Assembly: GCF_002286735.1 (NCBI RefSeq)
Contig: NZ_NRTA01000034.1
Span: 1 to 47,759, forward strand
Length of the DNA: 47,759 nucleotides
Direction: 5' to 3'
Origin: Leptolyngbya sp. BC1307
Lineage (GTDB): Bacteria; Cyanobacteriota; Cyanobacteriia; Phormidesmidales; Phormidesmidaceae
In this document: one piece after another, positions 1-47,759 of the stretch
How positions within the stretch are numbered: position 1 is the first letter of the stretch
Layout of the letters: the number at the start of each line of letters is the position of its first letter
Translations under genes and position numbers: made by a program
The notes under the pieces: model-generated
Database searches by the model: none
What the model was told of the DNA's origin: nothing
The model's input: only the letters and a program-made list of their open reading frames with translations

Positions 1-168
1 GGTTTCCTTCATCTGCTCATCTAGCATCCCCTAGCCTCTCTCAACTGACTTAACTCCGCCTTATAATGACCGGTAATGTATTTTATTGCCAGCCCCTAAT
101 CACCTCACAGGTATACGTAGGTGGAAATTTGTCTACCTAAGGGGCGCGCAAATAAATAAGCCTACCGT

Positions 169-510
169 TTATATCGAAACAATCGTCACGGCCCACTTAG
201 GTAATGTCTCAGACCGCTGCCGTTGTTGCTCGAAGGGTTCTAATTCATCTTTGGCCACCTTGATGCCCTTCTGATAAGTCGCATCGACTAGCTCGACAAG
301 TGGCGCGAAGCCTTTCTCGGTCATGTTCGCTGCCCATCGTAAAGCCGTTTCAACGGTATATAGAAAGCGCCATTCCACTAGTTTCTAGCGCCACCCAACA
401 GCGCTCAATCGAATTATGCTTGTTGTGATAAGGCGGATAGTAAACCAGGTGTGTCTTCATCTGCTCGCGCTGCGCAAACTGCACCATGCGCGTAATGAAC
501 CAGGGCTATT
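169..510 (-). pseudogene. ISAzo13-family transposase remnant (C-terminal part, frameshifted)
   Basis: Read leftward, this stretch encodes the C-terminal part of an ISAzo13-type DDE transposase in at least two frames. One frame gives RMVQFAQREQMK followed by THLVYYPPYHNKHNSIERCW, the typical catalytic C-terminal segment of the family. After a frameshift near 378-385 the second frame continues with LVELVDATYQKGIKV and ends in LPKWAVTIVSI, the family's usual C-terminal strand. The N-terminal two thirds, including the first catalytic Asp residues, are missing or unreadable between about 510 and 640. It is a dead element. Positions 1-168 would hold its right end, but I could not identify a matching inverted repeat. 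Family assignment rests on motif recall, not a search. Confidence 0.72.
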
Positions 511-639
511 TCATTCAGAATGAAGTTTTGGTAAGGATAGGTTCAAAGCCAATATTCGAACTGATGCCTACTGATGCGTTTACCCCCAAAGCCTAGCCCT
601 GCTATCATTGCCTAGTCAGAGTCCGAGCCAGCGCCCAAA

Positions 640-826
640 CAGGTTAAGGTTCTGGCCGTCTTCGCTGATATTCCTGACGGGCGGCGTGCGGCAGGCGGAC
701 GCCATCAAATCTCGCTGTGTTTAGCGCTCTTCACGCTGGCAATCGCCGCTGGCAATCAAGGCTTTCTATCGATTGGCGATCGCCTCAACGCGCTTAACCG
801 AAGCAGGCTTAGATATCCCTGAAGAT
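640..826 (+). pseudogene. ISAs1-family transposase N-terminal remnant
   Basis: The rightward frame starting near 643 reads VKVLAVFADIPDGRRAAG, then GRHQISLCLALFTLAIAAG, and continues through FLSIGDRLN to a stop at 823. The pattern D-x-PD-x-R...G-x-RH...L-x-L followed by an Ala/Leu-rich helix is the N-terminal associated domain of ISAs1-type (H-repeat) transposases. No start codon with a ribosome site and no catalytic DDE domain follow, so only a small fragment survives. It lies next to the ISAzo13 remnant, so this end of the window has taken several insertions. Confidence 0.55.
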
Positions 827-961
827 CGCCTGGCACCAGAGCCAGAGCTGACCTTGTATGCTCGTCTTCAAAGCGAAGGAGACGATGCCTATCCCCATTA
901 CAATGCTCTGCTAAACAGTCTCAACAGCTTTTTTAATGCGATTGAACTCAAAAGATGGTGA
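773..961 (+). CDS. possible small ORF, unrecognised
   Basis: A 62-codon frame with a TTG start overlaps the ISAs1 remnant in another frame. Its first residues are therefore probably not a real N-terminus. The last part (LYARLQSEGDDAYPHYNALL and following) has a protein-like composition and could be the tail of a displaced small gene. I do not recognise a family, and there is no convincing ribosome-binding site. Treat it as a weak candidate or gene fragment. Confidence 0.2.
   Translation: MAIASTRLTEAGLDIPEDRLAPEPELTLYARLQSEGDDAYPHYNALLNSLNSFFNAIELKRW
776..783. repeat. HIP1 octamer GCGATCGC (one of many dispersed copies)
   Basis: GCGATCGC is the highly iterated palindrome typical of many cyanobacterial genomes. 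Further exact copies that I checked start at 2468, 10770, 22601, 24787, 29146 and 33686; many more are visible. Copies occur inside the candidate nuclease/ATPase cluster (for example 24787 and 29146), so that cluster is not compositionally foreign. I noticed none in the TrmH-like gene at 37581-38189. Confidence 0.9.
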
Positions 962-994
962 CTGACTACAGAGAGAAAGTTCCGGGCAGTAGGA

Positions 995-1045
995 ATGCTC
1001 GCTATTTCAGGTAGCCTGCGTGAGGGGTCATCTAAATACTGCTTT
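995..1045 (+). pseudogene. possible N-terminal scrap of an NADPH-dependent FMN reductase
   Basis: The peptide MLAISGSLREGSS closely matches the first strand and FMN phosphate-binding loop (GSLRxGS) that begins NADPH-dependent FMN reductases. After about 13 residues the similarity stops, and the frame drifts into the mazE promoter region. In-frame translation can continue into mazE, but the mazE promoter lies downstream at 1113-1141, so this piece is not part of the antitoxin. With only 13 residues, chance similarity cannot be excluded. Confidence 0.3.
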
Positions 1046-1112
1046 GCCACTGGCAGCGATCGCCATCAAACAGCCCTATCCCTAACCAACCTGATTCTGA
1101 AGCAGATACGGA

Positions 1113-1152
1113 TTGACGCCTCACTAAGCCGTGACTACAATGTAATTACATT
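1113..1152 (+). promoter_or_regulatory. mazEF promoter with overlapping palindromic operator
   Basis: A near-consensus sigma70-type promoter is present: TTGACG at 1113-1118, a 17-nt spacer and TACAAT at 1136-1141. A perfect 14-bp palindrome, AATGTAATTACATT (1139-1152), overlaps the end of the -10 box and the expected transcription start near 1148. MazE-type antitoxins usually repress their own operon by binding palindromes at the promoter, so this is a good candidate operator. The position also fixes the mazE start at 1175 rather than at an upstream in-frame codon. Confidence 0.65.
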
Positions 1153-1174
1153 TCGTTTTGGAACTCATCCCGAC

Positions 1175-1435
1175 ATGGGCGCGGCTATCAGAACCCGGAT
1201 TGTTAAAATTGGCAATTCCCAGGGCATTCGCATTCCTAAGCTGCTCTTAGAGCAAAGCGGTGTTCACGCAGAAGTAGAAATCGAAGTGCAGGGCGATCAT
1301 CTGATTATTCGCCCAGCGCCACGCTCACGAGAGGGATGGGATGACGCCTTTGCCGACATGGCGACCCAGCGCGACGATGCGCTTTTAGATGAAGTCTCCG
1401 TTACCGATTGGGATCAGACTGAATGGCAGTGGTAG
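1175..1435 (+). CDS. mazE: MazE-like antitoxin, AbrB/SpoVT swapped-hairpin fold
   Basis: This 86-residue protein begins MGAAIRTRIVKIGNSQGIR and continues IPKLLLEQSG...VEIEVQGDHLIIRPAPR. That is the classic MazE/AbrB DNA-binding half: a short strand, the KIGNSxGIRIPK loop, a helix, then a strand ending in LIIRP. The C-terminal third is acidic and Trp-containing (SREGWDDAFADM, DWDQTEWQW), as expected for the tail that wraps the toxin dimer. Its reading frame overlaps the toxin start by 13 nt, which implies translational coupling. ATG 1175 was chosen over an in-frame codon at 995 because the promoter ends at 1141 and family members begin just before the KIGNS motif. Expected role: neutralises the MazF-like RNase and represses the operon. 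Confidence 0.88.
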   Translation: MGAAIRTRIVKIGNSQGIRIPKLLLEQSGVHAEVEIEVQGDHLIIRPAPRSREGWDDAFADMATQRDDALLDEVSVTDWDQTEWQW

Positions 1436-1752
1436 CCAGCCGTTTCGATGCTTTTTTAGTTGATCTTGACCCCACGGTCGGCAGTGAAATTCGGAAGACA
1501 CGGCCCTGTGTGGTTATCTCCCCGAATGAAATGAATCGTCATATTGCCACGGTGATCGTTGCGCCAATGACAACAAAGGGAAAGGCGTACCCCACTCGGG
1601 TAGCTTGTCAGTTTCAGGGTAAAGATGGGCAGATTGTTCTCGATCAAATTCGCACGATAGATAAAGCCCGGCTGGTTAAAAAGCTGGGTCAAATCGAGCA
1701 GGAGGCGCAGAGAGAAGTTCTTGATACCCTAGCTGAGATGTTTGCTGAATGA
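1423..1752 (+). CDS. mazF: MazF/PemK-family endoribonuclease toxin
   Basis: This 109-residue protein has the MazF/PemK layout. An N-terminal D-x-x-L-V-D-LDPTVGSEIRKTRPCVVISP strand-loop carries the conserved Arg of the active site. It is followed by the V-x-V-x-PMTTK segment with the conserved catalytic Thr region, and by QIVLDQIRTIDKARL, which forms the dimer and substrate interface. Full family length, no disruption. Family members cut single-stranded mRNA at short motifs and arrest growth until the antitoxin is renewed. It overlaps mazE by 13 nt and shares its promoter. Since it sits among dead IS fragments, it may have been acquired with mobile DNA. The cleavage motif cannot be read from sequence. 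Confidence 0.9.
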   Translation: MAVVASRFDAFLVDLDPTVGSEIRKTRPCVVISPNEMNRHIATVIVAPMTTKGKAYPTRVACQFQGKDGQIVLDQIRTIDKARLVKKLGQIEQEAQREVLDTLAEMFAE

Positions 1753-1794
1753 GCAGTCAACGTAAGTTCGGGTTAAGGGATTATCTGAAATGCT

Positions 1795-1828
1795 TGCCAG
1801 CCATTAGCTAGGTTTCGTCTAGCTGGCA
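1795..1828. terminator. hairpin between convergent mazF and the DCC gene
   Basis: TGCCAGC (1795-1801) is the inverse complement of GCTGGCA (1822-1828). It includes the stop of the leftward DCC gene and lies 42 bp beyond the mazF stop. No strong T-run follows on either strand, so it is at best a weak bidirectional terminator or an mRNA 3'-end stabiliser. Confidence 0.3.
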
Positions 1829-2311
1829 CCTATCGGTTTGGCAAGACTGACCGGATAGACTCTCTTCTCGCTCGGTGATTACCTGATTAAGACTGCCTCT
1901 ACCCGTTACAAACAGGCGCAGGTCGGCCCACCTATCATAAATGCCGTCGATGATAGGGCCGATGACTGGCCATTTGGTCGGGGCGTATATCCAGCCGATG
2001 CCAAGGGCGTCATAAACCCGCTGAAAGACTTCGACATTTTTGATCACGGTGCCATCGGCAAGTACAGCGTGAATGCGGCCCATCGCTGTTTCAAAATCGA
2101 CACCGCCATTTTCCTCAGGGCGATAGTCCAAGTCAGCGATATCTGTAAACTTCACGATGCCGCGACCCGCATTCTTCTTTTTCAAAAAGTTGACCTCTCG
2201 TAGGCACAGCGGACATTCTCCGTCGTAGAGCAGGTTGACTTTCCAACGGGCAGATTCGGTATTGAGCTGGTCTTCAGTGGTTGGGGCGATCGCGCTAGCT
2301 TCAGAGGTCAT
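1808..2311 (-). CDS. DCC-family thiol-disulfide oxidoreductase (DUF393)
   Basis: A 167-residue protein with the family signature LLYDGECPLCLREVNFLKK near residues 28-46; the DxxCPLC motif is a predicted redox-active CxxC. It is followed by the typical VKFTDIADLDY, the acidic MGRIHAVLADGTVIKNVEVF segment, and a C-terminal helix ending near WADLRLFVTGRG. DUF393 proteins are small, thioredoxin-like and often found near membrane electron-transfer genes; the substrate is unknown. It follows the D27-like gene by 71 bp in the same direction and may be the last gene of the leftward run that starts at 10493. Confidence 0.85.
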   Translation of the reverse strand: MTSEASAIAPTTEDQLNTESARWKVNLLYDGECPLCLREVNFLKKKNAGRGIVKFTDIADLDYRPEENGGVDFETAMGRIHAVLADGTVIKNVEVFQRVYDALGIGWIYAPTKWPVIGPIIDGIYDRWADLRLFVTGRGSLNQVITEREESLSGQSCQTDRCQLDET

Positions 2312-2382
2312 AGCGGGCAGGCGAGGGTATCATCTCCCCTATTTTAACGCCTTGGTTAAGAAATGTTGCGCAGGGCCAAAGC

Positions 2383-3027
2383 TCAGCAATCTAGTTTGGG
2401 GCAGGCAGGGGCAGATGGGTTACTTGAGGGACACTCGCTGAGGCAGGGTTGGGCGGTGGCTGGGTCAGCGATCGCCGCAGGCGGCACTTGCCCAAACACC
2501 ATCTTGCAGCTGAGATCTTCAAAATCGGGCGTCATGGTCAGCGGAATGCCAAACTTTTCAGTAAAGAAGCTTTGGGTGGGCAGCTTGCACAGGTTGACGC
2601 ACAGGCCCACGCACTGGCTGTCTTTGAGGTAGCGGCACTTTTCGATATGGACGGCACTGGGCTGCGATCGCACTACCCCATCAAGCCCCTCGACATCCGC
2701 TTCAGTCACCTCACACGGCCCCACTAGCCACTCAAACATCTGCGCCGCAAACCAGGCATTTAGCACACAGACCAAGCGCGTCGGTGAAAAAAACTTCCGA
2801 ATCATCCACAGCACTGGGGCCGGAACCAGCGACTGCAAGACACGAGCGACCACGGCCTGCTGCTCAGTGGCACTGCGCCCTTGCATGATTTGCTTAGAGA
2901 GATCGACAAATCCGCTGTAGCCGCCAGTCGGCATATCGGTGTCAATAGCGTTCGCCATTTTCCGAGAAACCAGCCAGATAAGAATTCGGTCTAAAAGACT
3001 ATCGTGATGAACTTCGGCTGTATGCAT
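2383..3027 (-). CDS. D27-like beta-carotene isomerase family protein (DUF4033)
   Basis: A 214-residue protein. The C-terminal half carries the DUF4033 signature: IEKCRYLKDSQCVGLCVNLC, then KLPTQSFFTEKFGIPLTMTP and DFEDLSCKMVFGQVPP. Plant D27 is an iron-dependent all-trans/9-cis beta-carotene isomerase, and cyanobacteria carry several D27-like proteins whose roles are mostly unknown. The N-terminal ~80 residues are helical and less conserved. The protein ends in an unusual Cys/Pro-rich tail (CLSECPSSNPSAPACPKLDC) that I do not associate with the family. No signal peptide is seen. It lies between the envelope genes and the DCC oxidoreductase, spaced 66 and 71 bp, so co-transcription is likely. 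Confidence 0.82.
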   Translation of the reverse strand: MHTAEVHHDSLLDRILIWLVSRKMANAIDTDMPTGGYSGFVDLSKQIMQGRSATEQQAVVARVLQSLVPAPVLWMIRKFFSPTRLVCVLNAWFAAQMFEWLVGPCEVTEADVEGLDGVVRSQPSAVHIEKCRYLKDSQCVGLCVNLCKLPTQSFFTEKFGIPLTMTPDFEDLSCKMVFGQVPPAAIADPATAQPCLSECPSSNPSAPACPKLDC

Positions 3028-3093
3028 GTTTAGCTTTCTCCTGGCTCGCCTGCGTTCGCAGGGGCGTCTGAGCGTCTCTTTCTATTATGGCTT

Positions 3094-3741
3094 TTATCGT
3101 GACTGCCAAATGCTAACAGCGATCGCGCTGAGCAAAATTAGGCCGACTATTCCCACGACCCAAACAAATTTAGAGACGGGTGAAGCAGCGGCTGAAGTGG
3201 GGGCGGCGTTCGTACTGGTGGCCTCTGTCTCGGCAGTTTCGCTAGAAGGCGGCGCTGATACCGCTGGTCCGGCGGCGACAGTCACTTCAAAATCTAGCTC
3301 GAAGGGGTCAAAATTACCGGCTTGCTCAGGAATACAGCTGAGCAGTAGCGTATAGGCTCCCACTTTTGGAAAGGTGAAGCGGGCACCGGGAATGTCCCGA
3401 TAGCCTTCGGCATCGACTGCTGTGAGCGCAGGGGTGAGGACGGGGGCGGCGTTGCTTGTCCGGGGCTGGGCATAGACCACCAGCTCACAGCGACTGTCTG
3501 CTTCAGCAATGACCTGGCCGCCGCGTTGCGTGAGGGCAAACCAGGCCAATACTTCTTCCCCAGCGCGAGGGGTGTCGTTGGGTTCGATATGCAGAGTCGC
3601 GCCGACTTCCCCGACGACTTCTACTTTGTGAGCGATCGCCTGCTGGCTATTAGTCATCGGACTGAGCGCGAGGCAAATCAGACTGGCAGCAGTCGCGATC
3701 ACCAGATAAAACCGGACGCGGATGACTTTGGGGAGGTGCAT
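3094..3741 (-). CDS. secreted, C-terminally membrane-anchored Ig-like/CopC-like protein
   Basis: About 215 residues. A signal peptide (hydrophobic VIATAASLICLALS, cleavage likely after AIA) is followed by a beta-rich domain beginning HKVEVVGEVGATLHIEPNDT. A Ser/Thr/Ala/Pro-rich linker follows, then a C-terminal membrane helix (FVWVVGIVGLILLSAIAV) with a short basic tail. The domain pattern (early His, strands with GEEVLAWFALTQRGG, final PFELDFEVTV) resembles periplasmic proteins of metal-handling operons. No exact family is recognised. The start at 3741 gives a clean signal peptide; an upstream in-frame codon would add unrelated residues. The start overlaps the end of the TauE-like gene by 92 bp, unusually long. 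Probably the same transcript as that gene and the His-rich lipoprotein. Confidence 0.7.
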   Translation of the reverse strand: MHLPKVIRVRFYLVIATAASLICLALSPMTNSQQAIAHKVEVVGEVGATLHIEPNDTPRAGEEVLAWFALTQRGGQVIAEADSRCELVVYAQPRTSNAAPVLTPALTAVDAEGYRDIPGARFTFPKVGAYTLLLSCIPEQAGNFDPFELDFEVTVAAGPAVSAPPSSETAETEATSTNAAPTSAAASPVSKFVWVVGIVGLILLSAIAVSIWQSR

Positions 3742-4984
3742 AGTGTTTTTTGACCGAAAGCAAAGACCAAATTGAGCGCGATCGCACCGCAAATACTAGC
3801 CCGACAGCGGTGAGTAAACCAGCCACCCGGCCCTGATTTTGCCAGGTCACCACCGCCCCCCAATATTGAGAGCCCACCAAAATCGTGTGCCCTGCCGCCA
3901 GCAGCAAGGCCGGAACGCTGAGCAAATGCAGCTTGCGCCAGCGGTTTCCCAGCGCCTTTTGCGCCCGATCAAAGCTGGTGAGCGCCCCCGGCAGCATTAG
4001 CAGTAGCGCGATCATGCCGAGCCACACCCCTACCTGATGCGCGGGCAGCATAAACTGTATGGCCTGAAGCTGCCAGTTCCACGTATGGCTAGCCATGTGC
4101 AGCAAATGTAAACAGCTCAGCGCAAATGCCCCTACTCCTAGCCCTCGCCGATAGCGCAGCGGCGCAGACCAGAAGCGGCTGATCGGGCGGGCAATTAGCG
4201 CCAAAATGAGACAGACCAGCGCAGCATGACCGCTGTAGTCGCTCATCGTATCGCCTGTCCGCACTAGCAGCAGCGTGCCGATAATCACGGTGAGCCAGCC
4301 CCCACAGCGAAAAAGTTGGGAACGGCGATCGCGGCTCAGCAGCGAAGTGGTCACCCCGGTCGCCAACATCGCAGGCAGCGTCCCTAGCCCAAAGGCCAGC
4401 ATAATCGCCGCCCCGCCCACCCAACTCTGAGTTTCAGCAGCTCGCAGCTGCCCGGCGTAAAGAAACCCACAGGGAATCAGCCCCCAGAGCAGGCCCAGCA
4501 GCAGTGGGGTTAGTCGCGCAGCTGACTGACTAGAAACAGCGCTCATGGCCAGATTAAGCCGCTCATGCAGCCGCTGAGCCGGGTTGAGAAAGGGCAGGGC
4601 GGGCAAAAAGCCCGGGCTAGCCTGAGTCAGGCCAAACCAGATCAGCATCACGCCTGTGAGCAAAGCAATGCTGCGCCTGAGCGCCGAGCCAACCCCCGCC
4701 ATCTGCCCCCCGGCAAACACCACCGACCCCAGCGCGCCGATGCCTGCACCGACCAGGGCATAGCTCAGCAGCCGCCCGAGATTGAGCAGCATGTGAAACC
4801 AGAGATGCGATCGCACTGATCGCGCTTGAGTAGACGAATCTGGATCAGATTGCCCCGGCTCAGACTGGCGCTGATGCGAAAGCGCAAAGGCAGCAGTCAC
4901 TGGGCCACACATCCCAACGCAGTGACCAAAACTCCCCAGAAACCCCAGGGCTGCTATTAACCACAGGTCTAAAGGGCTGGGCAT
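3650..4984 (-). CDS. TauE/SafE (UreH-like) membrane protein fused to a ferric-reductase-like domain
   Basis: A 444-residue polytopic protein. The N-terminal half is the sulfite exporter TauE/SafE, COG2836 type, with GFLGSFGHCVGMCGPV near residues 15-30 and the second repeat LLLGLLWGLIPCGFLYAGQL near 163-182. These proteins are linked to copper delivery and cytochrome oxidase assembly in several bacteria. The second half (from about residue 270) has paired His-containing helices, including LHLLHMASHTWNW, AHQVGVWLGM and KLHLLSVPALLLAAGH. This resembles the haem-binding helices of ferric reductases or MsrQ-like proteins. The combination suggests a transmembrane metal or electron transfer protein. 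It starts 21 bp after the His-rich lipoprotein gene. The last ~25 residues, overlapping the next gene, look non-conserved. Confidence 0.78.
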   Translation of the reverse strand: MPSPLDLWLIAALGFLGSFGHCVGMCGPVTAAFALSHQRQSEPGQSDPDSSTQARSVRSHLWFHMLLNLGRLLSYALVGAGIGALGSVVFAGGQMAGVGSALRRSIALLTGVMLIWFGLTQASPGFLPALPFLNPAQRLHERLNLAMSAVSSQSAARLTPLLLGLLWGLIPCGFLYAGQLRAAETQSWVGGAAIMLAFGLGTLPAMLATGVTTSLLSRDRRSQLFRCGGWLTVIIGTLLLVRTGDTMSDYSGHAALVCLILALIARPISRFWSAPLRYRRGLGVGAFALSCLHLLHMASHTWNWQLQAIQFMLPAHQVGVWLGMIALLLMLPGALTSFDRAQKALGNRWRKLHLLSVPALLLAAGHTILVGSQYWGAVVTWQNQGRVAGLLTAVGLVFAVRSRSIWSLLSVKKHYAPPQSHPRPVLSGDRDCCQSDLPRAQSDD

Positions 4985-5005
4985 GGTAAAGCGGATATCA
5001 GCAGG

Positions 5006-5602
5006 TTAATTGGGTTCGTCAACGGCTACAGTAACAGTCTCTTCAATGGGGATGCCTTGAGCAGCTAAGGCTTCGTGACCGTTAGCATTGAGGGTGACCC
5101 GCAGTTCATTTTCGCCAGGTGGGAGTTCGGCTAAGTGAGTCCAGTTGCCGTAGATGCGCTGCGCCGATTCACCGTTGATATAGAGGTGGGCGTGTCCTTC
5201 GCTCGGACTGCTCTCGCTATTGATTTTCTCAGGGGCAAACTCAAAATTGGTCGTACCGACGTACAGATTCCAGCCGCGCACCGGGTCGGGGTCTACGCGC
5301 ACGGTGAGATCCGGGACGGGCGTTCCCGCTGGGACTTCGAGCATTTGGTCATGATGGCTATGGGCGTCATCATGATCCATTTCGCCGTGATCCGCTTCAC
5401 CGTGATCCATTTCGCCATGATCCATCTCGCCATGATCCATCGCCTGGCTTTGGGCATCGCTAGAAGCATCAGAGACCGCAGCATTGTTGTCTGTCGCCGC
5501 CTGTGTCTCCATCGATGGGCTACAGCTGACGGTGAGTAGTGTGGCACTGGCGATCGCTGCGCCGGTAACCACAGCTTTGCAAACCTGGTAAATGGGCATC
5601 AT
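5006..5602 (-). CDS. His-rich metal-binding lipoprotein
   Basis: About 198 residues. The N-terminus is a lipoprotein signal with lipobox LLTVSC, then a low-complexity linker (Ala/Asp/Ser). A tandem repeat of the five-residue unit MDHGE (five copies, one as ADHGE) runs into DHDDAHSHHD. Such His/Met/Asp stretches bind Cu, Ni or Zn. The C-terminal ~110 residues form a beta-rich domain (GTPVPDLTVRVDPDPVRGWN, GHAHLYINGE, GENELRVTLNANGHEAL) similar to small periplasmic copper-associated domains. The start MMPIYQ (5602) gives a proper lipoprotein signal; an upstream in-frame start adds 12 residues. Neighbours on both sides in the same direction are the RND pump and the TauE-like transporter. A role as metal chaperone or sensor is inferred. 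Confidence 0.75.
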   Translation of the reverse strand: MMPIYQVCKAVVTGAAIASATLLTVSCSPSMETQAATDNNAAVSDASSDAQSQAMDHGEMDHGEMDHGEADHGEMDHDDAHSHHDQMLEVPAGTPVPDLTVRVDPDPVRGWNLYVGTTNFEFAPEKINSESSPSEGHAHLYINGESAQRIYGNWTHLAELPPGENELRVTLNANGHEALAAQGIPIEETVTVAVDEPN

Positions 5603-5696
5603 CAATTTTAAAGAGAGATAAGCTGCCTGACACCTCAATACTGCGCGTTTCTGAGCGCACGGTCAAAAGACAGCTTGTCTAGCTCATAGAATGGCC

Positions 5697-8600
5697 CTAG
5701 GCTGTAGGTGCCTGCGGGCCGGGTGGCTGATAGCCATCTGTACGAGCCTGATAGACCCCGGCTGGCAAGGGCGCGGCGTGTCCGTCTGAAGCGGCTGTAG
5801 TCGCGCGATTGCTAGGATGAGGCCCCGAACGACCATCGCTCAGCTGCTTGATCACAATATAGAGAATCGGCACCACAAACAGACTCAGAAACGTCGCTAC
5901 CAGCATTCCACCAAAGACGGCTGTGCCGAGAGACTGCCGGCTACCTGCCCCGGCCCCGGTCGCAATCACCAGCGGGAAGATACTGCTGAGCGTCGAGATA
6001 GCGGTCATCAAAATGGGACGCATCCGCTGCTGAGCCGCCTCTAACGCGGCTTTAGTGATGGAGTAGCCCTGGTCGCGCAGCTGGTTGGCAAATTCTACAA
6101 TCAGAATGGAGTTTTTGCTGGCTAGCCCAATTAGCATCACCAGGCCGATCTGACAGTAGATGTCATTGGGCAACCCGCGCAAAGTCTGAGCGAGCAGTGC
6201 GCCAAACACCGCTAGCGGCACCGCAAAGAGAATGATCACCGGGTCTACATAGCTCTCGTACTGAGCGGCCAAGACTAAGAAGACCAGGATAATTCCCAGA
6301 CCAAAGATAATCGGAGCCTGATTGCCGCCTTCAATTTCTTCTAGGGCTGTCCCTGACCACTCGTAGCCCAAGCCTGCCGGGAGAACCTGATCGGCCACAT
6401 TTTCCATTGCTTCAATCGCTGCGCCCGAGCTGACGCCTTCGGCGGGCTGGCCGTTGATCGCAATCGAGCGAAACAGGTTGTAGTGATTGATGGTTTGCGC
6501 GCCGACGGTATCGGTGGTCGTAATCAGGTTGCCCATCGGGATCAGCTCGTCAGTCTGCGATCGCACATACAGCTTGTTGATATCTTCAGGCGTAGAACGA
6601 TACTGCTGATCGGCCTGAACGTAGACCCGGTAAGTGCGGCCTTCTAAATTAAAGTCATTGACGTAGCGCGATCCCAGATTGGTTTGCAGGGTGCTAAAGA
6701 TATCGCTGATGTTGACGTTGAGCGATTTGGCCTGATCGCGGTTGACGGCGATCGCAATCTGCGGCGTGCTGGCCGCGTAGGTGCTAAAGACTGAGCTGAG
6801 CTGGGGGTTCTGACTAGCTGCGCCCATAATCGCCCCCATGCTGGCGACCAAATTGTCGAGACCCGCATTGCCGCGCCGGTCTTGCAGCTGAAACTCAAAG
6901 CCACCAAAGCTGCTGAGACCCTGAATGGCCGGTGGGTTCACTGGCAAAACTCGCGCTTCGGTTGTACCCATTAACGGCCCGCGCACCCGCTCGATGATGT
7001 CAAAAACAGAGGCTTGGCGCTCCCCCCAGGGCTCTAGCGTTGTGAAAATGACGCCACTGTTGGCCGTATTGCCGCTAAAGCCAAAGCCACCAACTGCAAA
7101 GGTTGCCCGTACTTCTGGCTGCTCTAGTAGCAGTGCCTCTGCCTGGCTCATCACATCGCTGGTATAGCTCAGCGACACCCCTTCTGGCCCCTGAAACAGC
7201 GTGATGAAGTAGCCCTGATCCTCATCGGGCAGAAAGGCGGAGGGGACGGTGCTATAGAGCCAGCCCGTGAGCACCAGTGAGACGACAAAAGCGGCTAATA
7301 CGGCGGATTTGAAGCGAGTCAGCACATTGAGAGTACGGCCATAGCGATCGCGTACCCAGTCCAACCCCCGGTTAAACGGGGTGAATACTTTTGCTCGCCA
7401 GCCTGTAAGCTCACCCCTTGGCCGCAGCAGTAGGCCCGAGAGCGTAGGCGTGAGGGTGAGGGCATTGAAGGTGGAGATAGCGATCGCAAAGGCAATCGTC
7501 AGCGCAAACTGCCGGTACAGGGCCCCGGTTGTCCCCGGGAAAAAGGCCACCGGCACAAACACCGCCATCAGCACCAGCGAGGTCGCAATCACTGCCCCGG
7601 TGAGTTCCTCCATGGCCGTAATCGACGCCTGCACCGGATTGAGCCCGCGCTGATTGATCTTGTCACTGATATCTTCTACCACCACGATGGCATCGTCTAC
7701 CACCATGCCAGTCGCCAAGGTCAGGCCAAACAGCGTCAGGCTGTTGATCGAAAATCCGAAGATTTTGATGATGGCGAACGTGGCTACTAGCGAAACTGGA
7801 ATGGTCACTGCCGGAACAATCGTTGTGCGCCAGTCCTGCAAGAAGATGTAGATCACCAGCACCACCAGGCCAATGGCCTGTACCAGCGTCCATAGCACGC
7901 TCAGCAGCGACTGCCGCACATATTCCGTCGTATCAAAGCCAATGCCGTATTTCATCCCCGGTGGAAAATCGGCTGACAGCTCCGCCATCGTCTCTTTGAC
8001 ACCCGCTGCCACTTCTAAGGCATTGCTGCCCGGCAGCTGGAAAATACCCAGACCAATGGCCTCCTTGCCGCGAAAGCGCAGAAATGAGCTGTAGCGCTCT
8101 GCGCCTAGCTCAGCTCGGCCCACGTCGCGCAGACGAATGAGCTGGCCATCATCGCCCGTTCTCAGCACCAAATCTTCAAACTCATCGACGTTTTGCAAGC
8201 GGCTTTCTGCCCGTAGGTCGATTTGAAATGTCTGGTCGTCAGGCGCGGGCTGCTGACCGATCTGCCCGGCTCCTACCTGGATATTTTGCTCGCCTAAGGC
8301 AGTCACTACATCGTCAGCGTTGAGTCCTCTGCCCGCTAGCCGCTGCGGATCAATCCACAGCCGCATGGCGTAGGTGCGCTCACCAAAAATTTGAACATTG
8401 CCGACCCCGTCTACCCGCCTGAGGGCATCGGCGATGTACAGATCGGCATAGTTGCTCAAGAAGGTATCGTCGTACTCTTGGTTGTCGGTGTAAAGGCTCA
8501 TCGCCAGCAAAATGCTGCTGGTTTCTTTAGAGACGGTCACCCCAGTTTGACGAACGGCATCGGGTAGCTGCGGCTCTGCCAGCGACACCCGGTTTTGCAC

Positions 8601-8921
8601 ATCAACGGCAGCCAGGTCTTTATCGCGGGACGAATCGAAGGTGACCACAATATTGCTGGCCCCATCGTTGCTGCTGTTAGAAGTGATGTAGCGAATGCCC
8701 TCGACGCCGTTGATCTGCCGCTCAATCACGGTAGTGACGCCGCGCTCTACGGTTTCTGCGTCAGCGCCGATGTAGCGAGAGCTAACGTTGATCTGTGTAG
8801 GGCTGATGTCTGGATACTGGGCGATCGGCAGCGTCGGGATGCTCACCGCCCCAATCAGCAGCATAATCAGCGCGCAGACGGTAGCAAAGACAGGCCGCTT
8901 GATGAAGTAGTTAACAAACAT
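5697..8921 (-). CDS. RND efflux pump, HAE-1 (AcrB-like) family
   Basis: About 1074 residues, full length for a trimeric AcrB-type inner-membrane proton antiporter. It begins MFVNYFIKRPVFATVCALIM and contains the family landmarks SIPTLPIAQYPDISP, VERGVTTVIERQINGVEGI and GMVVDDAIVVVEDISDK (TM4, with the proton-relay Asp pair). The second half has a matching LVMLIGLASKNSILIVEFA, where Asn replaces the Asp pair as usual, followed by QQRMRPILMTAISTLSSIFPL. HAE-1 members usually export hydrophobic drugs, dyes or lipids rather than metals; the substrate here is unknown. An ATG at 8921 was preferred to a TTG two codons earlier; neither has a good ribosome site. It lies 90 bp after its adaptor gene. 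No outer-membrane TolC gene is in the window. Confidence 0.95.
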   Translation of the reverse strand: MFVNYFIKRPVFATVCALIMLLIGAVSIPTLPIAQYPDISPTQINVSSRYIGADAETVERGVTTVIERQINGVEGIRYITSNSSNDGASNIVVTFDSSRDKDLAAVDVQNRVSLAEPQLPDAVRQTGVTVSKETSSILLAMSLYTDNQEYDDTFLSNYADLYIADALRRVDGVGNVQIFGERTYAMRLWIDPQRLAGRGLNADDVVTALGEQNIQVGAGQIGQQPAPDDQTFQIDLRAESRLQNVDEFEDLVLRTGDDGQLIRLRDVGRAELGAERYSSFLRFRGKEAIGLGIFQLPGSNALEVAAGVKETMAELSADFPPGMKYGIGFDTTEYVRQSLLSVLWTLVQAIGLVVLVIYIFLQDWRTTIVPAVTIPVSLVATFAIIKIFGFSINSLTLFGLTLATGMVVDDAIVVVEDISDKINQRGLNPVQASITAMEELTGAVIATSLVLMAVFVPVAFFPGTTGALYRQFALTIAFAIAISTFNALTLTPTLSGLLLRPRGELTGWRAKVFTPFNRGLDWVRDRYGRTLNVLTRFKSAVLAAFVVSLVLTGWLYSTVPSAFLPDEDQGYFITLFQGPEGVSLSYTSDVMSQAEALLLEQPEVRATFAVGGFGFSGNTANSGVIFTTLEPWGERQASVFDIIERVRGPLMGTTEARVLPVNPPAIQGLSSFGGFEFQLQDRRGNAGLDNLVASMGAIMGAASQNPQLSSVFSTYAASTPQIAIAVNRDQAKSLNVNISDIFSTLQTNLGSRYVNDFNLEGRTYRVYVQADQQYRSTPEDINKLYVRSQTDELIPMGNLITTTDTVGAQTINHYNLFRSIAINGQPAEGVSSGAAIEAMENVADQVLPAGLGYEWSGTALEEIEGGNQAPIIFGLGIILVFLVLAAQYESYVDPVIILFAVPLAVFGALLAQTLRGLPNDIYCQIGLVMLIGLASKNSILIVEFANQLRDQGYSITKAALEAAQQRMRPILMTAISTLSSIFPLVIATGAGAGSRQSLGTAVFGGMLVATFLSLFVVPILYIVIKQLSDGRSGPHPSNRATTAASDGHAAPLPAGVYQARTDGYQPPGPQAPTA

Positions 8922-9011
8922 TGGCAAAGCGCAGAGATAGAGAGCCGTAGAGTGCTGAGCGGAAGCGCTGGAGAGATGAGGCCAGTAGCCGATCTCTGGT
9001 CTGGCGCAGTC

Positions 9012-10493
9012 TTAACCCGGCGGACCAGCTGTCTCACCTGCTGCCTGGCCAGACTCGCCAGCGGCAGACGCTGGCATGATCGGCACGCCGTCTCGCAGAT
9101 TGAGCAGGCCGGAGGTAATCACCGTATCGCCTGCCGACAGTCCTTCCAGCACCTGATAGTCGTTGCCCTGCAGTCCGCCGAGCTTCACAGACTTCAGCCG
9201 AGCCACCATCGGCGGCGGGCCATCAGCTTCACCAGGTGCTTTGCCCTGTCCTACTGGCGGCTGCTCCCCGGCTGGCGGCGTGCCAGCTGCCTCTGGATCG
9301 GGTTCACCTGGGACAAAAACAAAGGTTTGGCCGCCGAGTCGAGAAATGGCGGTAGCGGGCACTAAAACGCCGGGGCGCTGATCCCAAATGATCCTGACCC
9401 CCAGCCGCTGGTTGTCCTGCAGAGGCTGCTTGGGGGCAGAAAAACGAGCCTTTGCTAAAACGGTTTGGGTAGCGGTGTTGGTGGTGGGGGAGATAAAGCT
9501 GATGTTGCCGGCGGCGATCGCCTCATCCTCACCAAACGGAATCAGCTCGACGGACATTCCCGTTCGCAGCCGGGACGCTTCGCCAATGGGCACAGCGACA
9601 GCTAGCTCCAGATCCTGGTTTTGAGTAATGGTCGCAAGCTGACTGCCCGCCGTCACATAGTCGCCTAGCTTAATTGGGATGTCGCCCACAATACCGGCAA
9701 TGGGTGCTGTCACGGTTTTATCGAGCAGGTCTTGCTGGGTGGCGCTGGCATTGGCCTCGGTCTGGTTAAGCGTAGCCCCGGCTTGCTCCACACTTGAGGA
9801 GAGGGCAGCGATTTCCTGACGGGCAGAATTCAAAGCAGACTGGGCGACGGTGCGATCGCGGCTGATCTGATCCAAATTTTCCTGCGGCAGTGCGCCCTGC
9901 GCCACCAAGGTAGCCGTTCGCTCATAGTCAGTCTGCTGTAGCTGTAAGTCTGCTACCAGCTCCGTTTGCCGTGCCTCAGCTGCCCGCAGCTGCGCTCGCG
10001 CCGAGTCCCGAGCCGATCGCGCCGCGCTTACGCTGGCCAGCGCCGCGTTATAGTCAGCCTGCGATCTCTCCGGGCTGAGCTGCATAATCGGGTCGCCAGC
10101 CGCGACCGTATCACCTGCCGATACAAAAATCTGGGTAACCCGGCCATCGGCCTCAGGCTGCAAACTGACGCCTGCTTGCGAGTCCAGCGTCCCCACAAAT
10201 TCGGAGCTATCTTCTAGAGGCACCTCCTGCAAGCGCTTCATCTCGACCGGAGCGGGCGGCATCTGCATTTCCTGCTCGCCGCCTCGTCCCGCAAATACTC
10301 GCCAGAGCACAAACCCGAGGCCAGCGGCCAGCAGCGCCAGCGCCAACAGGCTGAGCCAGTTATGAGGCGGGCGTCTTGCCGTCAGAGAAGCGCCCCTGGT
10401 TCGCTCGGGCGATGCGATCCTGCTTGAATCGGCCTGACTAGGGGCAGTAGGGGGCACGGGCGAAGCAGGCGATGAGTCCGAAGAAGCCGTCAT
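9012..10493 (-). CDS. RND efflux periplasmic adaptor (membrane fusion protein, HlyD/AcrA-like)
   Basis: A 493-residue protein. A Ser/Pro-rich cytoplasmic N-terminus precedes one membrane helix (LSLLALALLAAGLGFVLWRVF, about residues 47-67). A lipoyl half-motif (GRVTQIFVSAGDTVAAGDPI) follows, then a long coiled-coil hairpin (alternating Ala/Gln/Arg/Glu, about 130-245). The second lipoyl half is TVTAPIAGIVGDIPIKLGDYV, and beta-barrel and membrane-proximal domains end in VLEGLSAGDTVITSGLLNLRDG. This is the standard AcrA order. The insertion near 390-420 (Pro/Gly-rich) and the Gly/Ala tail are low complexity. It is the first gene of the leftward run and pairs with the downstream HAE-1 pump. A candidate control region lies at 10584-10632. 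Confidence 0.93.
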   Translation of the reverse strand: MTASSDSSPASPVPPTAPSQADSSRIASPERTRGASLTARRPPHNWLSLLALALLAAGLGFVLWRVFAGRGGEQEMQMPPAPVEMKRLQEVPLEDSSEFVGTLDSQAGVSLQPEADGRVTQIFVSAGDTVAAGDPIMQLSPERSQADYNAALASVSAARSARDSARAQLRAAEARQTELVADLQLQQTDYERTATLVAQGALPQENLDQISRDRTVAQSALNSARQEIAALSSSVEQAGATLNQTEANASATQQDLLDKTVTAPIAGIVGDIPIKLGDYVTAGSQLATITQNQDLELAVAVPIGEASRLRTGMSVELIPFGEDEAIAAGNISFISPTTNTATQTVLAKARFSAPKQPLQDNQRLGVRIIWDQRPGVLVPATAISRLGGQTFVFVPGEPDPEAAGTPPAGEQPPVGQGKAPGEADGPPPMVARLKSVKLGGLQGNDYQVLEGLSAGDTVITSGLLNLRDGVPIMPASAAGESGQAAGETAGPPG

Positions 10494-10583
10494 GGAAGGG
10501 TTATCCTGGGCTGAATCTGTGCTTGAAAGACCCTACGCAGGTCTAAAATTTTTATGAGCCTACGGTTTGGACTACAGGCGTAA

Positions 10584-10632
10584 TACAAATTGTAATGATG
10601 CGAGTATACCTAAACTAGCCCGTTTGGTTTAG
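10584..10632 (-). promoter_or_regulatory. candidate promoter and operators of the RND pump operon
   Basis: On the minus strand, TATACT (complement of 10603-10608) is a good -10 box; no convincing -35 is seen at the proper distance. The expected start is followed at once by the palindrome TACAAATTGTA (10584-10594). The spacer region is framed by the inverted repeat CTAAAC-N11-GTTTAG (10610-10615 and 10627-10632). A weak -35 with two symmetric sites suggests control by a regulator (TetR- or LysR/MarR-like), but no regulator gene is adjacent. Confidence 0.35.
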
Positions 10633-10702
10633 TTTTTAGCTGAGAAAAATTGCAAGAAAAGTTCGCATTTTTACCCTTTAATCTAGGTAAGGCAATGGTG
10701 AG

Positions 10703-10730
10703 AAACCTCCGTCTTTGGGCCGAGGTTTTT
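10703..10730 (+). terminator. rho-independent terminator-like hairpin without an obvious upstream gene
   Basis: AAACCTC at 10703-10709 pairs with GAGGTTT, and the rightward strand continues into a short T-run (10726-10730). The flanking genes diverge away from this site, so neither would use it. Either a short RNA starts between about 10500 and 10700 on the plus strand, or the hairpin is part of the dnaE leader region. On the opposite strand the T-run is weaker. Confidence 0.45.
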
Positions 10731-10791
10731 AAATGAAGCGCCCTGACTGAAATACCCCTCGAAGCTGCGGCGATCGCCAGTGGATTTTGAT

Positions 10792-10841
10792 CGCTATCGA
10801 TAGCGTAGAGGCGTAATAAAAGTTGAGAAGATTGCTATATA
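10792..10841 (+). promoter_or_regulatory. candidate extended -10 promoter and palindrome upstream of dnaE
   Basis: TTGCTATATA at 10832-10841 contains TGC-TATATA, an extended -10 element with a likely start near 10848. No proper -35 is seen. A perfect 14-bp palindrome CGCTATCGATAGCG (10792-10805) lies about 30 bp upstream and could be a regulator site or just a variant HIP1-like repeat. If used, the transcript would carry a leader of about 210 nt containing the structured element at 10896-10986. Confidence 0.3.
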
Positions 10842-10895
10842 TAGTGGTTAAATTAACTAACCTGAAGGTAGTACCTAGTCCGACTAAAGCAAACT

Positions 10896-10986
10896 GGTTC
10901 AACAGCAATGAGTGCAGACTCAGCGGCGGCTGAGCAATCTCAAATAAGATCCCTTGAGGCCAAACGGCCCTGCTAGGGATTGAACC
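10896..10986 (+). ncRNA. candidate three-way-junction RNA in the dnaE leader
   Basis: Three nested helices fit together without conflict. The closing stem is GGTTCA (10896-10901) with TGAACC (10981-10986). Hairpin 1 is CTCAGC-GGCG-GCTGAG (10919-10934). Hairpin 2 has ATCCCT (10949-10954) paired with AGGGAT (10975-10980) and an inner GGCC-AAAC-GGCC (10958-10969). The closing strand abuts hairpin 2 directly, as in coaxially stacked junctions. The element lies 75 bp before the dnaE start. I do not match it to a known riboswitch class. It could be a regulatory leader, a small RNA, or a chance fold. Confidence 0.4.
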
Positions 10987-11061
10987 GAACTCCCCAAAAA
11001 GAGTAAATTTGTACTTAAGTAGATCTGTACTAGCCTGCCGTTTTTGTAAAGGATATCTTCA

Positions 11062-14000
11062 ATGTCTTTTGTTGGCTTGCACATCCACAGCGACTACAGC
11101 CTGCTTGATGGTGCTAGCCACATAGATCCGCTCGTAGAGCGGGCGCTAGAGCTAGATATGAAGGCTATAGCCCTCACTGATCACGGCGTTATGTATGGCG
11201 CGATAGAGCTGCTAAAAGTCTGCAAAAAGCACGGCATTAAGCCCATCATCGGCAATGAGATGTACGTCATCAATGGCGACATCACCAAGCAAGAGCGCCG
11301 CCCCAAATATCATCAGCTGGTGCTGGCCAAAAATGACGTTGGTTACAAAAACCTGGTCAAGCTCACCACCATCTCTCACTTAGAGGGCGTTCAGGGCAAA
11401 GGCATTTTCTCGCGCCCCTGCATCAATAAAGATCTGCTAGAGCAGTACCACGAAGGACTAATCATCACCAGCGCCTGCCTGGGCGGCGAAATCCCCCAGG
11501 CAATCTTAAAAAAGCGGCTGGACGTGGCGCGGCGGGTAGCGCAGTGGTACAAAGATCTGCTCGGCGACGATTTTTATCTAGAAATTCAGGATCATGGCTC
11601 TCCAGAAGATCGAATTGTCAACGTAGAAATCGTTCGGATTGCTGAAGAACTGGATATTAAAGTTGTTGCCACTAACGACTCTCACTTTATCTCCTGCGTG
11701 GATGTCGAGGCTCATGACGCGCTGCTGTGTATTCAAACCGGCAAGCTAATCACAGAAGACAAGCGCCTGCGCTACAGCGGCACAGAGTATCTCAAGTCCG
11801 CAGCCGAAATGCGCCGCCTGTTTCGCGATCATCTTTCGCCTGAAGTTATTGAAGATGCCGTTTCGCGCACGGTAGAAGTCGCCGACAAAGTTGAGGAGTA
11901 TCACGTTCTGGGCAATCCTCAAATTCCCAATTTTCCGATTCCGGAGGGCTATACCAAAGAGACCTACATGGCAAAGGTAGCGCGTGATGGCCTAGTCGCG
12001 CGGATGGGCATCGCAGACTATGCGGCGGTGAGTGAAGAGTACCGCGATCGCATGGAATATGAGATCGAAATGATGCACCAGATGGGCTTTGCCACCTATT
12101 TCCTGGTCGTGTGGGACTACATCAAGTTCGCACGTGACAATGACATCCCCGTCGGGCCAGGGAGAGGATCGGCAGCAGGGTCACTGGTTGCCTACGCGAT
12201 GGGCATCACTAATATTGATCCGGTGCATCACGGTCTGCTGTTTGAGCGGTTTCTCAACCCCGAGCGCAAGTCAATGCCTGATGTAGACACCGACTTCTGC
12301 ATTGACCGGCGTGAAGATGTAATCAAATACGTCACCGAAAAATACGGCACTGACCACGTCGCTCAGATTATTACCTTCAACCGCATGACTTCTAAAGCGG
12401 TACTCAAAGACGTGGCCCGCGTGCTCGATATTCCCTACAACGAATCGGACAAGCTCGCCAAGCTGATCCCGGTTTCACGGGGTAAACCCGCCAAGCTTGA
12501 GGTGATGATCTCCGATGACACCCCCGATCAAACCTTCAAAGAAAAGTACGACAGCGGCGAGCTTATTCCTGGTACCGCCGTCACCTTTCGCCGCTGGATT
12601 GACACAGCCATCACTATCGAAGGCACCAACAAAACCTTTGGCATGCACGCGGCGGGCGTGGTGATTTCTGAGCAGCCGCTCGATACGATCGTGCCTTTGC
12701 AGCGCAACAACGACGGCTCGGTCATCACCCAGTACTACATGGAAGATGTAGAAGCGATCGGTCTATTAAAGATGGACTTCTTGGGGCTGCGCAACCTCAC
12801 CATGATTCAAAGCGCGGTAGACCATATTGAATCACGACACAATATCGAGATTGACCTCGATGCCCTGCCGCTTGATGACCCGGCAACCTACAAACTGCTA
12901 GCTGGCGGTGATCTAGCCGGCGTATTTCAGCTAGAGTCTTCGGGGATGCGGCAGATTGTTAAAGACTTGAAGCCCTCTGGTTTAGAAGATATCTCTTCAG
13001 TACTGGCACTCTATCGCCCGGGGCCGCTAGATGCGGGGCTAATTCCTAAATTTATTGACCGAAAGCATGGGCGAGAGAAAATTGACTATGCCCACCAAAT
13101 TTTAGAGCCGATCTTGAAAGAGACTTACGGCATTATGGTCTATCAAGAACAGATCATGAAAATCGCTCAAGACCTGGCGGGCTACTCACTCGGTGAGGCC
13201 GATCTACTGCGCCGGGCAATGGGTAAAAAGAAGATAAAAGAGATGGAGAAACACCGGGAAATCTTCATCGAAGGCGCAGGAAAGAATGCTTTTCCGCGTC
13301 AGAACGCCAACGATCTGTTTGATCAGATGGTGCTGTTTGCTGAGTACTGTTTTAACAAATCTCACTCAACAGCCTACGGCTTTGTGACGTTTCAAACGGC
13401 CTACCTGAAAGCGAACTATCCGGTTGAGTACATGGCGGCGCTACTGACGGCCATCAGCGGCGACCAGGACAAAGTGCAGATGTACATCGCGAGCTGCATC
13501 AGCATGGGCATTCGAGTATTGCCGCCGGATGTGAATAAGTCGGAGGTAGACTTTACGCCGTTAGAGAATCAAATTCTCTTTGGTCTGTCGGCGGTCCGCA
13601 ACGTGGGATTAGGGGCGATTGAGGCACTAATTACTTCGCGTAATCAAGAAGGTAACTTTCAGTCTTTGGCAGATTTGTGCGATCGCGTCGATCTTCGCTC
13701 CGTCAACAAACGCGCCCTCGAAGCCCTGGTCCTCTCTGGCGCATTTGAAAGCCTCGAACCCAACCGTCAGCAGCTGATGAAAGATTTGGAGCTAATCGTA
13801 GAATGGGCACAGGCCCGTGCCAAAGACCGCGAAGTCGGCCAGGGTAACTTGTTTGACGTACTCGCAGGCGGCAGCCCTACCGAAGCTGCCCCCACTGGCC
13901 CTACCAATGCCTTTGAATCAGCTCCCAAAGCTCCACCCGTAGAAGACTACGAACCGCAAGAGCGCCTCAAGCTAGAAAAAGAACTGCTCGGCTTCTATAT

Positions 14001-14598
14001 CTCCGACCATCCGCTGAAAAATATTCAGCGCTCTGCTAAGATTCTCGCCCCGATTAGCCTTTCTGAACTCAGCGAGCAGCCTGAAAAAGTGACGCTCAGC
14101 GCCATCGTCATGCTCAGCACCGTCAAGCCCGTCACCACCAAAAAAGGCGACTCCATGGCCGTCGTTCAGATGGAAGACCTCAGCGGTCACTGTGAAGCCG
14201 TGGTGTTTCCCAAAGCATACGCCCGCATTGGTCAGTACATTCAGCCCGATGCCCGCCTGATGGTCTGGGGTAAAGTAGACAGGCGCGATGACCGTATACA
14301 GATGATTGTTGACGATGCCGAGCCGATTGAGTCAGTTCGCATGGTAATGGTAGACTTAGACCCCTCTATTGCTGGAGACATTGAGCAACAGTATCGCCTG
14401 CGCAATGTACTCAAGGTATTGCAAGGAGAGAATAAGTTCGCTGCTAAGACCCCGGTGATTGCGATGATTCGCACGCGCGATCAGCGTCAGGCAGTGCGAT
14501 TGGGTTCACAGTTTAGAGTGCAAAATGCCGAAGCAGCGGTGGCAGCTCTGCAGTCGGCTGATTTCAGGGCGCGGGCAACGCCTTTGATCAATGTGTAG
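11062..14598 (+). CDS. dnaE: DNA polymerase III subunit alpha
   Basis: 1178 residues, full length for a DnaE1-type replicative polymerase. The PHP domain starts at [11 protein letters not shown]. The palm contains [15 protein letters not shown] and PDVDTDF, with the catalytic Asp pair at residues 407/409. The fingers/thumb contain [22 protein letters not shown]-terminal OB fold begins near [20 protein letters not shown]. Start ATG 11062 has AAGGA upstream. Many cyanobacteria carry dnaE as two split genes joined by a trans-splicing intein at the Tyr|Cys junction before FNKSHS. Here that junction (Y762|C763, boundary 13347/13348) is intact and uninterrupted, and no intein is present elsewhere. 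The last codons are part of a tandem repeat that triplicates the stop region. Confidence 0.98.
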
Positions 14599-14628
14599 GG
14601 ATCAATGTGTAGGGATCAATGTGTAGGT
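14587..14628. repeat. 14-bp tandem repeat, three copies, spanning the dnaE stop
   Basis: The unit ATCAATGTGTAGGG occurs at 14587-14600, 14601-14614 and 14615-14628 (last base differs). The first copy encodes the last residues Ile-Asn-Val and the stop of dnaE. The extra copies repeat the same codons and stop downstream. This is a replication-slippage type expansion. Confidence 0.95.
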
Positions 14629-14681
14629 AGGTGTGCGAGCGCAGCGACAGCTAATTGCTCTGTGCGCGTAACGAGATCTTC

Positions 14682-14720
14682 CCGGTTGCTTGGGCCGGTT
14701 GCTTGGGCCGGTTGCTTGGG
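14682..14720. repeat. 13-bp perfect tandem repeat, three copies
   Basis: CCGGTTGCTTGGG occurs three times head to tail (14682-14694, 14695-14707, 14708-14720) between dnaE and the converging acyP gene, ending 9 bp before the acyP stop. It is unrelated in sequence to the 14-bp triplication 54 bp away. Confidence 0.95.
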
Positions 14721-14729
14721 TAAGAGGCG

Positions 14730-15038
14730 CTAACGCCGAATCTCAAATGTCCGAAATTTCTGCAGTGGTAGATCCTCACTCTTTACCGCCTCCACCTGTG
14801 CCATCGGCGGGCCACTGTGAAACCATTGCACCATTTCCTCTACCTGAGGGCGATCGCCCTCTACCATCGCCTCCACCCTACCATCTGGTAAATTGCGTAC
14901 CCAGCCGACTAACCCCAGCGCCGATGCTTGCTCGCGGGTGCTGTAGCGATAGCCGACACCCTGTACGCGGCCCGAGATCAGCAATCTCAGGCACAAGGTA
15001 TCAGCCGAATTCAAATTTGAGGAAGGTGCGATCGCCAC
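14730..15038 (-). CDS. acyP: acylphosphatase
   Basis: A 102-residue protein whose core, LLISGRVQGVGYRYSTREQA, holds the phosphate-binding loop and catalytic Arg31. The next strand, GLVGWVRNLPDGRVEAMVEG, contains the catalytic Asn49. These are the diagnostic acylphosphatase motifs and the length is normal. The enzyme hydrolyses acyl phosphates such as carbamoyl or 1,3-bisphosphoglycerate intermediates. The N-terminal ~14 residues before LCLRLLISG are extra. It converges with dnaE, with the two tandem-repeat tracts between their ends. Confidence 0.93.
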   Translation of the reverse strand: MAIAPSSNLNSADTLCLRLLISGRVQGVGYRYSTREQASALGLVGWVRNLPDGRVEAMVEGDRPQVEEMVQWFHSGPPMAQVEAVKSEDLPLQKFRTFEIRR

Positions 15039-15186
15039 TGTTTTTCTGATGCTATATTTCCTGATGCCACATCTGGGTGCTAGTACTCCCTAGACGCTCA
15101 TCAAAACTCATCTGTCTACTGAGTTACCAGCTCTGTTGATAAAAAGCTTAGCAAAGTTGGGTATCCTATAAAGGATTGTTGCTCAC

Positions 15187-15210
15187 TTCTCGAAGCGGTT
15201 CTCGAAGCGG
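15187..15210. repeat. 12-bp perfect tandem duplication in the hpsE leader
   Basis: TTCTCGAAGCGG occurs twice, at 15187-15198 and 15199-15210, about 35 bp before the chosen hpsE start. No function is evident; it belongs to the group of short tandem duplications in this window. Confidence 0.9.
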
Positions 15211-15244
15211 TTGTGACGATCTGATTCCTATCGTGGTATCTGTC

Positions 15245-16342
15245 ATGTCCTCGGGAGCTTCTGATCTTCCCTCTTCAGCTACGCAGCCGTCAGAAGTAGC
15301 CCACTCAGCTCAGAGTTTGCAGGGGCTGCGGTCTCCTTTTCAGCGGCTGTTCCCAGAGCGGACTGCTTTAGATTTTACGGTAGTCATTGCAACTTACAAT
15401 GGCGCAGATCGACTTGGCGCTGTGCTCGACCGGCTGCGTTGCCAAATAGTCACATCAGATATTGCCTGGGAAATCATTGTTGTAGACAACAACAGCACTG
15501 ATAATACCCGCGCGGTTGTGCAGCGCTGTCAGGCCCAGTGGCCTCAGACGGTGCCGCTGCGCTACGCATTTGAGCCGCAGCAGGGGGCCGGTTTCGCCCG
15601 TCACCATGGGACTAAAGCTGCTAATAGCCCGCTGATTGGCTATCTCGACGACGATAACCTGCCCTGGATTAACTGGGTGCGCTCGGCCTATCGCTTTGGT
15701 CAGCAAAACCCTCAAGTCGGTGTGTACGGCAGTCGCATTCGCGGTAAGTTTGCCACTTCCCCACCGGCTAACTTTGAGCGCATTGCCTCCTTACTGGCGC
15801 TGACTGATCGGGGATCACAGCCTATTCCATACAGACCTGAGGCAAAAGTGCTGCCGCCGGGAGCCGGTCTGGTAGTGCGGCGGCAGGCCTGGCTAGATAA
15901 CGTACCCGAAGAGAGAACGCTGGCTGAAAAGTTTGGTCAGAGAGAAGCCGGTGAAGATCTGGAGGTGGTGCTACGCATTCAGCGGGCAGGATGGCCAGTC
16001 TGGTATAACCCGCACATGCTGATGCACCACGTAATCCCTGCCCATCGGCTGACCCGTGACTATCTGGTCACCCTCTGTCGGGGCATCGGTCTGAGTCGCT
16101 ACCACACGCGAATGCTCAGCTTTGCCCCCTGGCAGCGACCGCTGATGGTCCTCCCCTACGCGCTGAACGACGTTCGAAAGATATTGCGGCATCTGCTGCG
16201 CTATCGTCAGCAAGTTTTTACTGACACGGTGACGGTGAGCGAAATGATGCTTTATGTCGCCAGCTTAGTCAGTCCGCTGCACAGCTGGTATCGCCTACTG
16301 CGGCGGCGACTGACCCGTGTGAATAGATCCGCTAGCCGTTGA
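15245..16342 (+). CDS. hpsE: family 2 glycosyltransferase, HpsE-like (hormogonium polysaccharide)
   Basis: About 365 residues. After a ~40-residue Ser/Ala-rich N-terminus the GT-A fold begins at FTVVIATYNGADRLGAVLDR, followed by WEIIVVDNNSTDNTRAVV. The nucleotide-sugar/metal site is GYLDDDNLPW, and the acceptor region contains KVLPPGAGLVVRRQAWL and EAGEDLEVVLRIQRAGW. The C-terminus (LCRGIGLSRYHTRMLSFAPW and following) matches cyanobacterial HpsE as I recall it. HpsE takes part in the extracellular polysaccharide needed for hormogonium gliding in filamentous species. ATG 15245 is chosen because the upstream in-frame TTG (15176) adds residues read through a tandem repeat. No other hps gene is adjacent. 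Confidence 0.8.
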   Translation: MSSGASDLPSSATQPSEVAHSAQSLQGLRSPFQRLFPERTALDFTVVIATYNGADRLGAVLDRLRCQIVTSDIAWEIIVVDNNSTDNTRAVVQRCQAQWPQTVPLRYAFEPQQGAGFARHHGTKAANSPLIGYLDDDNLPWINWVRSAYRFGQQNPQVGVYGSRIRGKFATSPPANFERIASLLALTDRGSQPIPYRPEAKVLPPGAGLVVRRQAWLDNVPEERTLAEKFGQREAGEDLEVVLRIQRAGWPVWYNPHMLMHHVIPAHRLTRDYLVTLCRGIGLSRYHTRMLSFAPWQRPLMVLPYALNDVRKILRHLLRYRQQVFTDTVTVSEMMLYVASLVSPLHSWYRLLRRRLTRVNRSASR

Positions 16343-16370
16343 TCCTAGCTAAGGTTGGACTGTGGAGCGG

Positions 16371-16420
16371 TTTGATCAGGTCAGCGCTGTAGCGATTTGA
16401 CGGGGTCAACGCTGTAGCGA
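16371..16420. repeat. 25-bp tandem duplication spanning the lepB stop
   Basis: Two head-to-tail 25-bp copies (16371-16395 and 16396-16420) agree at 21 of 25 positions; the shared core is CGCTGTAGCGA. The right copy holds the last codons and stop of the leftward lepB gene. The left copy is a diverged duplicate just downstream of it. Confidence 0.85.
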
Positions 16421-17461
16421 ACGCACCCTTCCGGCTGGCCAGTAAATCTTATACGCTTTGCCAATAATATTTGCCTGCGGTAAAAAACCCCAGATGTGAG
16501 AATCACCGCTCTCATTGCGGTTATCACCCAGCACAAAATAGGCATTGCTCGGCACAAACTCCGGCCCCCACTGATAGTCTGTTGGCGCGCTTAGGTAGCT
16601 TTCTGCTAATGGAATTTGGTTAACCCATACCTGTTGATCATGGACTTCTATCTGCTGCCCTGGTAAGCCAATCACCCGTTTCACAAACAGATCATCAGGT
16701 TCTGCATCGACGAGGGCGATCGCTTCTGGCGGCACCTTAAAGACAACAATGTCGCCGGTCTGAGGTTGGTAAAGGCGGTCGCGACTGACAAAGATCCGAT
16801 CGTTAATCTGCAAAGTCGGCACCATTGATTCACTGGGCACAATGCACTGCATCACCGCCTGATCGACCCACATCGGCAGGCTGCCAATTCCCAAGCGCAG
16901 CAACAGTCCGCTCACCACTACCACCATCAGCATCTGGCGCGACCGGCTATAGTCTCTACCTGGATTCATGGGTGCGCTGCGATAGGCGTGATAGCCCGCG
17001 ATTGACCACACCGTACAGGATAGCGGCATCAGCACAGGCTGTTGATTAGCCATCAGAGATAGCCCAACGCCTACTGCTAAAAATAATGCGCCTGCGACGG
17101 CCTGATTGAGATAAAGGTGCCCTAGCCCTGGCAAAATTTGCGAGAGAAAAACGCCGTACCACACATCTTGGCCCTGCTGCCTATTCCCGAGCGGATAGAG
17201 CGGTCGCCCCGCTGTCGCAAAGGCATCCCAGATATTCAACAGATAGACCAGTCCGGCTGCGCCTAGCAGCCAAAAAGCTCGAACGGTATTGCCCTCAGCC
17301 GCCAATAATGACCAGAGAGCATGACTGACCATCCCGAAGAAAATACCGGCCACTAACAGCCCTTTTGCCCACTGCCCTCCATAGCACTGCCCCATTCCAG
17401 GCACTAGCCCAGAAAGATTGACAGCTAGCCAACAGTCTCGGATCGAACGCTGCGCTTCCAC
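16406..17461 (-). CDS. lepB: signal peptidase I with an extra N-terminal multi-helix domain
   Basis: 351 residues, against ~190-220 for typical cyanobacterial LepB. The C-terminal half is a normal serine/lysine signal peptidase. The catalytic Ser212 lies in IVPSESMVPTL, the catalytic Lys261 in FVKRVIGLPGQQ, and the last boxes are YFVLGDNRNESGDS and GFLPQANIIGKAY. The first ~165 residues add several membrane helices arranged as a duplicated unit. Each unit contains the motif PGMGQCY (21-27) or PGLGHLY (111-117) followed by a hydrophobic helix, resembling DUF5683/TM2-like segments. The enzyme cleaves leader peptides at the outer face of the plasma or thylakoid membrane. The extension may steer localisation or substrate access. 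The gene converges with hpsE. Confidence 0.92.
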   Translation of the reverse strand: MEAQRSIRDCWLAVNLSGLVPGMGQCYGGQWAKGLLVAGIFFGMVSHALWSLLAAEGNTVRAFWLLGAAGLVYLLNIWDAFATAGRPLYPLGNRQQGQDVWYGVFLSQILPGLGHLYLNQAVAGALFLAVGVGLSLMANQQPVLMPLSCTVWSIAGYHAYRSAPMNPGRDYSRSRQMLMVVVVSGLLLRLGIGSLPMWVDQAVMQCIVPSESMVPTLQINDRIFVSRDRLYQPQTGDIVVFKVPPEAIALVDAEPDDLFVKRVIGLPGQQIEVHDQQVWVNQIPLAESYLSAPTDYQWGPEFVPSNAYFVLGDNRNESGDSHIWGFLPQANIIGKAYKIYWPAGRVRSLQR

Positions 17462-17536
17462 AGGCTATGCCTCTTTGCCAGAACATCGGCGCAATCTGCC
17501 GACAGCTCATTTTTCCCAATTAGGGGCAGTCGCTGA

Positions 17537-17764
17537 TGGCTCGTTTCCGGTAATCCATCTCTGCCGTTTATTTTCATTGGCGATGTGCTGCCCGGTAATG
17601 AGGAACGGCGGCAGCAGCTTGAGGCGATCGCCCAAAAGATAAGATCGGCTGGCGTCGAATTTGTGTTGTTTCCTGAAACTGCGGCGGTTGCCGGCCATGC
17701 TATCGGCCAGGGTTGGATTGCCGAGGCGGCGCGGTCAGCTATTCGCTCCGATCAAGGTGTTTAA
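17537..17764 (+). pseudogene. rightward gene remnant, C-terminal fragment of an unrecognised protein
   Basis: Between lepB and the next leftward gene, the rightward frame reads FIFIGDVLPGNEERRQQLEA, then IAQKIRSAGVEFVLFPETAA and VAGHAIGQGWIAEAARSAI before TAA. The amphipathic helices, strand-like segments and lack of stops for ~75 codons look like real coding sequence. There is no start codon or ribosome site, and an in-frame stop precedes it at 17534. It resembles a C-terminal piece of a HAD-like or similar alpha/beta protein, but I cannot name it. Its last 4 bp overlap the stop of the next leftward gene. Confidence 0.4.
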
Positions 17765-18450
17765 CGGGTTTGCAGTAGCTGCTCAAGTGAAGGTCTAGCA
17801 GCGGGCGAGTCCTCAAGTGCCCTCTCAAGCCCTCTGCCTGCCTCTCGATTGCGCAGGGCTTCTGCCAGGCTGGGCGTATCTTCTTTAAGCATGACTATGA
17901 CTGACCCGGTGGAAAGCGTCCCGTCGGCATCCGGAATGACTTCAATCAGGTAGCCATAGAGGTTGCCTTCAGAAATCTGGGCCTGCGCCGCTCGCTGGGT
18001 GCCCCAATCTTCTGGGCGGCTCGATGAGTAGATCAGGGCAGATTGCGATCGCCGGTAATCTGCATAGACTTCAGCGCCATAGAGCGATCGCAGCGCATCT
18101 TCTAGCCGAGTGACGCTCACGCCATTGACCATATCAACCAGCGTAAACTTCTCCGAGCGAACCATCACCGGCTGTCTAGAGTTGCGCAGCAAGCTATCGC
18201 CAGGGCTACCCGTTCCAGTGCCCGGCCCAATCACAGAGGCGTGAAAAGTATAGCGGCGTGCTGGCGTATCGCTGCGGCGCAAAGATAGCCTTTCTCGGGG
18301 CTCTGCCCGTAGCGTGGGGTGAGCCTGCATCCAGGCGGCTACCTCATCGACCGACTGCCCCGGCAGCGCGGCAGCAGTAGTCGCCAACCCCATCCACATC
18401 GCCGTCATCGTCAGTCCAACTTTGATTCCGGCGCGCCGCAGCTTTTTCAT
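17761..18450 (-). CDS. secreted conserved hypothetical protein
   Basis: A 229-residue protein with a signal peptide (basic MKKLRRAGIK, hydrophobic stretch, cleavage near TAAALPG). The mature part has an early helix (SVDEVAAWMQAHPTLR) and a central segment, FTLVDMVNGVSVTRLEDALR, followed by LYGAEVYADYRRSQSALIYS. The C-terminus is charged (GRGLERALEDSPAARPSLEQ). No enzyme motif is recognised. The gene starts 9 bp after the ffh stop in the same direction, so it is probably transcribed with ffh. Role unknown; periplasmic location is inferred. Confidence 0.7.
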   Translation of the reverse strand: MKKLRRAGIKVGLTMTAMWMGLATTAAALPGQSVDEVAAWMQAHPTLRAEPRERLSLRRSDTPARRYTFHASVIGPGTGTGSPGDSLLRNSRQPVMVRSEKFTLVDMVNGVSVTRLEDALRSLYGAEVYADYRRSQSALIYSSSRPEDWGTQRAAQAQISEGNLYGYLIEVIPDADGTLSTGSVIVMLKEDTPSLAEALRNREAGRGLERALEDSPAARPSLEQLLQTR

Positions 18451-18459
18451 CGGTTTCAG

Positions 18460-19932
18460 TTATAGGGAGCCAAATCCCTTTTTCTTCTTTTGCTTTTTCT
18501 TCTTTTGCTGGCTGCCAGGTGCGCCCCGCCAGCCCGGTCTTTGCCCGCCCCCAAACGGGTTGCTATCTCCCGCCATCGGATTGCCGCCGCCCATGCCTGG
18601 GAAGCCGCCGTCAAAGCCAGGTAAGCCCATATTGCCCTGACCCATTTGCTGCATCATGGTGCGCATCCGCTGAAAATCGGTCACGAGCTTGCTGACCTCT
18701 TTTTCAGCGTAGCCCGCACCTTTGGCCACCCGGCGGCGGCGACTGGGTGAACCCGACAGCACCTCAGGGTTTTGCCGCTCCTCCATGGTCATAGAGTTGA
18801 TCATGGCCTCACAGCGCTTGAGCTGCTGTTCGCCTTGCTGAAGCTGGTCAGAGGAGAGCTTATTGCCCATACCGGGAATCAATTTCATAATTCCCGCTAG
18901 AGAGCCCATGTTCTTCATCAGACGAGTCTGCTTTAAGAAATCGTTGAAATCGAACTTGGCCGTCAGAATTTTTTCCTGAAGCTTTTCAGCATCGGCGATG
19001 TCCACTTCTTCCTGGGCTTTTTCGACCAGGGTAAGCACATCGCCCATCCCGAGGATGCGCGAGGCCATTCGGTCGGGGTAAAAAGGCTGAAGCGCTTCGA
19101 CTTTTTCGCCCACGCCGATAAATTTGATCGGCTGACCTGAAATCCGCCGAACTGATAGGGCTGCACCGCCGCGTGAGTCGCCGTCCATTTTGGTGAGAAT
19201 GGCTCCGGTAATGCCAATTTCATCATGGAAGGTGCGGGTGAGGGTAGCCGCTTCCTGACCGGTCATGGCATCGACGACGAGCAGCACTTCATCCGGCTGC
19301 GTGACTTCTTTGATCTGAGCCAGCTCGGCCATCATGTCGGTGTCAATTTGCAGTCGGCCTGCCGTGTCGATAATCACGGTATCGACGCCGTCTTCTCTGG
19401 CTTTGGCCAGACCCTGCCGCGCAATTTCGACCGGGTTCGCATCTGCGCCAATTTCAAACACAGGGACGTTGATTTGCTTACCCAGCGTGAGCAACTGGTC
19501 AATTGCAGCAGGACGATAAACGTCAGTTGCCACTAATAGTGCGCTGCGATCCTGTTTACGCAGGTGCAGGGCTAGCTTGGCGGTAGCGGTAGTTTTACCG
19601 GTACCCTGCAAGCCTGCCATCAGGACGACAGTCGGCTTATTCTCGGCGTCGGCCAGGGGCACGTTGGTTTCGCCCATGGTCTCGACCAGCTCGTCGTAGA
19701 CGATTTTGATGAACTGCTGGTCGGGCCGGACACCGGAGACGACCCCGGCACCCTGGGCTTTTTCTTTAACGTCGGCGACGAAGCCTTTGACCACATCCAG
19801 GTTGACATCGGCTTCCAGCAGGGCGCGCCTGACTTCTCGCAGGGCCTCTGTGATATTTGCATCCGAAATTTTGTCCTGGCCACGCAGCTTTTTCCAGGCG
19901 GATTCAAATTGTTCTGAGAGGGCTTCAAACAT
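18460..19932 (-). CDS. ffh: signal recognition particle protein Ffh (SRP54)
   Basis: 490 residues in the standard N-G-M order. The N domain is helical (residues 1-90). The G domain has GLQGTGKTTATAKLA (P-loop), DTAGRLQIDTDMM and ILTKMDGDSRGGAALS. The M domain carries Met-rich helices and the RNA-binding loop SGSPSRRRRVAKGAG. The C-terminal tail is Gly/Met/Pro-rich and ends in a Lys/Gln-rich stretch, as often in cyanobacteria. Ffh binds signal peptides and 4.5S RNA and delivers nascent membrane proteins to FtsY. ATG 19932 gives the canonical MFEALSEQFESAWKKLRG start. Single gene, intact. Confidence 0.98.
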   Translation of the reverse strand: MFEALSEQFESAWKKLRGQDKISDANITEALREVRRALLEADVNLDVVKGFVADVKEKAQGAGVVSGVRPDQQFIKIVYDELVETMGETNVPLADAENKPTVVLMAGLQGTGKTTATAKLALHLRKQDRSALLVATDVYRPAAIDQLLTLGKQINVPVFEIGADANPVEIARQGLAKAREDGVDTVIIDTAGRLQIDTDMMAELAQIKEVTQPDEVLLVVDAMTGQEAATLTRTFHDEIGITGAILTKMDGDSRGGAALSVRRISGQPIKFIGVGEKVEALQPFYPDRMASRILGMGDVLTLVEKAQEEVDIADAEKLQEKILTAKFDFNDFLKQTRLMKNMGSLAGIMKLIPGMGNKLSSDQLQQGEQQLKRCEAMINSMTMEERQNPEVLSGSPSRRRRVAKGAGYAEKEVSKLVTDFQRMRTMMQQMGQGNMGLPGFDGGFPGMGGGNPMAGDSNPFGGGQRPGWRGAPGSQQKKKKQKKKKGFGSL

Positions 19933-20084
19933 AGGACTGAGCGGGTGATGAACTGAAAACGGTAGTCTTCCTATTCTAAGGGGTGTGGCTCCAAATGCTG
20001 GTGCGCGCTTAAAAGCGGTCTCCAGGGGAGTGGCTTTGCGATCGCATCTGATAAGCTAGCAGGTGAGTTGCACCACTAAAAATT

Positions 20085-21062
20085 TTGAGCCCGCCGAAGC
20101 AAAGAGCGCCGAATAATCGAACGTTGACGCTCAGTGCAGAAGAATCGGAAAGGTATGCTTCTGCACTATTGACTTTGAGCAGCCCTCAACCGGTAGCGTC
20201 TATCCTCGACCAGACCATTCACCAAAGCTTGTTTGAGGTGCTGCCGTGGTTGCCGGATGGCTTCGTCGATTTGCTGATTGTCGATCCGCCGTATAACCGG
20301 CATAAGGATTTTAACGGGGTCGCGTTTAAGGCTAGGTCACCTGCCGCCTATCAGCAATGGCTGACGACTTGGCTTCCCCATTTGCCGCGCTTACTAAAAC
20401 CGACCGCCTCTATATATATGTGCTGCGATTGGCAGTCCTCCAATGCGATTTACGAGGCGTTTACTCAGCACTTTCAGGTGCGCAACCGGATTACCTGGGA
20501 GCGCGAAAAAGGGCGCGGGGCCAAGCGCAACTGGAAAAATGCCTCGGAAGATATCTGGTTTGGCACGGTTTCTGATGACTACACCTTTAACGTGGAGGCG
20601 GTGAAGCTTCAACGGCGGGTACTTGCGCCTTATCGGGATAAGGCGGGCCAGCCGAAAGACTGGCAAGAGTCGCAGCAGGGAAAATTTAGAGCGACGCATC
20701 CTTCTAACCTGTGGACGGATATTTCGGTGCCCTTTTGGTCGATGCCTGAGAATACCGACCATCCGACGCAGAAGCCTGAGAAGCTAATTGCCAAGCTGAT
20801 TTTGGCAAGTTCCAGCCCCGGTGATGTTGTGTTCGATCCGTTTTTGGGATCAGGGACAAGTTCGGTAGTGGCAAAAAAGCTGGGGCGTCACTATGTAGGG
20901 GTGGAGCAGGAAGAACTGTACTGCTGTTTGGCCCAGAAGCGATTGGCGCTGGCTACGGAAAATTCGACTATTCAAGGCTACGCTGAGGAAGCCTTTTGGG
21001 AGCGCAATGTTTCACTGGGTCTGCAGCCTAAGCCGCATGACTCTTTCGATAACAAACGTTGA
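20085..21062 (+). CDS. orphan beta-class site-specific DNA methyltransferase
   Basis: 325 residues. The catalytic motif IV is DPPY (67-70), preceded by FVDLLIV. The SAM-binding motif I is in the C-terminal part (DPFLGSGTSS, 251-260, then VVAKKLGRHYVGVE). This order (IV, recognition domain, I) defines beta-class N6-adenine/N4-cytosine enzymes. The middle contains RNRITWEREKGRGAKRNWKN and LWTDISVPFWSMPENTDHPT. No restriction enzyme is adjacent. From memory the protein resembles the conserved cyanobacterial orphan methyltransferase Sll0729 (M.Ssp6803II, GGCC N4-cytosine), which affects gene expression and DNA maintenance; a search is needed. Start is TTG 20085, since no in-frame ATG or GTG suits and homologous sequence begins near NNRTLTLSAEE. 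Confidence 0.85.
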   Translation: MSPPKQRAPNNRTLTLSAEESERYASALLTLSSPQPVASILDQTIHQSLFEVLPWLPDGFVDLLIVDPPYNRHKDFNGVAFKARSPAAYQQWLTTWLPHLPRLLKPTASIYMCCDWQSSNAIYEAFTQHFQVRNRITWEREKGRGAKRNWKNASEDIWFGTVSDDYTFNVEAVKLQRRVLAPYRDKAGQPKDWQESQQGKFRATHPSNLWTDISVPFWSMPENTDHPTQKPEKLIAKLILASSSPGDVVFDPFLGSGTSSVVAKKLGRHYVGVEQEELYCCLAQKRLALATENSTIQGYAEEAFWERNVSLGLQPKPHDSFDNKR

Positions 21063-21082
21063 GCTGATACCTGTTTTCAAGA

Positions 21083-21100
21083 TATTTTGACTATTTTGAC
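21083..21100. repeat. 9-bp perfect tandem duplication after the methyltransferase gene
   Basis: TATTTTGAC is repeated twice (21083-21091, 21092-21100), 20 bp after the stop codon. It is another small slippage-type duplication at a gene edge. No terminator hairpin is visible here. Confidence 0.85.
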
Positions 21101-21208
21101 TATGAAGCCTAGCTAGAGAAGTCTATCTCAGCAGTTCATACTGGCTGCTTTCCCATCTGGCAGCTATGACCGTACCATCAACTTAATACCTACCTCCAGA
21201 AATCACTC

Positions 21209-22567
21209 ATGCTGTCAGTTGCCGAGCCCCAATCACAAACAGATAGTCAGACAGTTTACTTTCGCTGCATCGCGGGCTGCTCCGCCAAGCATTCGATTTT
21301 TGACGTGATTTACCGCTGCCCGTCCTGCGGCAGCCTGCTGGAAGTGCATCACGAACGTGAACCGCTCAAAAAACGCGACGCCTCTCAATGGCGGCAACTG
21401 TTCGACTCGCGGGTTGGCACCACAACATGGCCATACGGTAGCGGCGTGTGGGGAATGCGTGAGTGGGTCATTCCCTCTCTGGCTGACGAAAATATAGTCA
21501 GTATGTGCGAAGGCAATACGAACTTGTTTTGGGCCGAACGATTAGGAAAGCAGCTCGGCGTCCCTGACCTGTGGATCAAGCTCTGCGGCATCAGCCACAC
21601 CGGCAGCTTCAAAGATCTGGGTATGACCGTGCTGGTGAGCGTCGTCAAGCAAATGATGGCTCAGGGCAGCAGTGTGAAAGCCGTTGCCTGCGCCAGTACG
21701 GGTGACACCAGTGCTGCACTCGCAGCTTACGCGGCTTACGCGGGAATTCCGGCCATTATCTTTTTGCCTGCGGGTAAAGTCAGTACGGCGCAGCTAATTC
21801 AACCGGTTGCCAACGGTGCGCATGTGCTGGCGCTCGACACTGACTTCGATGGCTGCATGAAAATTGTCCAGGAAGTGACACAGGACAAGTCTATTTATCT
21901 AGCTAATTCGATGAACAGTCTGCGCATCGAAGGCCAGAAGACGGTCGGCATTGAAATCGCCAAACAGTTTGATTGGGAAGTACCTGACTGGATCGTGATC
22001 CCGGTTGGCAACCTTGGCAACATCAGCGCCCTCCACAAAGGCTTCCAACTGATGATGGATCTTGGGCTAATTACTCGAATGCCCAGGCTAGTCGCCGCTC
22101 AAGCGGCCAGAGCTAATCCTTTTTATGAATCTTTTAAAACCGGATTCAAAGAAAAGATCAGCGTGACCGCACAAAACACGTTGGCCAATGCCATCCGGAT
22201 TGGCAGTCCGGTTAGCTATGAGAAAGCGGTGAAGGCGATCGCTGAAACAGATGGCATTGTCGAACAGGCGACCGAAAACGAATTGGCTGCCGCCGCCGCG
22301 CACGCTGATTTGACTGGCATGTTTACCTGCCCGCATACCGGTGTGGCGCTTGCCGTGCTGACTAAGCTGATTAAGCGCGGCGTGATCAAATCTAGTGACA
22401 AGACGGTGGTGATTAGCACGGCTCACGGGCTGAAGTTTACCGATTTCAAAGTCGGCTACCATGAGTCGTCGCTGGAAGAAGTGACTAGCCAATATGCCAA
22501 CCCTGCTGTTTACCTGCCAGCCAATGCGGACGCTGTGAAAGCTGAAATCGAAAAAAGGATCAGTTAA
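21209..22567 (+). CDS. thrC: threonine synthase
   Basis: 452 residues, PLP fold type II. An N-terminal zinc-ribbon-like segment, [12 protein letters not shown]...[11 protein letters not shown], precedes the catalytic core. The PLP-binding Lys lies in [15 protein letters not shown], and the phosphate-binding and substrate region includes [20 protein letters not shown]. Later blocks include [19 protein letters not shown] and [12 protein letters not shown]. The enzyme converts O-phosphohomoserine to threonine. It is a single gene, and other thr genes are absent from the window. A HIP1 site lies at 22601, just after the gene. Confidence 0.96.
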
Positions 22568-22720
22568 TAGGACGCGGGAATTTTGCTTTGATGGGTATCA
22601 GCGATCGCAAAGTTTGCTGATATGAACGCGAAGAAAAGGTAAAAGTAGTTACGCGCTAATCAAGTCTTGTTTAAACTGATTGGGCTTTCTAAAGGTTGAC
22701 ATAGGGAAAAGGGGTGCACC

Positions 22721-23338
22721 ATGAGCTTGAAAGTAATTGAGCTGAAGTTTTTATTGAAGCTGTTGGGATCTGAGGGATACCGTGATCAAATTACGGAGCT
22801 ATCTCCTAATAGCAAAACGAAGGCGGCTGAGCGCGATCGCGTTTGCGAAACCCTGAGTTCCAAGGGATACGTGGACTACGACAGTGAAGTCGCCTACTTC
22901 AAAATTGCGCCTCCCGGTAGAACGCTGCTAACGCTAGATACCACCAGCCTGCCGGTCACGCCCGATGAGCTGAAGGTGCTGAAAGCCTGTAAGGATACGA
23001 TGACGCCCGGTAAGCTGCCGGTGCCCGCAAATGTCCGTCAGCAGCTCATTAGCAGTTTGGCCGAGCGGGGAATGCTCACGATTACAAAATATACGATTAA
23101 AGAAGTCAGGCTGAGTGCGCAGGGCAAACAGTTCCTGCGAGATGAGTACGATCCGACGGGCAATTATCCTGCGGCAACGGCGACGATGCTGGGTCACTAC
23201 GTGAAGTTTTTACGCGAGAGCTTGGGAGGGCAGGCTGCGTCGCACTTACCGAGTAGTCAACCTCGCCCGCAGCAGACTCTCAGTCGGCAGGGCCAACCGG
23301 GCAGTCAGTCAAGTAGCTCGATGCCTATAGGATCTTGA
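22721..23338 (+). CDS. winged-helix-like protein, first gene of the candidate nuclease/ATPase cluster
   Basis: 205 residues. The first ~65 residues (IELKFLLKLLGSEGYRDQI, then AAERDRVCETLSSKGYVDYD and IAPPGRTLLTLD) look like a winged-helix domain. A second similar unit follows (TPDELKVLKACKDTMTPGKL, RQQLISSLAERGMLTITK, LSAQGKQFLRDEY). The last ~50 residues are a Gln/Ser/Pro-rich disordered tail. The protein is probably a nucleic-acid-binding adaptor or a regulator of the genes downstream. No exact family is recognised. It starts 153 bp after thrC and ends 57 bp before the nuclease gene, so it may be the first gene of that operon, or an independent cyanobacterial gene. Confidence 0.62.
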   Translation: MSLKVIELKFLLKLLGSEGYRDQITELSPNSKTKAAERDRVCETLSSKGYVDYDSEVAYFKIAPPGRTLLTLDTTSLPVTPDELKVLKACKDTMTPGKLPVPANVRQQLISSLAERGMLTITKYTIKEVRLSAQGKQFLRDEYDPTGNYPAATATMLGHYVKFLRESLGGQAASHLPSSQPRPQQTLSRQGQPGSQSSSSMPIGS

Positions 23339-23395
23339 AAGAAATCTGGGAACTCATGTAGTGAGATGGAGAAGGAATGAAAAGTAAAGGGTTCC

Positions 23396-24670
23396 ATGAC
23401 AAGTCAGAAAACGCTGGACGTTGAACAACAGCAAACAGCCTTTGTTAGCAAATTAGCGTTGCATCAGTCCCGGCGAAACCAGTCCATCCCGACGCTGTCT
23501 GTTTTGACAGGCGGTGCAGCGGCAACGCAGCTTCTTTGGAATCAATGGGCGCAGCAGGTTGATCGACATACCGCTGTTTGTACTTATGAGTCAGCGCTTT
23601 CGCTGTTTGAGGGTTGGCTTTCTATTGTTGTCCAGCATTACGACCTACGGTCTCTGGTTCTAGAACGGGTTGCCCAGCTATCCGACCGAGCTGTTGAGCA
23701 GCTATCCGCTTGGCTGACTCACGCGAGTGAATATCAAATAGAGCGATTCTGGCAGCAGCAATGTGCTCAGTCTGAGCAGGGTCGTTGGTTAAAAGTACTC
23801 CTAGATCGGGCTAAGCCTCTCTGCGGAAAATTTCGGGAAGCGTTCAACTCTGAGGGCATTGAGCTAAAGGCGAATGACCTGCCTGTGATCGCACAACTCT
23901 TCACGCTCGTCTCTACCCTTCTTCCTGAAAACGCCGCGCCAGGAATTCTCATCCGCCTACCCCCTGATTGCCACGAGTTTCCCCAGCAGACGATCCTGAT
24001 AGCACTGACACAACTGGTCGAAGCAGTCCCGAAAATTCCCATCGGTCTTTTACTCCCCTCTGATCAAGCCGATGAACTGCTAAACACGCTGCCAGAATCC
24101 AGAGCGAAGGCGACTTTGCGAGGCGGCATGGTTGAAATCACTGCGCCGGGGAAAAATGGGCTGCGACAGTGGCTGAGTGATCGCGGTTTAAAGCGCGAAG
24201 ACCATCTGCAATCCATTGTCCATGCTGGGCAAAAGTACGGTGCTACCGAAGCAATACTGAATGCGGCACTGGCGCTCACAGAGTCGGCTGAAAAAGCTGA
24301 ACCCACTGCTGACGAGAAGGAGAATTACCGCAGTCAGGCAGAGTGGCTTCTATTTCAGTACTTAGAAGCAAGACCTGCGACTTCTGGGCAGTTTCGAGTC
24401 AATGCTCAGCTCGATATCCGCTTTGGTAACCGGTCTATGGAAGTTGATTTTCTGGCAGATAGCGCCAAAATCGTCGTTGAGCTGGATGGTTACTATCACT
24501 TTCAGTCATCTGATAGCTATCGCCGCGATCGCCGCAAAGACATCGCTCTACAGCAGGCAGGCTTCTGGGTTTTGCGCTTCCTCTCTGAAGATGTCATTGC
24601 CCGCCTCGAAGAAATCCTTGCTACTATCGACCAGGCTTTATCGCTTCGACTTGCTCAATCATCCGTTTAA
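23396..24670 (+). CDS. DUF559 (Vsr-like PD-(D/E)XK) nuclease with an uncharacterised N-terminal region
   Basis: 424 residues. The C-terminal ~80 residues are a DUF559 endonuclease domain: MEVDFLADSAKIVVELDGYY, His368, then SYRRDRRKDIALQQAGFWVL and RFLSEDV. Predicted catalytic residues are Asp351, Glu362 and Asp364. DUF559 is related to the Vsr/restriction-endonuclease fold. The first ~330 residues are helical with strand-forming LSVLTGG and ILIRLPPDCHEFPQ segments, but I see no Walker motif. They could be a degenerate NTPase or a protein-protein module. The gene is 11 bp from the next. The domain and neighbouring ATPases suggest DNA cleavage controlled by the ATPase partners (inference). Confidence 0.75.
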   Translation: MTSQKTLDVEQQQTAFVSKLALHQSRRNQSIPTLSVLTGGAAATQLLWNQWAQQVDRHTAVCTYESALSLFEGWLSIVVQHYDLRSLVLERVAQLSDRAVEQLSAWLTHASEYQIERFWQQQCAQSEQGRWLKVLLDRAKPLCGKFREAFNSEGIELKANDLPVIAQLFTLVSTLLPENAAPGILIRLPPDCHEFPQQTILIALTQLVEAVPKIPIGLLLPSDQADELLNTLPESRAKATLRGGMVEITAPGKNGLRQWLSDRGLKREDHLQSIVHAGQKYGATEAILNAALALTESAEKAEPTADEKENYRSQAEWLLFQYLEARPATSGQFRVNAQLDIRFGNRSMEVDFLADSAKIVVELDGYYHFQSSDSYRRDRRKDIALQQAGFWVLRFLSEDVIARLEEILATIDQALSLRLAQSSV

Positions 24671-24681
24671 CTGGAGTCATC

Positions 24682-25764
24682 ATGCGCCCACTGCAACCGA
24701 TCACACTTTCAGACTTGATCCTCAGCCGTCTGCTGTTGGTAAAAGAGGGTGGTCTTATTAAAAGTAAGCTGAAAGATTCTGTGAAAGCGATCGCAGCCAG
24801 TCAGCTATCTGCATCAGCGCTGACTGAGCAACTAGAGCAAGCGCTTACATCACTTGAGGAAAAAGGCTATGCCGAGTCTGCTGGCAAAGCTCGTTACCAA
24901 GCGACAGACAAAGGAACTCAATACATCCTTAAGCAGCTAAAGCTAGAAACGCTGCCGACTAGGTTACAGTGGCCTACTTTCAAAAACACGTATTGGATTG
25001 CCTATGCTCTGGGTTTGCCAGCGCTAACCTCAGAAACCAGAAAGCGGCTAGCTGATGCGGATAGATTGCGAGCGGCTATCTTACAGTCTGAATATGATTT
25101 GCCTATAGACGCATTCTCGTCGCTGACTGAAACTCGTAATGCTCTGCTGTGGCAGCAACTATTTGACCCATCTGTTGCTCAGAGCTTGCAAGATCAGCTC
25201 CCTCAGCTCAGTCAGCAAGCGTTCAACCAAGGGGCAGTCATGGGGTTATTGCTGAACAATATTTTGCAAACGCCCAAGCCTTTGAAATGGGATAAGGCGC
25301 TCAACCAGCTTATTGCTAAAGCTGCTGGTGCTCGGAATAATCCTGACCAGTTGCGTTTGGCTATTCTTCGGCAAGCTTTTATAGATGGGCCGGTCGAACC
25401 GGCTTTTGAACCAGAGACTTTGAAGCAATCTATATCCGAAGCCCCAACCCAACCTAAAGCGTTCTCAAATCTGGAGCTTGAGGACTTTGCTAATACGGTA
25501 TTAGCAGCGGCTAAAGATACTGAAGAAGGGTGGTTTGGAGACCATAAAGTATTTATTTCGCAAGTTTGGAAGACCCTAAGTTCGCAGCAACCGGATTGGA
25601 ACCTGACACTAGACGAATTCAAGCAGAAACTTTTGGCAGCGAGCCGTAAAGAATGGATTAACCTGAGCCGCGCCGACTTAGGTTACTCCCTTGACTCAGA
25701 AGACGTAGCGGCTTCCGAAATTATCCATTTGCAAAGCCAGTTTCATTTCATTCGTACCGACTAA
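24682..25764 (+). CDS. winged-helix-like protein with an unrecognised conserved C-terminal domain
   Basis: 360 residues. Residues 1-80 form a probable winged helix (LSDLILSRLLLVKEGGLI, LTEQLEQALTSLEEKGYA, YQATDKGTQYILK). The middle is a long helical region. The last ~100 residues (EDFANTVLAAAKDTEEGWFG, DHKVFISQVWKTL, LDEFKQKLLAASRKEWINLS, RADLGY, then HLQSQFHFIR) look like a compact domain with many conserved-type aromatic and charged positions. I believe I have seen similar tails in other bacterial ATPase-linked proteins, but I cannot name the family. GGAG lies 7 nt before ATG 24682. Probably a DNA-binding or assembly subunit of the cluster. Confidence 0.65.
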   Translation: MRPLQPITLSDLILSRLLLVKEGGLIKSKLKDSVKAIAASQLSASALTEQLEQALTSLEEKGYAESAGKARYQATDKGTQYILKQLKLETLPTRLQWPTFKNTYWIAYALGLPALTSETRKRLADADRLRAAILQSEYDLPIDAFSSLTETRNALLWQQLFDPSVAQSLQDQLPQLSQQAFNQGAVMGLLLNNILQTPKPLKWDKALNQLIAKAAGARNNPDQLRLAILRQAFIDGPVEPAFEPETLKQSISEAPTQPKAFSNLELEDFANTVLAAAKDTEEGWFGDHKVFISQVWKTLSSQQPDWNLTLDEFKQKLLAASRKEWINLSRADLGYSLDSEDVAASEIIHLQSQFHFIRTD

Positions 25765-25808
25765 ACTTTTCCAAAATAACCTTTTGCCGCCTGGATTTCT
25801 TTTTCCCA

Positions 25809-28800
25809 ATGACCACAGAACAGCAGCTAACCGTATTTTGCTCTCAGCAGGGTTTAGACACCTTTCACGCGATTACGCATCAGCATCACATTTGGCATCC
25901 CGACCCTTATGATGTCGACACCATCCATCAGTCAGCGCGGTCAGCCTATGAGCGCCTGCTCAATAGAGTAGATAGCGGCACTTCGGATGATTCAGGGCGA
26001 ATTTTACTACTGCTAGGAGAGTCAGGCGCTGGCAAAACCCACTTGATGCGCGTCTTTCGCAATCAAACGCATGGGAGAAATCAGGGATTCTTTAGCTACA
26101 TGCAGATGACATCTGCCGTCTCTAACTACGCGCGGTATGTACTCAGGAACACAATCGACTCTTTTGAAAAGCCCTATTACGAGGATTTTGGCGTCACGAC
26201 TGGGCTGATGAAAATTTCAAACGCTTTGGCAGAGAGTCCGGGCGTGATGACTGAGGGTGAACTGCATTTATTAAGAGAGGAAGATCTCAGCACCTCTGAG
26301 CTATTAGATCTGATTTATCCGGTTGCGGATCGAGTGATAGCAATAGAGAAGCTTAGCGGCGTGGACTTGGACGTTATTCGAGCGCTGCTTTATCTTCAGG
26401 CTGGTCAAGCTGCTATCAATGCCAAGGTGCTGAAGTTTCTACGGTGTGAGCCGTTAGCACCGTACGACAGCGGCGTATTAGGTGGGATGGCTTCGCGTGA
26501 TCGCGATGACGATCCCCTCCGAATGTTGCAGTCTCTAGCGCTCCTCGTTCGGGCGGTCACAACCGGCGCTTTCATTATTTGCCTCGACCAGCTAGAAGAC
26601 ATTCGTGAGATGGAATCCGCCGAGCAGCGTTTTCGGCGGGCTATGCAAACCATCGTCACTATTGCTGAAATTCCTAATGTGGTAGTCGTGATCTCTTGCT
26701 TGGATGATTTCTATAGCAGCTTGAAGCAATATCTTCCTAAGCCCCACCTTGATCGCTTAGAACTAGACCCTGCACCCGTCACGCTCAAAGCGCAAAGAAC
26801 AGCGGATGATATCCAGCTGATTATCGAAAGACGCCTACAGCATCTCTACGATTCAGCCGATACTGATATATCAGACAATCAAGATCCTTTGTATCCTTTT
26901 CCTTCTGAAACAGTAGATAAACTAGCAGGCTTACCCACTCGGCGTGTCTTGGACTGGTGTCTTCAAAAAAGAGAAGAGAGCATTTCTACAGGCCAGCCCC
27001 CCAAACTACATGGCGATATAGTCCCAGATCCTCCTCTAGAGCCGACAGAACTTAGTCAGCTTTGGAACGATCACCTAGCTGGTACCTTTACGTTGCCTGA
27101 GAGCGATCGCGACCTACTGAACCTTCTAAGCGCCAGCATCCCGCAATGCGCTCAAGAACTCGGCGGTAATAACTACCGTTTCACCGTCAGCGAAGAAGGC
27201 AATTATCTCAAAACTGACATTCAGCTAGGGCAAAATACTCTCAAAGAGTCTTTGTTAATTGGCCTATGCCAAAAGTCCTCGGCGGGCGGCGCTTTGTTGA
27301 GGCAGATCAAAGTATTTGAGCAAGCTGCCGCTGACTATATCCCTGTAATCATCAGAACTACAGAGTTTCCGAGTAATCCGAAGACACAAACCGCTCAGAA
27401 AATCGGTCAGTTTTTGAGTAGCGGTGGCCGTAGAGCTATGGTCGTAGACTCCGACTGGCGAACGATGCTGGCGATTCAAAGCTTTCAGGAACTGCATAGT
27501 CCCCGATCTGAGTACCAGCAATGGCTGCAAACAGAGCAGCCGCTGTCTCAACTGCCCTCTTTTCAAAAAATGCTCAACCTAAACGAGCTAAAAGCAGAGA
27601 TCCCAGTATTAACCACCGAGGCGATACCTACAGGAGTTGGTTCAGATAACATGACCGCTCGCACAGAACCCATTTCAAATCCTGAAAAGCCTACGCCTAT
27701 ATCGTCCTTTTCAACCAGCCCCACTTTACCTATCCCTGATTCAGTTATTTCCTTAGGGTATACCCGCACGACTTTGCCAGAGCCCGTAGAACTTGGGCCA
27801 GAAAAATTGGTACGGCATGGTGCTTTTTTAGGTGGCACAGGCAGTGGCAAAACCACGTTGGCATTAACCCTAATCGAACAGCTACTGCTGCGAGGTATCC
27901 CTGCAATCCTGCTAGATCGCAAAGGCGACTTGTGCAGCTATGCAAACCCTGATGCCTGGAATCAGCCCGACAGCGATCCTCAGCTAGCTGCTTGCCGTCA
28001 ATTACTTCGAGACAAAGTAGAAGTCGCCGTCTACACCCCCGGTACGATTGGAGAACAGGGCCGACCGTTAAGCATTGCTATTACACCACCGGGCTTAGGC
28101 CAATTACCCAGCGGTGAACGTCGGCAAATTGCTAACTATTGCGCAATGGCGCTAGGTGGCATTTTGAACTACAAGCAGTACGGTCAAGACAAGACTCGGA
28201 TTGCTATTTTAGGACAGGCGATCGCAGTGCTGAGTGAGCTACAGATTGAGAACCCGCTCAATATAAATCGGCTGATTGAATTTATCTCAGAAGTAGACCC
28301 GCTGTTAGTCAATGCCATCGGCGTTCTAGATCCGAAGCATTGCAAAAAGCTTGCCGAAGACCTGCAAACGCTCAGTCTGATGACAGGTCATCTATTTAAT
28401 AGTCAGGCCGAGCAACTGTCAGCCGACCAGCTATTAACCAGCCAATCGCCCCAAAAAACGCCACTGTCGATCATCAACTTAGGCTCTCTAGGAGATAACG
28501 CCAATATCCTATTCTGGGTATCTCAGTTTCTGCTCGATTTCAATCGCTACGCACAGAAACACCCTTCTGGGAAGTTACAGGCAGTCGTGCTGTTTGATGA
28601 AGCCGATCTTTACCTGCCTGCGCAGGGCAAACCTTCTACCAAAGAACCCATGGAAAGCCTTTTGAAGCGCGCCCGTTCAGCGGGGATCGGCATCCTCCTT
28701 GCCACTCAAAGCCCTGGCGACCTGGATTACAAATGTCGAGACCAAATCTCCTCCTGGTTTGTGGGCAAGGTCAAAGAAAATACGGCACTCAACAAGCTAA

Positions 28801-28985
28801 AGCCCATGCTAAGCGAAGCCAAAGTAGATGTGACCAGCAAGCTAGCTAACCAAAAAGTAGGCGAATTCTTTGCTATTCGTGCAGGCGAGGTCACCAGCTT
28901 GAAAGCCAATATGTCGCTCGTGAAAGCTGAACAAGTCCCCCTTGAGGAAATTCTTACGCTAGCGGCTCAATCTAAGGGGCCTTAA
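25809..28985 (+). CDS. dual P-loop ATPase: AAA/ORC-like N-terminus, HerA/FtsK-like C-terminus
   Basis: 1058 residues with two complete nucleotide-binding modules. Module 1 has Walker A GESGAGKT (70-77) and Walker B FIICLDQLED (Asp260). The layout resembles ORC/STAND-type AAA proteins: TFHAITHQHHIWHPDPYDV lies upstream, with a probable winged-helix or lid after residue 350. Module 2 has Walker A GTGSGKTT (676-683), then LDRKGDLCSYA, and Walker B VVLFDEADLYLP (Asp930/Glu931). ARSAGIGILLATQSPGDLDY follows, the sensor/arginine-finger region of HerA/FtsK pumps. The C-terminus (GEFFAIRAGEVTSLK) is also HerA-like. Such pumps move along DNA as hexamers and often work with nucleases. Module 1 could sense a ligand or load the pump (inference). 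HIP1 sites and cyanobacterial codon use suggest long residence. Confidence 0.82.
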   Translation: MTTEQQLTVFCSQQGLDTFHAITHQHHIWHPDPYDVDTIHQSARSAYERLLNRVDSGTSDDSGRILLLLGESGAGKTHLMRVFRNQTHGRNQGFFSYMQMTSAVSNYARYVLRNTIDSFEKPYYEDFGVTTGLMKISNALAESPGVMTEGELHLLREEDLSTSELLDLIYPVADRVIAIEKLSGVDLDVIRALLYLQAGQAAINAKVLKFLRCEPLAPYDSGVLGGMASRDRDDDPLRMLQSLALLVRAVTTGAFIICLDQLEDIREMESAEQRFRRAMQTIVTIAEIPNVVVVISCLDDFYSSLKQYLPKPHLDRLELDPAPVTLKAQRTADDIQLIIERRLQHLYDSADTDISDNQDPLYPFPSETVDKLAGLPTRRVLDWCLQKREESISTGQPPKLHGDIVPDPPLEPTELSQLWNDHLAGTFTLPESDRDLLNLLSASIPQCAQELGGNNYRFTVSEEGNYLKTDIQLGQNTLKESLLIGLCQKSSAGGALLRQIKVFEQAAADYIPVIIRTTEFPSNPKTQTAQKIGQFLSSGGRRAMVVDSDWRTMLAIQSFQELHSPRSEYQQWLQTEQPLSQLPSFQKMLNLNELKAEIPVLTTEAIPTGVGSDNMTARTEPISNPEKPTPISSFSTSPTLPIPDSVISLGYTRTTLPEPVELGPEKLVRHGAFLGGTGSGKTTLALTLIEQLLLRGIPAILLDRKGDLCSYANPDAWNQPDSDPQLAACRQLLRDKVEVAVYTPGTIGEQGRPLSIAITPPGLGQLPSGERRQIANYCAMALGGILNYKQYGQDKTRIAILGQAIAVLSELQIENPLNINRLIEFISEVDPLLVNAIGVLDPKHCKKLAEDLQTLSLMTGHLFNSQAEQLSADQLLTSQSPQKTPLSIINLGSLGDNANILFWVSQFLLDFNRYAQKHPSGKLQAVVLFDEADLYLPAQGKPSTKEPMESLLKRARSAGIGILLATQSPGDLDYKCRDQISSWFVGKVKENTALNKLKPMLSEAKVDVTSKLANQKVGEFFAIRAGEVTSLKANMSLVKAEQVPLEEILTLAAQSKGP

Positions 28986-28989
28986 ATTC

Positions 28990-29625
28990 ATGATCTCGCT
29001 CCGGCGATCGCTCCTCCTCAGCCTTATCGTCCGCCACGATCCTGCCCATTTTCAGGTCGCTCTGGTCGATCCCAAGCGAGTCACCTTCCCCGAATTTGAG
29101 ACCATGCGCTGGCTGTATGAGCCGATTGTGAAAACCAAAGAAGACGCGATCGCACTCATGGAACGCCTCGTCGCTGAGATGGACAATCGCTATCAGCGCT
29201 TCGAGCATCGCCGCTGCTCAGACCTGCGCCAATACAACCAAAAAGCGCCGCAGCCCCTACCCCGCATTCTCTGCATTTTTGACGAATATGCCGACTTCAT
29301 GGCCGATAAAGAGGCCGCCAAAGCGCTCGAACAACATATTCAACGGTTGGGCGCAATGGCCCGCGCCGCCGGTATTCACCTGGTCATTGCCACCCAAAGA
29401 CCCGAGGCCAAAGTCGTTACGCTGCTGATTCGCTCAAACTTGCCCGGAAGAGTAGCCCTGCGCACGGCCAGCGATGCCGATTCTGCCATCATATTGGGCG
29501 GTAGGCAGGGGGCAGCAGCCAATCTGCTGGGGAAGGGCGACTTATTTTATGATGGCGGCGGTACGTTACAGCGGTTGCAGAGCTTATTTGTTCCGGCTAC
29601 AGCGATCGCTCCTTTAATCGGCTAG
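28990..29625 (+). CDS. 5'-truncated FtsK/SpoIIIE-type DNA translocase
   Basis: 211 residues corresponding to the C-terminal part of an FtsK-like motor. Homology starts at LRRSLLLSLIVRHDP, just after where the Walker A GKS/T would be. It continues through FQVALVDPKRVTFPEF, the Walker B ILCIFDEYADFM, AAGIHLVIATQRPEAKV, IRSNLPGRVALRT and NLLGKGDLFYDGGG. Walker A and everything before it are absent. The frame upstream of ATG 28990 is open only to a stop at 28960 and encodes no P-loop. The start lies 4 nt after the ATPase stop. The simplest reading is a deletion joining the two genes. The product cannot hydrolyse ATP alone, so it is a remnant or depends on its neighbour. Confidence 0.82.
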   Translation: MISLRRSLLLSLIVRHDPAHFQVALVDPKRVTFPEFETMRWLYEPIVKTKEDAIALMERLVAEMDNRYQRFEHRRCSDLRQYNQKAPQPLPRILCIFDEYADFMADKEAAKALEQHIQRLGAMARAAGIHLVIATQRPEAKVVTLLIRSNLPGRVALRTASDADSAIILGGRQGAAANLLGKGDLFYDGGGTLQRLQSLFVPATAIAPLIG

Positions 29626-29742
29626 CACCCAAGCCAACCAATCAGCGGTTGCCCATGCAGGACCTGTGAATACTGATAACTTTTAGCTCAGTCTTTGTGC
29701 TTTAAATGAGTCGGCATCTCCGTATTTCTTCTACGTGCCCAA

Positions 29743-29771
29743 GACAGTTATTACGTTTTTTATAAACTGTC
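29743..29771. repeat. inverted repeat GACAGTT-N15-AACTGTC
   Basis: GACAGTT (29743-29749) and AACTGTC (29765-29771) are perfect 7-bp arms with a T-rich 15-nt loop. It lies directly before a second inverted repeat, about 120 bp beyond the FtsK-like gene. It could be a terminator-like structure or part of an element end. Confidence 0.6.
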
Positions 29772-29772
29772 C

Positions 29773-29807
29773 TATCTACAACTGAAAAAAGAGCCAATTT
29801 GTAGATA
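29773..29807. repeat. inverted repeat TATCTACAA-N17-TTGTAGATA
   Basis: Perfect 9-bp arms (29773-29781 and 29799-29807) around an A-rich 17-nt loop. Only one base separates it from the previous inverted repeat. The back-to-back pair resembles an operator pair, a double hairpin, or ends of a small element. Confidence 0.6.
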
Positions 29808-30153
29808 ATGAAAGGCAATCAGTTCCCGTGATCGTCAGTAGCGTTTTGTCTCTCGCAGGTGGGTTCTTGAATGGACTCTTAGACGTGAAGCTTCAAAAAA
29901 GCCAGCTGCACCAGGCTATTTGTCTTGTCTGAGCGAGTAAGGCAGTCGCCGATAACAGGTTGTCGTTAGATATACCAACTGTCACATTCAATCTGTGTTA
30001 AGTAGTTATAAAGCGATACTTAGAAAGTGTGAAGATAGCTCTTCAAAAGAGTAGAGGCGACATCAATCGCGTCTCGTTTTACACAGGTTTGATAGCTTGC
30101 TTCAGTATCCTCGAAAGATTGGCCGCTTCTGTCTTTTGGGTTTAGCGAAATTG

Positions 30154-30208
30154 TAGCCGTCGTCGGATGCATACTCGCAGAGAAGGCTACGCCTACGTAC
30201 GACGGCTA
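30154..30208. repeat. 10-bp inverted repeat TAGCCGTCGT / ACGACGGCTA with internal repeat sequence
   Basis: Perfect arms at 30154-30163 and 30199-30208 enclose 35 bp that include GAAGGCTACGCCTACG, similar to short interspersed repeats seen in cyanobacteria. The outer sequence TAGCCG...CGGCTA is shared with the inverted repeat at 43997-44034, suggesting one repeat family. Confidence 0.6.
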
Positions 30209-30593
30209 GCCACTTAGTACTCAGCACATGACTCTGTTCTAGTGATCGCTAATGTCGTGAGCTAAGTGTAGTGAGCTAAGTAGCCAAGGCTATAGCTTGG
30301 CATTAGAGCCTTGCTTGAGACCGGTTCATAGGCGCTATGCAGATTTAATAGCCGCTGAGCTGAGTCTAATCTTTCAAACCTTTCAGGCATTTGTTACCGC
30401 TCTATAGATTGCGAGCTAGTTAATTTAGCTGGCGTCCTGTAGAGCTAGCCCCTTAAGGCAGCGAAGAAGCTCGCTTCAGCCAAAGCTACCCTGACCAAGA
30501 AAAGTGAAGCTGTAAATCGAAGAGCAATGTTTGGTAGGTCAGCTGCAAGGCTGATCAAATTAGGTCGAAGTTGAGTGATGGTGAGAAAGAAAA

Positions 30594-31298
30594 ATGAGTC
30601 AGAAAAATTTTAAGCGGCTACAGCAGCTAGGCGTCACGATGCTGGGTGCTTACATGATTACAGGCTGCCCTAGTAAAACAGCCAATAGCGTCATGCTGCC
30701 TGACAGCAGTACGCTTTCCCAAAGGTCTGTTGTTCAAGAAGCTGTTGCTCAAGCACCGATTGATGAGGCGACTGTTGCCCAAAGTCTTGAGCAAAGCGCA
30801 GCAACGCCTGCAGCGGTGCCCTTTGAAGTATGTGCCAATGTAGACAGATGGCAGCGACCCAGTGAGGCTGAGCAGGCCAAGCAAATGGGTGGCGATGCTC
30901 GATATGCTGAGGCGCTGAGTGGCGATCCGCTGAAGAGTGCTGTTAACCAGTTCTGGGATCATCAGGTGATCAGCTTTACGACCTATGGCCTGAGTGCTCG
31001 CCTAGAGCCGATCAATCTCTCTGGCGTGTGGACGGTGGCTGATGATTTGTGGGACTGCTATGGAGAGGAAGCGGCGATCGCTATCAATGCGGGCGATCGC
31101 GCCGAAACCTGGCTGCTCAACCATCGTATTACTGGCTTAGCGTGGCAGGAAGATCACTACGTGATGACCGTCGAACCGGCTGATACCGGCATGCAAGTCG
31201 TGCAGTTTGACCGGGTAGACGAACTCGCGAGCCTGCCGTTAGAAGTCATCACTGAAAGCGGCGAACCTGTAGAAGCGGTCTCCGGTGACTGGCAGTAG
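30594..31298 (+). CDS. hypothetical lipoprotein
   Basis: 234 residues. The N-terminus (basic MSQKNFKRLQQLG, hydrophobic VTMLGAYM, lipobox ITGC at about residue 25) indicates a lipoprotein. After a Ser/Ala/Thr-rich linker a folded domain begins at FEVCANVDRWQRP and continues through NQFWDHQVISFTTYGLSARL and LSGVWTVADDLWDCYGEE. No family is recognised. The domain has conserved-looking Trp and Cys residues (one Cys near VCANV, one near DCYGEE) that might pair. GAGAAAG precedes the start. It stands alone, convergent with the TIGR04376 gene. Confidence 0.7.
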   Translation: MSQKNFKRLQQLGVTMLGAYMITGCPSKTANSVMLPDSSTLSQRSVVQEAVAQAPIDEATVAQSLEQSAATPAAVPFEVCANVDRWQRPSEAEQAKQMGGDARYAEALSGDPLKSAVNQFWDHQVISFTTYGLSARLEPINLSGVWTVADDLWDCYGEEAAIAINAGDRAETWLLNHRITGLAWQEDHYVMTVEPADTGMQVVQFDRVDELASLPLEVITESGEPVEAVSGDWQ

Positions 31299-31348
31299 AT
31301 GTGGGCCGTGACGAATAGAAGATCTACGCTTCGCCATCTCGCGTTCTC

Positions 31349-31912
31349 TCAATTGCCCATTTTGCGTTTGAGATCGTCGAGTTCGTCCTCGGCTTCCCAC
31401 TGGCGAAAGGTCTCATCAAGAGGATCAAGGGCCTGATTGAAGCTGTAGGGACTTTGGTTCCAGCCGGTGGTTCCCCAGTCGGTGGCTTTGGGTGTGGTAG
31501 CGGCCTGAGCAATTTTAGTTTTGACTTCCTCTCGTTTGGTCATCACCCGCTGCCGCAGTTCCTTTGTTTGCTCAATGCGCTCTTTAACGCCCTGCATTTG
31601 GCCCCAGAGATGATTGCCCTGACGCAGTAAAGCTGCCTCTCGTTCTTGAGCTGGGCCGACTAAGTCTTGACGGTTGGCGGCTTTGGCTTTGGCAATGCGG
31701 TTGTGCCACTGCTGGATGTCTTGAGCTGTTTCTAGAATGCTGTCTTCTAGCTGTTTTTCGCGGCGCTTGAGATTGCCGAGGAGGGCTAGTGCATCTTCCT
31801 CCTGTCCGCGCAGCTGATCTTCTAGCGCACGCAGTTCTAAATGCGGATTGGCCCGCAAAAATTCATCTAACCGCGTTTCTAGAAAACGGCTGAGATCGTC
31901 AAATAGGCTCAT
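31349..31912 (-). CDS. TIGR04376 family coiled-coil protein (PspA-like)
   Basis: 187 residues starting MSLFDDLSRFLETRLDEFLR, which matches the cyanobacterial TIGR04376 family as I recall it. Most of the protein (about 30-135) is one long coiled coil of Glu/Gln/Arg/Leu heptads, e.g. EDQLRGQEEDALALLGNLKR and KERIEQTKELRQRV. The C-terminal tail ends in FRQWEAEDELDDLKRKMGN, a short amphipathic segment typical of PspA/IM30 relatives. The function is unknown; membrane-associated scaffolding is a guess by analogy. It is 45 bp downstream of the GspC/PilP-like gene in the same direction, with a tandem duplication between. Confidence 0.82.
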   Translation of the reverse strand: MSLFDDLSRFLETRLDEFLRANPHLELRALEDQLRGQEEDALALLGNLKRREKQLEDSILETAQDIQQWHNRIAKAKAANRQDLVGPAQEREAALLRQGNHLWGQMQGVKERIEQTKELRQRVMTKREEVKTKIAQAATTPKATDWGTTGWNQSPYSFNQALDPLDETFRQWEAEDELDDLKRKMGN

Positions 31913-31925
31913 GGCAGTCGTCTAT

Positions 31926-31985
31926 ATTTAGGAGCTTTGTCCAATATAGATCGAGATTTAGAAGCTTTGTCCAATATAGATTGAG
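31926..31985. repeat. 30-bp tandem duplication spanning the stop of the GspC/PilP-like gene
   Basis: Copies at 31926-31955 and 31956-31985 match at 28 of 30 positions (differences at 31932/31962 and 31952/31982). The right copy contains the final codons (SIYIGQSF) and stop of the leftward gene; the left copy repeats them, including the stop. Confidence 0.95.
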
Positions 31986-33250
31986 CGCACCTCGCCATCA
32001 CGCCTCAACACCACATCTTGTCCGTTGACGGTAACCAGCGTCCAGCTAGAAAGGCCAATGCGATCGCCGACATAAGCCCGCTGTGAGCTGCCGCCATCGA
32101 TATTGAACATGGCCGCAGAGCGATCGCCCAGGTTTAAGATGCCGACCAAAACATGGTCAGTCGCCGGTGTAACGTCGGTGACAGCCGCCGCTGCGCCGCT
32201 AGTGGGATTGGTGGGTGCGACGGCTGTCGTTGCTGCCGGTCTTGGCGCAGGTAAAGCAGTTGCTCTAGGCACAGGGGGCACCAAGGGGGCTGTCACCGCC
32301 CGCAGCGGAATCCGAGTTGGCGATGGCGGCACAGTGGGAAGCGATGCGCCAGATTGAGAGGCGCTCTGAGCGGTTTGACCAGTCTCATAAACCGGCACAA
32401 ACACGCGCTCAACGATATTGGCCGGTGCCTTGATGTTGGGCAAAATAGGCAGCGTCCCGGTTTTCTCCGTTGTTTCAGAGGACGGAGCAGTCGGCGATAG
32501 AGTGGGTGGAATGGCAGCGACTGTCTGGTTTTCGCTGCTTTCGCGTGCGCTAATCACTTCTAACGATTGTCCTAAATACTGCAAAAATGCCTGGTCTGAG
32601 TGATCGGGTAGCTCTGCCGCTGCCGCTTCTTTATTGAGAGAAAGCAGCCATCCAGGTTCAGAAGAGCCTGGCAGTAGCCATAGGCCGAGGGCACTGACCA
32701 GCGAAATACCGGCGGCTCCCATCAGCAAGAAGGGCAGAGATAGCTTTTTTAGCTGCTGGGGCTGAAGGAGAGTTTGCGGAGAGCGAGGCGAAAGGCCATC
32801 GTCGGGTAGCGCTAGCAGCGACTCGCTGGGATAGAGAAAGCTAACGGCAGATTGCATCGGCGCAGCCTCGACCTCTATCGACTCGGCAGAAGGAGCCGTT
32901 TCGCTGGGGGCAGTTACCCGAGCGGTGACCGGTCTGCCGCCGCCAGTGTGACTGCTGGCCGCTAAGGTGGCGCGATAGATATCGGCAGCGCTCTGGGGTG
33001 AAAAGTCGGTAGGTAATGCAACGGTGCGAGCTGAGGAATGGATTAACGCTGCCTGACGGCCCTGTTGATGATCAGCCTGTGGACTAGAGACTGCAGCGGC
33101 GCTGCTGAGATCGCCTTCTAAGATCTGATCCACATCGATGAACAGATCGTCCATGAGGTTGTCGCTGTAGCGATCTGCGATCTGGGTGGAAGAAGAAATG
33201 TCTGAGCCGAAGGAAATATTTTTGGTGACGGGACGGCTATTTAGGGTCAT
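31958..33250 (-). CDS. membrane-anchored protein with C-terminal GspC/PilP-like domain
   Basis: 430 residues. A long Ser/Ala-rich cytoplasmic N-terminus (1-175) is followed by a membrane helix (LSLPFLLMGAAGISLVSALG, about 173-192). A Pro/Thr/Ala-rich periplasmic linker ends in a ~65-residue C-terminal domain: HVLVGILNLGDRSAAMFNID, then AYVGDRIGLSSWTLVTVNGQ and VVLRRDGEVRSIYIGQSF. This pattern (x-G-I-x-x-x-x-xSAAxx, GDxIGxSxWxL, DxVxLxRxGE) matches the homology region of type II secretion GspC or type IV pilus PilP proteins. Cyanobacteria have no classical T2SS, so a pilus-related or other envelope role is more likely (inference). Confidence 0.7.
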   Translation of the reverse strand: MTLNSRPVTKNISFGSDISSSTQIADRYSDNLMDDLFIDVDQILEGDLSSAAAVSSPQADHQQGRQAALIHSSARTVALPTDFSPQSAADIYRATLAASSHTGGGRPVTARVTAPSETAPSAESIEVEAAPMQSAVSFLYPSESLLALPDDGLSPRSPQTLLQPQQLKKLSLPFLLMGAAGISLVSALGLWLLPGSSEPGWLLSLNKEAAAAELPDHSDQAFLQYLGQSLEVISARESSENQTVAAIPPTLSPTAPSSETTEKTGTLPILPNIKAPANIVERVFVPVYETGQTAQSASQSGASLPTVPPSPTRIPLRAVTAPLVPPVPRATALPAPRPAATTAVAPTNPTSGAAAAVTDVTPATDHVLVGILNLGDRSAAMFNIDGGSSQRAYVGDRIGLSSWTLVTVNGQDVVLRRDGEVRSIYIGQSF

Positions 33251-33418
33251 GAGTCAGCAGGTGAGGTGAGGCACTGATAGAGGCTGATGATGGCAGACCG
33301 AGAGGCATGGGTAGGTTTGGCGGTTTCCCGATAGGCCCTGTCTGCAATCGCATCAAATTTTAGTGATATTTCTTACCCGCTAATATGCCCGCCTTACGGA
33401 TGACCCTATCAACTTTTG

Positions 33419-33568
33419 ATGTTTGATCTTCCGTACAGTTTGCTGACTGAGCGAGGCGATCGCCCACTGCTGTCCTACCTCTATTGCCGACACCGATTCA
33501 GACCGTCGGAGATCAGGTATCTTCCAGGCGTCGTGAAGCTTGGTATCATCAGCTTAAAAATTTGGTAA
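33419..33568 (+). CDS. candidate 49-codon ORF just upstream of murF
   Basis: The frame ATG TTT GAT CTT CCG (MFDLPYSLLTERGDRP...) runs 49 codons and stops 4 nt before murF, a spacing typical of coupled genes. No ribosome-binding site precedes it and it includes a HIP1-like GGCGATCGCC. It may be a leader peptide or chance. The rest of 33251-33418 is the intergenic region shared with the divergent leftward gene; I see no clear promoter there. Confidence 0.22.
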   Translation: MFDLPYSLLTERGDRPLLSYLYCRHRFRPSEIRYLPGVVKLGIISLKIW

Positions 33569-33572
33569 GAAG

Positions 33573-34943
33573 ATGACCGGTTTCACTGCGCCCTTGGGGA
33601 CGTTGACAAAGCTGCTAGCGGCGACTCCTCACAATTGCGAGGCGATGGCCAGCGACCGGCCAGTGACTGGAATCGCGACCGATACGCGATCGCTGCAGCC
33701 AGGTGAGCTGTTTGTAGCATTAGAAGGCGAGACCTTTAACGGACATGATTTCGCACAGCAGGCGATAGATCGTGGGGCGATCGCTGCCGTTACCCGCCGC
33801 GCTGTTTTCTCTGCTGAAACTTCTGCCCTACCTCGATTAGAAGTTGACAATACGCTAGCGGCCTATCAGTCTCTGGGCCAATGGTGGCGTCAGCAGCGAG
33901 CGGTGCCCGTCGTTGCGATTACAGGCTCTGTGGGCAAAACGACGACCAAAGAGCTGGTCGCAGCGGCTTTGGGTAAATTTGGCCCGGTGCTGAAAACCGA
34001 GGCTAACTACAACAATGAAATTGGCGTTCCCAAGACGCTGCTAGGCTTGAGCGCCGAGCACGAGTATGCGGTGGTAGAAATGGGGATGCGGGGGCCGGGA
34101 GAAATTGCGCTGCTCGCTCAGATTGCTCAGCCTGACGTTGCCCTGATTACCAATGTAGGCACAGCCCATATTGGGCGGCTGGGATCGCGGCAGGCGATCG
34201 CCGATGCCAAATGCGAATTACTCAGAGAGCTGCCTGCCGATAGGGTAGCTGTGCTTAATTACGATGACGCGCGGCTGATGGCGACGGCAGCCAAAGCGTG
34301 GTCAGGGAAGCAGATTACGTACGGGCTGACCGGCGGTGATCTGCGCGGTCAGATGGCGGGCGACAGTCTCATCGTAGATAGCCTCTCCATTCCCCTACCG
34401 CTACCGGGCCGACATAATGCGCTGAATTTGCTCAGTGCGATCGCTACCCTCAAAGCCCTAGACCTTGACTGGCACAAGCTCGCCCAGGGGGTTACCGTTT
34501 CTATGCCTGCCGGTCGCGCCCAGCGTCATCAGTTACCCAACGATGTTTTACTGCTAGATGAAACCTACAACGCTGGGGCTGAGTCGATGGTAGCGGCGCT
34601 GCAGTTACTGGTTGACCAGCCGGGCGATCGCCATATTGCAATACTCGGTACGATGAAAGAACTTGGAGATCGCTCTGTGGAACTGCATCGACATATTGGT
34701 CAAACGGTGGCTGCTCTCGGCGTCGATCAGCTCCTGATTTTGGCTGATCCTGCTGAGGCTGAGGCGATGGAAGTGGGGGCGGGGCCTGTCCCTGCTCAGC
34801 AATTTGTCAGCCATGCAGCACTAGCTAGTTGCCTGAAAAAGATGATTCGACCAGGCGATCGCCTCCTCTTCAAAGCCTCCCGCTCCGTCGCAATGGACAA
34901 AGTCGTCGATCAGCTTCTAAAAGATTTCATGGTTACTCCGTAG
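33573..34943 (+). CDS. murF: UDP-N-acetylmuramoyl-tripeptide--D-alanyl-D-alanine ligase
   Basis: 456 residues with the Mur ligase three-domain layout. An N-terminal substrate domain contains GIATDTRSLQPGELFVALEG. The ATPase domain has ITGSVGKTTTKELVAAALG and ANYNNEIGVPKTLL, with VVEMGMRGPGEIALLAQIA further on. The C-terminal domain contains LLDETYNAGAESMVAALQLL and GDRLLFKASRSVAMDKVV. It adds D-Ala-D-Ala to the UDP-MurNAc-tripeptide, the last cytoplasmic step of the peptidoglycan monomer. ATG 33573 is preceded by GGTAAGAAG. The length is normal and no motif is missing. Confidence 0.97.
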   Translation: MTGFTAPLGTLTKLLAATPHNCEAMASDRPVTGIATDTRSLQPGELFVALEGETFNGHDFAQQAIDRGAIAAVTRRAVFSAETSALPRLEVDNTLAAYQSLGQWWRQQRAVPVVAITGSVGKTTTKELVAAALGKFGPVLKTEANYNNEIGVPKTLLGLSAEHEYAVVEMGMRGPGEIALLAQIAQPDVALITNVGTAHIGRLGSRQAIADAKCELLRELPADRVAVLNYDDARLMATAAKAWSGKQITYGLTGGDLRGQMAGDSLIVDSLSIPLPLPGRHNALNLLSAIATLKALDLDWHKLAQGVTVSMPAGRAQRHQLPNDVLLLDETYNAGAESMVAALQLLVDQPGDRHIAILGTMKELGDRSVELHRHIGQTVAALGVDQLLILADPAEAEAMEVGAGPVPAQQFVSHAALASCLKKMIRPGDRLLFKASRSVAMDKVVDQLLKDFMVTP

Positions 34944-35028
34944 CCCAGTGGCCTAATATATAAAGTCTTGGATAATACGTCTTTAGTAGGGGCGTTTTTG
35001 AAAAAGCGAGCCGTTCTAGTTTTAAGCC

Positions 35029-35541
35029 GTGGTCTTAGCCCTTTCTGCGCAACAACTTGCCGCTATGTCAGCCCATGCCGAGCGGGTGTATCCCGAGGAG
35101 TGCTGCGGTTTGCTAGTGGGCAAAATTCTTCTTCAGAATGAGGAAGGCGAATCGCAAAAGCGTTTGATAGAAACAGTGCCGCTCGACAATGAATGGACAG
35201 CAGAGGTATTCCCCGAAGACACTTCAACCGCTTCAGCCCAGCCTAAGCGGCGACGATATTCGATATCCCCTGAAGACATGCTGCGAACCCAGCGACAGGC
35301 GCGGGAGCAGGGGCTAAGTATCATCGGGGTTTATCACTCTCACCCTGATCATGAGGCGGTGCCTTCGGAGTGCGATCGCGCCCTCGCCTGGCCTGAATAT
35401 GCCTACGTAATTGTGTCGGTTCGCAGCGGCCAAGCCGTCGATGTTAAAAACTGGGCGCTAGACTCAACTCATCAGTTTCAACCAGAAGTGATGAGGATTT
35501 CACCTTCATCTGCCAGGGATCGAATGCCGGTTTCGGCTTAA
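35029..35541 (+). CDS. JAMM/MPN metalloprotease (Mov34/PAD-1, M67 family)
   Basis: 170 residues. N-terminal YPEECCGLLVGK contains the catalytic Glu. The JAMM motif HSHPDHEAVPSECD has zinc ligands His103 and His105, Asp116 and the supporting Ser113. The start codon is GTG (35029). Bacterial stand-alone members such as Mec cleave amino acids or tails from small ubiquitin-like sulfur carriers. It sits 64 bp before a MoeB/E1-like gene in the same direction, a pairing known from cysteine or thiamine/molybdopterin sulfur-carrier systems. No ThiS/MoaD/CysO-like carrier is adjacent. Confidence 0.9.
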   Translation: MVLALSAQQLAAMSAHAERVYPEECCGLLVGKILLQNEEGESQKRLIETVPLDNEWTAEVFPEDTSTASAQPKRRRYSISPEDMLRTQRQAREQGLSIIGVYHSHPDHEAVPSECDRALAWPEYAYVIVSVRSGQAVDVKNWALDSTHQFQPEVMRISPSSARDRMPVSA

Positions 35542-35605
35542 ATATTTTTCATTTCGCCTTTCTCGCTAGCTGCAATCAGCCACTTATTTAATCCTTTCAA
35601 ACACC

Positions 35606-36784
35606 ATGCTGAATCCCAACCTGGATGAAATTCAACTCGACAAGGCCGAGTACGAACGCTACTCTCGCCACCTGATCTTGCCTGAGGTCGGCCTCGAAGG
35701 CCAAAAAAAGCTTAAAGCCGCCAGCGTTTGCTGCGTGGGCACGGGCGGCTTAGGCTCCCCTCTCTTGCTCTACTTAGCCGCCGCTGGCGTCGGTCGTATC
35801 GGCATCGTCGATTTTGACGTGGTCGATCACTCCAACCTTCAGCGACAGGTGATCCACGGCACCTCATGGGTCGGCAAGCCCAAAATCGAGTCTGCAAAGG
35901 CCCGCATCCTCGAGATCAACCCGTACTGTCAGGTTGATCTTCACGAAGTCCGGCTCTCTTCTGACAACGCCCTGGAGATCTTTGAGCCCTATGACATCGT
36001 CGTCGATGGGACTGATAACTTCCCAACTCGCTACCTGGTCAACGACGCCTGCGTTTTGTTGAATAAACCGAACGTATACGGTTCTATCTATCGCTTTGAA
36101 GGGCAGGCGACCGTCTTTAACTACGAAGAAGGGCCAAACTACCGCGACCTGTACCCTGAGCCGCCGCCGCCGGGACTGGTGCCCTCCTGCGCAGAAGGCG
36201 GTGTGCTGGGCATTCTCCCCGGCATGATTGGCGTGATTCAGGCCACTGAAACGATCAAAATCATCTTGGGCAAGGGCAAAACCCTCAGCGGTCGCCTGCT
36301 GGTATATAACTCTTTAGACATGAGCTTTAGGGAGCTGAAGCTGCGCCGACCGCCCGAGGAACATCGCGTAGTGATCGACAAGCTGATCGACTACGAACAG
36401 TTCTGCGGCATTCCTCAAGCGGCTGAAGAAGAAGCGAAGCAGGCTGCGAATATGCCTGAAATGTCTGTCAGCGAACTTAAAGAACTGCTCGACAGCGACA
36501 AAGACGACTACTTCCTGCTGGACGTGCGCAATCCCAACGAGTACGAAATTGCTAAAATTCCCGGTTCTACGCTAATCCCCCTCGGTGAAATTGAAAACGG
36601 TGACGGCGTTCTCAAGCTTCAGGGTATGCTCAACGGCCATAAGCTCGTTGCTCACTGCAAAATGGGAGGCCGTTCTGCTAAAGCCCTCGCCATTCTCAAA
36701 GAAGCAGGCATTCAAGGCACCAATGTCAAAGGCGGCATTCTCGCCTGGAGCCGCGAAATTGATCCCTCAGTGCCTGAGTATTGA
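35606..36784 (+). CDS. moeB: MoeB/ThiF-type E1-like adenylyltransferase with C-terminal rhodanese domain
   Basis: 392 residues. The N-terminal E1-like domain begins YSRHLILPEVGLEGQKKL. It has the ATP-binding GTGGLGSPLLLYLAAAGVG, then DFDVVDHSNLQRQVIHG and the DGTDNFPTRYLVNDAC motif. EGGVLGILPGMIGVIQATE follows. The second domain (about residue 290 onward) is a rhodanese with active-site loop CKMGGRS, preceded by YFLLDVRNPNEYEIAKIPGS. Fusion of E1 and rhodanese is typical of MOCS3/Uba4-like and bacterial MoeBR enzymes, which adenylate then sulfurylate the C-terminus of MoaD/ThiS-like carriers. The zinc CxxC pairs of classical MoeB are not obvious. It pairs with the upstream JAMM gene and ends in a strong terminator. 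Confidence 0.92.
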   Translation: MLNPNLDEIQLDKAEYERYSRHLILPEVGLEGQKKLKAASVCCVGTGGLGSPLLLYLAAAGVGRIGIVDFDVVDHSNLQRQVIHGTSWVGKPKIESAKARILEINPYCQVDLHEVRLSSDNALEIFEPYDIVVDGTDNFPTRYLVNDACVLLNKPNVYGSIYRFEGQATVFNYEEGPNYRDLYPEPPPPGLVPSCAEGGVLGILPGMIGVIQATETIKIILGKGKTLSGRLLVYNSLDMSFRELKLRRPPEEHRVVIDKLIDYEQFCGIPQAAEEEAKQAANMPEMSVSELKELLDSDKDDYFLLDVRNPNEYEIAKIPGSTLIPLGEIENGDGVLKLQGMLNGHKLVAHCKMGGRSAKALAILKEAGIQGTNVKGGILAWSREIDPSVPEY

Positions 36785-36812
36785 TCCTGGCGCATTGACT
36801 TTCAGCTTTTAG

Positions 36813-36849
36813 AAAGGAGGGCGCGTCACCGGCGAGTCCTCCTTTTTTT
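36813..36849 (+). terminator. rho-independent terminator after moeB
   Basis: AAAGGAGG (36813-36820) pairs with CCTCCTTT (36838-36845), followed by a T-run to 36849. It ends the JAMM-moeB transcript and separates it from yqeY. Confidence 0.85.
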
Positions 36850-36880
36850 CGATTACTGACCTTTCTAGGACGCTACACCC

Positions 36881-37342
36881 ATGAGATTAAAAGATCACAT
36901 CTCTGACGAAATCAAAACGGCGATGAAGGCCAAAGACAAGCTGCGCCTGGAGACGGTGCGCGGCATCAAAAAAGTCATTCTCGAAAAGGAAAGCGAAATC
37001 CGGGCCAAGGGCCGCGAAGAACTCAACGAAGAGGAAGAACTCGCCGTGCTCACTCAGCTCGCTAAGCAGCGCCGCGACTCCATTACCCAGTACACCGACG
37101 CCGGTCGCCCAGATCTCGCTGACAAAGAAGCCCAGGAACTCACCATCCTGGAAGAATATTTACCCGCTCAGCTCTCTGACGCGGAAGTAGAAGCTGCCGT
37201 CGATGAGGTGATTGCTCAAACCGGAGCCAGCAGCCCTCGCGATATGGGTAAAGTGATGGGGCCAGCAATGAAGCGACTGCAAGGTCAGGCCGATGGTGGT
37301 AAAGTGCAGGCGATCGTGAAAGCTAAGCTAGTCAATGATTAA
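36881..37342 (+). CDS. yqeY: GatB/YqeY domain-containing protein
   Basis: 153 residues, the whole protein being a YqeY domain: KTAMKAKDKLRLETVRGIKK, then EEEELAVLTQLAKQRRDSI and YTDAGRPDLADKEAQELTIL. The next block is EEYLPAQLSDAEVE, and DMGKVMGPAMKRLQGQADGG completes the fold. The domain is homologous to the tRNA-binding tail of GatB. Stand-alone YqeY proteins are widespread and presumably affect tRNA charging. It starts just after the moeB terminator. Intact, normal length. Confidence 0.93.
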   Translation: MRLKDHISDEIKTAMKAKDKLRLETVRGIKKVILEKESEIRAKGREELNEEEELAVLTQLAKQRRDSITQYTDAGRPDLADKEAQELTILEEYLPAQLSDAEVEAAVDEVIAQTGASSPRDMGKVMGPAMKRLQGQADGGKVQAIVKAKLVND

Positions 37343-37580
37343 TTTATTTACTGCGTTTAGGAAGGTGGTTTTCTCTTCCACCAGCTCAGTTCACATTTGA
37401 TCAAGTGACGTTTTTTACCCGTCTTTGACCTGCTGTTAGGCTAGCCTGCAAGTCAGATGGCTGATAACTATCAGACTGCACCTGACGAAGCTGAGAGTTC
37501 TCGTTAGTATCGAAGAGTTGCCTGACATAGGTAAATCGAAATATTAGGCCACTTCTTTACCTCAATTTTGGACTAAAGCA

Positions 37581-38189
37581 ATGCAAGACTCTAGAGAAAA
37601 AACTTCTCTCAGGCAGCGTGCAGACAGAATAAAAGATTTTAGGTGTAAAAATCTGATTGCAGTTATCGAAAATCCGACTGACATTAAAAACATCGGCACA
37701 ATTATCAGAAATGTGAATGCCTTGGGGGTTGAGAAAGCATATGTCGTAGACCAAAAGAACTCCCTGCCGGACGACTGGCAAGAGATGAGAGAGCGGCCAG
37801 CCCTTTCTAAAACATCAGTTTCAGCCATTAAGTGGAGCTTCGTCAAAAAGTTTCAAGACACTGAATCCTGCATTCAGCACCTTGAGAAAAATGGCTTTGT
37901 ATCTATTGTCACCTCCCCGCACACTAAAGGAAGAACCAATGTAGTGCTCGATGCTGGCGACTATACAAAGTACAAGAAACTGGCCGTATGGTTTGGTAGT
38001 GAGAGTACTGGAATCAGCAATCTAGCTCTGGAAAACAGCGCTTTATGTGTCAACATTCCCATGTTTGGAATTATTGAAAGTCTAAATTTAGGAACATCGT
38101 CTGGTATTGTCCTGTATGAAGTTACTAAACAAAGAAGGACATTTCAAGCTGAGCTAAAAGCAAAAATAGAGGCTAAGGAAAATGCCTAG
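37581..38189 (+). CDS. SPOUT/TrmH-family RNA methyltransferase
   Basis: 202 residues with SpoU motifs: motif 1 IENPTDIKNIGTIIRNVNAL, motif 2 LAVWFGSESTGIS, and motif 3 VNIPMFGIIESLNLGTSSGI continuing VLYEV. These form the SAM-binding trefoil knot of TrmH-like enzymes that 2'-O-methylate tRNA or rRNA. The N-terminus is short and basic (REKTSLRQRADRIKDFRCKN), without the usual substrate-binding domain of rRNA enzymes. The gene is visibly more AT-rich than its neighbours, uses AAA/AGA-rich codons, and I saw no HIP1 site in it. These are signs of acquisition from another lineage. The substrate is unknown. Confidence 0.85.
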   Translation: MQDSREKTSLRQRADRIKDFRCKNLIAVIENPTDIKNIGTIIRNVNALGVEKAYVVDQKNSLPDDWQEMRERPALSKTSVSAIKWSFVKKFQDTESCIQHLEKNGFVSIVTSPHTKGRTNVVLDAGDYTKYKKLAVWFGSESTGISNLALENSALCVNIPMFGIIESLNLGTSSGIVLYEVTKQRRTFQAELKAKIEAKENA

Positions 38190-38293
38190 TATTTCATTCA
38201 GGCGAACTGTGCCAAAAGTAGAAACTCTCAATTTACATGGTTTTTAGGAGTTTTTGTACCCACAAGACCTGAAGGGGCGAATTGGTTGCTGTG

Positions 38294-38725
38294 TCATTTG
38301 TGATAGCTGCCTTTTTGGAGAATCGTTTTTGCCCGGTATAGCTGCTCTACTAACATCAACCTGGCGATTTCGTGGGGGAAGGTCATGGCTGAGAGGCTGA
38401 TCATTGGGTGGGTTTTGAGGCGATCGCTCACCCCTTCCGGCCCCCCAATAAACAGCACCAGCGTTCCAAAGGCTTCGCTGCCTAGCCACTGCGCAAACGC
38501 TACAGAATCGCGCATCTTGCCGTATTCCGCCATGACAGCCAGCCGATCTTGCGCGGTGATCAGGCTCTCTAGCTTGTCAGCTTCTTTCTCTTTGCCGCTG
38601 TCTTTAATTTCAATGATTTCCACCTCGGGCAGACGTTTTGCGTATAGGGCAATACCGTCTTTGATCCAAGGTTTTTTAACCTTGCCGACTGCAATAATTT
38701 TGATCTTTGGAAAACTCTGTGGCAT
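38294..38725 (-). CDS. rlmH: 23S rRNA (pseudouridine1915-N3)-methyltransferase RlmH
   Basis: 143 residues, the canonical RlmH layout: KIIAVGKVKKPWIKDGIALY, then IEIKDSGKEKEADKL, the SAM-binding LVLFIGGPEGVSDRL, and the C-terminal MTFPHEIARLMLVEQLYRA with TILQKGSYHK. SPOUT fold dimer acting on the decoding-adjacent helix 69. The length is near normal (about 140-156). It converges with the TrmH-like gene. Confidence 0.95.
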   Translation of the reverse strand: MPQSFPKIKIIAVGKVKKPWIKDGIALYAKRLPEVEIIEIKDSGKEKEADKLESLITAQDRLAVMAEYGKMRDSVAFAQWLGSEAFGTLVLFIGGPEGVSDRLKTHPMISLSAMTFPHEIARLMLVEQLYRAKTILQKGSYHK

Positions 38726-38777
38726 CAGGAAAGCTAGCGTTTAGAAGACCTGGCATCACGACTGTTCATAAACTAAC

Positions 38778-39455
38778 TCACTTCGTAGTCGGATTCAGTC
38801 TGCGCTCTAGCCAGGAAAAGGCTTGAGAAGAGATGATTGTCAGCGCCAGATAGATCAGGGCAACCGTGATATAAATCTCAAAGGCCCGAAAGTTTCTGGC
38901 GGCAATGAGCTGACCCTGTCGAAACAGCTCCTGATAGCCGATGAATGCTACTAAGCTCGTATCTTTGAGCAAAATGATAAACTCATTGCCCAAAGGCGGA
39001 ACCATGCGGCGCAAAGCTTGCGGAAAAATAATATAGCGCATCGTCTGCATTGACCCTAAGCCGAGAGACTCTGACGCTTCTTTTTGGCCGACCTCAATCG
39101 ACTGGATGCCCGCTCGAACAATCTCTGCCAGGTAAGCGGCTGAGTTTAGACTTAGCCCCAGAATCGCTGCGCCCCACCGACTGAAGCTGAAGTCAAGCCC
39201 AATAGAGCCCAGCAAAGACGGGATGCCAAAATAGATGACGAAAAGCTGCACTAGCAGCGGTGTCCCTCTAAAGAAATCGACGTAAATTCTGGCAATCAAC
39301 CTCAGCAGCCAAATTTTTGAAAGCCTTGCCACACCCAGCGCAACGCCACCGACAGAGCCAAAGGCGACGGCCACAGCGGTAAGCTGCAGGGTAACTCGGG
39401 CTCCCATTAGCAAAGCAGGCAGCGCATTGATGACAACGCCGAGTGACTCGTCCAA
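38778..39455 (-). CDS. polar amino-acid ABC transporter permease (HisM/GlnP-like)
   Basis: 225 residues with the four-to-five helix HisM/GlnP permease plan: LPALLMGARVTLQLTAVAVA, VDFFRGTPLLVQLFVIYFGI and YLAEIVRAGIQSIEVGQKEA. The EAA loop is SESLGLGSMQTMRYIIFPQA, and the tail is LRRMVPPLGNEFIILLKDTS. It carries amino acids across the inner membrane with the SBP gene next to it and the ATPase gene that reads in the opposite direction (40558-41313). The spacing to the SBP gene is 80 bp. The single permease probably forms a homodimer. Confidence 0.93.
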   Translation of the reverse strand: MDESLGVVINALPALLMGARVTLQLTAVAVAFGSVGGVALGVARLSKIWLLRLIARIYVDFFRGTPLLVQLFVIYFGIPSLLGSIGLDFSFSRWGAAILGLSLNSAAYLAEIVRAGIQSIEVGQKEASESLGLGSMQTMRYIIFPQALRRMVPPLGNEFIILLKDTSLVAFIGYQELFRQGQLIAARNFRAFEIYITVALIYLALTIISSQAFSWLERRLNPTTK

Positions 39456-39535
39456 AATGAAAGCTCCAGTTTAAAGAGGGCAGGCAGAAAAAGCGTTTCG
39501 ATTAGCTGACGGTTACTTGGCGGTTAGTAAGTTAC

Positions 39536-40317
39536 TTAGTTGACCATGTCAGCCGGTGGCTCAGCGTTGAACCATTTTTGGTAAAGCTCTGCGTAGGTGC
39601 CATCTGCTTTTACTTCGGCGAGCGCTGTATTGATGGCTTCCAGGTTGCCGGATTCTTGCGGCATTGCAATGCCATAAAATTCTTCAGTGAGGAGTTCGCC
39701 GACCACTTCAATGTCGGGAATGTTGCCAGTAGCGATCGCATCCAAAGTTGCAGGCGCATCGTTAATCACCGCATCGACGTTGCCATTGGCTAGCTCTTGC
39801 AGCGCTAAAGGCGCGGAGTCAAAGGTTGTCACCTCAGCATCGGGCACGCTATTGGCGGCATCGGCTCCGGTCGTGCCAATTTGCACAGCGATCCTTTTGC
39901 CCGCTAAGTCATCGAGGGTCTGAATATCTGTGGTGCTTTTCTGTACGGCGATCGCTAGTCCCGCCTTAAAGTAAGGATCGGAAAAATCAACAGTCTCTTT
40001 CCGCTCGTCTGTGATCGTCATGCCGCTGATCGCCGCGTCAATTGAGCCACCCTGTAGCGCTGCAATCAGCCCGTCAAACGGCAGACTCTCGAATTCAATT
40101 GTCTTACCGGCTTTTTCCCCAATCGCATTCATCAGGTCAATATCAAAGCCTTCTAGTTCACCGCTGCCACTCATCGACTCAAAGGGCGGAAATCCCGGCT
40201 CTGTCCCCACCGACAGCGTATCTTCTCACCCGAGCTGCCGCCACAGGCTGCCAGCAGCCCCGCTGCGCAAAGTCCGACAGCCGCATTTCTCAAAAAAGCA
40301 GAGCGCGTCAATTTCAT
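39536..40317 (-). pseudogene. amino-acid ABC transporter substrate-binding lipoprotein gene with a frameshift
   Basis: The mature part reads cleanly from GTEPGFPPFESMSGSGELEG to FNAEPPADMVN, with MTITDERKETVDFSDPYFKA and VQIGTTGADAA, a family 3 (HisJ/GlnH-like) solute-binding protein. The start ATG at 40317 encodes a proper lipoprotein signal: MKLTRSAFLRNAAVGLCAAG, then LLAACGG (lipobox LAAC). The two parts are in different frames. Between about 40218 and 40227 one base is missing, so GEK must become E-DTLSVG to join them. Initiation at GTG 40210 would give a cytoplasmic, signal-less protein. Either a recent inactivation, a sequencing or assembly error, or recoding. Confidence 0.8.
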
Positions 40318-40557
40318 CACAAATGGCCTCACACCAATAGTTTTCACTCGTTAGCATCTATTATCGGGCTCCTGTGCGCCAGAAAAGTGATAGATGATAC
40401 TTTACAAAATAGCCGTAGCCAACTGGCTGCTTTTTCTGCGACCCTCGTAAAAATGACAATCTCGCTGCCTCACTATCTCACTGTGCGAGCAGCGCTATAG
40501 AAGCTGAAGTGATACCCTTCTATAAATCTTAAAGTCGTTACTTTTTCCCGAAGCCCC

Positions 40558-41313
40558 ATGCCTACCCCAGCGATTGTCAGTAATCATTTGACGAAAAAGT
40601 TCGGCGATCTTTCCGTGCTGCGAGGCATTGACTGTCAAATTGACCGGGGTGAGGTCGTTGCCATCATCGGCTCGTCAGGCTGTGGTAAAAGTACGCTGCT
40701 GCGCTGCTTCAATCGCTTAGAATCGATCAGCGGTGGTCAGCTTATTGTCAACGACATCGATCTGTCTGTAGCTGAACTCAGTCGCCGCCGCCTGCTAGAG
40801 CTGCGAGCCAATGTGGGGATGGTCTTTCAGCAGTTCAACCTGTTTCCTCACCTGTCTGTACTGAAAAATCTCTGTCTCGCTCCGCAAAAGGTGCTAGGCC
40901 AATCCAAACAGGAGAGCAAAGAAACGGCTAGCTTTTATCTCAATAAGGTAGGACTCAGTGAAAAGTCCCATGCCTACCCTGATCAGCTTTCAGGCGGTCA
41001 AAAGCAACGGGTAGCGATCGCCCGCGCCCTCTGCATGAAGCCAGAAATTCTGCTATTTGACGAACCGACCAGCGCCCTTGATCCTGAGTTAGTCGGTGAA
41101 GTTTTGCAAGTGATGCAGCAGCTCGCCCAAGAGGGCATGACTATGGTTGTGGTGACTCACGAAATGCAGTTCGCCCGTGAAGTTGCCAGTCGGGTTATGT
41201 TCTTAAACAAAGGTCAGGTAGAAGAAGAGGGCGATCCTCGTGAGGTATTGGCCGATCCCCGCAGTGAGCGGCTACAAAACTTCTTGAGCCGCATCAATAT
41301 GACGCTCGCCTGA
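40558..41313 (+). CDS. glnQ: polar amino-acid ABC transporter ATP-binding protein (GlnQ-like)
   Basis: 251 residues: Walker A GSSGCGKST near residues 38-46, Q-loop VFQQFNLFPHLSV, signature LSGGQKQRVAIARAL, Walker B EILLFDEPTSALDP, and the switch His in VVVTHEMQFAREV. Family features (FNLFPHLSVLKN, MQFAREVASRVMFLNKGQVE) place it with GlnQ/HisP. It is transcribed away from the permease and binding-protein genes across a ~240-bp divergent region (40318-40557). I see no firm promoter there; a short AGCCA-AC-TGGCT palindrome lies near 40416-40430. Confidence 0.94.
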   Translation: MPTPAIVSNHLTKKFGDLSVLRGIDCQIDRGEVVAIIGSSGCGKSTLLRCFNRLESISGGQLIVNDIDLSVAELSRRRLLELRANVGMVFQQFNLFPHLSVLKNLCLAPQKVLGQSKQESKETASFYLNKVGLSEKSHAYPDQLSGGQKQRVAIARALCMKPEILLFDEPTSALDPELVGEVLQVMQQLAQEGMTMVVVTHEMQFAREVASRVMFLNKGQVEEEGDPREVLADPRSERLQNFLSRINMTLA

Positions 41314-41322
41314 ATTTAGTGC

Positions 41323-41398
41323 TGCCTACCGCTAGGCAGATGCCAGCAGGATCTAAGTTCCTACATGCTGGAACTGCTTGAGTTATCTGCGGTAGGCA
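41323..41398 (+). other. large imperfect stem-loop between glnQ and the PAP2 gene
   Basis: TGCCTACCGC (41323-41332) is fully complementary to GCGGTAGGCA (41389-41398). Inside, CCAGCA (41343-41348) pairs with TGCTGG (41366-41371), alternatively GTTCC (41357-41361) with GGAAC (41370-41374). There is no T-run. The structure ends 6 bp before the PAP2 start codon, so it could stop upstream transcripts, hide the ribosome site, or be an inserted repeat. Confidence 0.5.
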
Positions 41399-41404
41399 AG
41401 GTAA

Positions 41405-42157
41405 ATGGTGCGTAAGTCCAAGACAGCAGTTCCGGCTGGCGTTAAAGCGATCGCCCACCGGTTTTGGCACGAAAGCTGCTCGCTCCCACCTGCCGCCTGG
41501 TCTCGCTGGTGGAAAACGCTTGCCGTTGGACTCGGCATTTGTGCCCTATTGACCTATTTGATGACCTGCTTAGCAATGGGTTGGGAAAATACCTGGCTGC
41601 AAGCCTGGGATGAGAAATGGCTTCTCATTTTGGAAAGCCGCTCCCCCCTTTCGTTCCCTCGCAGCATCACCTGGGAATCTCCCGGTAATACGATTGGAAT
41701 GCTGCCTATCTTCCTGATACTCACCGCCCTAACAGCCTGGTTTCGTCAGCCGATTATTGCCGCGACTGCAGTTGTCACCTACATCGGCCAGTTCGCGCTG
41801 GTGTGGATTAGCTGGGGAATGTGGAGCCGCGATCGCCCTGAGCTGATTGCGAATGGTATCGCGGCTCCCGGCTTGCACTCTTTCCCCTCAGGTCATGTCG
41901 TTGTTGTTACAACTATGTACGGCCTGATCTTTTACCTGTGGTTTCGCACGTCTCGCAACTGGCTAGAAAGGCTGATCGCGATCGCCTTTGGCACAGTTTG
42001 GATTGGGTTGATTGCCACTGCCCGCATTACGCTGGGGGCTCACTGGCCTAGCGACATCATCGTCGGCCTAATCGTCGGTGCGCTCTGGCTAGCTACGGTG
42101 ATCCTGGCGCTGGAAAAGAGCGATCGCATCGCTAGAAACGCTAAGCGACACCCATAA
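41405..42157 (+). CDS. PAP2-superfamily membrane phosphatase
   Basis: 250 residues with five to six membrane helices and the PAP2 motifs in variant form: WSRDRPE (C1), SFPSGH (C2) and ARITLGAHWPSDI (C3, catalytic His in GAHWPSD). Such proteins dephosphorylate lipid phosphates: phosphatidate, undecaprenyl diphosphate or similar. The N-terminal ~40 residues are basic and cytoplasmic. It follows a strong inverted repeat and is separate from the transporter operon. The exact substrate cannot be decided. Confidence 0.9.
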   Translation: MVRKSKTAVPAGVKAIAHRFWHESCSLPPAAWSRWWKTLAVGLGICALLTYLMTCLAMGWENTWLQAWDEKWLLILESRSPLSFPRSITWESPGNTIGMLPIFLILTALTAWFRQPIIAATAVVTYIGQFALVWISWGMWSRDRPELIANGIAAPGLHSFPSGHVVVVTTMYGLIFYLWFRTSRNWLERLIAIAFGTVWIGLIATARITLGAHWPSDIIVGLIVGALWLATVILALEKSDRIARNAKRHP

Positions 42158-42185
42158 AACCTCATACAGTCGAGGTATCTGGCTC

Positions 42186-43010
42186 CTACATCGGATCGAT
42201 ACTGCGATATTTCGCCTGAAATCCCATGTGAATGCCATACGCTACAAAGCCAACTCCCAACGTTAAGAGCACTGTTTCGTTCGCCGGATTGTTATTGAAA
42301 ACCGCCAGTGCCTGCTCGGTCGTTTTAATCTCATCCGCATCAAATAGCCAGGCCGCTCTCATCGCAAAAATGCCAATCACTGTATATACAACACCGCGCG
42401 CAGCAATACCCACCCGGCCTACAATAAACGCCCAGCGCTTAGCAACATCGGTCATCTTGTGTAGCTTGAAGCGTTTACGAAACTCCGCTTTGACTGCCCG
42501 GTAAAAGTAATAGCAGCCAATACAAAAGAAGACAAAACCCGCAGCCCCGATTAACCACCTGCCAAACGGCTGCCTCATGATGATGAAAACCCATTCCTCA
42601 GCCGATCTATCATCATCGTCTACAGGTTCGCTCAAAATGTCCACGATACTGTAAGCGATACTGGCATACACAACGCCGCTACAGCCATAGCCAATTCGGC
42701 GCACAATATCTGAGGCATCGCAGCCACTGTGCTCAGGATCTAAAAATGCTTGCAGAAAGCGCCACACGACGTAACCCATCAGGCTAGCCGCGATGACGAT
42801 TGCCAATACCCGCCCAAAAGGCTGGTTGGCAATGCTTCTCAATGCTCCCGTCGATCCCACTACCGTTTCATTCTGGTTGAAATCGAGCGCTGCCAGGATC
42901 GCCAGCACGCCCGTGCTCCCGTAAAGAATCCCCTTGGCAGCGTAACCGAAGCGGGCATAGTACTCAAGCCAGCGTTCATAAGGTTTGGGAGAGGGATTAG
43001 AGCTAGCCAT
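42186..43010 (-). CDS. DUF1206 membrane protein (copy 1)
   Basis: 274 residues with about six membrane helices arranged as three two-helix DUF1206 units. Each begins with a variant of ARFGYAAKGILYGSTGVLAI, GYGCSGVVYASIAYSIVDIL or GRVGIAARGVVYTVIGIFAM. The repeated G-x-x-A/S-x-G-x-x-Y pattern is the family mark. Linkers include FLQAFLDPEHSG and AVFNNNPANETVL. The function is unknown. The second paralogue starts 18 bp upstream, in the same direction. Confidence 0.88.
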   Translation of the reverse strand: MASSNPSPKPYERWLEYYARFGYAAKGILYGSTGVLAILAALDFNQNETVVGSTGALRSIANQPFGRVLAIVIAASLMGYVVWRFLQAFLDPEHSGCDASDIVRRIGYGCSGVVYASIAYSIVDILSEPVDDDDRSAEEWVFIIMRQPFGRWLIGAAGFVFFCIGCYYFYRAVKAEFRKRFKLHKMTDVAKRWAFIVGRVGIAARGVVYTVIGIFAMRAAWLFDADEIKTTEQALAVFNNNPANETVLLTLGVGFVAYGIHMGFQAKYRSIDPM

Positions 43011-43028
43011 ATCTGCTAATTTTCTGAC

Positions 43029-43850
43029 CTAATTCTCTGGCTGAATCCGGCGATAAACCGCCTGAAATCCCATGTGAATACCGTAGGCGATAAACCCTAT
43101 CCCCAAAATACTCAAAATCCACTCATCCGCCGGATTGTTATCAAAAACTGCCAAGGCTCCCTCTGTTGTCTTAATTTTTGAAGGGTCAAACGCCCAGGCA
43201 GCTCGGAGCGTAAAAACGCTGATGACAATGTAGATAACGCCTCTCGCAGCGTTACCTACTCGGCCTACAATCGTTGCCCAAGTTTTAGCCGTATCGCTCA
43301 TCTCGTACATTTTCATATGCTTACGAAACTCGGCTTTAATCGCTCGATAAAAGTAGTAGCAACCCAGGCCAAAGGCTAGCAGTCCGCCCGCGCCGACCAG
43401 CCAGCGTCCGAATGGCTGCTGCATTATCGTCAGTGCCCACTCCTGAGCCGTTTTTCCGTCCTCTGACGATGAGGATCTCAGAATGCCAACGGCGCTAAAG
43501 GCAACACTGGCGTAGACCAGTCCGCTCACGGCATAGCCAATCCGGCGGGCAATGTTTTGGGCATCGTGACCGCTGTGTTCAGGATCTACAAATGCCTGAA
43601 TGAAGTGCCACAATACATACCCCATCAAGCTAATAGCCAAGATAACTAACATTACCTTGCCATAGGGCTGACTGGCAATTGTTAGCAAGACGCCTTTCGA
43701 GCCAACGGTTTTGCCCGAGCTGAGGTCCAATGCCTGTAGCAATGCCAAAAGTCCGATGCCGCCGTAAAGTACGCCTTTGGCTGCGTATCCGAATCGGGCA
43801 AAGTAGGCAATCCAGTCTCCGTATTCCTTTCTGGGGTTAGAGTGTGTCAT
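43029..43850 (-). CDS. DUF1206 membrane protein (copy 2)
   Basis: About 273 residues, clearly paralogous to the next gene: ARFGYAAKGVLYGGIGLLAL, FIQAFVDPEHSG and GRVGNAARGVIYIVISVFTL. The ATG at 43850 has GGAG seven bases upstream; a TTG two codons earlier would be too close to that site. The two genes form a tandem duplication, diverged over the whole length (roughly 60-70 per cent identity by eye). Probably one operon; role unknown. Confidence 0.88.
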   Translation of the reverse strand: MTHSNPRKEYGDWIAYFARFGYAAKGVLYGGIGLLALLQALDLSSGKTVGSKGVLLTIASQPYGKVMLVILAISLMGYVLWHFIQAFVDPEHSGHDAQNIARRIGYAVSGLVYASVAFSAVGILRSSSSEDGKTAQEWALTIMQQPFGRWLVGAGGLLAFGLGCYYFYRAIKAEFRKHMKMYEMSDTAKTWATIVGRVGNAARGVIYIVISVFTLRAAWAFDPSKIKTTEGALAVFDNNPADEWILSILGIGFIAYGIHMGFQAVYRRIQPEN

Positions 43851-43996
43851 AGTCAATCTCCAGGCGGCAACGGGTGATGTTCCACATCATCGAGCCGCAA
43901 GCGTTACGGCGTCATCGATCCTAAGCGTGAGCTGGCAACTGAGCGCATGACGGTATTGGCCCTTCTATGACTCTTCACAAACCGGAACAAGGTAAG

Positions 43997-44034
43997 TAGC
44001 CGCAAGCAAGCTCATATACCTACACTTGCGGCTA
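43997..44034. repeat. 10-bp inverted repeat TAGCCGCAAG-N18-CTTGCGGCTA
   Basis: Perfect arms at 43997-44006 and 44025-44034, extendable by a G-U pair, in the gap between the divergent DUF1206 and small secreted-protein genes. The arms share TAGCCG/CGGCTA with the inverted repeat at 30154-30208. Confidence 0.6.
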
Positions 44035-44053
44035 TAAAAGTTTCTTTGCCCTT

Positions 44054-44404
44054 ATGAAAGCTGCCCATTTTCTGTCTGCTTTGCTGTTGACCTGGGGCTC
44101 GACGATGACCGCTGCCCTGGCTACACCCGAAATCGCTAGCGGAGACGGTATCGTCAATGGCGGTGTCCGCACCTGCCTCTCACGTACAGATGCCTTTGTT
44201 GGCACTTTAGAGGTCACCGTAGAGCGAGGCCGGATTGATCGTACGGGCTATTTCGGCGACGGCTCTTTTCGCATCCTTTGCTATCCCAATCCTTACGGTC
44301 AGGCCAGTCAGAGTTTGGTCGTCATTTTTGCTGCTCACGAAGACAGCTTCGATGTGGCCAATAGCTTTGTGCAAATTGCAGTCGATCAGATTGCCGATCA
44401 GTAG
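44054..44404 (+). CDS. small secreted hypothetical protein
   Basis: 116 residues. The signal peptide is MKAAHFLSALLLTWGSTMTA with cleavage near ALA-TPE. The mature part has two Cys (VRTCLSRTDAF, FRILCYPNPYGQ) that could form a disulfide, a central beta hairpin (GTLEVTVERGRIDRTGYFGD) and a C-terminal helix (FDVANSFVQIAVDQIAD). No enzyme motif or family is recognised. It converges with the GH57 gene. Confidence 0.65.
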   Translation: MKAAHFLSALLLTWGSTMTAALATPEIASGDGIVNGGVRTCLSRTDAFVGTLEVTVERGRIDRTGYFGDGSFRILCYPNPYGQASQSLVVIFAAHEDSFDVANSFVQIAVDQIADQ

Positions 44405-44407
44405 GCG

Positions 44408-44438
44408 ATCGCTGCCCAAACAATCAAACAGCAGCGAT
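44408..44438. terminator. hairpin between convergent genes, possible terminator
   Basis: ATCGCTG (44408-44414) pairs with CAGCGAT (44432-44438), and A-rich sequence follows. It lies between the stops of the small secreted protein gene and the GH57 gene. No strong T-run; weak. Confidence 0.3.
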
Positions 44439-44465
44439 TAAAAAGCGATTAAAAGAGTGAGCCGC

Positions 44466-45926
44466 TCAAAAATCACTGTCCAAAATCATCAGCCCGCGCC
44501 GGTAAATTTCTCTGGCGTAGTCTGTCCACTCTCCCTGCCCCCAGTAGCGAAAGCAGCTAGTCTGCAGCAGCAGATTGTGCAGCAGGGCATTGCGATATCG
44601 GTGCTGCTGCTTCAGGTCGGAGGCTTGAACAGTCTCTACCGCGCTGTGAAACCGATAGCTCAAGTTTTCCATCGGCTCCAGTACATTGCTATAGCCCTCT
44701 ACCCAGCTGCGGTCATTGGTCCAAGAGCCACCGGTCATCGTTAGGCCATCGGGTGCCTGGGCGATCGCCGCTGCTACCTTTTCAGCGGTGGGTTCGCCTT
44801 CAATCTGTGCCCACAGCCGCGCCTGTCCGACCGCCTGGCAACTGGGAAAGTCTGCCAAGGTAACCCCAGCATCTGCCAATAGCTCCAGGTATTCTGTGCC
44901 GTTGAAGGCTACCACCCCTTGCCTGCTTCCGCCCATCTCATGCCAGGCCCGCTTAAACGCGCTCGGAAACTCATTCATCATGACGCCGCCATTTTCCCCA
45001 TCGGCAATCTGGGTGACCAAAGGCGGAATTTGCTGCCCGCCCAGGGTCACAGGCGACAGCGTTTTGGCTTCATAGTAAGGCTGCATTTGCCCTACCAATT
45101 TTGTATCCGAGCCCTGAGTTTTGATCAGCACGGCAATTTCAGCAACTTCACCTGACGAGCTGCGCGCTACTAGCCGGTGCGGCAGATGCGGGTGCTTAAT
45201 TCCCTCGCCGCTGATCGCTTCCACCGTGTGCTCTTGCACCATCATCCACTGATAGCCACACGCCTTCAGCGCCTTCACCAAGACATACAGAGTTTCTGGA
45301 TGATTCGGCAACTGCATCTCTGGCGGCGAGAACCCACGCACTCGCTGCAGAGCTTCTATACCAAAGATGGCAGCGAAGTGATGCTGCCAGGCTTGTATAT
45401 GCAACTTTATATCTGGTAGCGGTACCGAAGCAGCGACGCCGTGTCCCCAAAAGGTGCCTAGCCACTCTACATAGGGCTGGTACTTCGGGTCGCAAGTCAT
45501 GCTTCGCAGCTTGTCTAGAATGTCCACTCGGCCCATTTGCTGCAGACCCCACAGCAGCGTGCCTGCGTAGTCCAACATGACTCTAGGGTTGTAGCCCTGG
45601 TCTACTAGCTCAGGAATAAAGTCGCCCATCCGGCTATAGCAGTAGGCAAACGGCCCGGCATTGTGATTATCCCCCTCATAGGGATGCTCAAACATGTGCT
45701 GCAAGTTATTGATCAGCTCTCCGTTTTGGCCTGCTGGGATGGTTGGCTGATGCATATGCAAGGCGACAGCAAACCCTGCCGACACATCCGCCAACCGTAA
45801 GTTCGTCTGGGGTAAAAAGACCGGACGCCGAGAGGCGATCGCCGCCTCGATTTCCCCTTCCCATCCACAGATATTCGGCAAACCTTCAATCAGTCCTGGC
45901 AAGCTTACAGATGAAACAGTAGCCAT
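44466..45926 (-). CDS. glycoside hydrolase family 57 protein
   Basis: About 486 residues. The N-terminal catalytic (beta/alpha)7-type domain includes FAVALHMHQPTIPAGQNGEL, YEGDNHNAGPFAYCYSRMGD and DYAGTLLWGLQQMG. GFSPPEMQLPNHPETLYVLV holds the probable nucleophile Glu. The second acid region is TQIADGENGGVMMNEFPSAF, followed by a C-terminal helical part. GH57 members act on alpha-glucans (amylopullulanase, branching enzyme); the cyanobacterial group is uncharacterised as far as I know. The ATG at 45926 is preferred over one 11 codons upstream because GGTAG lies just before it and the extension looks unrelated. Confidence 0.85.
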   Translation of the reverse strand: MATVSSVSLPGLIEGLPNICGWEGEIEAAIASRRPVFLPQTNLRLADVSAGFAVALHMHQPTIPAGQNGELINNLQHMFEHPYEGDNHNAGPFAYCYSRMGDFIPELVDQGYNPRVMLDYAGTLLWGLQQMGRVDILDKLRSMTCDPKYQPYVEWLGTFWGHGVAASVPLPDIKLHIQAWQHHFAAIFGIEALQRVRGFSPPEMQLPNHPETLYVLVKALKACGYQWMMVQEHTVEAISGEGIKHPHLPHRLVARSSSGEVAEIAVLIKTQGSDTKLVGQMQPYYEAKTLSPVTLGGQQIPPLVTQIADGENGGVMMNEFPSAFKRAWHEMGGSRQGVVAFNGTEYLELLADAGVTLADFPSCQAVGQARLWAQIEGEPTAEKVAAAIAQAPDGLTMTGGSWTNDRSWVEGYSNVLEPMENLSYRFHSAVETVQASDLKQQHRYRNALLHNLLLQTSCFRYWGQGEWTDYAREIYRRGLMILDSDF

Positions 45927-46045
45927 TTTTCTACCCGCGTAAAGGGACTTTGAGACCAAACTTCTCTGAACTTCAGTGCCTCTATGTAGGCTTCTTCTAT
46001 ATCCTCTATTTCTATTTTAGATAAGCAGGTCGGATAACGGGCGAC

Positions 46046-46411
46046 CTAGCTAATGGGCCTCGTCAAATCAATGGCCAATTCGTCTTTAACCCAGTTAATA
46101 ATCTGCTGACGCTCACTCGCCGTCAGGTAGAACCGCCCGGTCTCGCGGACGCGCTGATGAATCTCTTCCATATCAGATCGGGTGAGCAGGTCGGCGGTGA
46201 GGCCGATATCACACAAAATGTCGTCTTTGCCTTCTTGACCCAGCTGCCCGTATCGATAGCGACTGATCTGCTTTTCTAACCGGCCAAACGTATGAGCGTC
46301 AGCCGCCTCTAACCGTTCTCTGCGCTCTTGGGGAATGGGCTCTCCGGCCACCATCCTGGCATAGTCAGTATCGAGCATATCGAGCCTGGCGACTCCAGGT
46401 TGATCGTTCAT
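46046..46411 (-). CDS. hypothetical protein, charged helical
   Basis: 121 residues, highly charged and helical, without signal peptide or membrane segment. Notable segments are VARLDMLDTDYARMVAGEPI, FGRLEKQISRYRYGQLGQEG and LTASERQQIINWVKDELAID. I do not recognise a family. A start at 46411 (MNDQPG) is chosen over one two codons upstream. The nadC terminator lies directly before it, so it is probably expressed from its own, unseen promoter. Confidence 0.55.
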   Translation of the reverse strand: MNDQPGVARLDMLDTDYARMVAGEPIPQERRERLEAADAHTFGRLEKQISRYRYGQLGQEGKDDILCDIGLTADLLTRSDMEEIHQRVRETGRFYLTASERQQIINWVKDELAIDLTRPIS

Positions 46412-46423
46412 AAGCACATTCCC

Positions 46424-46463
46424 AAAAAAACAATGGATTAAGCCTAGTTCAATTGCTTAATCC
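46424..46463 (-). terminator. rho-independent terminator after nadC
   Basis: On the minus strand, GGATTAAGC (complement of 46455-46463) pairs with GCTTAATCC (complement of 46435-46443), followed by ATTG and seven T (46424-46430). It is a clear stem-loop plus T-run for the leftward nadC transcript. Confidence 0.8.
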
Positions 46464-46522
46464 GGTTAGTCGTCCCGTTTCGTAAATTAACTTAAGACTC
46501 GGCGACTGCGGCTATGGCGTTA

Positions 46523-46538
46523 GACCGAAATTTCGGTC
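46523..46538. repeat. 16-bp perfect palindrome GACCGAAATTTCGGTC
   Basis: A perfect 16-bp palindrome next to the nadC stop (46540). It resembles dispersed palindromic repeats of some cyanobacterial genomes and could also be a regulator site; no other copy was noticed in this window. Confidence 0.75.
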
Positions 46539-46539
46539 G

Positions 46540-47391
46540 CTACAAACGCATTCTCATACTCAGGTCTAGCCAGGGCGATCGCGTGATGGGCGCACTGCTC
46601 GAAATATAGTCCACACCGGTCTCAGCCACGGCTCGAATCGTCTCCAGACTGATATTCCCCGAAGCCTCAATTTTAATTCGCTGATGCGCTGCTCGGATTT
46701 TTTTGACGGCTGTTCTCATTAGGTCAAGAGACATATTATCTAGCATGATGATGTCCGCCTGGTGAGCGATCGCCTCAGCCACTTGCTCCAAGCTTTCCGT
46801 CTCCACCTCTATCGTCACCGGATAAGGCATTCGCTCTCTAATGCGGTCAATTGCCTGTGCAATTCCGCCGGCTGCAGCGATGTGATTGTCTTTAATCATC
46901 ACTCCATCGTCCAGCCCCATTCGATGGTTCTGCGCGCCACCCATAAGGGCCGCGTACTTTTCTAATATCCTTAGCCCGGGCGTCGTCTTTCGGGTATCGA
47001 CCAGCCGCGTGGGCAAGTCGGCAATCACCTCGGCGTACTGCTGGGTCATCGTTGCGATCCCACTGAGCCGCATAGCAAGATTTAGCGCCACTCGCTCTCC
47101 GGTTAGCAGCGTATCGAGCCGGCCCTCGATCTCAGCAATCACTGTGCCCTGGGTAACCGGTTCTCCCTCCCTAACCTCTGCTCTAAACCCTACTGCTGTA
47201 TCTAATAAGTAAAAAATCCGTTTGGCGACAGGTAGGCCAGCGATGATCCCGTCCTCTTTGGCTACCCAGTAAGCCTTGCCTCCCTGCTTACCTAAATCGG
47301 CTAGACCCAGCGTAGTGCGATCGCCTCGACCAATATCCTCCTGCAACCAACCCGTCAGCAGCCCATCTAAAACTATCCAGCTCGGCAGCAT
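46540..47391 (-). CDS. nadC: nicotinate-nucleotide pyrophosphorylase (quinolinate phosphoribosyltransferase)
   Basis: 283 residues with the type II phosphoribosyltransferase landmarks: GLLTGWLQEDIGRGDRTTLG, VALNLAMRLSGIATMTQQYA and RLVDTRKTTPGLRILEKYAA. Then come GGAQNHRMGLDDGVMIKDNH and IEVETESLEQVAEAIAHQAD. IEASGNISLETIRAVAETGV and the phosphate-binding VDYISSSAPI complete it. It makes nicotinate mononucleotide from quinolinate in NAD synthesis. The start at 47391 (MLPSWIVLDGLL) fits the family; in-frame codons upstream (to 47502) add an unlike extension. Neighbouring nadA/nadB are not in the window. Confidence 0.95.
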   Translation of the reverse strand: MLPSWIVLDGLLTGWLQEDIGRGDRTTLGLADLGKQGGKAYWVAKEDGIIAGLPVAKRIFYLLDTAVGFRAEVREGEPVTQGTVIAEIEGRLDTLLTGERVALNLAMRLSGIATMTQQYAEVIADLPTRLVDTRKTTPGLRILEKYAALMGGAQNHRMGLDDGVMIKDNHIAAAGGIAQAIDRIRERMPYPVTIEVETESLEQVAEAIAHQADIIMLDNMSLDLMRTAVKKIRAAHQRIKIEASGNISLETIRAVAETGVDYISSSAPITRSPWLDLSMRMRL

Positions 47392-47626
47392 ATCTCTACT
47401 AAAAAAATAATTGCTACGCACCAGCATAGAGCCAGATGCCTCACAACCGTTTCGTATAGGGCAATACAAACTTTTTGCCTTGAGCAGCCCAGCTGTGCCC
47501 AAAAACTTTTTCCCAAGAAAAAAGAGCCCAAACCAGACTTATCAGCCCAATAGGGAGCTAGTTGAATCGCTAGATTGCACGCAGAGAAAGGAATTCAGCG
47601 ATCCTAAAAAACTTTCTTCAAATCAG

Positions 47627-47656
47627 TTGACACATTCATCAAAAGGTCGCTATATT
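47627..47656 (+). promoter_or_regulatory. strong consensus promoter reading out of the window
   Basis: TTGACA (47627-47632), 18-nt spacer, TATATT (47651-47656); expected start near 47663. The transcript begins with structured GC-rich sequence (CCGCC-AC-GGCGG hairpin near 47679-47690) and no start codon with a ribosome site before the window ends. The strength and leader style suggest an rRNA or tRNA operon just beyond (inference). The region between nadC and this promoter shows no gene. Confidence 0.65.
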
Positions 47657-47759
47657 AGTTGAGCGCTGAAGGGAGCGACCGCCACGGCGGTTACTACCGG
47701 AGGCGAGGAGTAGCACCTAGAAAAGCGAATAATTTGGAAGAGAGAATTAACGAGACCCT

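What the first reader, a model, noticed from the sequence alone, without database searches (positions are those of the whole stretch)
22721..29625. Five-gene nuclease/dual-ATPase/translocase cluster: candidate uncharacterised DNA defence or processing system
Seen: five same-direction genes with gaps of 57, 11, 44 and 4 bp. They encode a winged-helix-like protein, a DUF559 (Vsr-like) nuclease, a second winged-helix-like protein with a novel C-terminus, a 1058-residue protein with both an AAA/ORC-like and a HerA/FtsK-like ATPase, and an FtsK-type motor fragment. Known: HerA/FtsK-class pumps paired with nucleases are frequent in anti-phage systems (for example DUF4297-HerA, SIR2-HerA, DptFGH). 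Inference: this gene set matches none of the named systems I know (BREX, DISARM, Wadjet, Septu, Druantia, Zorya, Dnd/Dpt) and may be a new one, with sensing by the first ATPase, pumping by the second and cutting by DUF559.
Basis: partly seen in the sequence, partly recalled or inferred. Interest (0 to 1): 0.85.

Follow-up and report, generated by a model that had tools for sequence, protein, structure and literature searches.

The report
Swapped-in DNA-pump-and-nuclease defence candidate
Three of the five genes form a compact operon, found in the same order in four bacterial phyla, that probably pulls in and cuts invading DNA, and in this cyanobacterium it has replaced the middle of a resident operon built on the same plan, whose two broken ends are the other two genes.

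Summary
The five ORFs and gaps are as described, but they are not one cluster. Genes 2-3-4 (23396-28985) are a conserved module: a Walker-less ORC/AAA+-like domain fused to a DUF559/Vsr-like nuclease; a winged-helix protein; an ORC-like AAA fused to a HerA pump. They stand in that order at 16 of 16 informative non-redundant loci, window included, from four phyla. Yet the module is patchy: 14 of 63 genomes of the order match, some only as pieces. Genes 1 and 5 are the two ends of a different operon (winged helix - AAA - PD-(D/E)XK/FtsK-alpha/FtsK), intact at the same place in four of five genus-mates that lack the module. The module sits there in two lineages that are not sisters (AU p = 5e-7). 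The neighbouring methyltransferase is a core gene (54 of 60 genomes). The closest description is the predicted "HerA-FtsK capture" systems with Orc/CDC6 ATPases (Rakesh 2024); this is a variant of that kind, without a named PADLOC match or any experiment that I saw. Defence by DNA capture and cutting is inferred, not shown.

The parts
23396..24670 (+). Gene 2: AAA+/ORC-like domain without Walker A (residues ~9-300, 23420-24295) fused to a DUF559/Vsr-like nuclease (residues ~311-420, 24326-24655)
   Evidence: Pfam DUF559 6.9e-13; AF2 pLDDT 84; VIA Z 12.8/12.3 to 3hrl and I-Bth0305I, Z 11.9 to Cdc6p and to chain E of yeast ORC; Foldseek had no match at E<=0.001, best 2qby 0.0019; E316, D351, E362, D364, H368, D378 the same in 13 of 13 rows; no GK[ST] at the Walker A place in 9 near-group rows, gap there in 4 far-group rows
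24682..25764 (+). Gene 3: N-terminal PadR/MarR-like winged helix (residues ~1-90), helical middle, low-confidence C-terminal part (from residue ~266)
   Evidence: AF2 pLDDT 74; VIA Z 8-9 to wHTH proteins, Foldseek no match at E<=0.001; conserved between genes 2 and 4; no Pfam/PADLOC match above noise
25809..28985 (+). Gene 4: ORC-like AAA ATPase (residues ~1-420), unassigned middle (~425-640), HerA translocase (~650-1050)
   Evidence: AAA_16 40.7 bits, DUF87 41.6, HerA_C 42 bits, all over cut-off; Walker A of both ATPases, HerA Walker B DE, arginine R956 and sensor-1 Q967 the same in 11 of 11 rows; AAA Walker B reads DQ in 10 of 11
22721..23338 (+). Gene 1: truncated remnant (N-terminal ~200 of ~300 residues) of the resident operon's winged-helix protein; its C-terminal domain is lost
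   Evidence: Alignment A9: 61-63% identical to full-length copies in G001, G003, G004, G005; ends at ...MPIGS, where those go on
28990..29625 (+). Gene 5: C-terminal 206 residues of the resident operon's ~730-aa PD-(D/E)XK/FtsK-alpha/FtsK protein; Walker A missing
   Evidence: Alignment A10: 79-87% identical to the C-terminus of copies in G001, G003, G005, G006; domains of the intact G001 copy
23220..23419 (.). Left junction zone of the replacement
   Evidence: Nucleotide homology to resident loci stops at 23202-23219 (23148 for G006), protein similarity runs to the end of gene 1; homology to the G002 module begins at 23420
28974..29004 (.). Right junction: end of gene 4 against the FtsK C-terminus
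   Evidence: Homology to the G002 module ends 28973; homology to resident FtsK in G001, G003, G005, G006 starts 29004
20085..21062 (+). Flank, not part: N6/N4 DNA methyltransferase, core gene of the family
   Evidence: 54 of 60 family genomes, own included
31349..31912 (-). Flank, not part: conserved gene that marks the other side of the locus
   Evidence: 13 of 13 chosen genomes

Best explanation
Genes 2-4 are a complete three-gene anti-invader system of the HerA/FtsK 'capture' type. Proposed working: gene 4 forms a ring, its HerA half pumping duplex DNA and its ORC-like AAA half acting as a nucleotide-dependent loader or switch (its Walker B glutamate is mostly glutamine). The Walker-less AAA+-like domain of gene 2 docks on that AAA ring and so places the attached Vsr-like nuclease at the pump. 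Gene 3, a winged-helix protein, binds or inspects DNA and decides where the complex loads. DNA of a phage or plasmid that is being replicated, transferred or packaged is drawn in and cut. In this genome the module has replaced the middle of a resident operon with the same plan (winged-helix protein, ORC-like AAA, PD-(D/E)XK-FtsK), leaving its two ends as genes 1 and 5. Shown: domains, conserved motifs, conserved three-gene order, patchiness and decay, two alternative contents at one fixed locus. Inferred: complex, pumping, cutting, the trigger, the defence role and the direction of the replacement.
For: Order gene 2-3-4 at 16 of 16 loci where the start of gene 4 and the DNA upstream are held (window, 15 others), in Cyanobacteriota, a Nitrosomonas MAG, Methylobacterium, Tsukamurella, Nonomuraea and Pyxidicoccus. 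Catalytic and ATPase motifs kept across the near and the far group. Patchy: 14 of 63 in the order, 2 full copies (own and G016) among 386 of the phylum sample; decayed pieces in L039/L040, L055, L056, L097. Resident operon in genus-mates, its AAA homologous to gene 4's AAA (hhalign 99.5%, E 3e-22), its winged-helix protein homologous to the far module's (94%, E 1e-7). Window and G002 carry the module at the same place but are not sisters: AU p 4.8e-7, G002 groups with G003 (100/100), which has the resident operon. Published predictions for this combination of domains (PMC10853773); inactive STAND/ORC-type domains fused to effector proteins are a described theme in BREX (PMC12839542).
Against: No experiment. 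PADLOC names no system for genes 1-4; gene 4 matches only HerA-like parts at good scores, gene 2 only DpdF weakly. Of ten neighbours scanned at seven other loci one is a CRISPR effector (Cas12k beside L049) and one an IS transposase; the others that were named are ordinary genes, so no clear defence island. The AAA-like part of gene 2 did not match gene 4's AAA by profile, and the middle of gene 4 did not match the resident AAA's C-terminal part; the inactive REase of the published description was not demonstrated. Foldseek gave no match at E<=0.001 for either model. No self/non-self signal is evident. No match in 50,697 phage records and three of 72,556 plasmid records, two of which look chromosomal.
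Confidence: 0.68

Rival explanations
1. A DNA-processing or transfer module of a mobile element (integrative element or transposon), with the HerA ATPase moving the element's own DNA and the Vsr-like nuclease nicking it.
For: Sits in different surroundings in different genera and at one fixed place here; 1.8 kb from cas12k in L049; inside a ribosomal-protein cluster in Tsukamurella; the AAA+ fold of gene 2 also resembles TnsC and MuB.
Against: The constant unit is the three genes alone; among ten neighbours scanned there is one IS transposase, beside L049. Integrases and terminal repeats were not searched for systematically. HerA-type pumps plus nucleases without a relaxase are usual in defence (recalled, and PMC10853773).
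Confidence: 0.13
2. A cellular DNA-repair or segregation complex like HerA-NurA.
For: HerA plus nuclease architecture; purifying selection between window and G002 (dN/dS 0.08 for gene 4, 0.19 for gene 2, synonymous sites near saturation).
Against: No match at E<=1e-60 in 49 of 63 genomes of the order; decays; alternates with another operon at one place; the genome has four other DUF87-family matches, three over the cut-off.
Confidence: 0.08
3. One reading: all five genes are one system, with gene 5 a second pump subunit.
For: Adjacent, same strand, 4-bp gap; genes 1 and 5 are open and gene 5 shows no excess of amino-acid changes (dN 0.09-0.14 against 0.10-0.16 between intact copies).
Against: Gene 5 lacks Walker A and is the tail of a ~730-aa protein; G002 has genes 1-4 and no gene 5; genes 2-4 stand without 1 and 5 at the other loci (at G012 the contig ends just before gene 2).
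Confidence: 0.06
4. Genes 2-4 plus the shortened gene 1 form a four-gene unit in this genus, the truncated winged-helix protein having been kept for use by the new system (a sub-variant of the best explanation; the odds overlap).
For: Both carriers in the genus (window, G002) keep an open gene 1 of about 200 residues directly before gene 2, both cut in the same linker region.
Against: No gene 1 at the other loci.
Confidence: 0.12

Closest known systems
Orc/CDC6-coupled 'HerA-FtsK capture' systems (Rakesh, Aravind, Krishnan, NAR 2024, PMC10853773; computational prediction)
   Same: ORC-like AAA ATPase, HerA/FtsK pump with arginine finger and sensor-1 Q, a winged-helix protein, a nuclease, in various fusions; mobile neighbourhoods. 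FtsK-alpha fusions like that of the resident operon are described there too.
   Different: Here AAA and HerA are one protein; the nuclease is DUF559/Vsr-like and fused to a Walker-less AAA+-like domain; neither DUF559, Vsr nor MTES occurs in the main text. The inactive REase between AAA and wHTH was not demonstrated. Their supplement could not be read, so this very family may be listed there.
DndFGH / SspFGH
   Same: HerA/FtsK domain; the intact relative of gene 5 in G001 matches the C-terminus of SspH (5e-67); gene 4's HerA weakly matches DndH (1.3e-4).
   Different: No DndF, DndG or SspF/G match for genes 1-4.
MADS (mad1-mad8)
   Same: mad8 is the best PADLOC match of gene 4's HerA part (5.9e-22).
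   Different: No other MADS component beyond a weak mad3 match (0.011); gene 4 is an AAA-HerA fusion.
HerA-DUF4297 / HerA-SIR2
   Same: HerA pump with an effector nuclease partner (recalled).
   Different: Stand-alone HerA and DUF4297/SIR2 effector there (recalled); here an AAA-HerA fusion with DUF559.
BREX BrxB/iSTAND and BREX-related capture (BRC) systems (PMC12839542)
   Same: Inactive ORC/STAND-type domain paired with a nuclease; ORC AAA plus HerA/FtsK (passages).
   Different: No PglZ, TGT or GNAT match listed for genes 1-5.

Membership tests
Orc/CDC6 HerA-FtsK capture system | ORC/CDC6-type AAA+ ATPase in the operon | tested here: met
   AAA_16 over cut-off in gene 4; homologous to the resident operon's AAA; gene 4 itself was not folded
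Orc/CDC6 HerA-FtsK capture system | HerA/FtsK domain with arginine finger and sensor-1 Q | tested here: met
   Walker A/B, R956 and Q967 in 11 of 11 rows; feature list
Orc/CDC6 HerA-FtsK capture system | Active REase from one of two families | tested here: inconclusive
   A nuclease domain with the conserved residues is there (DUF559); whether it is one of the paper's two families could not be read; activity not shown
Orc/CDC6 HerA-FtsK capture system | Inactive REase between the AAA core and a C-terminal wHTH | tested here: inconclusive
   An unassigned ~215-residue region lies in that place in gene 4; no profile match to the corresponding part of the resident AAA; not folded
Orc/CDC6 HerA-FtsK capture system | wHTH; in a subset a rapidly evolving multi-wHTH protein related to DndG/SspB | tested here: met
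   Gene 3 N-terminal wHTH, 31-75% identity across the near loci; a second wHTH is low confidence; kinship to DndG/SspB not shown
DndFGH / SspFGH | DndF/SspF, DndG/SspG and a large multidomain DndH/SspH | tested here: not met
   No such PADLOC matches for genes 1-4 except the HerA part of DndH at 1.3e-4
MADS | Eight mad genes | tested here: not met
   Only mad8-like HerA/FtsK parts (genes 4, 5) and mad3 at 0.011
HerA-DUF4297 / HerA-SIR2 | DUF4297 or SIR2 effector next to a HerA gene | tested here: not met
   Not among the matches listed for genes 1-5 (gene 4's lists were cut at 25 of 42 and 25 of 47)
BREX / BRC | PglZ plus BrxC-type ATPase | tested here: not met
   No PglZ match for genes 1-5 or the five window neighbours scanned; BrxC_BrxD only at 0.0016, below cut-off, on gene 4
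Restriction-modification with the nearby methyltransferase | Methyltransferase co-inherited with the nuclease | tested here: not met
   Methyltransferase in 54 of 60 family genomes, with or without the module; beside the module only in the window and G002 among the loci compared

The most novel reading that the evidence does not exclude
A widespread but unnamed and untested immune system in which a nuclease carried on a dead ORC-like ATPase docks onto a living ORC-HerA ATPase; and the methyltransferase locus of this cyanobacterial genus is a swap site where one whole DNA-capture system has more than once replaced another of the same plan, a natural allelic exchange of immune systems.
Probability: 0.45. 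Interest if true: 0.78.

Novelty: new variant of a known kind. Interest (0 to 1): 0.6.

Why it matters
HerA/FtsK capture systems with ORC-like ATPases have been predicted from sequence; I saw no experimental test of them in the papers that my searches listed, though I did not search for one broadly. This module is small (three genes, about 5.6 kb), looks complete, recurs in four phyla and has clear active sites to mutate, so it makes the capture idea directly testable. The locus also gives a natural experiment: two related systems alternating at one site, with break points readable in the sequence and an intact control in a sister genome.

Tried and rejected
Five-gene unit: rejected, because genes 1 and 5 belong to another operon. 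Methyltransferase as partner (it is next to gene 1 in G002): rejected as a core gene. An early thought that gene 1 is the far module's winged-helix protein: not supported from two sequences (1.8%), but supported once full-length resident copies were used (94%); gene 3 against the same proteins stays weak. AAA-like part of gene 2 against the AAA of gene 4 by profile: no match, so their kinship rests on predicted fold only. Middle of gene 4 as inactive REase: not shown. Viral contigs: three matches are stand-alone HerA-like ATPases without the partner genes, dropped. L045 (HerA-like 801-aa protein without partners) was dropped from the locus count. L048, L050 and L096 are cut by contig ends upstream and were left out of the 16; fragments L039, L040, L055, L056, L097 likewise. 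In L038 (G012) gene 4 runs off the contig at its 3' end and in L044 it is broken; both were kept, as the upstream genes can be read. Six pairs of loci are the same sequence under two ids and were counted once. Foldseek hits of gene 3 to MukE/MukF and JetB (E 0.009 or worse) were not followed as evidence. In the VIA second look DndG and SspB were not listed for gene 3; that excludes nothing. HIP1 at the right junction is a single case in a genome type rich in HIP1 (recalled) and is not claimed as mechanism; a notebook entry gives its place wrongly, the right place is 29004-29011. Five paper searches with DUF559 listed no title or abstract about this operon in the held library; 14 papers hold the word (listing only). 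Two papers were opened in part, none read whole.


Full report
WHAT IS THERE. The five ORFs are at the stated coordinates with the stated gaps. The window is a contig of a 4.9-Mb, 222-contig genome; the nearest named relatives of gene 4 come from Nodosilinea- and Leptolyngbya-like cyanobacteria.

GENES 2-4 ARE A UNIT. I collected gene-4 relatives by whole-genome search, a scan of GTDB contigs (11 loci) and tblastn of plasmids (3 of 72,556 records; two of these look chromosomal, one being 11.9 Mb and one carrying ribosomal-protein genes). At 16 of 16 non-redundant loci where the start of gene 4 and the DNA upstream are held, genes 2, 3 and 4 follow one another on one strand (window, the other 15): window, G002, G017, G012, LEGE 07170, LEGE 06152, LEGE 07298, a Nitrosomonas MAG, Pyxidicoccus (near group), and G016, G009, G021, G008 (gene 4 broken there), Methylobacterium, Nonomuraea, Tsukamurella (far group, gene 4 20-23% identical to the window). 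Three loci cut by contig ends, five with pieces of gene 4 only and one with a HerA-like protein without partners (L045) were left out. The Nitrosomonas record is a MAG, so its host may be misassigned.

IT IS PATCHY AND DECAYS. In the order, 14 of 63 genomes (own included) match at E<=1e-60; nine of these are full length or nearly so, the rest are cut, broken or fragments. In a phylum sample of 386 genomes, 4 match at E<=1e-30, two of those only over the AAA half; that search scored two candidates a genome, so it is a lower bound. No phage record matches. A housekeeping role is unlikely.

DOMAINS. Gene 2: AlphaFold2 model with mean pLDDT 84. Residues 311-420 are a Vsr/DUF559-type nuclease (VIA Z 12.8 over 92 residues to 3hrl, rmsd 2.0; Z 12.3 over 96 residues to the I-Bth0305I domain, rmsd 2.5); E316, D351, E362, D364, H368, D378 and R394 are the same in 13 of 13 rows. 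Residues ~9-300 take an AAA+/ORC-like fold (VIA Z 11.9, 216 residues, rmsd 5.3 to Cdc6p 1fnn; Z 11.9, 212 residues, rmsd 4.7 to chain E of yeast ORC 7tjj). Foldseek gave no match at E<=0.001; its best, 2qby (Cdc6/Orc1), has E 0.0019. The nine near-group rows have no GK[ST] motif at the Walker A place; the four far-group rows have a gap there, their N-terminal part is shorter and was not folded. Gene 3: model pLDDT 74; N-terminal winged helix (VIA Z 8-9; no Foldseek match at E<=0.001), helical middle, C-terminal part of low confidence. Gene 4: ORC-like AAA with intact Walker A and a Walker B that reads DQ in 10 of 11 rows; HerA with Walker A, Walker B DE, arginine R956 and sensor-1 Q967 in 11 of 11. 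The middle (~425-640) is unassigned.

GENES 1 AND 5 ARE THE ENDS OF ANOTHER OPERON. The locus is framed by a methyltransferase (20085-21062), present in 54 of 60 family genomes, and the gene at 31349-31912, present in 13 of 13 chosen genomes. I fetched 15 stretches from 14 genomes around these flanks. In the five genus-mates without genes 2-4 (G001, G003, G004, G005, G006) the space holds a winged-helix protein of ~300 aa (50-62% to gene 1) and an AAA gene of ~680 aa and, in four of the five, a ~730-aa protein whose C-terminus is 79-88% identical to gene 5; in G004 the AAA gene is split between two frames and the contig ends. G011 has all three (its FtsK-type ORF only 580 aa), G022 the first two (contig end), G009 only the winged-helix gene; G007, G010 (short contig), G014, G016, G017, G018 show none beside the methyltransferase. 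The ~730-aa protein is PD-(D/E)XK nuclease + FtsK-alpha + FtsK (G001 copy) and matches the C-terminus of SspH (5e-67). Gene 1 stops where the full-length proteins go on to a C-terminal domain; gene 5 starts right after the Walker A of the FtsK domain. Nucleotide homology to the resident loci ends at 23202-23219 (23148 for G006) and resumes at 29004, then again from 29741 beyond gene 5. So the middle of the resident operon has been replaced by genes 2-4.

TWO REPLACEMENTS, OR TRANSFER BETWEEN LINEAGES. G002 carries genes 2-4 at the same place, with a shortened gene 1 and no gene 5. On three flanking proteins G002 groups with G003 (support 100/100), which keeps the resident operon, and a tree joining the window and G002 is rejected (AU p 4.8e-7); most other branches of that tree are unsupported. 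Gene 4 of the window and of G002 are nonetheless each other's closest kin in an 11-row tree (100/99), and their synonymous differences (pS 0.65 for genes 2 and 4) are lower than for the flanks (0.74 and 0.75), though all are near saturation. Gene 5 shows no excess of amino-acid change (dN 0.09-0.14 against 0.10-0.16 between intact copies), so its truncation is probably recent, or it is still under constraint. The reverse history (G003 regaining the resident operon) is not excluded.

BOTH SYSTEMS SHARE ONE PLAN. The resident AAA and the AAA of gene 4 are homologous (hhalign 99.5%, E 3e-22); the resident winged-helix protein and the far module's winged-helix protein too (94%, E 1e-7); gene 3 shows only a hint (32%, E 5e-4). 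Each has a winged-helix protein, an ORC-like AAA, a HerA/FtsK pump and a nuclease, but the nuclease types and fusions differ.

COMPARISON WITH WHAT IS KNOWN. Of PMC10853773 I saw the abstract and outline, passages and one part of twelve of the text. It describes mobile neighbourhoods with an Orc/CDC6 ATPase, an inactive REase between the AAA core and its wHTH, an active REase of one of two families, a HerA/FtsK and a wHTH, in varied fusions, some with FtsK-alpha, and proposes that they intercept selfish elements during segregation or transfer (abstract: replication, conjugation or packaging). Both operons here fit this plan in outline; the inactive REase and the nuclease family could not be checked. 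Of PMC12839542 I saw passages, the outline and one section: inactive STAND/ORC-type domains paired with or fused to effectors are a recurrent BREX theme, which makes gene 2's architecture plausible as a sensor-effector. PADLOC gives no named system.

HOW IT MAY WORK. Inferred only: loading by gene 3 and the AAA part, pumping by HerA, cutting by gene 2 held to the ring through its AAA+-like domain. What tells self from foreign DNA is unknown; the nearby methyltransferase is not linked to the module.

LIMITS. No experiment; gene 4 not folded; far-phylum prevalence not measured because the searches failed; supplement of the key paper not readable; neighbours scanned at seven other loci only.

Noticed in passing
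L049 14960-16816 (same as G456:C293 39116-40972): A cas12k-type gene (best PADLOC models Cas12j 2e-235 and Cas12k 5e-226) with a 214-aa MerR-like regulator (judged by eye from its first residues) lies 1.8 kb downstream of gene 4 in Nodosilinea sp. LEGE 07298; the module may lie in or beside a degraded type V-K CRISPR-associated transposon. No TnsB or TniQ was picked out by eye in the contig; no profile search for them was run.
   Followed up: partly
L062 4244-9212: In Tsukamurella the far-type module, with a VapBC pair and a DEAD-box helicase gene, sits between rplN and rpsQ inside the ribosomal-protein cluster.
   Followed up: no
window 21209-22567: A threonine-synthase-like PLP enzyme gene lies between the methyltransferase and gene 1 in the window; it had no blastp hit in L036 or in L120-L134, so it looks like a second insertion at this place.
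   Followed up: no
L039, L040, L055, L056, L097: Decayed copies of gene 4 keep only C-terminal pieces, mostly HerA, 55-87% identical to the window's protein.
   Followed up: partly
L125 2162-3696: In G006 the resident winged-helix gene is present twice in tandem (ORFs of 161 and 301 aa).
   Followed up: no
window 29004-29011: The right edge of the replacement falls at a HIP1 octamer GCGATCGC that the intact FtsK genes of G001 and G005 share.
   Followed up: no
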